A stretch of DNA of 39,597 nucleotides, taken from a virus. The stretch lies in the IMG/VR virus record IMGVR_UViG_3300046171_000164, positions 1 to 39,597 of that record; one strand, given 5' to 3'. A program made the position numbers and the translations under genes. Positions 1-39,597 of the stretch are shown in pieces (the stretch's first letter is position 1; the number at the start of each line of letters is the position of its first letter). The notes beneath the pieces are model-generated. The model saw only the letters and a program-made list of their open reading frames with translations. It ran no database searches and was not told the DNA's origin.

Positions 1-447
1 ATTGGTACGACTTCGCCTTTAGAAAAATTAAATATTGTAGAAACAACAACTACAGCTGGAACGTTTTTTCCAGTTGCTATTTCAGGTGCAAGATATCAAG
101 CAGACTATGGAGTTGGTATAGCTTTTAGACCAGAAAATAATTCTAGTGCTTATGCTAATAAAACAGCTATTGTAGGTTCTGGTGGAGGCTATGGTTATAA
201 TATGGCTGATTTACATTTTTGTTTTAATAATTCAACTACTATTACTGATGAAGTAAGTTTATCAGATGCCAAAGTAACAATGAAAAGATCTGGGAACGTA
301 GGCATCGGCACAACTGCACCTACATATAAACTTCAAGTAAATGGAACTGGTTATATAAATGAAACCCTTTATGTAAACGGCGCAACTACTGTTGATGATA
401 ATCTTTATGTTACAGCTGGTAACGTAGGAATTGGAACAACATCGCCT
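1..447 (+). repeat. Fibre-shaft repeats (NVGIGTTxP units) in the tail fibre gene
   Basis: Three diverged coding repeats lie at 1-18, 295-321 and 421-447. Each encodes a version of (NV)GIGTTSP followed by KL and a hydrophobic pair (EKLNIV, YKLQVN, HKLYVT). The unit is common upstream of S74 domains in fibre and spike proteins. Copies differ at synonymous positions, so they are old duplications and not an assembly artefact. Confidence 0.7.
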
Positions 448-945
448 TCACATAAATTATACGTTACTGAAAGTGGTTCACAATATTCAATAGCAGCAGA
501 TTATACAGGAACAAATGGAAGTTATGGTGCAATAGCTTGTCAATTACAAAATACAAGTCCTTCGTTTATTGATTTCTATTTAAGCAGTAGTTTAGTTGGT
601 GCTATAGTTACAAATGGTTCAAATGTATTATATCAATCATATTCCGACTACAGATTAAAAGAAAATGCAGTAGAAATGACTGGTGCATTAGATAGAGTTA
701 ATAATCTTAAACCAAAAAGATTTAATTTTATATCACAACCAGATACAGAAGTTGATGGATTCTTTGCACACGAATTACAAGAAATAGTGCCTCAAGCAGT
801 TACAGGAGAGAAAGATGAAGTAAATGATGATGGTACAGCAAAATATCAAGGAGTAGATAACTCACAAATAGTGCCATTATTAGTTGGTGCGATACAAGAA
901 TTAAAAGCAGAAATAGAAAATTTAAAATCACAAATAAATAATTAA
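1..945 (+). CDS. Tail fibre/spike C-terminal part with S74 chaperone domain (5' partial)
   Basis: The reading frame is open from base 1, so the gene starts outside the window; the first in-frame ATG (202) is probably internal. The visible part has three beta-structured repeats around the motif GNVGIGTT(A/S)P, typical of trimeric fibre shafts. It ends in a Peptidase_S74 intramolecular chaperone domain: YSDYRLKENA (serine codon at 643), then LKPKRFNF, DGFFAHELQEIVPQAVTGEKDE and a final coiled coil (LKAEIENLKSQI). In this family the domain helps the fibre trimerise and then cuts itself off just before the conserved Ser-Asp. The protein is probably the host-binding fibre at the tail. The fold is seen directly; receptor and host are not determinable. 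The next gene starts one base after the stop. Confidence 0.9.
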   Translation: MGTTSPLEKLNIVETTTTAGTFFPVAISGARYQADYGVGIAFRPENNSSAYANKTAIVGSGGGYGYNMADLHFCFNNSTTITDEVSLSDAKVTMKRSGNVGIGTTAPTYKLQVNGTGYINETLYVNGATTVDDNLYVTAGNVGIGTTSPSHKLYVTESGSQYSIAADYTGTNGSYGAIACQLQNTSPSFIDFYLSSSLVGAIVTNGSNVLYQSYSDYRLKENAVEMTGALDRVNNLKPKRFNFISQPDTEVDGFFAHELQEIVPQAVTGEKDEVNDDGTAKYQGVDNSQIVPLLVGAIQELKAEIENLKSQINN

Positions 946-946
946 A

Positions 947-1306
947 ATGGCAAACACTTACAAATGGACCATTAATGCATTAGATGCAAAGGTCGCAGTA
1001 GAAGATGGCAACGAAAACGTTGTCTACACAGTGCATTGGGGCTATAGCGCTACTGATGAAACTGGAGAACACTCAGCAAGTTCTATTGGAACTCACGGAG
1101 TAGAATACGATGCGGATAGCTTCACCGCTTACGAAGATCTTACAGAAGAAATGGTAATTGGCTGGTTAGAAGGCGGATTGGATGTTGAATCAATGAAAGC
1201 AGGATTAGATTCTCAAATTGAAAAATTAATCACTCCAACAGAAACAACTTATCATACCCCTTTTGCACCGGTTATTGAACAACCAGTGGTTGAAGAAACA
1301 GAATAA
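947..1306 (+). CDS. Small acidic phage protein of unknown function, next to tail fibre
   Basis: 119 residues, acidic. The N-terminal half looks like a beta-sandwich strand pattern (YKWTINALDAKVAVEDGNENVVYTVHW). It is followed by DADSFTAYEDLTEEMVIGWLEGGL and a helix containing the sequence LDSQIEKLI. I recognise this as a small family seen in many marine tailed phages next to tail genes, but its function is not known to me. The ATG is one base after the fibre stop, so the two are probably co-transcribed and translationally linked. A role as a fibre accessory is only a guess from position. Confidence 0.75.
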   Translation: MANTYKWTINALDAKVAVEDGNENVVYTVHWGYSATDETGEHSASSIGTHGVEYDADSFTAYEDLTEEMVIGWLEGGLDVESMKAGLDSQIEKLITPTETTYHTPFAPVIEQPVVEETE

Positions 1307-1378
1307 GTTAGAAAACCAGTAAAATAAGTAATAATAATAAATAAGTAAATATAATTTAATAATTTAATTTTAAAAACC
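1307..1378 (+). promoter_or_regulatory. AT-rich spacer, possible promoter region
   Basis: This is one of the few gaps in the late gene block. It is almost pure A/T with repeated AATAAGTAA-like words. It could hold a promoter or simply be a leader for the next gene. No clear -33/-7 Bacteroidetes promoter pair and no hairpin could be assigned by eye. Confidence 0.2.
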
Positions 1379-1642
1379 ATGAGTGAAAACAAAATTACCC
1401 AAGAACAATTAGAAGAATTGCAGGGTTATGTAGGAAAACTAAATAACGCTGCAACGCAAATTGGAAACCTTGAATTACAAAAGCATCAGATTAATCATGT
1501 TGCTGCTGAGGTTCAATCTGATTTAAACAAATTCCAAACTAAACTTGAAGAAAAATATGGAAAAGTTTCTATTAATATCCAAGACGGAACCTATAAACCA
1601 ATCGAAGAAGAAGAAGTTGTAGAACCCGAAGTAGTAAAATAA
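1379..1642 (+). CDS. Small coiled-coil protein (prefoldin-like), unknown function
   Basis: 87 residues. Residues 6-60 form two predicted helices rich in Gln, Glu and Leu (QEQLEELQGYVGKLNNAATQ and LELQKHQINHVAAEVQSDLN). A short strand pair, YGKVSINIQDGTYKP, and an acidic tail (EEEEVVEPEVV) follow. The pattern of two helices with a strand pair resembles small prefoldin-like chaperones or trimeric coiled-coil proteins. Related short proteins occur near structural genes in marine phages. Its place before the GroES-like gene and terminase suggests an assembly helper, but this is inference. Confidence 0.7.
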   Translation: MSENKITQEQLEELQGYVGKLNNAATQIGNLELQKHQINHVAAEVQSDLNKFQTKLEEKYGKVSINIQDGTYKPIEEEEVVEPEVVK

Positions 1643-1646
1643 AATT

Positions 1647-1865
1647 ATGTCACTGGTAAGAAAAATTAGTATAGGTAGAGACTATAAAAATGACGCTATG
1701 CATTATGCTGTTGGCCAAGAAGTTTATGGCGGCCATACAATATGTGATATAGTTGAAAATAAAGACAAGTTTTCTATTTATATTAAAAAAGGAAATGAAG
1801 TATTACCGTGGAAAGATTTTAATAAGAATATGGCTATAGCCGTTGAATATAACTTAGAATATTAA
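1647..1865 (+). CDS. Hypothetical 72-residue protein
   Basis: I do not recognise a function. The N-terminus is basic (VRKISIGRDYK), followed by a likely beta-rich core (AVGQEVYGGHTICDIVENKD and FSIYIKKGNEVLPW). The pattern resembles a small SH3-like or OB-like barrel. Its stop codon overlaps the start of the next gene by one base (TAATG), so translation of the two is probably coupled. It may therefore act with the GroES-like protein. Confidence 0.65.
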   Translation: MSLVRKISIGRDYKNDAMHYAVGQEVYGGHTICDIVENKDKFSIYIKKGNEVLPWKDFNKNMAIAVEYNLEY

Positions 1866-2458
1866 TGCAAAGTTTATTTAACTTTATAGTTAAACCTAAA
1901 AACGAAAGATACGATAATAAAAAATATATTGATGGCAAGGAACTTTTGTTAAATACAGAAATTTCTGATCATCGATATGTTAGTCGTAGTGCAGTAGTGA
2001 CAGCCACACCTAAATCAGAAAATACTGATATACAAATTGGTGATGAAGTTATACTGCACCATAATGTTTTTAGAAGATGGTATGATATAAGAGGTAACGA
2101 AAAAAATAGCAGAAGCTATTATAAAGAAAACGAATACTTTGTTACATCAGATCAAATATTTTTATACAAACAAAACGGTAATTGGCAAACGCCAAAAGGT
2201 TTTTGTTTTGTTAAACCAATTGTATCTAATAATATTATTGAAAAAGAAATGCCACTTCGTGGTATTATAAAGTATGTTGATAAAGAACTTAAAGATATAC
2301 AAAAAGAAGATTTAGTTGGTTTTACGCCAAGCAGTGAATATGAATTTATTGTTGATGGTGAAAGATTATATAGAGTACCCACTAATTCAATATCTATTAA
2401 GTATGAACGTCAAGGAAACGAAAAAGAATATAATCCAAGCTGGACATGCAGCAGTTAA
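1865..2458 (+). CDS. Probable tandem GroES-like (Cpn10) co-chaperonin
   Basis: 197 residues built from two similar halves. Half 1 (about 5-101) reads FIVKPKN, then a loop with LLL at 27-29 where GroES has its IVL mobile loop, then SAVVTATP, IQIGDEVILHH, YKENEYFVTSDQIFLYK. Half 2 (about 112-181) reads FCFVKPI, RGIIKYVD, IQKEDLVGFTPSSEYEF, DGERLYRVPTNSISIKY. Both follow the Cpn10 order: VxVKP, a G/S-x-V strand, a V(K)xGDxV strand, then xxYxxVxxxxI. GroES caps GroEL and helps fold phage capsid proteins, as T4 gp31 does. The position ahead of terminase and capsid genes fits. The call rests on strand pattern alone, so the fold is likely but not proven. Confidence 0.45.
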   Translation: MQSLFNFIVKPKNERYDNKKYIDGKELLLNTEISDHRYVSRSAVVTATPKSENTDIQIGDEVILHHNVFRRWYDIRGNEKNSRSYYKENEYFVTSDQIFLYKQNGNWQTPKGFCFVKPIVSNNIIEKEMPLRGIIKYVDKELKDIQKEDLVGFTPSSEYEFIVDGERLYRVPTNSISIKYERQGNEKEYNPSWTCSS

Positions 2459-2675
2459 AGAACTTATTAAAGTTGCGAGGGAACCAATTGTTGAAACTGA
2501 TGATGATGTTTCAGCCGATAGACTCAAGAACGCTGCAGCCACTAAAAAGCTCGCAATATTCGATGCATTTGAGATCTTAAATCGTGTTGAAGCTGAAAAA
2601 GCATTATTAGAAGGTACAACAATACAAGAAAAAGAAAACACTTTTAAAGGGTTTGCTGAAAGAAGATCTAAGTAA
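2403..2675 (+). CDS. terS: Probable small terminase subunit
   Basis: 90 residues from the ATG at 2403. An upstream ATG at 2316 would overlap the previous gene by over 140 bases and adds an unrelated leader, so I reject it. The protein is mostly helical: NVKETKKNIIQAGHAAVKEL, then SADRLKNAAATKKLAIFDAF, then EILNRVEAEKALLEG. It resembles a family found directly before terL in marine Bacteroidetes phages. Position and size suggest it recognises phage DNA for packaging and feeds TerL. It overlaps the GroES-like gene by 56 bases and terL by one (TAATG). There is no diagnostic motif, so the role rests on context. Confidence 0.45.
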   Translation: MNVKETKKNIIQAGHAAVKELIKVAREPIVETDDDVSADRLKNAAATKKLAIFDAFEILNRVEAEKALLEGTTIQEKENTFKGFAERRSK

Positions 2676-4885
2676 TGTACGAACAATCATTATATAGCAT
2701 TATAGAGCCTATAAAAATTAATACGATTAAAAGGCTTAATAAAGCAAAAAAGTGGAAATACGGCTATAATAAAGAGCATGACGTGATTGTTATTAGTCAT
2801 ACTGGGCAAATTGGTGAGATATATGATATACAAAATTTAAAAATAGCATTACCCCCTACACCGAAAAGCTTAAATAAAGAAAATAATAAATGGAGTAAAA
2901 TAGAATATCCAAAAGAACTTTCAAAGTTAAAAACGATATTTGATTGGAAAGATTTACCAAGTGAATTTAAAAATAAGTGGAATGCATATATTGATACAGA
3001 ATTTACCAAACGTGATGAAGGTTATTGGTTCTATAACAAAGATATTCCTACTTATATTACTGGGTCTCATTATATGTACTTGCAGTGGACTAAAATCGAC
3101 GTGGGTGCTCCAGACTTCAGAGAAGCAAATAGATTATTCTTTATATTCTGGGAAGCTTGCAAAGCAGATACAAGATGCTACGGAATGTGCTACCTCAAAA
3201 ATAGACGGAGTGGCTTTTCATTCATGGCATCAGCAGAGACTGTTAACCAAGCTACCATCTCTTCAGACTCTAGGTTTGGGATATTATCCAAATCTGGTGC
3301 TGACGCAAAAAAAATGTTTACAGATAAGGTCGTTCCAATATCCGTTAATTACCCATTCTTTTTTAAACCCATACAGGATGGAATGGATAGACCTAAGACT
3401 GAATTGGCTTATCGTGTACCCGCAAGTAAATTTACAAAAAAGAGCATACTCACAAACCAAAGGACCGAGGAGCTCTCAGGGTTGGATACTACAATCGACT
3501 GGAAAAATACAGGGAACAACTCATACGACGGTGAAAAACTTTCCTTACTTATCCACGATGAAGCAGGTAAATGGGAGAGGCCCGAGAACATACTCAACAA
3601 CTGGCGTGTCACGAAAACCACGTTAAGATTAGGAAGTAGAGTTATTGGTAAATGTATGATGGGTTCAACAAGTAACTCATTAGACAAAGGTGGTGAAAAC
3701 TTTAAAAAACTATATAATGATTCAGATGTTACAAAAAGAAACCGCAATGGACAGACTCGCTCAGGATTATATAGTTTGTTCATACCTATGGAATGGAACT
3801 TCGAAGGATTCATTGATTCTTATGGAATACCTGTATTCAATACTCCCGAAGAGCCGGTTGAAGACAGCTATGGACAATACATTGACGTTGGTGTCATCGA
3901 ACACTGGGAAAATGAAGTTGAAGGTTTAAAAGGCGATCAAGACGGTTTAAATGAATTTTATAGACAATTTCCAAGGACTGAAGAACATGCTTTTAGAGAT
4001 GAAACTAAAAATAGCATATTTAATCTTGCTAAGATTTACGAACAGATTGATTTTAATGACGAAGCTACAGCGGAAAGTAGTATTACTGTTGGATCTTTTT
4101 CGTGGCAGAACGGTATTAAAGATACAAAGGTCCAATTTATACCAAATCCTAATGGAAGATTTAAAATAAGTTGGGTACCAGATATTAATTTGCAAAATAA
4201 TATAAATAAAAAAAATGGTAATAAATATCCTGGAAACGAACACATGGGTGCATTTGGCTGCGATAGCTACGATATATCCGGCACTACCGATGGTAAAGGA
4301 TCTAAAGGTGCATTACACGGTCTTACTAAATTTAGTATGGAAAACGTGCCACCGAACAGGTTCTTTTTAGAATATATTGCAAGACCACAAACCGCTGAAA
4401 TGTTTTTTGAAGATGTATTAATGGCATTAGTATTTTATGGAATGCCAATATTGTGTGAAAATAACAAACCAAGATTATTATACTATTTAAGAAGAAGAGG
4501 ATATAGAGATTATTCAATGAATAGACCTGACAGAGCTTGGAATAAATTATCAACTACAGAAAAAGAAATAGGTGGTATACCAAACTCAAGTGAAGATGTA
4601 AGGCAAGCGCATGCTGCTGCAATAGAAACATATATAAATTCTCACGTTGGGATTAAGTCTGATGGTACTTATGGTGATATATATTTTAATGACACACTTA
4701 ATGATTGGGCTAAATTTGATATAAACAAGAGAACAAAATTTGACGCCGCTATTAGTTCAGGATTAGCAATTATGGCGTGTAATAGGCATTTATACAGGCC
4801 ACATGCTGAAAGACAAAAATCAAAAGTTAATATTAGCTTTGCACGATACGAAAATAAAGGAAATTTATCAAAAATAATAAAATAA
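2675..4885 (+). CDS. terL: Terminase large subunit (packaging ATPase and nuclease)
   Basis: 736 residues. It would drive DNA into the procapsid by ATP hydrolysis and cut the concatemer. The ATPase domain shows a deviant P-loop region, KNRRSGFSFMASA (about 175-187), Walker B LLIHDEAGKW with D295 and E296, and a coupling segment KCMMGSTSN (about 326-334). The nuclease domain (about 520-720) has FGCDSYDISG with D530 as first metal ligand and the acidic strand PILCENN. The usual GK(S/T) lysine is absent at the P-loop. The gene is longer than many TerLs because of an approximately 110-residue N-terminal extension. The ATPase half is visibly richer in G+C than the rest. It is coupled to the gene before it and followed by portal four bases on. 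Confidence 0.9.
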   Translation: MYEQSLYSIIEPIKINTIKRLNKAKKWKYGYNKEHDVIVISHTGQIGEIYDIQNLKIALPPTPKSLNKENNKWSKIEYPKELSKLKTIFDWKDLPSEFKNKWNAYIDTEFTKRDEGYWFYNKDIPTYITGSHYMYLQWTKIDVGAPDFREANRLFFIFWEACKADTRCYGMCYLKNRRSGFSFMASAETVNQATISSDSRFGILSKSGADAKKMFTDKVVPISVNYPFFFKPIQDGMDRPKTELAYRVPASKFTKKSILTNQRTEELSGLDTTIDWKNTGNNSYDGEKLSLLIHDEAGKWERPENILNNWRVTKTTLRLGSRVIGKCMMGSTSNSLDKGGENFKKLYNDSDVTKRNRNGQTRSGLYSLFIPMEWNFEGFIDSYGIPVFNTPEEPVEDSYGQYIDVGVIEHWENEVEGLKGDQDGLNEFYRQFPRTEEHAFRDETKNSIFNLAKIYEQIDFNDEATAESSITVGSFSWQNGIKDTKVQFIPNPNGRFKISWVPDINLQNNINKKNGNKYPGNEHMGAFGCDSYDISGTTDGKGSKGALHGLTKFSMENVPPNRFFLEYIARPQTAEMFFEDVLMALVFYGMPILCENNKPRLLYYLRRRGYRDYSMNRPDRAWNKLSTTEKEIGGIPNSSEDVRQAHAAAIETYINSHVGIKSDGTYGDIYFNDTLNDWAKFDINKRTKFDAAISSGLAIMACNRHLYRPHAERQKSKVNISFARYENKGNLSKIIK

Positions 4886-4889
4886 AACT

Positions 4890-7316
4890 ATGGCTGAGTC
4901 CGTTTTAAAAAGTTACTTCCCAAGCCAAACAGCTAGCGACGACGAAAAACTATCACAAGATTATGGTTTGAAAGTAGCTAGAGCTATAGAAAATGAATGG
5001 TTTAAGAAAGACAGAGGCGTAAATAGATTTTTTGTAAATCAAAATCAATATCATAAATTAAGATTATATGCAAGAGGAGAGCAATCTATTCAAAAATATA
5101 AAGATGAATTATCTATTAATGGAGATTTATCATATTTGAATTTAGATTGGAAACCAGTACCAATTATACCTAAGTTTGTTGATATAGTTGTAAATGGTAT
5201 TGCAGAAAGAACATATGATATTAAAGCATATTCACAGGATCCACACGGGGTTTCTAAAAGAACTGAGTATATGGAAAATATACTTGCGGACATGCGTACA
5301 AAAGATTTTACTCAACAAATAAAAGATGAATTTGGATTTGATTTTGGTAGTATGCCACAAGAAAAATTACCAGATGATGAAGAAGAATTGCAATTACATA
5401 TGCAGCTTAATTATAAGCAAGCAATTGAAATAGCAGAGGAGCAAGCAATATCTACTGTATTTGAGCAAAACAAATATGAATTAACTAAAAAAAGATTATT
5501 TTATGATCTTACTGTATTAGGTATTGGATGTGTTAAAAATAACTTTACACAATCTGAAGGTATTAAAATTGAATATGTAGATCCTGCAAACATAGTACAC
5601 TCATATTCTGAATCACCATATTATGATGATATATATTATATTGGTGAAATAAAAAATATAAATGTTAATGATCTTAAAATGCAATTTCCAAATCTTACAG
5701 ATGAAGATTTAAAAAAGATTACGCAACAAGGAAGCCAAGATTATAATACTTATAATAAATATAATACGCAAGTAAATAATAAAGATAATAATTCTGTGCA
5801 AGTCATGTATTTTAATTATAAAACTTACATGAATGAAGTTTACAAAGTAAAAGAAACTGCTACAGGTGCAGAAAAAATTATTAAAAAATCTGATGCATTT
5901 ATGGCAACACCTATTGATGGTGAATTGAGATTTGAGCGTATTGCTAAAAATATTGAAGTATTATATGAAGGTGTATTTATACCTGGCTCAAATATATTAT
6001 TAGAGTGGAAACTTGCTGATAATATGTTAAGAGAAAAAAGTGATGTTAATAAAGTTAAATTAAATTATTCATTAGTATCGCCAAGAGTATATAATGGTAG
6101 AATTGAATCTTTAGTTAGTAGAATTACAGGTTTTGCTGATATGATACAATTAACACATTTAAAAATACAACAAGTACTTTCAAGAATGGTACCGGATGGT
6201 GTATATTTAGATGCGGATGGTTTAGCTGAAATTGATTTAGGTAATGGAACAAATTATAATCCACAAGAAGCATTAAATATGTTTTTCCAAACAGGTTCTG
6301 TTATTGGTCGATCATTTACATCTGAAGGTGATATGAATCCAGGTAAAGTACCTATTCAAGAAATAAATAATAATACAGGTGCAAATAAATTAGCACAACT
6401 AATTAGTACATATAACTATTATATGCAAATGATTAGAGACGCTACTGGATTAAATGAAGCAAGAGATGGAAGCACACCTGATAAAAACGCATTAGTTGGT
6501 GTACAAAAATTAGCAGCAGCTAATAGCAATACAGCAACAAGGCATATATTACAAGGTGGATTGTTTTTAACTGCAGAAATTGCAGAAAAAATATCATTAA
6601 GAATATCTGATGTATTAGAATATTCTCCTACAAGAAATGCGTTTATTCAAAGCATTGGTGCGCATAATGTTGGAACTTTAGATGAACTAACTGAATTGTA
6701 TTTATATGATTTTGGTATATTTATCGAGTTATCACCAGATGAAGAAGAAAAGCAAATGCTTGAAAATAATATTCAAGTTGCTATCGCGCAAAATAATATT
6801 GAACTAGAAGATGCAATTGATATAAGAGAAATTAAAAATGTAAAACTTGCTAATCAATTATTAAAGCTAAGAAGAAAAAAGAAAATACAAAGAGATCAGC
6901 AAATACAACAACAAAATATTCAAGCTCAAGCTCAAGCAAATGCTCAGGCTCAACAAGTTGCAGCTCAAGCTGAAGTACAAAAACAACAAGCATTAACTCA
7001 AAGTAAAATACAATTAGAATCAGCTAAAAGTCAAATGGAAATGACAAAGTTACAAGCCGAAGCTGAAATGAAAAAACAATTAATGGCTTTAGAATTTAAT
7101 TTTAATATACAATTAACTCAAGCTAAAACAAATGTTGAAAAAGTTAATATGAATGAAAAAGAAGATCGTAAAGATGAAAGAACAAAAATTCAAGCTAGTC
7201 AACAAAGTGAGTTAATTGAGCAAAGAAAAAATAATACACCGCCCAAACGATTTGAATCGGCTGGAAATGATACATTAAGCGGTGATTTTGGCTTAGGTGC
7301 ATTTGAACCTAAGTAA
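4890..7316 (+). CDS. Portal protein
   Basis: 808 residues, directly after terL and before the scaffold and capsid genes, the standard place for the dodecameric portal. The body has portal-like content, for example PIIPKFVDIVVNGIAERTYD near residue 90, the long crown/stem helices with LKIQQVLSRMVPDGVYLDAD, and NYYMQMIRDATGLNEARDGS. Residues about 655-770 are a Gln/Ala/Lys-rich coiled coil (QIQQQNIQAQAQANAQAQQ) like the helical barrel of long portals. It would form the DNA channel and the docking site for TerL and the collar. No exact family signature can be checked by eye; gene order and size carry the call. Confidence 0.85.
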   Translation: MAESVLKSYFPSQTASDDEKLSQDYGLKVARAIENEWFKKDRGVNRFFVNQNQYHKLRLYARGEQSIQKYKDELSINGDLSYLNLDWKPVPIIPKFVDIVVNGIAERTYDIKAYSQDPHGVSKRTEYMENILADMRTKDFTQQIKDEFGFDFGSMPQEKLPDDEEELQLHMQLNYKQAIEIAEEQAISTVFEQNKYELTKKRLFYDLTVLGIGCVKNNFTQSEGIKIEYVDPANIVHSYSESPYYDDIYYIGEIKNINVNDLKMQFPNLTDEDLKKITQQGSQDYNTYNKYNTQVNNKDNNSVQVMYFNYKTYMNEVYKVKETATGAEKIIKKSDAFMATPIDGELRFERIAKNIEVLYEGVFIPGSNILLEWKLADNMLREKSDVNKVKLNYSLVSPRVYNGRIESLVSRITGFADMIQLTHLKIQQVLSRMVPDGVYLDADGLAEIDLGNGTNYNPQEALNMFFQTGSVIGRSFTSEGDMNPGKVPIQEINNNTGANKLAQLISTYNYYMQMIRDATGLNEARDGSTPDKNALVGVQKLAAANSNTATRHILQGGLFLTAEIAEKISLRISDVLEYSPTRNAFIQSIGAHNVGTLDELTELYLYDFGIFIELSPDEEEKQMLENNIQVAIAQNNIELEDAIDIREIKNVKLANQLLKLRRKKKIQRDQQIQQQNIQAQAQANAQAQQVAAQAEVQKQQALTQSKIQLESAKSQMEMTKLQAEAEMKKQLMALEFNFNIQLTQAKTNVEKVNMNEKEDRKDERTKIQASQQSELIEQRKNNTPPKRFESAGNDTLSGDFGLGAFEPK

Positions 7317-7349
7317 TATATATAGTGTATAATTTTATAATATTTTATT

Positions 7350-8585
7350 ATGGCAGAAGAAATTCAAGCAAAAGTTATAGATGCTGATGAACCATCTATA
7401 CAAGAAAAAGAGGAGGCTGTACAAAAAAATGCAGGATTTGATGAAGAATCAGGTGTGTACAAGGTGGACCTTTCAAAACCACCAGTAACTGAAGAACAAC
7501 CTAAACAAAAAACAGATGCCGTTCAAGAGCAAAGCACAGATGAGGTTTCTGTACGCGACGAATCCGAAACTAGCGGAGAAGTGGTCGAAGAAGCACAAGC
7601 AGAATCACAAGAGTCTTCCGAACAGAAAGAAGAAGAAGAAGTAATATTAGAAGAAATAACAGATGATGAAACCAATACTGACGAGACTACAGTGGTTGCA
7701 GAACAAGAACAAGAGCAAGTTGAGCAGGTTGAAGAAGCAAAAATTAAAGAAGAAATAGAGTATCCCGAAAACATAATGGACTTGGTTAAGTTTATTAATG
7801 AAACAGGCGGTACTTTGGAAGATTATGTAGCATTGAATAAAGACTACGAAAAGTTTGAAGACATGTCTTTATTACACGAATACTACACAAAATCTAAGCC
7901 TCATTTATCAGCAGATGAAATAAACTTCTTAATTGAAGATAAATTTTCATTTGATGAAGAAATAGATGAGCCCAAAGATATTAAAAGAAAAAAATTAGCG
8001 TTTAAAGAAGAGGTTGCAAATGCAAAAAATCATCTTGAAGGACAAAAAGCTAATTATTATAAAGAAATTAAAGCTGGATCAAGGTTAACACCTGAACAGC
8101 AAAAAGCAATGGACTTTTTTAATAGATACAATAAGGAAAGTGCAGAGCAAGAAAAAATAACACAAACCCAAAGGAATGTGTTCGATAATAAAACTAAATC
8201 TTTATTTAACAATCAATTCAAAGGTTTTGAATATAAAGTTGGTGATAAAAGATATAGATTTAATATCAAAAATGTGAACGAGGTGAAGGAGACTCAGAGC
8301 GACATCAATAATTTTGTCAAGAGGTTCTTGAATGAAAAAAATGAAATGAACGACGCTGCAGGTTACCATAAGTCTTTGTTTACGGCGATGAACGCTGATG
8401 CAATTGCAAATCATTTTTATGAGCAAGGTAAGGCAGATGCTATTAAAGCTTCTGTTAAATCTGCTAAAAACATCAATATGGATCCTAGATCCAGTCATCA
8501 AGAAGTTGAAGTTGGTGGTATAAAAGCGAGAGTAATTAGCGGAGACGATTCGTCAAAACTTAAACTAAAATTAAAAAATTACTAA
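7350..8585 (+). CDS. Probable capsid scaffolding protein
   Basis: 411 residues between portal and major capsid genes. The first 140 residues are strongly acidic and Gln-rich (EEEEVILEEITDDETNTDE). The middle is helical and charged, and the C-terminus is basic (DSSKLKLKLKNY). An acidic disordered front, helical middle and basic tail that can bind coat protein are typical of phage scaffolds. It would guide procapsid assembly and then leave. No protease motif was seen. There is no sequence signature, so the function comes from composition and position. Confidence 0.7.
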   Translation: MAEEIQAKVIDADEPSIQEKEEAVQKNAGFDEESGVYKVDLSKPPVTEEQPKQKTDAVQEQSTDEVSVRDESETSGEVVEEAQAESQESSEQKEEEEVILEEITDDETNTDETTVVAEQEQEQVEQVEEAKIKEEIEYPENIMDLVKFINETGGTLEDYVALNKDYEKFEDMSLLHEYYTKSKPHLSADEINFLIEDKFSFDEEIDEPKDIKRKKLAFKEEVANAKNHLEGQKANYYKEIKAGSRLTPEQQKAMDFFNRYNKESAEQEKITQTQRNVFDNKTKSLFNNQFKGFEYKVGDKRYRFNIKNVNEVKETQSDINNFVKRFLNEKNEMNDAAGYHKSLFTAMNADAIANHFYEQGKADAIKASVKSAKNINMDPRSSHQEVEVGGIKARVISGDDSSKLKLKLKNY

Positions 8586-8598
8586 AACTTTTTAAAAA

Positions 8599-10032
8599 AT
8601 GGCAACAAACGTTTCATTTTCTGGCCCAGCGGCTGGAAGTATAGTTAGCCCAAGTGCTGTAAAAGCAACATTGGCTTCTAACTATTTAAATTTTCATGGT
8701 TCAGGTGGAGGTAACTGGTCACAACAGTACTTACCTGAATTATACGAGCAAGAAGTTGAAAGATACGGAAATAGAACTGTATCTTCATTCTTAAGAATGG
8801 TAGGTGCTGAAATGCCTATGGCTTCTGATCAAGTTATTTGGTCTGAGCAAGGTAGATTACACCTAGCATATAACGGAGAAATTAATCCTGTTACAGGAGC
8901 AATCGACGCTATCACTGGTATTGACTCTGGTACAACTGAAGCACACGCAGTAAGAAAAGGTGCAACAGTAGTAGCAGTTGTTAACAGCATAGTATTTAAA
9001 GCTTATGTTACAGCTGGAGTTGAAACTTCAACATCTGGTTTAACTATTAAGCCTTACGAAGCTGAAAACGTAGATGATATCTCAGGTATTGCTGCAACTG
9101 ATAACCAAGCGATTAAATTCTTTGTGTATGGTTCTGAATTTACAAAAGGAACTGCAAGCATGACTGATGCTGTAGAGCCTAGCTTTAAGTCTTTTACTAA
9201 TAAGCCAATTATTATTAAAGATCACTATGAAGTTAATGGTTCTGATACAGCTCAAATCGGTTGGGTTGAAGTTTCAGGTGAATCTGGACAAAATGGATAC
9301 TTATGGTATTTAAAAGCAGAAGGCGATACTAGAGTTAGATACGAAGACTATCTAGAAATGGTAATGCTAGAAGCTGAAAAATCTGCTTCAGGTGCTGACG
9401 CAGCTGTACCAGATGGATCTGAAGGTTTATTCTCAGCTATTGAAAATAGAGGTATTGTAGCATCAAATCAATTTGATGCAGCTACACCTGCTGCAGATAA
9501 ACTTCCTGAGTTTGATCTTTTATTAAAAGAATTAGACAAGCAAGGATCAATTGAAGAAAACATGTTGTTTTTAGATAGAGATGCAAATCTTTATTTTGAT
9601 GACATGCTAGCAGGATTAAACCCAAATATTACAGGCGGTTTATCTTACGGAGTATTTGAAAACTCAGAAGATATGGCACTTAATTTAGGTTTCTCTGGAT
9701 TCAGAAGAGGTTCTTATGACTTTTACAAATCTGACTGGAAATATCTTAATGATAAATCTACAAGAGGATTAGTTGGAGGCTTAAGCGGTATTATGATTCC
9801 AGCTGGTACATCTTCAGTATATGATCAGCAATTAGGTAAAAACGTCAGAAGACCTTTCTTACACGTAAGATATAGAGCTTCTGAAACTGATGATAGAAGA
9901 ATGAAATCTTGGATTACTGGTTCAGTAGGTGGTGCATCTACAACTGGTGATGACAAAATGGAAGTTCACTACTTATCAGAAAGATGTTTAGTAGTACAAG
10001 CAGCTAATAACTTTGTATTATTTAACTCTTAA
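8599..10032 (+). CDS. Major capsid protein
   Basis: 477 residues, with codon use typical of a highly expressed gene. The N-terminal arm has VSPSAVKATLASNYLNFHGS and LPELYEQEVERYGNRTVSSF. An inserted domain (about 115-240) precedes a long helix (YEDYLEMVMLEAEKSASGAD) and a P-domain-like section (LLKELDKQGSIEENMLFLDR). The C-terminus is strand-rich and includes YLSERCLVVQAANNFVLFN. These resemble HK97-fold capsid proteins of Bacteroidetes podoviruses. The start ATG follows an A/T-only leader without Shine-Dalgarno site. A strong hairpin terminator just downstream suggests the mRNA ends here at high frequency, which fits a capsid gene. Confidence 0.88.
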   Translation: MATNVSFSGPAAGSIVSPSAVKATLASNYLNFHGSGGGNWSQQYLPELYEQEVERYGNRTVSSFLRMVGAEMPMASDQVIWSEQGRLHLAYNGEINPVTGAIDAITGIDSGTTEAHAVRKGATVVAVVNSIVFKAYVTAGVETSTSGLTIKPYEAENVDDISGIAATDNQAIKFFVYGSEFTKGTASMTDAVEPSFKSFTNKPIIIKDHYEVNGSDTAQIGWVEVSGESGQNGYLWYLKAEGDTRVRYEDYLEMVMLEAEKSASGADAAVPDGSEGLFSAIENRGIVASNQFDAATPAADKLPEFDLLLKELDKQGSIEENMLFLDRDANLYFDDMLAGLNPNITGGLSYGVFENSEDMALNLGFSGFRRGSYDFYKSDWKYLNDKSTRGLVGGLSGIMIPAGTSSVYDQQLGKNVRRPFLHVRYRASETDDRRMKSWITGSVGGASTTGDDKMEVHYLSERCLVVQAANNFVLFNS

Positions 10033-10040
10033 TATTTAAC

Positions 10041-10080
10041 ATAAGGGACGGGTGCTTCGGCACCCATACCCCTTATATTT
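10041..10080 (+). terminator. Strong UUCG hairpin terminator after the capsid gene
   Basis: An inner 6-bp stem (10050-10055 with 10060-10065, GGGTGC/GCACCC) closes a TTCG tetraloop. Around it an outer 7-bp stem pairs ATAAGGG (10041-10047) with CCCTTAT (10070-10076). An A/T-rich run follows. UUCG loops are exceptionally stable. It probably ends many transcripts after the capsid gene or protects its mRNA 3' end, while some read through to the collar genes. Confidence 0.8.
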
Positions 10081-10100
10081 AATTTTTATTATATTATATC

Positions 10101-10901
10101 ATGGCAAAAAAGAAAATAGCAGAGGTGGCTGTTGAGGAACCTTTAGTGGTTACCCCACCAAAAAAAGAAGATAAAACACCTAAATGGGAAATTAAAGATA
10201 GGGTTTATGAATTAAGAAGTAATAAAACACCTATTGTATATATTTTAAAAAGCAGGGGTTTACTATGGTTTGATAAAGAATTAGGTTATGAAAGAGAAAT
10301 AAAATACTGTGAAAATCAAAAAACAGTATTTCAAGACGAAATGAAAGGACCAGAAAGATTAAGTCATATAATTTTTAGAGACGGACAATTATACGTGCCT
10401 AAAGAAAAACAAACATTACAAAAATTTCTTTCTTTATATCACCCTGAAAATGGGAAAACATTTATAGAATTCAACCCGGTACAAATCGCAGAGAATGATA
10501 TTAGTTATTTAGAATTAGAAATTAAAGCTTTAACTGTAGCACAATCAATTGAAATTGATCAAGCTGAAGCAATATTAAGGACAGAATTAGGAAATAAGGT
10601 ATCTAGCATGACTTCTAAGGAGCTTAAAAGAGATTTACTATTATTTGCTAGAAGCAATCCTTCATTGTTCTTAGAATTAGCTACAGATGAAAATATTAAT
10701 ATTAGAAATATTGGTATAAAAGCTACTGAAATGGGTATTATCAAACTATCAAATGACCAAAGAACATTTATGTGGGGCACAAATGATAGAAAACTAATGA
10801 CAGTTCCATTTGATGAAAATCCATATTCAGCTTTAGCAGCGTACTTTAAAACCGACGAGGGTATTGAAGTATTTCAAACTATTGAAAAGAAATTAAAGTA
10901 A
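10101..10901 (+). CDS. Conserved phage protein after capsid, unknown role
   Basis: 266 residues. A Lys/Pro/Glu-rich start (MAKKKIAEVAVEEPLVVTPP) precedes a beta-rich part (VYELRSNKTPIVYILKSRGL, GYEREIKYCENQ, GPERLSHIIFRDGQLYVPKE). A helical part follows (SYLELEIKALTVAQSIEIDQ, TSKELKRDLLLFARSNPSLF). I recall similar proteins after the capsid gene in marine phages, but no function is known to me. Its place between capsid and collar genes suggests a head component or connector. It lies between two hairpins (10041-10080 and 10909-10943) and may be its own transcription segment. Confidence 0.75.
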   Translation: MAKKKIAEVAVEEPLVVTPPKKEDKTPKWEIKDRVYELRSNKTPIVYILKSRGLLWFDKELGYEREIKYCENQKTVFQDEMKGPERLSHIIFRDGQLYVPKEKQTLQKFLSLYHPENGKTFIEFNPVQIAENDISYLELEIKALTVAQSIEIDQAEAILRTELGNKVSSMTSKELKRDLLLFARSNPSLFLELATDENINIRNIGIKATEMGIIKLSNDQRTFMWGTNDRKLMTVPFDENPYSALAAYFKTDEGIEVFQTIEKKLK

Positions 10902-10908
10902 GCAATTG

Positions 10909-10943
10909 TAGGTAGAGGCCTGCATTTGTGGGCCTTTAACCTA
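10909..10943 (+). terminator. Hairpin, probable weak terminator or attenuator
   Basis: Two stacked stems: TAGGT (10909-10913) with ACCTA (10939-10943), and AGGCC (10916-10920) with GGCCT (10931-10935), closing a 10-base loop. The downstream run is A-rich with few T, so termination is probably partial. With the hairpin after the capsid gene it brackets the 266-residue gene. Confidence 0.6.
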
Positions 10944-10956
10944 TAATAAAAATACA

Positions 10957-11649
10957 ATGAGTGTAAACGTAAATACAGTATACCAAAGGGTATTAGCTAT
11001 AACAAACAAAGAACAGCGAGGATATATTACACCTCAGGAATTTAATTATCTTGCAAATCAAGCTCAGTTAGATATATTTGAGCAGTATTTTTATGATCAA
11101 AATCAATTCCTTAGAATACCAGGTAATGACACTGAATATTCAGATATACTCAGTATAATTGAAGAAAAAATAAGCGTATTTGAAAAAACAAATATTGCAA
11201 TTTCAGGAGGAACTACTTTACCTTCTGATTTATATAGATTAGGTTCTGTTATATTTAACGGTGCAGAAGCAGAATCAATAAGCCAAAAAGATTATATCTA
11301 TATAACACAATCACCTTTAGCGCAACCAACAAATGATTTTCCTATATATATTAGAGATAATGCTGGTATTAAAGTATATGGTAAAAACGCTTCAGGTGCT
11401 TTAGAACAAAAAACATCAGGTGTAACTTGCAATTATATTAAAGAGCCAACAAATGTATCTTGGGCAGCTAATAGCGTAACTGGAACTTATAATGCAACTA
11501 ATTCTATTAACTTTGAATTGCATGAATCTGAAGAAACTGATCTTGTAATAAAAATATTATCGTTATCAGGTATGATATTAAGAGATAATTCTTTATATGG
11601 TATTGCAAGTGGAGAAGATATAAAAAATACTCAACAAGAAAAATCATAA
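10957..11649 (+). CDS. Collar/ring protein (head-tail connector) 1
   Basis: 230 residues. The N-terminal helix pair, VNTVYQRVLAITNKEQRGYI followed by TPQEFNYLANQAQLDIFEQY, is a pattern I associate with a ring/connector protein of crAss-like and other Bacteroidetes podoviruses. The rest is mixed strand and helix, including LPSDLYRLGSVIFNG and INFELHESEETDLVIKILSL. It probably sits between portal and nozzle. Four bases separate it from the next gene, also a ring-type protein. The family assignment is from memory of pattern and order. Confidence 0.6.
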   Translation: MSVNVNTVYQRVLAITNKEQRGYITPQEFNYLANQAQLDIFEQYFYDQNQFLRIPGNDTEYSDILSIIEEKISVFEKTNIAISGGTTLPSDLYRLGSVIFNGAEAESISQKDYIYITQSPLAQPTNDFPIYIRDNAGIKVYGKNASGALEQKTSGVTCNYIKEPTNVSWAANSVTGTYNATNSINFELHESEETDLVIKILSLSGMILRDNSLYGIASGEDIKNTQQEKS

Positions 11650-11652
11650 TAA

Positions 11653-12534
11653 ATGGGTCTAATTAATCAAACACAACAATCATATTACGAAGGTTCAGAC
11701 TTCGGAGGCTATCAGTTTGTATCATTAAAAGATATTGTAAATAATTTTATGATTTCTTATGTTGGTGAAGAAAAAATTATACCTAAAATTAAAAGAAATA
11801 ATGTATCATTTTTTGCACAAAGAGCATTACAGGAATTAAGTTATGATACATTTAGAAGCGAAAAATCACAGGAAATAGACATACCACCTACATTAACAGT
11901 TATGCTACCACAAGACTACGTGCAGTATGTTAAATTTACATGGGTAGATACAAGCGGTGTAGAGCATGTTATATATCCTGCTATAAAAACAAGTAACCCA
12001 GGCGCAATATTGCAAGATAGTGATTATAATTATACATTTGATAATGATGGTAATTTAGTAAAAGCAAATGAATCGGTTACATGGACAAAATACAAAGATC
12101 AAAATAAAGATACAGATGTTGTAAATGATTTTTATTTAGAAGACAATAGAAGCTTTCAAACATTAAACGGTCAAAGATATGGTTCAGATCCACAGCATAT
12201 GAACTCAAATGGATCATTTTATATTGATCCTATAAAATCTAAAATACACTTTTCTGGTAATTTAGTAGATAAAACAATAACATTAAAATACATAAGTGAT
12301 AGTTTAGGTACAGATGCTGAAATGATTGTACATAAATTAGCTGAAGAAGCAATGTATAAATGTATTGCATACTATATATTATCTACAAGAGCAAATACAC
12401 CCGAGTATTTAGTAATGAGAATGAAAAAAGAAAAATTTGCTGAAGTAAGAAAAGCTAAACTTAGATTATCTAATATTAAACTTGAAGAGTTAACTCAAAC
12501 TTTAAGAGGTAAATCAAAACATATAAAACACTAA
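11653..12534 (+). CDS. Collar/ring protein 2, gatekeeper/tubular-A-like
   Basis: 293 residues. Key stretches are VSLKDIVNNFMISYVGEEKI, IPKIKRNNVSFFAQRALQEL, SYDTFRSEKSQEIDIPPTLT and VMLPQDYVQYVKFTWVD. The C-terminal part is helical (MIVHKLAEEAMYKCIAYYIL). This layout resembles head-tail adaptor or tail-tubular-A proteins of podoviruses, and more specifically a ring protein of crAss-like phages. It would extend the portal channel and carry the nozzle and fibres. It is co-transcribed with the ring protein before it and the nozzle gene four bases on. Confidence 0.6.
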   Translation: MGLINQTQQSYYEGSDFGGYQFVSLKDIVNNFMISYVGEEKIIPKIKRNNVSFFAQRALQELSYDTFRSEKSQEIDIPPTLTVMLPQDYVQYVKFTWVDTSGVEHVIYPAIKTSNPGAILQDSDYNYTFDNDGNLVKANESVTWTKYKDQNKDTDVVNDFYLEDNRSFQTLNGQRYGSDPQHMNSNGSFYIDPIKSKIHFSGNLVDKTITLKYISDSLGTDAEMIVHKLAEEAMYKCIAYYILSTRANTPEYLVMRMKKEKFAEVRKAKLRLSNIKLEELTQTLRGKSKHIKH

Positions 12535-12537
12535 AAT

Positions 12538-15500
12538 ATGCCTGAAATTAAAAATGCATTTCTCAAGGGTAAAATGAATAAAGACCTTGATGAAAGGTTA
12601 ATTCCTAATGGTGAATATAGAGATGCTTTAAACATTGATGTTGATTACTCCGAGAGTAGTGATATTGGTGCATTAAAAAATATTTTAGGTAATACTCAAA
12701 AAGATTCAATAAGCTTATCTTCAGCTACCTGCATTGGTAATATTAAAGATACTGAAAATGATAAAATATATTGGTTTATAACATCTTCAGCTAAAGATAT
12801 TATTGCAGAATACAATGTTATAACAGAAGCTATAACTCCCGTTATTGTTGATACAGAAAGTGTTTTAAATTTTAATACAAATAATTTAATAACTGGAGTT
12901 AGTATTTTAGATAGCGTATTATATTTTACAGATAATTTAAATGAACCAAAGCAAGTTGATATTGCATACTGGAAAACACAAACTTCAGATTTTAATACAT
13001 TAACAACAGGTTTATCCGAAGAAAGAATTACATTAATTAAAAAATCACCACTAGCTGCTCCAACTTTAAATATGAGTAGTTCATTAAGAGGTGGCGCGGG
13101 AACTGAAGGTAATGCCGCTGTTACAGTTTCTTTAAATTTAGGAACTTCAACAAGCACCGCGTTGGTTGATTCAAAAGAATCTGGGGAAACAATAACTGGT
13201 ACTTTTAGTACGGCACCTAACTACGAACCTAACGATATTATTACATTAGAATTTGATTTTGTAGATCCAAATGGTAGTATAATACAAACCGAAGCAAGAA
13301 TACAATTAGCAAGTAGTTATACCGCATCATCAACATCATTTAGCGCAGAATTATTAACTATAAGCAGGGAAGTAAGAGGAGCTTCAGTTGCGTACACATG
13401 CATATTACAAGAAGATGATCCTTTGTTTGAATTAAAATTTCCAAGATTTGCATATCGTTATAAATATAATAATGGTCAATATAGCTGTTTTTCACCTTTT
13501 AGTAATGCAGCTTTTTTGCCCGACTCCACAAAAATAGGAAATAATTTTGAATACGATTCTAAAAAAGGTTTTAATGTAGGTATGACAAATACATTAAGAC
13601 AATTAACAATAGCTGATTTAGACCATAATATAAGTGCAGATGTAGATGAAATAGATATAATATATAAAGATTCTGTTGGAAACAATGTATACGTTGTAGA
13701 CACTATAAAAAGAATTTCTGGTAACATTGCAAATACATTTGAAGTAAAAGATGAACAAATATTTAAAGTATTACCAGCTAACCAATTATTAAGATTATTT
13801 GATAGTGTGCCTAAAAAAGCTAAAGCATTAGATATATCTGCTAATAGATTAATATTTGGCAATTATACGCACCAATTTAATTTACCATCAACTATACCAA
13901 CATTTGATATTAAATTAGTAAATAGATATGCTACCAACGATTCTAATCGTAATCAAATGCAATCTATAAAGTCTAATAGAAAATATCAAATAGGTGTTGT
14001 TTATTATGATGAGTATGGAAGATGTACGCCTGTTTTAACTGATAAATCAGGTATAATAAAAGTTCCAATAGGCCAATCTAAAAATTTAACAAAATTTAAT
14101 GCTAAAATAACATCTAGCGCACCTTCATTTGCTAAAAATTTTAAATATTTTATAAAAGAAATATCATCAATAACACATAACTTATGTGTAGATAGTTTTT
14201 ATCAAGATGACGAGGGAGCAATATATATATCTCTTCCATCTTCTGAAGTTAATAAAGTAAAAGAAGAAGATATATTAATATTAAAAAAACAAGCAGGCAA
14301 TAATCCCAGTAATAGTAAAAATAAATTTAAAGTATTAGATAAATTAACAACAGTACCAGAGTTTTTAGCTAGACCTTTAACAGAAGTTTTTGGTCCAGAA
14401 ATTTTTAATTTTGGTAGAATGTATGATTTAGATAGCCCAGAGTTTACGTCAGATCCGGGTGGATTTATATCATCTAATTACGGTGAAACTAATTTAGGTG
14501 GGCTTGCGTGGTATATGCAACCAGGGTCAACACCTGTTCCAAAACATAATACTATAATAGTAGCAAATATGTATAATGTTGGTAACACAACAATACCAGG
14601 TGCTACTAATCATTTTACTAGTACTAGCGCACGTGGTGTTTCACGTGAAGCTATGGAAAATTTAAAAGTTGGTGCAAAAGTACAATTTAAAGCTGGTGAT
14701 GCAAAATCAAAAGTATATACAATTAAGCATGTGCAAGTAGCCACAGGCGGTCATGATGATATAGAAATTACTTTTGAAGAAGAGTTTGGAGATGACGTAT
14801 TAATATGTTATAATGCTGAAGATTATGCTGATAATCCTCATATAGCCGCATTATCACCAGGTGTAGTTATGTCAGTTTTAGATTTTAAAGATGAATCTGG
14901 AAAACCAGAATATGATGGTAGGTTTTTTATAAAACTAGAAGCTGAAACAAATTTATTAAATGAATTAGTTGATACAACTAATATAAATAATTTAAATGCA
15001 GTAGGAACTTTGCAGTTTGACGGTTTTGACGACGGCTCTAATCATAATAGACAGTTATTTATAAGAGCTGGTGGTAAAAAAGATACTAACTCTGCTTCTA
15101 CAGGCAGTATTAGCCCATCTAACGGAGGTTTTTCAGGTTATTCAAGTTCGGTTACATTATCTGATGGCTATCATTTTATGTTGCAAACAGAAGATGATTA
15201 TTCCGATGCTCGTAGCAGCTATGGAACAATACCTGCTTTAAATGGTTTAAAAGAAGGAAACTATTTAAGACTTAGTGGTTATGATAACAAAACTAATCCA
15301 GATTCTACATGGTTTGACGATCATTATTACAAAATAGAAAAAATAAAAATTGTAAATAACGGCACTGTTAAAAATTATTTTGTAAAACTAAGCAAAAATC
15401 TTGAATATGATTTAACATTTTTTGGAGATAGAGGTTCTAATTTTTTAACTACATTTGATTTTGATAATAGTAAAAAAGTAAATATTACTAATCCACCTAT

Positions 15501-16983
15501 ATTTGAAGTTGAGCCACAAGATGATGTAGACATAGATTTATATTATGAAACACAAGAAAACTTTACCGTAGCTTCTGGTCATGGTAACTTTAATGATTTA
15601 TCTTACTATAACTGTTTTAGTTTTGAAAATGGAGTTGAATCTTTTGTAATAAGAGACGATTTTAATGCACCCGCTTTAGGGAAAGGTGTTAGAGTGTCAA
15701 CAATATTCGAAGATAATTATCAAGAAGAAAGTTTAAAATCAGGATTAATATTTTCACAAATATATAATGGCAAAACAGGTATAAATAAATTAAATCAATT
15801 TATAATTGCTGAACCTATAATTAAAAATTTAAACCCTGGGTATGGCAGTGTACAATTATTACACACAAGATATAATGATATTATAGCATATTGTGAAGAT
15901 AAAGTACTTAAAATATTAACAAATAAAGACGCATTATTTAATGCTGACGGCAGTGTAAATGTTACATCTAATCAAGCTGTTTTAGGGCAAGCAATACCTT
16001 ATAATTCAAATTATGGTATTGGAACAAATCCAGAAAGCTTTGCTAATTTTACATATAGAGGATATTTTGTAGATAAGAAAAATGGTATAGTTGTAAGACA
16101 TTCAGCAGACGGCATGGAGGAAGTATCTAACTTTGGAATGAAAGATTATTTTAGAGATAATTTAAGAAATCAAACGGGTTACATATATGGATCTTATGAT
16201 GAAAAGAAAAGTCAATATAATGTTAGTTTACCAAGTATTGTAAATACAACATTATCGTATTCAGAATCTGTAAAAGGATGGCCTAGTAGAAAATCTTTTT
16301 TAACAGAAGGCGGAGTAAGTATAAATGGCCAATATTTTACATTTAAAAATGGCCATATATATAAACATCATACAGGAACAATAAACACGTTTTATGGTTC
16401 TAAAACAGACTCAGAGGTAACGTTTATATTTAATGAGTCACCTGCAAATGTTAAAAACTTTAGAACATTAAATTATGAGGGTGATTCAGGTTGGACATGT
16501 GAAAGCATAATAACGAACAAACAAGATGGCGAAGTGCCATCATTCGTTGAAAAAGAAGGCAAATTTTATAATTATATATCTGGTGTTGAAGAAACAGAAA
16601 GTACAATAGATTTAAAAGCTTTAAACGCACAAGGTATAGGTAATTTAACATCACAAACAATTGATGGAAGTAACAGGGTATTTACATATTCATTTAATTT
16701 GAATAATGATATACAAATAAATGATAAATTATATTATGTAGATGCATCAAATAATAAACAAAATTTAGGCAGTATAACTGCAATAAATACAACAAATAAA
16801 ACAATAACAATATCTAATACAGGGGAAGTGCCTCAAGCATCAGCATATATGTTTTATGTTAAAAATGCTAAATTTAATACTTCTGGTATTTTAGGGTATT
16901 ATGCCGAAGCAACCATGAAGAACACAGCAACTACAACTAAAGAATTGTACTCTGTTGGCTCTGAGGTTAGTATAAGTAGTTAA
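12538..16983 (+). CDS. Large tail nozzle/muzzle-like protein
   Basis: 1481 residues. The start, IKNAFLKGKMNKDLDERLIP followed by NGEYRDALNIDVDYSESSDI, is the typical opening of podovirus tail nozzle proteins (T7 gp12-like, P22 gp10-like, crAss muzzle), in which a propeller follows. A strand-rich body with many NG and DG turns runs to about 1300. Late segments such as FANFTYRGYFVDKKNGIVVR with SADGMEEVSNFGMKDYF look like blades closing the propeller. The C-terminal part (about 1350-1481) is beta-rich and rich in Thr and Asn. It would form the tube tip below the ring proteins. The length is at the high end for the family, closer to crAss muzzle than to T7. Confidence 0.6.
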   Translation: MPEIKNAFLKGKMNKDLDERLIPNGEYRDALNIDVDYSESSDIGALKNILGNTQKDSISLSSATCIGNIKDTENDKIYWFITSSAKDIIAEYNVITEAITPVIVDTESVLNFNTNNLITGVSILDSVLYFTDNLNEPKQVDIAYWKTQTSDFNTLTTGLSEERITLIKKSPLAAPTLNMSSSLRGGAGTEGNAAVTVSLNLGTSTSTALVDSKESGETITGTFSTAPNYEPNDIITLEFDFVDPNGSIIQTEARIQLASSYTASSTSFSAELLTISREVRGASVAYTCILQEDDPLFELKFPRFAYRYKYNNGQYSCFSPFSNAAFLPDSTKIGNNFEYDSKKGFNVGMTNTLRQLTIADLDHNISADVDEIDIIYKDSVGNNVYVVDTIKRISGNIANTFEVKDEQIFKVLPANQLLRLFDSVPKKAKALDISANRLIFGNYTHQFNLPSTIPTFDIKLVNRYATNDSNRNQMQSIKSNRKYQIGVVYYDEYGRCTPVLTDKSGIIKVPIGQSKNLTKFNAKITSSAPSFAKNFKYFIKEISSITHNLCVDSFYQDDEGAIYISLPSSEVNKVKEEDILILKKQAGNNPSNSKNKFKVLDKLTTVPEFLARPLTEVFGPEIFNFGRMYDLDSPEFTSDPGGFISSNYGETNLGGLAWYMQPGSTPVPKHNTIIVANMYNVGNTTIPGATNHFTSTSARGVSREAMENLKVGAKVQFKAGDAKSKVYTIKHVQVATGGHDDIEITFEEEFGDDVLICYNAEDYADNPHIAALSPGVVMSVLDFKDESGKPEYDGRFFIKLEAETNLLNELVDTTNINNLNAVGTLQFDGFDDGSNHNRQLFIRAGGKKDTNSASTGSISPSNGGFSGYSSSVTLSDGYHFMLQTEDDYSDARSSYGTIPALNGLKEGNYLRLSGYDNKTNPDSTWFDDHYYKIEKIKIVNNGTVKNYFVKLSKNLEYDLTFFGDRGSNFLTTFDFDNSKKVNITNPPIFEVEPQDDVDIDLYYETQENFTVASGHGNFNDLSYYNCFSFENGVESFVIRDDFNAPALGKGVRVSTIFEDNYQEESLKSGLIFSQIYNGKTGINKLNQFIIAEPIIKNLNPGYGSVQLLHTRYNDIIAYCEDKVLKILTNKDALFNADGSVNVTSNQAVLGQAIPYNSNYGIGTNPESFANFTYRGYFVDKKNGIVVRHSADGMEEVSNFGMKDYFRDNLRNQTGYIYGSYDEKKSQYNVSLPSIVNTTLSYSESVKGWPSRKSFLTEGGVSINGQYFTFKNGHIYKHHTGTINTFYGSKTDSEVTFIFNESPANVKNFRTLNYEGDSGWTCESIITNKQDGEVPSFVEKEGKFYNYISGVEETESTIDLKALNAQGIGNLTSQTIDGSNRVFTYSFNLNNDIQINDKLYYVDASNNKQNLGSITAINTTNKTITISNTGEVPQASAYMFYVKNAKFNTSGILGYYAEATMKNTATTTKELYSVGSEVSISS

Positions 16984-17001
16984 CATGTAATAATAATAAA
17001 T

Positions 17002-17637
17002 ATGGTAATAGGACAAATTGCAGGCGGTTTAGCACAAACCGTCGGATCATTTTTCGGCGGTAGAGCTAGAAGAAAAGAGCAAAGAGCAGCCACAGCTGAA
17101 ATGAATCGTTATAAACAAAAATTTGAGCAGTTAGATACTTCTAACCCATATGCTAATATAACTAACCCATATGAAAATTTAACTGTAAATACTCAAGCAG
17201 CTGATTTTGCGGCACAACAGAGTTCTCAAAACGCGGCTAATATAATGAGCAGTATGGCTAGTGCAGCAGGGGGAGGTGGTATTGCCGCTTTAGCACAATC
17301 AATGGCTAACGCTCAGAATCAACAAGCACAACAGGCGTCAGCAAGTATTGCGCAACAAGAATCAAGAAATCAACAATTAGCTGCAAGTGGTGAAATGAAA
17401 AGACAAATTATGCAAGCTCAAGGCGAAATGGCTTCAAGACAAATGGAAGCAGATAAAGTCGGAACACTATTGGGTATGGCGCAAGAAAGAAAAGCAGCAG
17501 CTGATCAAGCTAGAGCAGACGCAACTGCAGCGACAATAGGTGGTATAGGAAATATGGTTTCAGGCGCTGTAACTGCCGGAATGGGTGGAGCTTTTGGTGG
17601 AGGCGTTGAAAAAACTTTAAATAAATTTGCAGGATAA
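17002..17637 (+). CDS. Internal virion protein, Gly/Ala/Gln-rich (ejection protein A-like)
   Basis: 211 residues. A Gly-rich hydrophobic start, IGQIAGGLAQTVGSFFGGRA, is followed by long Ala/Gln helices (MASAAGGGGIAALAQSMANA and NQQAQQASASIAQQESRNQQ). A Gly-rich hydrophobic end (GGIGNMVSGAVTAGMGGAFG) completes it. This composition matches small internal virion proteins such as T7 gp14, which leave the head first and form a pore in the outer membrane. Its position before two much larger internal proteins fits the T7-like order of small, medium and large. Sequence identity to T7 gp14 is not apparent. Confidence 0.65.
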   Translation: MVIGQIAGGLAQTVGSFFGGRARRKEQRAATAEMNRYKQKFEQLDTSNPYANITNPYENLTVNTQAADFAAQQSSQNAANIMSSMASAAGGGGIAALAQSMANAQNQQAQQASASIAQQESRNQQLAASGEMKRQIMQAQGEMASRQMEADKVGTLLGMAQERKAAADQARADATAATIGGIGNMVSGAVTAGMGGAFGGGVEKTLNKFAG

Positions 17638-17640
17638 ATT

Positions 17641-18990
17641 ATGGCAATAAATGAATCATTAATAAAAGGCGCAGGAAAAGCAGCTCCTAAATTTCAAAAA
17701 GTAGAACTTTTTAGTAAATCAGCTCAGCAGGCTATGAACTTAGCTATTGCTAAAAGAAAAGCTGAAAGAAATGCTAGGGATCAACAAATATCTGCTATAG
17801 TAAGTGATTTAGAAAATGTAGATATTAGCGTTACTCCATCAGAACAAATAGAGCAACAATATGAAATATCTGGTAATATAAGAAATGAAGTTGCAGCGCT
17901 GGCAGCTCAAAGAGCTAAGCTACCACAAAATTCACCAGAAGCATTTGCTATTGATCAGCAAATTAATCGTAAAAAACAAATGTTTAGCCAAGTCGTTGCT
18001 AATGCAAAAGATTTTAAAGAGTTACACGAAGAATATACTAAAGATGGTGGTTGGAATATGTCTAAAGGTGTAGACCCTGAAAAACAAAAACAATTAGATG
18101 AAATTTTTATAAATAAAAATTATACTATAGAATACGATGAAAATGGTGCAACTACCTATAAAACGCAATATGGGCAAATAAATCAAAAAGATTTATCTAA
18201 TTATTTCTTAAAAGATGATGAAATGGCGTTGACTGTTACAAACTATGCTGATGATGTATTACAAAACGGTGAAAAAGGAGTTAAATTAGAAGGTGCTAGA
18301 AAAGATATATTATATAGAAAAATATTAAATGACATAAATACAGGTGGACCATCAAGGTTAAAATCGTTAATATATGATGATTTAGTTGAAGGGCAATCTT
18401 TAGGCTTAGCAGAAGACGCAACAGCGGAAGATGCGGCTGAAGCTATTGTAAGAAATTTAATGAATGTAAATAACCAAGGCTTAGTTACTTATCAAGATAA
18501 ACAAAATAAGCTTAATAATGATAAAGAACAAAAAGACAATAGAACACCGGGTGAAATAAACAGAAGTGATAAAGCACAAGCTGATATAAAATATGTAAGA
18601 GAACAATTTAATAACATACCGGCTCCAGATCCTAGTTTATTGTCAAAACCTAGAAAAACTAGAGATAGCAGGGGGGTAGAAGTAGCATCAAACCAAGAAG
18701 AAGTTAATATGAAAATTTTTCTAGATCACACAATGAATGAAACAAACAAAATTATTGGGACAAAAGGAACTATACAATTTGTGGATGGTAAATATAAATT
18801 ACAAGAAAAATCGCCTTCGGTTACTGGTCAAGTTTTAAATGAGGTTGATATAACGGATCAAATGAAAAGTTATATACAAGGAAATAAAGAACCTCTTTTG
18901 CAAGCAATAGAAAGAAATATATTTAAAGTACAATCTGTTGATTATCCGCAAATGTCACAAGAAAAATTAGAATCAATAAATCCTAATTAA
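17641..18990 (+). CDS. Internal virion protein, medium (ejection protein B-like)
   Basis: 449 residues, helical, with high Lys, Gln, Asn and Asp. Examples are QAMNLAIAKRKAERNARDQQ, IRNEVAALAAQRAKLPQNSP and QQINRKKQMFSQVVANAKDF. No enzyme motif and no membrane segment were seen. It lies three bases after the small internal protein and two bases before the giant one, in the place T7 gp15 has. It probably forms part of the DNA-ejection tube through the periplasm. The assignment is by position and composition only. Confidence 0.5.
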   Translation: MAINESLIKGAGKAAPKFQKVELFSKSAQQAMNLAIAKRKAERNARDQQISAIVSDLENVDISVTPSEQIEQQYEISGNIRNEVAALAAQRAKLPQNSPEAFAIDQQINRKKQMFSQVVANAKDFKELHEEYTKDGGWNMSKGVDPEKQKQLDEIFINKNYTIEYDENGATTYKTQYGQINQKDLSNYFLKDDEMALTVTNYADDVLQNGEKGVKLEGARKDILYRKILNDINTGGPSRLKSLIYDDLVEGQSLGLAEDATAEDAAEAIVRNLMNVNNQGLVTYQDKQNKLNNDKEQKDNRTPGEINRSDKAQADIKYVREQFNNIPAPDPSLLSKPRKTRDSRGVEVASNQEEVNMKIFLDHTMNETNKIIGTKGTIQFVDGKYKLQEKSPSVTGQVLNEVDITDQMKSYIQGNKEPLLQAIERNIFKVQSVDYPQMSQEKLESINPN

Positions 18991-18992
18991 TA

Positions 18993-21900
18993 ATGTTTGA
19001 ATTAAACGGTGAAACTGTAACAGGTGAAATGCTTCAAGCAGCTGCAAAAAAATACAATATGTCTTACGACGAGTATTTAGTTAAAATGAAAGAAAAAGGT
19101 TTAAAAGATCTTGATGCATTTGAGGCGCCAGAAATATCTCAAACTTCGCAAGACATCGTTAAAACTACTTCGCTTACTGACGATGAAATAGCTGACATTA
19201 ACACTAAGTTTGGAACAGATGAAAACCCTAATTTTGAATATTTACAAAAAAAGGAAAGAGCTCCAGGCTGGGGATTTTCAATGGAAGAATACTACGATTA
19301 TGAAGAAGATTTAAATTATAGCAAAGGCCAAATTGAAAATATTAAAAAACAAATTGTCAAAAAAAATCCAAACTACACACAAAAAGAAATTGACAGAGCA
19401 ATATTATCAGAATTAAAACACGCATATACTGTATCTACCTACGGTAAAAAAATGGATAAAAATATAATGGATACCTTAATGGTTCCTGTTAAAATTCCTG
19501 GTATAGGAATAACACCTGATATAACTGTAGATACGCCTTATAAAGCTAAATTTGAAAAACAAAAAGAAATTGTACAAAAAGACGTAGATAATTATTTAAA
19601 CGTAAGTGATTTTGTAAATAAAGAATACGATTCAGCTCAAGAAATAAAAAGTAATGTTGATAATTTTATGTTAAATATTGATAATAAAGATTATCAATTT
19701 AATATTGATGGATTACAAAATAATGAATTAATTCAATTAAAAGACGGAAGATTATTATCAATTTATGATTATAATAACTTTTTAAATAATATTAAAGATT
19801 TTAATGCTAAACAAGAAGCTATTCAAAAAAGAATGCCTTATTTACAAGAATCTTCAAAAACATTTGATCAATTAGCAGTAGCTGCAGATTATTTAGGAAG
19901 AGATTATGATTTGTCAAAAAAGTTTGCGGTATTTACAGGTTTAGATTTTGTTAGCTTAGCTAAAAATTTCAGTGCACAAACTATAAGAAGCATGGGGGCT
20001 GAAGCTGTGTTAGGATTAATGGAAGGCAAAAGCGAAGGACAAACTTATAGAGAAAAAGGTATTGAAATGCTGGATACTGTAGATGTTGGATGGGATGATT
20101 TAACAACCGGTATTAAAAGAAAATATGCACCTGATGTAAAATTTAAGGATGCATTTAAAGAAGGAAACTTTGGTAGATTTTTTGCTCAAGAACTTTCGTC
20201 ACAAATACCTATTATTACAACAATGATTGGAAGTGGTGCTATAGCAGCTAGATTTGGAGCCACGGCATTAGGGCAAGCGGCAGCTTCTGGTACAGCTATA
20301 GGTACAGCTTCTGCGGGGGAACAGTTTGCTAGAATGACAGTTGAAGATGTAAATAATCCTTTTATATCTTATAGTAATGGTGAGAAATTTTTAACAGCTG
20401 CTGGATATGGTGCTGCTGAAGGGCTATTAGGTACAGCACCATCTTATTTATTTTTAAAAGGAACTTATGGCGCTTTAACTGGCAATACAAGAAAACTTTT
20501 TGGAGACTCTGTAAAAACATATTGGAAAAATCAAATATTGATTCCTCCAATAATTGAATCTGGGTCTGAGGCGTTAACTCAATGGACTCAAAATAAAATA
20601 ACAGGTAGACCTGCTTTTGAGGGTATAGATCATGCTGCTTTTTCAGGAGCTATGTTTGGTTTATTAATGAATTCAGCGCCAGCTATAGCAGGTACATATA
20701 TGCAAAAATTTGGCGATATAAAGCAATATGAAACGTTTAGAAATAATGTTAATGAAATGCAGGCTATTAATATTGAATTAGGTGTTGAGGGTATAGGGCC
20801 TAAGATGGACACAAATTCAGTTGAAGCAAATTCTTTGTCAGCAAGATATGATGATTTATATAGGCAAAATATCGAAATACTAAATGGTATAAATAATAAT
20901 ATACAAAATAAAGTAAGCAAATATGCTTTTCAAAATTACTTAGATATAACCACAAGGCAGGAAAAATTAAGAGCTGAAGCAGAATCTATAATGAACAGCG
21001 ATTTAAGCTTTTTTCAAAAAGAAAAAGCTATAAAAAAATTACAAGGTCAATTCAATTTATTGCAAAGTGTAAGAGATAGATTCAGAAACACTGATACATA
21101 CGGTAATGAATTTAGCTTATTAGAAGGTACAAATAAAACTGCTTATGATAATTATTTTATTAAAGCTAAAGAAGAATTAGGGCCAGATACTGTTGAATCT
21201 TCATTATTTGAAAAAGCTTCTGAATTATATTTTTCTGATGTATATGACCAATCATTGGCTAATTTGCCTAAGGATGCTTATAGGTATGAAACATTATCAT
21301 TTAATACAAATGAAGCTCTTTTAAACTATATAGAAACAAATAATGTAACTTTACCAGCCGATGTTATAGAAGGTATTAATAATGGTAATTTAAATGGGTT
21401 TGAAACAAATGTTAATGGTAAATCAATACAGATTTTATCAAAAGAAAATTCTGTAAAAAATGAAAGAGCCGGAACAGGTTATCATGAAATGTTCCACGGT
21501 GCATTATTTGAATCATTTGGAAAAGCAGATTATACCGACGTAGCCGAGTATATCATTAATTGGACAAAAGCTAATGCGCCTAAAATGTATAAACAAATGT
21601 TTGAGGGTGTTGGTACACAGGTGGCTGATATAACAAATGCAGAAGAAATTGTTGTTAACTTTTTAGAAAGAGTAGCGGAAGGTAAAATAAAATATCAAGA
21701 AGTTGTTAAAAATAAATCTTTCTTAGGGGCGTTGTCAAATATACTTAGTTTAAAGTCTGGTCTTAATCAAAACTTTAAAAGTCAAAATGATGCTATAAAT
21801 TCATTAATAAATTTTGCTAGTAAAATAAAAGACGGCACATTTAAAAAAGGTGATATTAAAGCAATAAAAGTTGATTTAAAAGATGCAATTAAAAAAGCTG

Positions 21901-24900
21901 ATCAAACAATATTAAATATACCAAAAATAAATAAATCCGATGCTAACGCTATACAAACTATGTTTAATAACAAAGGTGAGAATGCAGTATTTGAAATAGC
22001 AGCTAATAAATACATTGATAAAGTACTAAAAAATATTTCAAATAAGTATAGAGATGTTCCTAAGTATAATGAAATGAAAGAAGATTTTGAATTAGCTTTA
22101 ATTTCAGATCCAACTTATGGCATATTAGGTTCTTTAATGGTATATGATGTTAAGAAAAATCCTGTATTAGCTTCTCATATAATTGATAGATTAAAAAAGA
22201 AAAGCATAACAATTGCTGAAAAAATATTTGAAACTAAATTTACAGAAGATGTTAGTGTTGCTAAAAAAGTTGTTAGTGATGTTACTGATCCTGAAATACT
22301 TCAGCAAAGAGAAAGCTTAAGAACTAGTTTAGGTTTAACACAGTCTGTGGTTGATAAAGTAAAAAATGCTGTTGTAAAAACATTTGGTACAAAATTACCT
22401 AGTGTTGATTCTAAAACATTTAGAAAAAAATTACAAGACGCATATAGAGTAGAGTTAAAACCTACTATTGCCACAATGATAGGCAGGCAAGATGCTTATA
22501 GAAGTTTTTTAGAAGATAATTTTGAACTAATATATATTATTTTACCGCAATCAACACTTAATAAAAGATTTAAAGATTTTATAGAACCTATTGTAGATGA
22601 AACTGGAAAACAATTAAGAGAAAAAACAGCAGAAGGCAAGAAAGTATTTAAGAAAAAGAAAATAACAAAGAATGAATTTGTAAATTATTTTTTAGGCGAT
22701 AATGTGGGGGCATCTACAAAAGGAACTAGAAAAACAGCATTAGCTGAAGCATTAGCCCAAGAAATAGCATTTGATGCGACGTTAGATGTACTAAGGCAAC
22801 CGGAAATATATAACAAAGTAAAAACTATTTCGGAAATGCAAGGTCATCAATTTAATGACAATTATATATCACAGGTTGCAAAAGAAATTGATAGAGCTAC
22901 AGACTTTAAATTTAGTGATTCTGGAATTACTCAGTTATTAGAAGATAATAATGGAGAAGTATTGCAAAGTGATTTTCCTGCTTTTTGGAATTCTTTAATA
23001 GAAAACCAAGGTAAATACGATATAAACGTTAAAGAAAGAAAAGGCCAAGCGCTAGAATATTATGTAGCTAAAAATATAGAAGCACTAGTAAATGGTTCTG
23101 AAATAACAAACATAGAAGAACTTAAGGTGTTAAAGCTAGGTAATACTGGTATTGATGTTCAGTTTAAATTAAACGGTAAAGAATATGGCTTTGAAATTAA
23201 AGATAAAATTTCTGATAGAATTGGCTCTGTAAATGGGTTAGAAAATATAAATAAAACTTATAAAGGGGAACTTTTAAATAATATTATTAATGCAAAAGAT
23301 ATTATTACTGAAAGAATATTAAATAAATATAAAGAAATAACAGGTAAAGATGCTGAAGTAAACTCTAAAACCGGTGCTATAACTGTAGATAAAACTGTAA
23401 ATGGTGTTGATATTTTAAAACTATTAGGCAATATAAAAAATGAAAAAATTATAGTAAAAGGCACTAGACTTTTATCAGATTTTTATACTAATAAGGGTGA
23501 TCAATATATGTATTTTGATGATATAGGGTTATTTTCAATTGCAACAAATCCATTAGCATTAAATGTTCCAAGCATATTGGATTTAAACTTAAATACATTG
23601 ATTAATGTAAATATAGCTTCAACAAAAAGTACAGACAGCAAAAGAACACTAACCGTAAGAGCTAGATTAAATTTTGAAAAACCAACTAAAAATAAAATAG
23701 TTGGCGCACCGTTAGAAATACTTACAGATATAAATAAAAGTGAATCTATTAAAGTTGATTTAGACAAAACAATCAATGAAATAATTGAAAGAAAAACAGG
23801 TATAGAATTTTATAAAGTATATTCAAAAGCAAAAGGTGAATTAGTTGGTAAAAAATTTGGAAAAGGAAATGTATTTATACCTTGGTCAGCTGAAGATTTT
23901 ACAGGATTTTTATATGCATTTGCTGGTAAAGGTAAACAAGGCAATGCTGATTTAAAGTTTTTCAATGAACAACTTCTTAGGCCATACAATGCTGCAATGG
24001 CTAAAATAAATAATGAAAGAATGCAGCTTATGGACGATTTTGATAAGTTAAAAAAGGATATTAATTCAGTTCCTAAAAAACTTAAAGAACAAATTCCAGG
24101 TGAGCCGTTCACGTATTCACATGCTATAAGAGTGTTTGCTTGGACAAAAGCCGATTATGCTATTCCTGATTTATCTGCTAAAGATACAAAGTTATTAAAT
24201 GATATAGTTAAAAAAGACCCTGACTTATTAAAATTTGCTAATACTTTAATTAATATAAACAAAATTGAAGGCTATCCTAAGCCTGAAAATGGCTGGTTAG
24301 CTGGTAATATAAAAACAGATTTATACGGTAGTTTAAATAAAGAAAAAAGATCTAAGCATTTAGAAGAATGGCAACAAAATGTTGATATTATATTTTCTGA
24401 AAAGAATAAAGCTAAAATGAGAGCAGCGTTTGGAAATGAGTTTGTATCCAACGTTGAAAAAATGTTAGTAAGAATGCGAACTGGCAAAAATAGAAAGCCA
24501 GGTGGAAATAAAATGATTAATGGATGGTTAGATTGGATTAATGGCTCAGTTGGTGCTATCATGTTCGTTAATATGCGTTCTGCTATTCTACAAACTATTT
24601 CGACTGTTAACTATATAAATTGGTCTGATAATAATTTATTAGCAGCTTCTAAAGCGTTTGCAAATCAACCGCAATTTTGGTCAGATTTTAAATTTATATT
24701 TAATTCAGATTATTTAAAAGAAAGAAGAGGAGGATTAAAGCTAAACGTACAGGAAAGCGAATTAGCAGATGCCGCATCTAAATCAGGTGTAAAAGGTGTA
24801 ATATCTTATATATTAAAACAAGGATTTTTACCTACAAGAATAGCAGATAGTTTTGCAATATCTTCTGGTGGTGCTAGTTTTTATAGAAATAGAATTAAAA

Positions 24901-25775
24901 AATACACAAAAGAAGGATTGTCACAGAAAGAAGCGGAAACAAAAGCATTTCAAGATTTTATGGCTTTAACTGAAGAGTCACAACAATCATCTAGACCCGA
25001 CAGGATATCAGAACAACAAGCAAGTAATTTAGGTAGATTATTATTAGCTTTTGCTAATACACCTATGCAATACAATAGAATGATAAAAAGATCCGGTCAA
25101 GATTTAATAAATGGAAGAGGGGATTGGAAAACAAATGTATCTAAAATTACTTATTATAGTTTTATACAAAACTTAATATTTAACGCATTACAAAAGGGTA
25201 TATTTGCATTAGGATTTGGAGATGACGAGGTTGATGACGAAAAGAAAAAACAAAAATATATTCAAATAAGCGAAGGCATGGTTGATTCTTTATTAAGAGG
25301 GGTTGGGATAACTGGGCAAATAGCTATGTCAGCAAAAAATGTTTTAAAAAATGTTATTGTTGATGGCGAAGTAAAATTGCTTGATGCATTATATGATTTA
25401 TCGCCACCTATAAATTCTAAAATTAGTAAATTAAAATCTGCTGAATATCTAGCTAAATATACTAGCGAAGAAGAACTTAAACAATTAAGTATTAGGAATC
25501 CTGGTTTAATGGCTGTAGCATATGTTCTTTCTGCTATAGCTAATTTCCCACTAGATAGAGCAGTAAGAAAAACGCATAATTTAGAATCAGCAATGAGTGA
25601 AGAAACGGAAGTGTGGCAAAAAATAGCATTAGTACTTGGTTGGAACGAATGGGAATTAGGTGTTGGACCTGAAGCTGAAAAACAAAAAGAAAAAGTTGGC
25701 CCAAGGTCGGATAATTTTAGAAAATTAACTAGAGAAAAAATAAATAAAAGAATAGAAAAAATAAGAAATAGATAA
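18993..25775 (+). CDS. Giant internal virion protein with zincin-like and nuclease-like motifs
   Basis: 2260 residues, the largest gene. The start (FELNGETVTGEMLQAAAKKY with NMSYDEYLVKMKEKGL) is a short domain I recall at the front of giant phage proteins. About 330-530 is Gly/Ala-rich with hydrophobic stretches. HEMFH at 831-835 fits the HExxH zinc-protease motif. D1388 with E1401-I-K1403 (GIDVQFKLNGKEYGFEIKDK), after a GQALEYYVA helix, fits a PD-(D/E)XK nuclease core. About 1845-2095 (MFVNMRSAILQTISTVNYIN, GFLPTRIADSFAISSGG, LLLAFANTPMQYNRM) resembles the C-terminal domain of large polyvalent phage proteins. It is probably packaged in the head and ejected into the host, like T7 gp16 or crAss cargo proteins. 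No lysozyme or transglycosylase motif was found. Confidence 0.75.
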   Translation: MFELNGETVTGEMLQAAAKKYNMSYDEYLVKMKEKGLKDLDAFEAPEISQTSQDIVKTTSLTDDEIADINTKFGTDENPNFEYLQKKERAPGWGFSMEEYYDYEEDLNYSKGQIENIKKQIVKKNPNYTQKEIDRAILSELKHAYTVSTYGKKMDKNIMDTLMVPVKIPGIGITPDITVDTPYKAKFEKQKEIVQKDVDNYLNVSDFVNKEYDSAQEIKSNVDNFMLNIDNKDYQFNIDGLQNNELIQLKDGRLLSIYDYNNFLNNIKDFNAKQEAIQKRMPYLQESSKTFDQLAVAADYLGRDYDLSKKFAVFTGLDFVSLAKNFSAQTIRSMGAEAVLGLMEGKSEGQTYREKGIEMLDTVDVGWDDLTTGIKRKYAPDVKFKDAFKEGNFGRFFAQELSSQIPIITTMIGSGAIAARFGATALGQAAASGTAIGTASAGEQFARMTVEDVNNPFISYSNGEKFLTAAGYGAAEGLLGTAPSYLFLKGTYGALTGNTRKLFGDSVKTYWKNQILIPPIIESGSEALTQWTQNKITGRPAFEGIDHAAFSGAMFGLLMNSAPAIAGTYMQKFGDIKQYETFRNNVNEMQAINIELGVEGIGPKMDTNSVEANSLSARYDDLYRQNIEILNGINNNIQNKVSKYAFQNYLDITTRQEKLRAEAESIMNSDLSFFQKEKAIKKLQGQFNLLQSVRDRFRNTDTYGNEFSLLEGTNKTAYDNYFIKAKEELGPDTVESSLFEKASELYFSDVYDQSLANLPKDAYRYETLSFNTNEALLNYIETNNVTLPADVIEGINNGNLNGFETNVNGKSIQILSKENSVKNERAGTGYHEMFHGALFESFGKADYTDVAEYIINWTKANAPKMYKQMFEGVGTQVADITNAEEIVVNFLERVAEGKIKYQEVVKNKSFLGALSNILSLKSGLNQNFKSQNDAINSLINFASKIKDGTFKKGDIKAIKVDLKDAIKKADQTILNIPKINKSDANAIQTMFNNKGENAVFEIAANKYIDKVLKNISNKYRDVPKYNEMKEDFELALISDPTYGILGSLMVYDVKKNPVLASHIIDRLKKKSITIAEKIFETKFTEDVSVAKKVVSDVTDPEILQQRESLRTSLGLTQSVVDKVKNAVVKTFGTKLPSVDSKTFRKKLQDAYRVELKPTIATMIGRQDAYRSFLEDNFELIYIILPQSTLNKRFKDFIEPIVDETGKQLREKTAEGKKVFKKKKITKNEFVNYFLGDNVGASTKGTRKTALAEALAQEIAFDATLDVLRQPEIYNKVKTISEMQGHQFNDNYISQVAKEIDRATDFKFSDSGITQLLEDNNGEVLQSDFPAFWNSLIENQGKYDINVKERKGQALEYYVAKNIEALVNGSEITNIEELKVLKLGNTGIDVQFKLNGKEYGFEIKDKISDRIGSVNGLENINKTYKGELLNNIINAKDIITERILNKYKEITGKDAEVNSKTGAITVDKTVNGVDILKLLGNIKNEKIIVKGTRLLSDFYTNKGDQYMYFDDIGLFSIATNPLALNVPSILDLNLNTLINVNIASTKSTDSKRTLTVRARLNFEKPTKNKIVGAPLEILTDINKSESIKVDLDKTINEIIERKTGIEFYKVYSKAKGELVGKKFGKGNVFIPWSAEDFTGFLYAFAGKGKQGNADLKFFNEQLLRPYNAAMAKINNERMQLMDDFDKLKKDINSVPKKLKEQIPGEPFTYSHAIRVFAWTKADYAIPDLSAKDTKLLNDIVKKDPDLLKFANTLININKIEGYPKPENGWLAGNIKTDLYGSLNKEKRSKHLEEWQQNVDIIFSEKNKAKMRAAFGNEFVSNVEKMLVRMRTGKNRKPGGNKMINGWLDWINGSVGAIMFVNMRSAILQTISTVNYINWSDNNLLAASKAFANQPQFWSDFKFIFNSDYLKERRGGLKLNVQESELADAASKSGVKGVISYILKQGFLPTRIADSFAISSGGASFYRNRIKKYTKEGLSQKEAETKAFQDFMALTEESQQSSRPDRISEQQASNLGRLLLAFANTPMQYNRMIKRSGQDLINGRGDWKTNVSKITYYSFIQNLIFNALQKGIFALGFGDDEVDDEKKKQKYIQISEGMVDSLLRGVGITGQIAMSAKNVLKNVIVDGEVKLLDALYDLSPPINSKISKLKSAEYLAKYTSEEELKQLSIRNPGLMAVAYVLSAIANFPLDRAVRKTHNLESAMSEETEVWQKIALVLGWNEWELGVGPEAEKQKEKVGPRSDNFRKLTREKINKRIEKIRNR

Positions 25776-25777
25776 TT

Positions 25778-25909
25778 ATGGCAAAAGACGCGTGTTATAA
25801 AAAAGTAAAAGCAAGGTATAAAGTATTCCCATCAGCATATGCTAGCGGCGCTATTGCAAAGTGTAGAAAAGTTGGCGTTAAAAATTGGGGTAACAAATCT
25901 AAAAAATAA
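25778..25909 (+). CDS. Tiny basic Cys-containing protein (43 aa)
   Basis: 43 residues from the ATG three bases after the giant gene: MAKDACYKKVKARYKVFPSA, then YASGAIAKCRKVGVKNWGNK and SKK. Two cysteines are 23 residues apart; Lys and Arg make up a third of the protein. The pattern DACYxKVKxRYKVxPSAYASGAxxxCRKxGxxNWG is one I recall from small proteins of cyanophages, other marine phages and large algal viruses. Function is unknown. It starts a run of five overlapping or nearly overlapping basic genes. Too short for most gene finders. Confidence 0.75.
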   Translation: MAKDACYKKVKARYKVFPSAYASGAIAKCRKVGVKNWGNKSKK

Positions 25910-25913
25910 TATT

Positions 25914-26099
25914 ATGAAAGGTGTTCCACATTTTAAAAAAGACGGTACTATATTTCACGGTGCCACACACAAAGATGCTAAAGGTAAATTAATGTCTGGT
26001 AAAACACATACTAAAAGAAGTGTATATGTTTACCATATAAATGAATTACCTAAAAAATCTTTAATGAAAGCATATAAACAAGCTAAACTATTAAAATAA
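25914..26099 (+). CDS. Tiny basic protein, 'KDGTxxxGxTHKD' type (61 aa)
   Basis: 61 residues from the ATG at 25914; an upstream in-frame ATG at 25839 lies inside the preceding gene and adds unrelated sequence. The core is MKGVPHFKKDGTIFHGATHK, DAKGKLMSGKTHTKRSVYVY, then a Lys-rich helix. Short proteins with this KDGT...HK...MSGKTHTK pattern occur in marine phages and large algal viruses. I know no function for them. The stop overlaps the next start by one base (TAATG), so translation is coupled. Confidence 0.75.
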   Translation: MKGVPHFKKDGTIFHGATHKDAKGKLMSGKTHTKRSVYVYHINELPKKSLMKAYKQAKLLK

Positions 26100-26380
26100 T
26101 GGCTGAACCTAAAAAAGGTACAGGTAAAAAACCTAAAGGCAGTAGTAGACGTTTATATACAGACGAAAATCCGAAAGACACAGTTAGTATTAAATATGCT
26201 AGTGTAGCTGACGCTAATGCTACATGCAGAAAGGTTATGGGATCTAGTAAGTCTTTTGCTAGAAAAATACAGATATTAACTGTAATGGAACAAAGAGCTA
26301 GATACGGTAAAAAACCTAAACAATCTAAAATAGCTACGGCTTGTAAAAATAAAATAAGAAGAAAACATGGCAAAAAATAG
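26099..26380 (+). CDS. Small basic protein, 'GRRLYTDENPxDT' type (93 aa)
   Basis: 93 residues. A flexible basic start (MAEPKKGTGKKPKGSSRRLY) leads to TDENPKDTVSIKYASVADAN, then FARKIQILTVMEQRARYGKK and a basic end (ACKNKIRRKHGKK). The RRLYTDENPxDTVxIKxAxxxDA core followed by ARKIQILTVxEQRA is a recognisable small family in marine phages and large algal viruses, with unknown role. The next gene begins 14 bases before this one ends. The strongly basic ends suggest nucleic-acid or virion binding, an inference only. Confidence 0.78.
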   Translation: MAEPKKGTGKKPKGSSRRLYTDENPKDTVSIKYASVADANATCRKVMGSSKSFARKIQILTVMEQRARYGKKPKQSKIATACKNKIRRKHGKK

Positions 26381-26615
26381 ACCAACCTGGAAAGATTCGG
26401 ATGCTCCAGATGCTAATGGTAAATTTAAAGAGTTATCTTGCGGTGCATTAGCTAAATGGATGATTAAATCTAGAAAAGGTAACATGCGTAAAATTGTTGG
26501 CAGTTTAAATCAACAATATGTTTTTAATAGAAAAAAGAACCCTAGCTATGCTAAGAAAATGGTATGCGCTAGAAATAAAGCTAAAAAGTTAATAAATGGC
26601 AGTAAGAAAAACTAA
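26367..26615 (+). CDS. Small basic protein, 'SLNQQ.VFNRKK' type (82 aa)
   Basis: 82 residues. The core reads LSCGALAKWMIKSRKGNMRK, then IVGSLNQQYVFNRKKNPSYA and KKMVCARNKAKKLI. The SRKG..RKI.GSLNQQ.VFNRK..P.YA.KM pattern is shared with small proteins in large algal viruses and marine phages, as far as I recall. Function is unknown. It overlaps its neighbours on both sides (14 and 20 bases), which argues that all are translated from one message. Confidence 0.75.
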   Translation: MAKNRPTWKDSDAPDANGKFKELSCGALAKWMIKSRKGNMRKIVGSLNQQYVFNRKKNPSYAKKMVCARNKAKKLINGSKKN

Positions 26616-26874
26616 AAAAGGCGCTTCACTTAAACGTTGGTTTAAAGAAAAGTGGATAGATGTCAGAACTGGTAAGCCTTGCGGTAGACGTGCGGGTGAA
26701 AAGCGTGGTACACCATATTGTAGACCAAGTAAAAGAATATCATCTAAAACTCCAAAAACATCAGGTGAAATGTCAGCATCTGAAAAAGCAAAAAAGATTA
26801 AAGAAAAGAAATCTTTAGGACAACCAGCGGGTAAACCAAGAAGAGTTAAAAATGTTAAAAGAAGAAAAAAATAG
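26596..26874 (+). CDS. Small basic protein, 'LKRWFKEKWxDVxTGKPCGR' type (92 aa)
   Basis: 92 residues, about 35% Lys and Arg. The core is SLKRWFKEKWIDVRTGKPCG, then RRAGEKRGTPYCRPSKRISS and TPKTSGEMSASEKAKKIKEK, with a basic C-terminus. I recognise the motif, RWFKEKWxDVxTGKPCGRxxGEKRGxPxCRPSKR, as a domain of unknown function (I believe DUF5872, not checked) shared by tailed phages and large DNA viruses of algae. Its two cysteines could bind metal. It is the last of the five-gene basic cluster and overlaps the gene before it by 20 bases. Confidence 0.78.
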   Translation: MAVRKTKKGASLKRWFKEKWIDVRTGKPCGRRAGEKRGTPYCRPSKRISSKTPKTSGEMSASEKAKKIKEKKSLGQPAGKPRRVKNVKRRKK

Positions 26875-26906
26875 GTAATTACATATAGTATACAAACTTA
26901 ATCGTT

Positions 26907-27188
26907 ATGGCACAAAAAATATCAGAAGAAACGGAAGTAAAACTTGACTTGAAAACGATCGGGATGATCATAGGCGGAGCTATTGCTTTAGCCGCAACTT
27001 ATTTCACTTTAACGGCTGAGATAGAGCTTGCAAAAGAATTACCAAAACCAGATATATCTAGAACTGAGTTCGATTTAAAAGACGAATTAATTCGTTCGAC
27101 AATAATTGATATTGACGAAAAGGTAGACAAAAATGCAGAAAAGCTTGACAAAATAGATGAAAAGCTCTATGAGCTAACAAAAAAATAA
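26907..27188 (+). CDS. Small membrane protein 1 (holin/spanin candidate)
   Basis: 93 residues. One membrane segment at about 17-37 (TIGMIIGGAIALAATYFTLT) is followed by TAEIE and a charged coiled coil at about 65-92 (IIDIDEKVDKNAEKLDKIDE). The cytoplasmic front is short. It is a paralogue of the gene at 27537: both share LD(L/I)K, a Gly/Ala membrane helix and the exact string FTLTAEI. With the endolysin 0.7 kb on, it is likely part of the lysis cassette, as holin, antiholin or membrane-anchored spanin. Its codons are richer in G/C than those of its paralogue. The exact role is unresolved. Confidence 0.65.
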   Translation: MAQKISEETEVKLDLKTIGMIIGGAIALAATYFTLTAEIELAKELPKPDISRTEFDLKDELIRSTIIDIDEKVDKNAEKLDKIDEKLYELTKK

Positions 27189-27190
27189 AT

Positions 27191-27535
27191 ATGAAAAATT
27201 TAATTACTTTAATTTTATTATTATTTACATCAATTTCATTTTCACAAGAAATGACAGTATTATATATGAATTCATCATGGAATTCTAGAAATCATTATAA
27301 AGATGTAGATAAATTAAAAAGAGCAACAATTTTAAAAGTAAATTTTGAAGATCAACCAGTAAGTATAAGAAAAGCAATTAGATCAGTACCGGCAATTATA
27401 ATATTAAAAAATGGTAGACCTGTTGCTACATGGCAAGCGGATTTATCTATGCAATTAAAAGTACGCTATGAAGATGTACAAAATGTAATTGATGGTGCGG
27501 TTGTTCCTAGATTAAGAAGAGTATCAACAAATTAA
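27191..27535 (+). CDS. Secreted thioredoxin-fold-like protein lacking redox cysteines
   Basis: 114 residues. Residues 1-19 (MKNLITLILLLFTSISFSQ) are a clear Sec signal peptide with a Bacteroidetes-type end (SFSQ). The mature part follows the thioredoxin order: strand MTVLYMN, then SSWNSRN (28-34) where WCxxC would be, then ATILKVNFEDQP. The cis-proline loop is SVP at 65-67, followed by AIIILKNGRPVATW. There is no cysteine at all, so it cannot be a redox enzyme. It sits between two membrane-protein paralogues and before the endolysin, so a periplasmic role in lysis or its timing is plausible. The fold call is from pattern, not alignment. Confidence 0.55.
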   Translation: MKNLITLILLLFTSISFSQEMTVLYMNSSWNSRNHYKDVDKLKRATILKVNFEDQPVSIRKAIRSVPAIIILKNGRPVATWQADLSMQLKVRYEDVQNVIDGAVVPRLRRVSTN

Positions 27536-27536
27536 T

Positions 27537-27851
27537 ATGTCAGAACTCACAGAAAAATCAAAAGTATCGTTAGATATCAAAGCAGTAATTGGGGCAGTAT
27601 TTGGTATTGTATCAATTGCTGGTGTTTGGTTTACACTAACAGCTGAAATAGCACAATTACAATTAGATGTAATTAGAATGCAAGATGCTGTAGCACTTAA
27701 TGAAGAATTTAGAATTAAATGGCCAAGAGGAGAAATGGGTGCTTTACCAGATGATGCTAAACAAGATTTAAGAATAATGTATTTGCAAGAAGATGTTGAA
27801 ACATTAAAAGAAGTTGTTAAGAAGTTAGAAATAGACAACGCAAAAAAATAA
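27537..27851 (+). CDS. Small membrane protein 2 (paralogue; holin/spanin candidate)
   Basis: 104 residues. A membrane segment at about 14-34 (IKAVIGAVFGIVSIAGVWFT) leads into LTAEIAQLQLDVIRM and a long coiled-coil region (LQEDVETLKEVVKKLEIDN). The FTLTAEI junction is identical to the protein at 26907. This copy has a longer middle section, KWPRGEMGALPDDAKQDLRI. A single membrane helix with an exposed coiled coil fits a pinholin, antiholin or inner-membrane spanin. It is followed seven bases on by the endolysin, which supports a role in lysis. Confidence 0.65.
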   Translation: MSELTEKSKVSLDIKAVIGAVFGIVSIAGVWFTLTAEIAQLQLDVIRMQDAVALNEEFRIKWPRGEMGALPDDAKQDLRIMYLQEDVETLKEVVKKLEIDNAKK

Positions 27852-27857
27852 AATTAA

Positions 27858-28322
27858 ATGAAAAACATAAGCGAGCATATCTCATATAAAGAGGGTGTGT
27901 ATAGCATTACTGCTTTGAGATTAGGTTTAAATAATGATCCAACAAAAACTCATTTAACTAATATGGAATTATTAGCTGAAAAGATTTTTGAACCATTAAG
28001 AAAGCATGTAGGCGGACCAATAAAAATAAATTCATTCTATCGCGGACCTGAATTAAATAAAGCAATCGGTGGGAGTTCTAATTCACAACATTGTAAAGGC
28101 CAAGCAATTGATATTGATGATGTGTATGGTTATATGAGTAATGCTGATATGTATGAATATATAAAGAATAATTTATCGTTCGATCAGATGATATGGGAAT
28201 TTGGAAATTCTGACAACCCAGATTGGATTCATGTAAGTTATGTAAATGAAGAAGCTAATAGAAATAAATGCTTATTAGCATATAAAGACGAAAATAATAA
28301 AACAGCTTATAAAGTAATATAA
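27858..28322 (+). CDS. Endolysin, M15-family peptidase
   Basis: 154 residues with Peptidase_M15 zinc-site spacing. INSFYRGPELNKAIGGSSNS leads to QHCKGQAIDID, where H78 and D85 are zinc ligands. Then MIWEFG with E114 as likely general base, and DWIHVSY with H125 as third ligand. Such enzymes cut peptide cross-links in peptidoglycan (D-Ala-D-Ala or L-Ala-D-Glu type). There is no signal peptide, so it needs the membrane proteins upstream to reach the wall. The length is normal for single-domain M15A endolysins. It is the last plus-strand gene before the bidirectional terminator. Confidence 0.88.
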   Translation: MKNISEHISYKEGVYSITALRLGLNNDPTKTHLTNMELLAEKIFEPLRKHVGGPIKINSFYRGPELNKAIGGSSNSQHCKGQAIDIDDVYGYMSNADMYEYIKNNLSFDQMIWEFGNSDNPDWIHVSYVNEEANRNKCLLAYKDENNKTAYKVI

Positions 28323-28385
28323 TGAAACTATGAAAAATTGTAATTGTCCCTTTTGCATTTGTAAATAACAAATAGAAATAAAAAA

Positions 28386-28409
28386 AAGGGGCCTTAAAAA
28401 AAGCCCCTT
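28386..28409. terminator. Bidirectional terminator between late and early blocks
   Basis: The perfect 7-bp stem AAGGGGC (28386-28392) / GCCCCTT (28403-28409) has a 10-base A-rich loop. Reading plus, it is followed by AATTATTAT; reading minus, by a run of seven or more T. It stands between the endolysin and nrdA stops, which face each other, so it can end both transcripts. The U-tract is much better in the minus direction. Confidence 0.85.
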
Positions 28410-28414
28410 AATTA

Positions 28415-30139
28415 TTATCCGTCACACGCTAAACAATTTTCATCCATTGCTGAATCGGCAATATCTCCTCTCAGAACAGATTCTGTTCGCATATAATATA
28501 AAGTTTTAATACCTTTCTTCCAAGCTTCCATATGGACTTTATTAATCCATTTTGGTGTAGCTACGGCGGGAAAAGCTAAGTTTAATGAAACAGATTGGTC
28601 AATATATTGTTGACGTATACCTGCTTGATTAACTAACTCTAATTGATTTATTTCTTTAAAAGTTTTAAATACATCTTTAGCTGGTATATCATTATATTTA
28701 CCTAGCGTTATATTATCTAATTCTTTTAATCCTTGTACTGAACCACCATCTTTTAAGATTTTGTTCCAGACTTTTTCCGTGTCGATTTTATGTCGTCTGA
28801 GTACCTTTTTAAGCGTAGGGTTCTTGCGAATAAATGTACCTTTTGCAGACTGCTCTGTGAATACGTTAGCAGCCCACGGCTCAATTCCGGGAGAAACGTT
28901 TCCAGACAACTTGCTATTACTGACAGTAGGTGCGATAGCACGAAGATGAGTGTTACGATACCCAGACCCACGACACCAAAGAGGCTCGCCAAAAGTCTCA
29001 GCAAGCGCCATGGAAGCTCTCTCAGATTCGATTTTAATTTGTGAAAATATCCTTCTTGTTTCATATTGTGATAATAATCCTTCAAACGGTAATCCTTGTT
29101 CTTGTAAATATGTATGCCATCCAAGAACTCCTAATCCTAATGCTCTACCTTTTTCAGCAGATCTTACAGAATTATGAAAGCCAACTTTACCTTTTGATTT
29201 TTGTATAAACTCTTCTAACACGCCATCTAAAAACCATATACTATCATATATTAGATTAGTGTTTTTCCATTCATCATATTTGGCTAAATTTAATGATGAT
29301 AGACAGCAAACAAATGAATGAGATTCATCAGTGTGTAATGTTATCTCACTACATATGTTTGTCATGTGAACTTTTAACCCATGCTTTCTGTATGCATCTG
29401 GATTATTTTTGTTTGTATTTCCCTTAAATAAAATATAAGGCTCTCCAGTTGCTTTTCGCTTTTGTAATAGCTTTCCCCATAATCTTCTTGCATTCTTATC
29501 ACCTGTATCAAGTTTTCGCATGAATTTATCGCCGACCACAGCACACTGGTGTAGGTTGAGCGACTGACGATTAATGTCTCCTTTAGGTTCACGTATTTCC
29601 AACCACTCTTCAAAGTCGGGGTGGTCAATATTAATGTTAACGCTTGCAGCTCCTCTTCGGACAGATCCTTGATTCGTGGCAAGTATAGTGCTATCGTAAA
29701 TTTTACAAAACGGCACAGTTCCATCAGATGTTCCATTTCCAGTTATATTAGCTCCGGCGGGTCTAATCATATTTACTCCGATACCAACTCCGCCGCCGTG
29801 TTTTGCAAGTAGCATCATCTCGAGATTTTTCATACCAATCTCATATATCGAATCGCCAACATCTATACCAAAGCATGATATAGGTAGACCTCGATCTGTA
29901 CCTGTATTAGACAGCACAGGAGACGCTAAACATAGCCAACCCTTCCATATATATTCAAAGAAAGTTTCAGTTAGTTCTGGGCGATTTAAACGCTTTGATA
30001 CAGCTGTACAAACACGCATATAAGCATCTTTTGGTGTTTCACCATTAACTAAATAGCCACCAGATATTGTTTTCTTATATACGTCTGTATCGCCCCAGTT
30101 AGGATAATCAATTCCCTTTTTCCAATTGTTGTTCCACAT
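28415..30139 (-). CDS. nrdA: Ribonucleotide reductase class I, large subunit
   Basis: 574 residues. It reduces ribonucleoside diphosphates to deoxy forms together with NrdB. Catalytic residues are visible: C89 in LPISCFGID and C278 in VCCLSSLNL (redox pair), N261-C263-E265 in NICSE (thiyl radical site), the tyrosine pair in TLYYMRTES (radical path), and the C-terminal CLAC (C569, C572) that is re-reduced by thioredoxin or glutaredoxin. LLAKHGGGVGIGVNMIRPAG marks the family core. It is shorter than the E. coli protein (761) because it lacks the N-terminal ATP-cone, so it should escape dATP inhibition, as is common in phages. Two internal patches have much higher GC than the flanks. Its start overlaps the coiled-coil gene before it by 32 bases. 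Confidence 0.95.
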   Translation of the reverse strand: MWNNNWKKGIDYPNWGDTDVYKKTISGGYLVNGETPKDAYMRVCTAVSKRLNRPELTETFFEYIWKGWLCLASPVLSNTGTDRGLPISCFGIDVGDSIYEIGMKNLEMMLLAKHGGGVGIGVNMIRPAGANITGNGTSDGTVPFCKIYDSTILATNQGSVRRGAASVNINIDHPDFEEWLEIREPKGDINRQSLNLHQCAVVGDKFMRKLDTGDKNARRLWGKLLQKRKATGEPYILFKGNTNKNNPDAYRKHGLKVHMTNICSEITLHTDESHSFVCCLSSLNLAKYDEWKNTNLIYDSIWFLDGVLEEFIQKSKGKVGFHNSVRSAEKGRALGLGVLGWHTYLQEQGLPFEGLLSQYETRRIFSQIKIESERASMALAETFGEPLWCRGSGYRNTHLRAIAPTVSNSKLSGNVSPGIEPWAANVFTEQSAKGTFIRKNPTLKKVLRRHKIDTEKVWNKILKDGGSVQGLKELDNITLGKYNDIPAKDVFKTFKEINQLELVNQAGIRQQYIDQSVSLNLAFPAVATPKWINKVHMEAWKKGIKTLYYMRTESVLRGDIADSAMDENCLACDG

Positions 30140-30332
30140 CTCTTTTTTCTAAATTTTTAAGTTCTTCTACTAATTTACTCCACTCATCTTCTCCAATATG
30201 TAATTGAAAGGCGGTGAGTGTTCCTTGAGCTAATGCTTTTAAAGCATCTAATTCTTTTAATGCCCTAGTTAAAGCGCCGCCTAATATTTCATTTTGCTCT
30301 TGCAGTTTTTTAATATTTTTTTGTACTCCCAT
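30108..30332 (-). CDS. Small coiled-coil protein between nrdB and nrdA
   Basis: 74 residues, nearly all helix: VQKNIKKLQEQNEILGGALT, RALKELDALKALAQGTLTAF, then WSKLVEELKNLEKRDVEQQL. No enzyme motif. I do not recognise a family. It overlaps the nrdA start by 32 bases and follows the membrane-protein gene by one base, so it is translated with the RNR genes. It may be a binding partner, but that is only context. Confidence 0.65.
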   Translation of the reverse strand: MGVQKNIKKLQEQNEILGGALTRALKELDALKALAQGTLTAFQLHIGEDEWSKLVEELKNLEKRDVEQQLEKGN

Positions 30333-30333
30333 A

Positions 30334-30585
30334 TTATTTAATTAAATGTGATATCCAAGCAACTAAACCATTTATGTTTAATGCTACTAAGTTCCATTGT
30401 TTACGCGCAGCAGTTTGCACCATTACACAAATGAAACCTACAATATATAACATTGGCTCAATTGTCCACTGCGCAGCCACAAGAAAACCTGCACCCATAT
30501 ACCCAATACGAGTAGACATTTTTTCAAGTGGCGTCAGTCTTTTAGTTGTTGCTATTAGTTTTAGAATTTTTCTTTTCACTACCAT
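30334..30585 (-). CDS. Small two-helix membrane protein
   Basis: 83 residues. A basic start (VVKRKILKLIATTKRLTPLE) precedes two hydrophobic helices, GYMGAGFLVAAQWTIEPMLY and IVGFICVMVQTAARKQWNLV, and a weaker third (ALNINGLVAWISHLI). The pattern xRIGYxGA...QxxxAxxWNLV is seen in small phage membrane proteins of unknown role. It overlaps the end of nrdB by seven bases and precedes the coiled-coil gene. Inner-membrane location is likely. Confidence 0.65.
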   Translation of the reverse strand: MVVKRKILKLIATTKRLTPLEKMSTRIGYMGAGFLVAAQWTIEPMLYIVGFICVMVQTAARKQWNLVALNINGLVAWISHLIK

Positions 30586-31565
30586 ATATCTTCGAAGTCT
30601 TCACCTTCGTTTGCTTTCGAGTAATCAGTTGGTCTAACAGCAAAAAAGTCAGTATGAGTATGGCCCCCGGTAAGATGATCAAACCAAGCCATGTTATCAA
30701 CTGCTTTTTGATCGTACCCTGTGAAGTCCCATTGTTTATACTTTTTATCTTTGTAGCCAAGCTCTGCAAGTTTGTCTCCAACTCTTTTTTTGATGAAGTG
30801 TACCAAGTCATATTTTTTTAAGTTTTCTATATCACCCATTTCAAATATCTTATTAATATAAGTCATTTCAGCATTATGCATTTCTAACGCAGCCTCAAAT
30901 ATATGTGGTTCACATTCTTCTTTTAATCCAGGAATTTGTGAACACATATGCCTAAATAGTTGACATCCCATTTTACTATGTAGCGATTCATCTCTTACGG
31001 ACCATTTCATTTGCTGACCAATACCTTTAAGTAAATTCCTCATTTGAAAAGAATATAATACTGCAAATGCAGAATATAAAGATACACCTTCAGCAAATGC
31101 AGAAAATGTTGCAAGACTTTTACCAATCCCTACAGGATCATTACCTTCATAAGCAACTAAGTTTTCAAATCTTTTTGCTGTAGCAGGTTCATGTAAGAAA
31201 GCTTCATAGTCTTCAAGACCTAAAGTTTCATTCAAATAACTATATGCAACTGCATGGATAGTCTCTTGACTACCAAACATCATTGCCATCTGTTGTATCT
31301 CGTGCTTAGGAAACCACGATACAACTTTTTGCGTCCAGTAATCTGATACTGCACATTCTGTTTGGGCGAAACCGAGTAATATGTTTCCGACCAGGTTCTT
31401 CTCTTTGTCATTTAGTTTTTCTTTCCAATCTTTAACGTCACCGCTCATTGGTATTTCAGTATGTAACCAAAACGCTTGAGCTTGTTTTAACCAGCCTTCA
31501 GTATAATACTCAGGGTATTCAAAAGGCTTGTAAGGTATTCTTTCTGTAAATAAAGGTACATTCAT
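30579..31565 (-). CDS. nrdB: Ribonucleotide reductase class I, small (radical) subunit
   Basis: 328 residues. It houses the dimetal cofactor that generates the radical for NrdA. Metal ligands by spacing are E70 (TECAVSDYW), E101 and H104 (SQETIHAVAY), E159 (FAEGVSLYS), and E193 and H196 (RDESLHSKMG). Y108 is at the radical-tyrosine position, four after H104. The first ligand is Glu, not the Asp usual in class Ia and Ib enzymes. The C-terminus (ANEGEDFEDIW) is the acidic tail that docks on NrdA. It starts two bases after the tiny gene before it. A normal-length, apparently intact gene. Confidence 0.95.
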   Translation of the reverse strand: MNVPLFTERIPYKPFEYPEYYTEGWLKQAQAFWLHTEIPMSGDVKDWKEKLNDKEKNLVGNILLGFAQTECAVSDYWTQKVVSWFPKHEIQQMAMMFGSQETIHAVAYSYLNETLGLEDYEAFLHEPATAKRFENLVAYEGNDPVGIGKSLATFSAFAEGVSLYSAFAVLYSFQMRNLLKGIGQQMKWSVRDESLHSKMGCQLFRHMCSQIPGLKEECEPHIFEAALEMHNAEMTYINKIFEMGDIENLKKYDLVHFIKKRVGDKLAELGYKDKKYKQWDFTGYDQKAVDNMAWFDHLTGGHTHTDFFAVRPTDYSKANEGEDFEDIW

Positions 31566-31566
31566 A

Positions 31567-31728
31567 TTAATTTTCCCATTCTATTGCGAGGTCTACAAAT
31601 GGTAGATAAATAACAGTTTGTGAATGTGTTGGTCCATGATAAGTTCTTACTCCAAATAATATACCTGGATATAATCCTAATGCCATTGACCAATTTTTAT
31701 CTGCCTTGTCCTCTGTATTGTTTGACAT
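31567..31728 (-). CDS. Tiny conserved phage protein (53 aa) upstream of nrdB
   Basis: 53 residues: MSNNTEDKADKNWSMALGLY, then PGILFGVRTYHGPTHSQTVI and YLPFVDLAIEWEN. The LGLYPGxLxGxRTY...YLPFxDxAIEW pattern is one I recall from small proteins of cyanophages and other marine phages; function unknown. It ends one base before the nrdB start and overlaps the gene before it by 32 bases in another frame. The clear motif and tight fit into the operon argue that it is real. Confidence 0.72.
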   Translation of the reverse strand: MSNNTEDKADKNWSMALGLYPGILFGVRTYHGPTHSQTVIYLPFVDLAIEWEN

Positions 31729-31834
31729 AATTTTTACTTGTTTTTAAATTTGACGATTTAGATTTCGCATGAATTCCTTTACGTCTTATTTTATGTTTTT
31801 TTCTATATTGAAATAAATTTGTTTTTTTAGCCAT
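31697..31834 (-). CDS. Tiny very basic protein (45 aa), 'NYxKxYRGQGR' type
   Basis: 45 residues, about 40% Lys and Arg: MAKKTNLFQYRKKHKIRRKG, then IHAKSKSSNLKTSKNYVKQY and RGQGR. The KGIHAKSKSSxLKxSKNYxKxYRGQGR ending is a short motif I recall from many phages, including ones of Bacteroidetes; function unknown, with nucleic-acid binding possible. It overlaps its neighbours on both sides. The A/T-rich leader has no Shine-Dalgarno site. Confidence 0.75.
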   Translation of the reverse strand: MAKKTNLFQYRKKHKIRRKGIHAKSKSSNLKTSKNYVKQYRGQGR

Positions 31835-32000
31835 AGCATTTTACATTATATTTATTATGTATAAACTCTAAGTCTTGCCACCTTAAATAACCACGTGTAG
31901 CTAACGACCATTTAATAAACGTATCTATTTTTCTTTCTTTATACTTTCGTCTAGCTAAATGTTTGGCTGACTCTGTAGTATTTCTATTACGCGATCGCAT
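31827..32000 (-). CDS. Tiny basic protein (57 aa), unknown
   Basis: 57 residues: MRSRNRNTTESAKHLARRKY, then KERKIDTFIKWSLATRGYLR and WQDLEFIHNKYNVKCYG. I know no family. The protein-like mix of aromatic and charged residues (IKWSLATRGYLRWQDLEFIH) suggests a real helix. The only ATG lies 46 bases inside the resolvase gene, and the end overlaps the next tiny gene by eight bases. If real, it fills what would otherwise be a gap of about 120 bases. Confidence 0.5.
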   Translation of the reverse strand: MRSRNRNTTESAKHLARRKYKERKIDTFIKWSLATRGYLRWQDLEFIHNKYNVKCYG

Positions 32001-32410
32001 TCTTTTTGATTTTGTGGTTTAAATAAAGTATAATTAGGAAATTGTTGCATCACTAATTTTTTAAATAGTTTCCATCTCATTGGAAACGATTCGTTGGGTC
32101 TTCCTTTAGTTTCTATTATAAAGCTTTTACCAATAAAATCTGGTGTATACTTTATGGGTAAGATTCTTTTCTCACCTCTATTTTTAAATAATCCTTTGCT
32201 GTTTGATTGTCGTTCCCAACATTCATTTTCAAAGTGAAAACCATTTAATAACACGAATGTTTCACCTTCGTATGTGGCTTTTATGCCTGCTTTTTTCAAA
32301 GCACAATACATATATTTTTCTAAGCCAGACGCAAAGGTTATTCCGTCGTGTGTTACTTTTTTAGAAACTACTGGACCTCTTTTTCTTTTATAAGTCCTTC
32401 TTTTTTTCAT
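31955..32410 (-). CDS. T7 endonuclease I-like Holliday junction resolvase
   Basis: 151 residues. FASGLEKYMYCALKKAGIKA followed by TYEGE, then YTPDFIGKSFIIETKGRPNE, matches the order of T7 gp3 (FRSGLEDKV..., YTPDF..., FVETKG). Active-site equivalents are E31, D91, E100 and K102, the PD-(D/E)XK set. It should cut branched DNA to resolve recombination and replication intermediates before packaging, and may help degrade host DNA. The N-terminus is strongly basic (KKRRTYKRKRGPVVSKK). It overlaps the MazG fusion gene by 23 bases and the next tiny gene by 46. Confidence 0.85.
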   Translation of the reverse strand: MKKRRTYKRKRGPVVSKKVTHDGITFASGLEKYMYCALKKAGIKATYEGETFVLLNGFHFENECWERQSNSKGLFKNRGEKRILPIKYTPDFIGKSFIIETKGRPNESFPMRWKLFKKLVMQQFPNYTLFKPQNQKECDRVIEILQSQPNI

Positions 32411-33182
32411 CTTTTACAAATGTTCCATTAACCATCTTTCCGGTTCTATTTGATATTTCTTTATAGGCAGCATCAATACAATCTTCTATTGTTAGCTTTT
32501 CTAAATGCGCTAAATTAGTTAATACTACAACAATATCTCCAATAGCATCTTTTATTTCAGCTTTATCATTTTTTAATAACGCTTTAGCTAACTCGCCAGC
32601 TTCTTCTTGAAGCTTAACATATTGTGTAGTACTGTTGCCTTTCTTGTACAAGCCTCTTTCTTTTGCCCATGTTCTTATATTATCAAACGTCCACGTTCTA
32701 GTTTCAACTTGATCAACTAAGCTTTCAAAGCTATTCATATCGTTAAATGCTTCCCATAAAGCTTTATTGTACACATAACTCCTATCGCTATTGTACATTG
32801 ATACGTGTGCATTGTTTGCAATCCAGCTAGCTAAATCTGGAGATAAATGAATTTTACCAAATTCAGTTTGCCAGTTTAAACCAACCTGATCGTGCAATCT
32901 ACCTTTTAATTTTGTTAGAGGTACAGGGAATGTTGTGGTTTGTTCGGTTACGTTTATTTTCATTTTAAATAAATTTTTATAAAGTTTGTGATCTTTTCTA
33001 TAGCCATAAGACTTTTGAAGTTCTATTTCTCTATCAGATATGTAATTGATATCTGAAGAAGATTCTAGAACCTCATATTCTCCAGGCTTATAACCCTGCG
33101 TTAGCGTAACCCTTCTATTAAGATCACGTGTAACGCCGATTTTTTTACCAGGAATGTGATATAAATAATAAGTTTCTGTCAT
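32388..33182 (-). CDS. GIY-YIG-like domain fused to MazG-like NTP pyrophosphohydrolase
   Basis: 264 residues with two recognisable domains. Residues 4-65 (YYLYHIPGKKIGVTRDLNRR, then ISDREIELQKSYGYRKD) look like a compact GIY-YIG nuclease domain. YYLY and KIG are the paired strands, R23/R24 follow on the helix, and a late Glu helix completes the pattern. Residues about 165-255 (YVKLQEEAGELAKALLKND, EIKDAIGDIVVVLTNLA) are MazG-like, with metal-binding E193, E194, E197, E209 and D212. MazG enzymes hydrolyse nucleotides and may lower ppGpp or clear odd dNTPs. A linker (70-165) is of unknown type. It overlaps thyA by four bases and the resolvase by 23. Confidence 0.75.
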   Translation of the reverse strand: MTETYYLYHIPGKKIGVTRDLNRRVTLTQGYKPGEYEVLESSSDINYISDREIELQKSYGYRKDHKLYKNLFKMKINVTEQTTTFPVPLTKLKGRLHDQVGLNWQTEFGKIHLSPDLASWIANNAHVSMYNSDRSYVYNKALWEAFNDMNSFESLVDQVETRTWTFDNIRTWAKERGLYKKGNSTTQYVKLQEEAGELAKALLKNDKAEIKDAIGDIVVVLTNLAHLEKLTIEDCIDAAYKEISNRTGKMVNGTFVKDEKKKDL

Positions 33183-33892
33183 TTTTTTCCAACATTTAAA
33201 GGAGCTTTTATTTCGCCCATGTGTTCATACCCGTGTAATATCATACTATCCAGTGATGGAATATTAATTTCATTTTGTGAATTAATACCAACACCAATAG
33301 TATCTAATTGTAATACTGGACAATGATATGTATCAGGGTCTCTATACATTAATGTAGTTGCTTGGTCAATATGATTATTATAAATATGACAATCACCAAG
33401 CTGACCAATTAATTTACCAGGTTTTAACCCATGACCTTTAGCTAATAGTTCTAATAATAAACCATACATAGCTATATCATAAGGCAAACCTAAGAATACA
33501 TCAACAGACCTTTGTTGCCACATTAAATCAAGCTTGCCATTGTTTACATAACATTGAAAGCCATAATGACACGGCGGTAAAGCCATATCTTTCATATCAG
33601 CAGGATTCCACGCTGATACAACCATTCTTCTTGAATTAGGATTATTGTGCAACTGTAAAGATAAATCATACATTTGATCAATGCCATTAAAGTCACGCCA
33701 TTGCTTACCATATACTGGACCTAATGTTTCATCAGTTCTACCAGACCTTTCATAATCTGCTCTCCAGTATTTAACACCATTATCTTCCAAATATTTTAAA
33801 TCAGTTCTGCCTTGTAATATCCACATAAGCTCGACTTTAGCAGCTTTGAAAGAAACTTTTTTTGTGTATAGCAAAGGAAAACCTAATGCCAT
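33179..33892 (-). CDS. thyA: Thymidylate synthase ThyA (start region broken upstream)
   Basis: 237 residues from the internal ATG at 33892. It methylates dUMP to dTMP using methylene-tetrahydrofolate. Visible motifs are LGPVYGKQWRDFNG (56-70), RRMVVSAWNP (88-97), the catalytic C108 in PPCHYGFQC, QQRSVDVFLGLPYDIAMYG (126-144) and GDCHIYNNH. The ORF is 30-40 residues shorter than usual and lacks the R-T-G phosphate-binding motif. That motif is encoded just upstream but in a shifted frame (see 33893-34018). The rest is intact. It lies in the nucleotide-metabolism operon with mazG, nrdB and nrdA. Whether the protein is active depends on whether the upstream shifts are real. Confidence 0.9.
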   Translation of the reverse strand: MALGFPLLYTKKVSFKAAKVELMWILQGRTDLKYLEDNGVKYWRADYERSGRTDETLGPVYGKQWRDFNGIDQMYDLSLQLHNNPNSRRMVVSAWNPADMKDMALPPCHYGFQCYVNNGKLDLMWQQRSVDVFLGLPYDIAMYGLLLELLAKGHGLKPGKLIGQLGDCHIYNNHIDQATTLMYRDPDTYHCPVLQLDTIGVGINSQNEINIPSLDSMILHGYEHMGEIKAPLNVGKK

Positions 33893-34018
33893 ATCGTGTC
33901 TGATAGTATAACCAAACTTTGATAATGTACCGACTCCAGGTTCTATCGTTCTTATGTTTTACCAGCTATTAAGTATCTCAGATACTAATATCCTATATTG
34001 TTCATTTATATTTATCAT
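33893..34018 (-). pseudogene. thyA: Displaced N-terminus of thyA, two compensating frameshifts
   Basis: From the ATG at 34018 the frame of ThyA reads MININEQYRILVSEILNSW and then a stop (33959-33961). The same DNA one frame over reads LVKHKNDRT, the standard ThyA front with its phosphate-binding Arg. An extra T at 33938 returns to the main frame for GVGTLSKFGYTIRHDMALGF. Joining the three segments gives a complete N-terminus of 42 residues and a full-length protein of about 279. This needs one missing base near 33965-33967 and one extra base at 33938. Two indels 28 bases apart could be sequencing or assembly error, or a true lesion with reinitiation at 33892. Confidence 0.75.
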
Positions 34019-34274
34019 AATAATATTTACAGAATTTATAATACTCTGGCCATAAAGTATGTTTGTTATATATATGTGGAGCAAAGTTACATTTTTCTCC
34101 TCGCTTATATGGGCCTATGTTTATACAAATTTTCCATTGTCCGTCTTGTGGCGTACCCCATGGAGATATCCTTATATTGTTTTTTGTACAAAATAATTTC
34201 CATTCCTGCTCTTCATGCGTTGGCATATATGACGGTAAATAGTTTTTCTTTCTTCTTTTGTATAAACTTTTCAT
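34002..34274 (-). CDS. Hypothetical 90-residue protein between primase-helicase and thyA
   Basis: 90 residues: a basic start (MKSLYKRRKKNYLPSYMPTH), EEQEWKLFCTKNNIRISPWG, then WKICINIGPYKRGEKCNFAP and an aromatic-rich end (YYKFCKYYYDKYK). Cysteines are scattered and do not form an obvious zinc finger. I have seen similar small proteins in marine phages but know no function. It abuts the primase-helicase gene with no spacer and overlaps the thyA ATG at 34018 by 17 bases, which supports that ATG as the true thyA start. Confidence 0.65.
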   Translation of the reverse strand: MKSLYKRRKKNYLPSYMPTHEEQEWKLFCTKNNIRISPWGTPQDGQWKICINIGPYKRGEKCNFAPHIYNKHTLWPEYYKFCKYYYDKYK

Positions 34275-35996
34275 TTATTCCCAAGGCATTACTTCTTCAG
34301 GTTCTAATACTTCGTGAGGTATAAAACAACCTGATCTTGGTTCCCATTTAAAATGAGCCTCAGCTCCATTCTCACCAAGATTCTGAAACTTAACTTTTAA
34401 AACTTTTGCTTTAACAGTTTTTTCTTCGTAATTTCTGTGTACTAATATGCCATGATAAGATGCATCGTACCATTCACCTCCGCCTTTGATGTTATACATA
34501 GTTGGTTCTTCAATTTTACCATCCTGTGTTTTATACATTTTAGTTGGATGCGCTACAATAAAAACTAATACATCAAACTTTTTTGCAAATGTTTCAATCT
34601 TTGTTAAGTATTCCATTGTATATCTGTTTACATCCTCAGTCTTTGCATCAACATCACGTATTTTATTAAATGGGTCTATGACTAAACATTTAATACCTTT
34701 ACGCTTTACAAGCTCTGCACCTTTACGTAATACAGATTCAAGTGTATATCTTTCCATATCAATGAAAAAGAAATTATCGTTAACATGTTCAGCTACTTGT
34801 TTCCATTTATTTGTGCCAATATCTGATGATCTTGGCATATCTTGCCATACTTTTCTCATTAACTTATGGGCATGTAAGTATGTTGGTGCATTTTCAGGAG
34901 ATGCAAATGCAGTTCGCCAGCCATAATTATTGTTATAGCCAACACACATTTGGTCTACAAAATCTGATTTACCTGATGAAGGAATACCAGTAACCGTAAT
35001 AAATTGACCAGTGTAAGTACTAAATATATTGTCAAAGTTATTAAGACCAACTTGAAAGCCTTTTTTGAAACCGTGTTTAACAAAGTCTGTAACTTCATGT
35101 TCTATATCTTTAAATGTTGTAACATTTTCAAGTGGTACTGGTCTACATTCTTTAATTGTTTCAGCTAAGTCTTCTTTACCATACTTAAGTAAATAATCAT
35201 TTGCATCTTTACAATCTACAAAGTTTACTAAGTAACATACTTCAGCACCTATCCTTCTAATCAATTCTGCTTGTAGTGCAGCGCCAGCGTCGTCTTGATC
35301 AACTGCTAATATTATTTTTTCTTTGTCTGTAAAATAATCTATACAGTTATCAAGATAATCTAAATTGTTATGATTCAGTGTAGCACCATTAGGTACTGAT
35401 ACTACGTTTTTAATACCAGCCTCATGAAATGCTAACACATCCATTTCACCTTCAACAATAACACATGTATTGTCGTTTACGATACTATTTATATTATAAA
35501 AGACTTTCTCAGCACCTTTATATAATTTAAAGTTCTTTCGTCCGTCTCTATATTTAATATTAATGAGCTCATCACCCATAACATAATTGAACTGGATAGT
35601 ATTCTCAACTTGTCCGGTCTGTGGCATATATTCTTTACCTTCAGTAATATTTAAATCATTTAAGGTTTCATATGATATACCACGATCTTTAAACCATTTA
35701 TAAACATTTTCACTTAGCTCTTTATTTTCAACGACGTGCGTAGCATCAGGTTTTTCATAAACTTTTGATGGCTCACCTTTACGTTGATATGTATGTAGCT
35801 GAAATGTTGAATCACAGTTATGACAAGTTCCTAATCCACGTTCCCAATCATAACTAGCACATTGTTGTTTACGATTTTCAGGTTTACGTGTATGCGAACA
35901 CAGGGGACAAATCCCCTGCGTTGCACCAACCTTTAAATCATGCTGGTTAAACTGGTCGATTAAAAATCCGTTAATCTCCGTGTTGTTTACTTGCAT
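34275..35996 (-). CDS. Primase-helicase (T7 gp4 type)
   Basis: 573 residues. It unwinds the fork and makes primers. An N-terminal zinc site has C30, C33, C58 and C61 (CPLC, CHNC). The Toprim primase core has EGEMDVLAFHEAG (E182, E184) and VDQDDAG (D233, D235). The RecA-like helicase has Walker A GIPSSGKS (337-344), Walker B CLVIDPFNKI (D441), then FIVAHPTK and GGGEWYDASYHGILVHRN. The acidic C-terminus (LEPEEVMPWE) resembles the tail that binds DNA polymerase in T7. Length matches T7 gp4 (566). SSB is 11 bases upstream. No DNA polymerase partner is in the window. Confidence 0.93.
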   Translation of the reverse strand: MQVNNTEINGFLIDQFNQHDLKVGATQGICPLCSHTRKPENRKQQCASYDWERGLGTCHNCDSTFQLHTYQRKGEPSKVYEKPDATHVVENKELSENVYKWFKDRGISYETLNDLNITEGKEYMPQTGQVENTIQFNYVMGDELINIKYRDGRKNFKLYKGAEKVFYNINSIVNDNTCVIVEGEMDVLAFHEAGIKNVVSVPNGATLNHNNLDYLDNCIDYFTDKEKIILAVDQDDAGAALQAELIRRIGAEVCYLVNFVDCKDANDYLLKYGKEDLAETIKECRPVPLENVTTFKDIEHEVTDFVKHGFKKGFQVGLNNFDNIFSTYTGQFITVTGIPSSGKSDFVDQMCVGYNNNYGWRTAFASPENAPTYLHAHKLMRKVWQDMPRSSDIGTNKWKQVAEHVNDNFFFIDMERYTLESVLRKGAELVKRKGIKCLVIDPFNKIRDVDAKTEDVNRYTMEYLTKIETFAKKFDVLVFIVAHPTKMYKTQDGKIEEPTMYNIKGGGEWYDASYHGILVHRNYEEKTVKAKVLKVKFQNLGENGAEAHFKWEPRSGCFIPHEVLEPEEVMPWE

Positions 35997-36007
35997 TAAT
36001 TAATTAT

Positions 36008-36322
36008 TTAAAATGGTAAATCATCTACTGGTTGTGGTTTTGGAGGCATAGCTGCTTGAGCGGGTTGATCATCTCTGGGAGCTACATCAACATTATCACC
36101 ATTGGTCCATACTACCTTTACATTACCAAGATAAACTTTTTCAATTTTAGCATCTCTTTCGTCTTTTGATTGTTGAACAATCACTGGACCCTGATTACCA
36201 AACTGATCTGTTTCATCGTTAATAGTAATTGTAATAGGTAAGTATTTTCCTTTCTTACCGTCAATAATTTTATCTTTCGGTATTTTTGTTAAGTCGATAC
36301 TTGTTGCTATTATACTTGCCAT
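36008..36322 (-). CDS. ssb: Single-stranded DNA-binding protein
   Basis: 104 residues. A beta-rich OB-fold-like body (YLPITITINDETDQFGNQGP, VIVQQSKDERDAKIEKVYLG, NVKVVWTNGDNVDV) is followed by a Pro/Gln-rich linker. The end, DDLPF, is the acidic tip by which SSBs bind other replication proteins. It is about half the length of T7 gp2.5 and cellular SSB. It lies between the primase-helicase and the recombination genes. The tip motif and neighbours make the call good despite weak body similarity. Confidence 0.78.
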   Translation of the reverse strand: MASIIATSIDLTKIPKDKIIDGKKGKYLPITITINDETDQFGNQGPVIVQQSKDERDAKIEKVYLGNVKVVWTNGDNVDVAPRDDQPAQAAMPPKPQPVDDLPF

Positions 36323-36323
36323 A

Positions 36324-36542
36324 TTATACTGCTGTTTGAAATAAATTATTGAACATAGTTCTTAGCTCAGTAGTTCCTACTGTAGCTCCTGTAGCTTGTA
36401 ATCTTCTTCTGAAGTTATCAGCTTTTTTGCTATACGCATGCAATCCATCTGCTGAAGTTTTGTTAGCGTAAAATTCTGACGTTGGAAATGTCATTCCAGT
36501 CATTGCACATAATTTTGTTGTTGCTTTCTTTCTTCTTGCCAT
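36324..36542 (-). CDS. Small basic protein, possible decayed zinc-ribbon domain
   Basis: 72 residues: MARRKKATTKLCAMTGMTFP, then TSEFYANKTSADGLHAYSKK and ADNFRRRLQATGATVGTTEL. The KxCxxTGxxFPxSEFYxNKTxxDGLxxYSK pattern resembles the front of endonuclease VII/zinc-ribbon proteins (CxxC...SEFY...DGL...CxxC), but only one cysteine remains, so zinc binding is unlikely. It starts eight bases after the exonuclease gene and ends one base before ssb. Function is unknown, with DNA binding plausible from its charge. Confidence 0.65.
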   Translation of the reverse strand: MARRKKATTKLCAMTGMTFPTSEFYANKTSADGLHAYSKKADNFRRRLQATGATVGTTELRTMFNNLFQTAV

Positions 36543-36549
36543 AATAAAA

Positions 36550-37281
36550 TTAAAGTGTTAAATTAATAAAAAATTGTGATGGGTCAAACCCATCGGTTTT
36601 GTAGAATAAATCGTAAGCTTCTACTGCTCTCTCTACCTTGTCAGCACCTGATGAATAAAAATCAGGTGAACAATCCATAACAGCTATTTGATGCGTTTCC
36701 TTATCAATAACTATAAACACAAATTCATATCCAAATAGTTTACTATAGATATATGCTTGAGAATCGTAATTAAAACGGTTAGCAGACCACTTGAAAGCAT
36801 TTATATCTTTGGTTGTTTTCAAATCAATTATAAGCTTTTCGTCATGGTTTACAATATCAGCTTTACCCTTCCATAAAGCGCCTTCAAGTTCTGCTAAGCC
36901 AGGCTTCTCATACTCAACATCAATGCCTTTGATTAGTCCACGACATACGTCGTTTTCTAATATTTTTTGTGTCATCAATTCTATTTGGTCAACTTCTTTT
37001 TGTAATAAACAAAGTTCACCACCAGACATTTCTTTGTATGCTTTTGTATTTCTTGTACTACTTTCGATAACCTTATATTTTTTAAGCTTGTCAGGTTCAA
37101 GTATCGCAGTATGGAAATATCCACCTACAAGAAATGCTGGGCTTGGTTTGGATTGTATGCCAAGGGCCAAGGGATTAGTTAATAAAGTTTTAATATCACT
37201 ATTGCTAAGAAATTGTTTACCAAAGTCTCCATAATAGTTTTCATCTAACTTTAATTTTTCTAATACCTTTTGTTTGTTCAT
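36550..37281 (-). CDS. PD-(D/E)XK exonuclease (RecE/exodeoxyribonuclease VIII-like)
   Basis: 243 residues. Motif order is typical of phage PD-(D/E)XK exonucleases of the RecE/Cas4 type: FLVGGYFHTAILEP (H57), WKGKADIVN (D142), LIIDLKTTKD (D153, K155) and NYDSQAYIYSKLFGYEFVFI (Q175). Such enzymes chew the 5' strand of double-stranded DNA to expose 3' tails for the annealing protein. The ERF gene is directly upstream, one base away, a classic recombination pair. It may also help recycle host DNA. Iron-sulphur cysteines are not present. Confidence 0.85.
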   Translation of the reverse strand: MNKQKVLEKLKLDENYYGDFGKQFLSNSDIKTLLTNPLALGIQSKPSPAFLVGGYFHTAILEPDKLKKYKVIESSTRNTKAYKEMSGGELCLLQKEVDQIELMTQKILENDVCRGLIKGIDVEYEKPGLAELEGALWKGKADIVNHDEKLIIDLKTTKDINAFKWSANRFNYDSQAYIYSKLFGYEFVFIVIDKETHQIAVMDCSPDFYSSGADKVERAVEAYDLFYKTDGFDPSQFFINLTL

Positions 37282-37282
37282 A

Positions 37283-37828
37283 CTAAAGTGTTGTTAACTT
37301 CTTTTCTTGTTCTGAAGTTAATTGATACTTAGCTTTGATTGCATCAATCTTTCCACCGGCTTTTATATAGTCTATTGCTTTTTGTACATCAGCTAAAGCT
37401 TGTTTAGGCTTTGCTTTGAAAGCTGAACTTTTTTTGCCGTGATCGTTTGTTGCATCACTGTCTTGAGTATCATCAATTAATAATAAATTACCTAACGCAT
37501 ATTTTTTTGCGTAACTCGATGCACTACCAAATTGTTGCGGAGTCTGCATACCTTTTTGGTTGAGATCCACACCAACTATTGCAACGGCTTTTAATGTCAT
37601 GCCTTTTTCATCAATTAACTTTGCAGTTGTTTTAATTATAGGCATAGGACTAGTTTCAATTAATTTTTCATTAATTGTTACCGCGACTCCTAATTCTAAT
37701 AAATAGGGTTTTATGCTTTCGAGAATGTCTTCGGCCGACCTAAAGTAATATTTGCCGAATGAATTAAATCTACTTTTTTTCGATTTAAATTTTGTTTGCA
37801 GGGTTGCAAGTTTTTGGTTTATGGTCAT
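37283..37828 (-). CDS. erf: ERF-family single-strand annealing protein
   Basis: 181 residues. FGKYYFRSAEDILESIKPYL (24-43) and the block MQTPQQFGSASSYAKKYALG (93-112) followed by NLLLIDDTQDSDATN are signatures of the ERF superfamily. ERF proteins form rings that anneal complementary single strands, joining or circularising phage DNA. The tail is Lys/Ala-rich. It pairs with the exonuclease just downstream. A hairpin lies upstream, after the sigma gene, so this may be the first gene of a new transcript. Confidence 0.9.
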   Translation of the reverse strand: MTINQKLATLQTKFKSKKSRFNSFGKYYFRSAEDILESIKPYLLELGVAVTINEKLIETSPMPIIKTTAKLIDEKGMTLKAVAIVGVDLNQKGMQTPQQFGSASSYAKKYALGNLLLIDDTQDSDATNDHGKKSSAFKAKPKQALADVQKAIDYIKAGGKIDAIKAKYQLTSEQEKKLTTL

Positions 37829-37862
37829 ACTAATATAATTACATATTAAAAATTAAACTTAA
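37829..37862 (-). promoter_or_regulatory. AT-rich leader, possible promoter for replication genes
   Basis: Reading minus, AAGTTTAATTTTTAATATGTAATTATATT-type sequence fills the space between the hairpin after the sigma gene and the erf start. It includes TAATTATATTA close to the start. No -33 box can be fixed by eye. The location after a likely terminator and before a long co-directional block makes a promoter plausible, perhaps one read by the phage sigma factor. Confidence 0.25.
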
Positions 37863-37879
37863 GCGGTGTGTTGCACCGT
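37863..37879 (-). terminator. Hairpin after the sigma gene, probable terminator
   Basis: The stem CGGTG (37864-37868) / CACCG (37874-37878) closes a five-base loop, with a G-T pair extending it by one. In the minus direction it is followed by TTAAGTTTAATTTTTA, a T-rich stretch. It lies four bases after the sigma stop. The short stem suggests partial termination. Confidence 0.5.
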
Positions 37880-37882
37880 AAC

Positions 37883-38647
37883 TTACAGGTAATCAAGCAC
37901 TTGCGAGCTATCTACGTTTTCGATAAGGCAATGTATAGCATCCCGTTTTATCTGTGAAATACGTACATGAGCAGTCGCAACATTGATTCCTAGTTTAGCT
38001 GCAATTTCATTCGCAGAATGTTTATCGCAGTCTAGTCCATAGCTCATTCTTAATACATCATATTGTGCTGGTGTTAAATGTGTTCTCATCAGTGACAATA
38101 AATATGTATTGAGTAAAGCTATATTATATGGCTCAGACTTATCTACAACTTGATAAGCCATGTTATCATCATCATTAGGTTTATCATCGATGCTAGAAAA
38201 TACACTATTAAAAAACATAGCAACCATTTTCTCATCTTTTGGATTGCGTCTAATTTCATTTAGTTTATGTTCTGGTATTCTAATCTCGCCTCTGTGCATA
38301 TCTACAGACCTCCGTATCGCGCCTTTAATTCTTTTCGATAAGAATGACTTCAAAGTCTTTTCTTGATCTTCAGACTCAGCTAAAATAGTTCTATCCAATT
38401 TATTAACAGCAGAGCACAAACCCGCATTGCCTTCTTGAAACAAATCAAGTATACTCAGTACACCTGATGCTTGGTCCGACGTAGATTGTTTATGTGCAAG
38501 AGTAACAACTAACGGAAGAAAATTAATTTTAATTTCTTCATCTGTTAATCCTGTATAATCACCGTCAACTGGCTTCTTAACTCTTTGTAATTGTTTTTCT
38601 ACGTCGTTTTTATACCTAATATAATTTTGAATATTATATTTTCTCAT
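37883..38647 (-). CDS. Sigma-70-like RNA polymerase sigma factor
   Basis: 254 residues. Region 2 (about 37-120) has INFLPLVVTLAHK, the core-binding ILDLFQEGNAGLCSAVNKLD, and SFLSKRIKGAIRRSVDMHRG for -10 recognition and melting. EIRIPEHKLNEIRR is region 3.0. Region 4 (about 183-241) reads LTPAQYDVLRMSYGLD and a helix-turn-helix SANEIAAKLGINVATAHVRI that would read the -35 (in Bacteroidetes -33) box. Region 1.1 is absent and region 3 is short, as in small alternative sigmas. It could direct host RNA polymerase to phage promoters, in place of a phage RNA polymerase. It overlaps the HTH gene before it by four bases. Confidence 0.88.
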   Translation of the reverse strand: MRKYNIQNYIRYKNDVEKQLQRVKKPVDGDYTGLTDEEIKINFLPLVVTLAHKQSTSDQASGVLSILDLFQEGNAGLCSAVNKLDRTILAESEDQEKTLKSFLSKRIKGAIRRSVDMHRGEIRIPEHKLNEIRRNPKDEKMVAMFFNSVFSSIDDKPNDDDNMAYQVVDKSEPYNIALLNTYLLSLMRTHLTPAQYDVLRMSYGLDCDKHSANEIAAKLGINVATAHVRISQIKRDAIHCLIENVDSSQVLDYL

Positions 38648-39261
38648 ATTTCTTTATTTAGTAATTCTTTTTCAATTTTAAGTTGGTTACCCATGTTTCT
38701 GTATATTGTTCTTGTTGAACATTTTAAAAGCTGAGCAAGCTTAATTATGGTTATTTTTTGTTTGTTATCATTTAAATCTAACATGCACTGGTATATATCC
38801 TCTTCAACTATTTTCTTGCTACGACCAATTAATTGGCCTACAATACTAAGCTTTTCAGATAGTGTGAGTATTTTGTTAGGCTTAAATATTACTTTTCTAA
38901 TTCTGTTTTTGGGTGGACGTTCAGCGTCAGTTATAAAAACTTCATTAACCAATTTATCAAATGCACCATGTGACATTGAAAATGTAACAAAGTTATTTTT
39001 AATATTGGCTATATATTCAAACACTCTTTTAAGTTCTTTCATATTTAAATCACCATTTAAATGTTGTATAACTAAGAAATGCCACTTTAAACTTTTATAT
39101 GTAGTAATTTTAGCTTTGCTTCTAAATAAAGCGTAACATTGATAGGTGCCGTTTTCATAATAATCATATATATCAGTTGATTCGGTAGGAACATCCGTGA
39201 TTGGGGTTCTCCCGTATATAATTCTTTTATCATGCAAGTATTTAAAGTTTCTTTGTGACAT
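38644..39261 (-). CDS. Helix-turn-helix protein, probable early regulator
   Basis: 205 residues. Residues 169-190 (KITIIKLAQLLKCSTRTIYR and NM) form a helix-turn-helix of the type found in Fis/MarR-like regulators. The helical stretch before it (LSEKLSIVGQLIGRSKKIVE) may dimerise. The N-terminal 120 residues have no family I know; an aromatic and basic mix (YKSLKWHFLVIQHLNGDLNM) suggests a separate domain. Its stop overlaps the sigma start by four bases, so the two are translated together. It may control early transcription or replication start. Confidence 0.7.
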   Translation of the reverse strand: MSQRNFKYLHDKRIIYGRTPITDVPTESTDIYDYYENGTYQCYALFRSKAKITTYKSLKWHFLVIQHLNGDLNMKELKRVFEYIANIKNNFVTFSMSHGAFDKLVNEVFITDAERPPKNRIRKVIFKPNKILTLSEKLSIVGQLIGRSKKIVEEDIYQCMLDLNDNKQKITIIKLAQLLKCSTRTIYRNMGNQLKIEKELLNKEI

Positions 39262-39278
39262 TAGCTGCCTACTAATTA

Positions 39279-39398
39279 TTATTTATTAGCTTTCGTCGCC
39301 TTTCTTTTATATGGTTTTCTAAACTTTTTAATTTTATCGGCTAACCCGAATAAGTTTACTTTGTATTGATGCAATATATGTTGTCTCGTTTTGCTCAT
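39279..39398 (-). CDS. Tiny Lys-rich protein (39 aa), tentative
   Basis: 39 residues: MSKTRQHILHQYKVNLFGLA, then DKIKKFRKPYKRKATKANK. Over 30% Lys and Arg. It is too short to judge by composition alone. It overlaps the end of the terminal gene by 65 bases in another frame and ends 18 bases before the HTH gene, leaving a sensible operon spacing. It may be real, as several other tiny basic genes are in this phage, but there is no family I recognise. Confidence 0.4.
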   Translation of the reverse strand: MSKTRQHILHQYKVNLFGLADKIKKFRKPYKRKATKANK

Positions 39399-39597
39399 AA
39401 TCTTTAAGTGTTATTTGTTTTGGTCCTTCAATTAATAGTTCTATATTCTCTCTTGAATAATATTCTTGTACTGGCCAGTTTAACCACCTGGTATTCAGCA
39501 AAGTATAATCATCCGGTGGCAAGTCTACTGCCCATATCATAGTGGCTAAAGATGATATTAGAGCTACCGTTGCCATTAAAGTAATCGTCCATAACAC
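39334..39597 (-). CDS. Small membrane-anchored protein (5' end cut by window edge)
   Basis: 87 visible residues. The frame is open to the last base; the GTG at 39597 could be a start but the gene more likely continues outside. A hydrophobic segment (LWTITLMATVALISSLATMI) near the visible start is a membrane anchor or signal sequence. It is followed by an exterior-type domain (PPDDYTLLNTRWLNWPVQEY, YYSRENIELLIEGPKQITLK). No family is known to me. As a first-transcribed early gene with a membrane anchor, it might affect the host envelope or exclude other phages; this is speculative. Confidence 0.6.
   Translation of the reverse strand: MLWTITLMATVALISSLATMIWAVDLPPDDYTLLNTRWLNWPVQEYYSRENIELLIEGPKQITLKDYEQNETTYIASIQSKLIRVSR

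Follow-up and report, generated by a model that had tools for sequence, protein, structure and literature searches.

The DNA analysed here, hereafter called the window, is the whole of the 39,597-nt virus record IMGVR_UViG_3300046171_000164. A total of 40 genes were tabulated in it, and its terminase, portal and virion genes are akin to those of Flavobacterium, Cellulophaga and Tenacibaculum phages. A preliminary description of this DNA reported five overlapping or near-abutting genes for tiny proteins, and we confirm their positions and lengths. All five lie on the plus strand: P1 (25778–25909, 43 aa), P2 (25914–26099, 61 aa), P3 (26099–26380, 93 aa, the 'RRLYTDENPKDT' protein), P4 (26367–26615, 82 aa) and P5 (26596–26874, 92 aa, a member of Pfam family DUF5872). 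A gap of 4 bases separates P1 from P2, and overlaps of 1, 14 and 20 bases join P2 to P3, P3 to P4 and P4 to P5. In agreement with the earlier mention of cysteines in four of the proteins, P1, P3, P4 and P5 contain two cysteines each and P2 none. The content of 30–40% basic residues proposed at the same time was slightly high, as lysine and arginine make up 30, 25, 29, 27 and 37% of P1 to P5, respectively, with additional histidines in P2. The proteins are nevertheless strongly basic: they are the top five by basicity among the 40 genes of the window, with a net charge of +0.20 to +0.30 per residue, the next protein reaching +0.12. The median dN/dS values against relatives (P1, 0.12; P2, 0.09; P3, 0.19; P4, 0.13; P5, 0.22) reveal purifying selection and thus indicate that P1–P5 are genuine conserved genes.

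This gene set, which we call the kit, is flanked by genes that do not belong to it. Directly 5' of P1, a gene for a 2,260-aa protein (18993–25775, plus strand) occupies the position of the giant 'structural protein' of Flavobacterium phage elemo, as judged by gene-order comparison. Located 3' of P5 are lysis-type genes (26907–28322, plus strand). Two of them encode small proteins that probably contain a membrane segment, and the others encode a thioredoxin-like protein and an endolysin of the peptidase M15 type (phrog_894, 1.4e-30; Peptidase_M15_3, 4.2e-15). The thioredoxin-like protein (27191–27535; weak Pfam match, E 0.013) looks secreted, and its gene, just 5' of that of the endolysin, is flanked by two small genes of one PHROG family, phrog_20984. 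Elsewhere in the window, just 5' of the terminase gene, a 197-aa gene (1865–2458) matches a GroES-type co-chaperonin family (phrog_13932, 4.3e-19), the same arrangement being present in phage elemo; at one of the other loci (L213), a GroEL gene adjoins the kit.

P1 carries the motif KDACYxKVKxxYxVxPSAYASG, of which the PSAY segment is invariant in 29 diverse members, and is the equivalent of the N-terminal half of DUF5872 (PF19197). P5 matches the C-terminal part of this Pfam profile with an E value of 3.7e-16 and 60.2 bits, for a cut-off of 27.5. The P1 of the window alone remains under the cut-off (14.1 bits, E 0.075), and other forms of P1 score 36–37 bits. The profile corresponds to P1 followed by P5, a P1+P5 fusion covers most of it, and the two are joined in one open reading frame at 5 loci; however, the halves that are contiguous in the profile are separate genes in the window, with P2, P3 and P4 between them. 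For P2, no trusted family match was obtained, a Pfam match to DUF1801 (E 0.0095) being below the cut-off and, like that of P1 to DUF5872, not used on its own. P3 contains 43 invariant columns in 27 diverse members, P4 contains 24 among diverse relatives, and certain W, G and C residues of P5 are conserved. Protamine-like DNA condensers are Arg-rich sequences of low complexity without fixed motifs, and the invariant columns of P3 and P4 distinguish these two proteins from that class. AlphaFold2 predicted a helical bundle for P4 (mean pLDDT 75.9) and a small mixed fold for P5 (mean pLDDT 72.8). The P4 model had no convincing match in the PDB, where the best Z score of 5.7 is typical for small helical bundles, and had one good match in BFVD, an uncharacterised phage protein. 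Sequence searches of the PDB with P1, P3, P4 and P5 gave nothing useful. P3 and P4 look similar by eye, but a homology between them was not supported by profile-profile comparison (probability 0.2%).

The preliminary description also mentioned relatives in cyanophages, and these are abundant. P1 was found in 366 of 50,697 phage records, nearly all of them T4-like cyanophages, with an identity of 80–90% in 124 records and of 60–80% in 241; the best matches are 80–85% identical to a segment of the cyanomyovirus T4-GC 119 proteins. Relatives of P3 are present in cyanomyoviruses, in pelagiphage HTVC033P and in Mosig, and at least 600 matching stretches were obtained in a scan of viral contigs. P5 was detected in five phage records (Prochlorococcus phage P-SCSP2, three roseophages and phage C72C1) and has relatives in hundreds of viral contigs, with at least 600 matching stretches in the same type of scan. 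P2 has relatives in roseophages CRP-207 and CRP-902 and at ∼74 viral-contig loci. P4 matched 115 viral-contig stretches and none of the phage records. Among ∼85,000 prokaryote species genomes, relatives of P5 were found at 8 loci, all on contigs that also carry other kit genes. A cellular origin of P5 was rejected, as all 8 belong to marine or other metagenome-assembled genomes and are most likely phage contigs binned with their hosts.

Co-occurrence was scored with profiles built from the fetched loci, and the counts that follow are those of loci and not of independent viruses, some loci being overlapping pieces of one contig. P1 is present at 251 of the 274 P5-bearing loci, and at 236 loci both are found within 1 kb. 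P1 adjoins P5 at 78 of 80 loci retrieved with P5 as bait and at 73 of 80 retrieved with the P-SCSP2 form. The 79 P4 loci include 54 with P1 and 52 with P5, and P1 or P5 is present at roughly 30–40% of the P2 and P3 loci, many of these contigs being incomplete at their ends. Co-occurring pairs in the tested bait groups are all on the same strand. A sixth family, DUF6321 (PF19846), is a frequent neighbour of both P1 and P5, although it was not found in the window. The constant company of the five genes that had been proposed earlier therefore holds beyond this phage lineage for P1 and P5, joined by DUF6321, whereas it holds in part for P2, P3 and P4, whose presence and order vary between loci; the exact order P1-P2-P3-P4-P5 was observed at ∼13 loci, which include overlapping windows of the same contig.

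Across these loci, the long gene most commonly found 5' of the kit encodes the head scaffolding protein, and the one most commonly found 3' encodes either the major capsid protein or some other protein of the head module (weakly a 'structural protein'). Portal, terminase and connector genes are also among the neighbours. The kit lies between the scaffold and major capsid protein genes in P-SCSP2, adjoins the gene for the terminase large subunit in CRP-7 and is near the terminase and portal genes in C72C1. In the window, it is located between the giant structural-type gene and the lysis genes, outside the capsid block. It is missing from the cultivated or complete relatives sharing the head-gene order of the window, in the stretches examined, and is thus dispensable to this lineage.

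In cyanomyoviruses, several of these families are modules of a single protein. T4-GC 119 (SSM1_115 in S-SM1 and SSM2_109 in S-SM2) contains P1, and a single protein of S-SM1 and S-SCSM1 is ordered P5-like, P1, DUF6321. A P3 relative heads the polyprotein of S-SM2 and Bellamy, and in 13 cyanomyovirus polyproteins such a module comes first or close to first. The order (P3-)P5/P5-like-P1-DUF6321 was found in 68 of the 82 cyanomyovirus-type open reading frames containing any of these domains, the P5-like assignment relying on a P5 profile match at 1e-3 in 18 cyanomyovirus-type frames and on motif only in the remainder. T4-GC 119 thus shares with the window P1 (80–85% identity at best), a P5-like module and sometimes P3, and contains DUF6321 as a further module. 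It differs in that a single long chain, in which linkers and Glu junctions connect the modules, takes the place of separate genes, and it is known only as a hypothetical or virion protein. Pelagiphage HTVC033P has separate P3, P5-like (recognized by eye) and DUF6321 genes in one run of small genes. One virus group thus encodes as a single chain what other groups encode as an operon.

The T4 prohead protease gp21 cleaves after L/I-X-E (PMC9026906), and the junctions between the modules of the polyproteins usually have the form [I/L/V/M]-x-E, which resembles this site. At the DUF6321 junction, a Glu is present at most 5 aa before the DUF6321 tryptophan in 74 of 74 unique junctions, the P3 position of the predicted cleavage site being often His (35 of 74), off the strict L/I-x-E rule. 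A Glu followed by a short K/G spacer precedes P1 in 66 of 68 junctions, and the P5-like junction reads [hydrophobic, Ala, Tyr or Gly]-x-E in 49 of 52, often after a Gly-Asn linker. These alignment-anchored patterns were defined after the alignments had been inspected, and the junction sequences are phylogenetically related. In a blunter test that was run first, any [ILVMF]-x-E within 22 aa was enriched before P1 (65 of 72, against a background of 34%), while there was little enrichment before DUF6321 (30 of 72), a junction that the alignment-anchored test alone set apart from background.

P4 homologues of large phages begin with N-termini of the type [FY]xx[FY][ILV]x(x)E, for example LSYSEFITEA or LSFEEYILNEA, directly followed by the P4 core, and in other homologues the core is the C-terminal part of a longer protein and is preceded by VNE or INE. 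What remains after the predicted cleavage matches the start of the stand-alone P4. For the families joined in polyproteins as for P4, the start of the stand-alone gene is therefore close to the predicted cleavage point. T4 internal proteins enter the head through an N-terminal targeting peptide of 10–19 residues that is removed by gp21 (PMC9026906), and the P4 homologues of large phages, in which a targeting sequence would be cut after a similar site, appear alike. Capsid-targeting-like N-termini are also carried by the neighbours of P4 at five large-phage loci (L229, L236, L240, L243 and L247; for example MEARIKSFSQFIGES and MYVKPFSEYVSLLEK), which suggests a whole cluster of internal proteins there.

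The distribution of the prohead protease family Peptidase_S77 (PF03420) runs parallel to that of the joined and tagged forms. It was detected in 7 of 10 records with such forms and then in 12 of 37 further records, mostly short fragments (19 in total), and in none of 58 stand-alone records (9 including the window, plus 49). The scan of 50 records that gave no match comprised these 49 and L164, a joined form with GG-type boundaries, and its positive controls come from the two other S77 scans. No PF03420 match was obtained in the window record, which may be incomplete. This distribution fits a model with two formats of delivery, although S77 presence is confounded with T4-like ancestry, the T4-like phages generally carrying the protease.

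Two virion proteomes include cyanophage homologues of the kit. The 517-aa protein 29 of S-SCSM1 (P5-like, P1, DUF6321; P1 match at 43286–43411) is annotated as 'virion protein', and mass spectrometry of the S-SCSM1 virion has been reported (PMC9602691). In the S-CREM2 virion proteome, ORF160 was identified with 7 unique peptides and ORF137 with 4 (PMC10665884 Table 3). The P1 match of S-CREM2 (129104–129226) falls inside ORF160, which consists of a P5-like module, a YEKKG module and P1, with LSE, LEE and ISE preceding modules, and ORF137 carries DUF6321. Both proteomes were obtained from CsCl-purified particles, where carry-over may occur, as the S-SCSM1 authors state for other proteins, and 'virion' does not mean 'head'. 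The location in the head proposed in the preliminary description is therefore supported indirectly, by these proteomes, by the capsid-targeting-like tags and by the head-gene neighbours, the stand-alone forms being known from their genes.

Taken together, these data make it probable that P1–P5 constitute a kit of small internal head proteins that bind the packaged DNA and are probably ejected with it. The proteins would be made late, alongside the virion proteins, go into the procapsid while it assembles and stay in the capsid with the genome, where their Lys/Arg-rich surfaces would bind the DNA, with which they would probably be ejected. In phages with Peptidase_S77, the mini-proteins would arrive either linked in a polyprotein (P3, P5-like, P1 and DUF6321) or, as for P4, with a capsid-targeting-like peptide in front, and cleavage after [I/L/V/M]-x-E would set them free. 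The phage of the window, like others where S77 was not detected, would provide each mature piece with its own gene and start codon. We infer the head location, actual cleavage, DNA binding and ejection, as well as their transfer to the stand-alone proteins of the window, from the observations above.

Among the closest known systems are the T4 internal proteins (IPI, IPII, IPIII and Alt), which are small and basic, except for the larger Alt, are made with the head and are kept with the DNA (PMC9026906, PMC3012670), their lysines touching DNA phosphates (PMC3012670). P1–P5 are alike in size and charge, as deduced from the gene sequences. However, the T4 proteins carry a targeting peptide and are cut by the S77-type protease gp21, whereas in P1–P5 of the window the conserved core begins right at the N-terminus, and the record gave no S77 match, the sites being present in the joined homologues. 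Moreover, the T4 proteins are divergent while those of the window are conserved across hosts, and in the searches made P1–P5 did not match any T4 internal protein. Cyanophages deliver the kit by a polyprotein, and the sources on T4 internal proteins (PMC9026906, PMC3012670) describe none. Among open-licence PMC articles, we found no literature linking cyanophages, a prohead protease and a polyprotein, none on DUF6321 and a single article on DUF5872. It has also been stated that there is no evidence that basic proteins do much to neutralise phage DNA (PMC3281028).

The preliminary description had suggested a single function for the five genes, perhaps DNA condensation in the head or host takeover. 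The proteins might be packaged and yet host-directed, as injected takeover or anti-defence factors similar to T4 IPI* or Alt, with DNA binding serving only for packaging. The T4 internal proteins are small, basic, head-carried and ejected, and at least two of them act on the host (PMC9026906, PMC3012670); the kit is also accessory and modular, its members being gained and lost as expected of effectors, and the many invariant residues of P3 and P4 suggest a specific binding partner. However, conservation is poor among internal proteins of the T4 type (PMC9026906). P1, in contrast, is 80–85% identical between a virus resembling Flavobacterium and Cellulophaga phages and the cyanophages, thus across host phyla, which is hard to square with a host-specific target unless this target is universal. 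Because the same sequences are kept across phages of flavobacterial-type and cyanobacterial hosts, the target should be invariant across hosts and is most simply DNA. A DNA-related function thus seems likelier than host takeover, and a head-packaged kit likely; of the two functions first proposed, the sequence comparisons favour the reading in terms of head and DNA, and we regard takeover as the less likely.

Capsid or neck components without a DNA role, such as cement, plug or scaffold-associated proteins, would agree with the scaffold, major capsid, connector, terminase and portal genes found around the kit, and with the conserved W, G and C and the small predicted fold of P5. Nevertheless, the charge of the five proteins, a membership that varies from phage to phage and delivery by polyprotein or tag are unlike a part of a symmetric shell, as are the several unlike modules of the cyanophage polyprotein, and this explanation is improbable. 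Slightly more improbable still is that P1–P5 act late within the cell as regulators or nucleoid-type proteins and are left out of the particle, the cyanophage detection then being a contamination. Regulators that bind nucleic acids are likewise typically small, basic and Cys-containing, and the particle detections concern the joined cyanophage forms only, but P1-bearing proteins are listed in two separate virion proteomes, and it is difficult to see what purpose the capsid-targeting-like peptides of P4 and the conserved sites of the prohead-protease type would serve outside a prohead. A chance cluster of short open reading frames without a shared function would agree with the frequency of short overlapping genes in phage genomes and with the absence of P2, of P3 and of P4 from many of the loci that have P1 and P5. 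Given the low dN/dS medians and the co-occurrence across unrelated viruses, such a cluster is hardly conceivable, and for P1, P3 and P5 the fusions and polyproteins have refuted it already.

Relatives in large DNA viruses of algae had been proposed as well, and such a link is supported through DUF5872 for P1 and P5, and so far for these two only; in the searches made, no algal-virus relatives of P2, P3 and P4 turned up. The annotation of the haptophyte virus CpV-BQ1 includes DUF5872 (PMC12085832), and a DUF5872 protein of Chrysochromulina ericina virus CeV-01B is among the weak matches of P5 in BFVD (E 0.096, 38% identity). The link with giant viruses thus consists of common membership of one Pfam family and a single weak match by structure. 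The NCLDV capsid family had no match among 50 fetched contigs, in a search run without a positive control. A functional parallel exists in a large algal virus, as A278L and A282L of chlorovirus PBCV-1 are basic virus-encoded proteins recovered with the virion DNA (PMC3281028). Both are, however, large proteins in which a kinase is fused to a different basic adaptor domain, and no relation of P1–P5 to these proteins was seen in the Pfam scan.

We tentatively propose, as a conjecture with somewhat less than an even chance of being correct, that one modular kit of virion-packaged, DNA-bound mini-proteins is common to aquatic viruses that are not related to one another (short-tailed phages, T4-like phages and, through DUF5872, algal giant viruses). 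It would exist in two interchangeable formats, separate genes where a T4-type prohead protease is lacking and a polyprotein cut in the prohead where one is present. If true, a genome-packaging protein set would be common to viruses of bacteria and of algae. Our results suggest that some phage heads may carry a processed set of DNA-associated basic proteins, the same across host phyla, and a testable function would follow for widespread unknown families (DUF5872, DUF6321, T4-GC 119 and the P1–P4 mini-proteins). The correspondence between polyprotein and operon would also constitute a natural experiment, in which start codons in one virus type lie near protease-type sites in another.

Some joined forms contain additional elements. 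Cyanomyovirus polyproteins, for example that of Bellamy (L439), have extra repeated modules between Glu junctions, among them CWxGYEKKGxxxxFGKxYxxCVKK and the His/Cys-rich CMHNHxGEECPVHGKK, each preceded by an L/I-x-E-like site; these are likely further members of the kit. Finally, in a 72.9-kb viral contig (L164:4927-10418), P5 is inside a 1,042-aa open reading frame and P1 inside a 773-aa one, with xGG motifs bounding the mini-domains. Elsewhere, a [KRSAE]GG stretch is located just 5' of 31 of 259 copies of P1 and 66 of 166 copies of DUF6321, possibly reflecting a second tagging or cleavage grammar.
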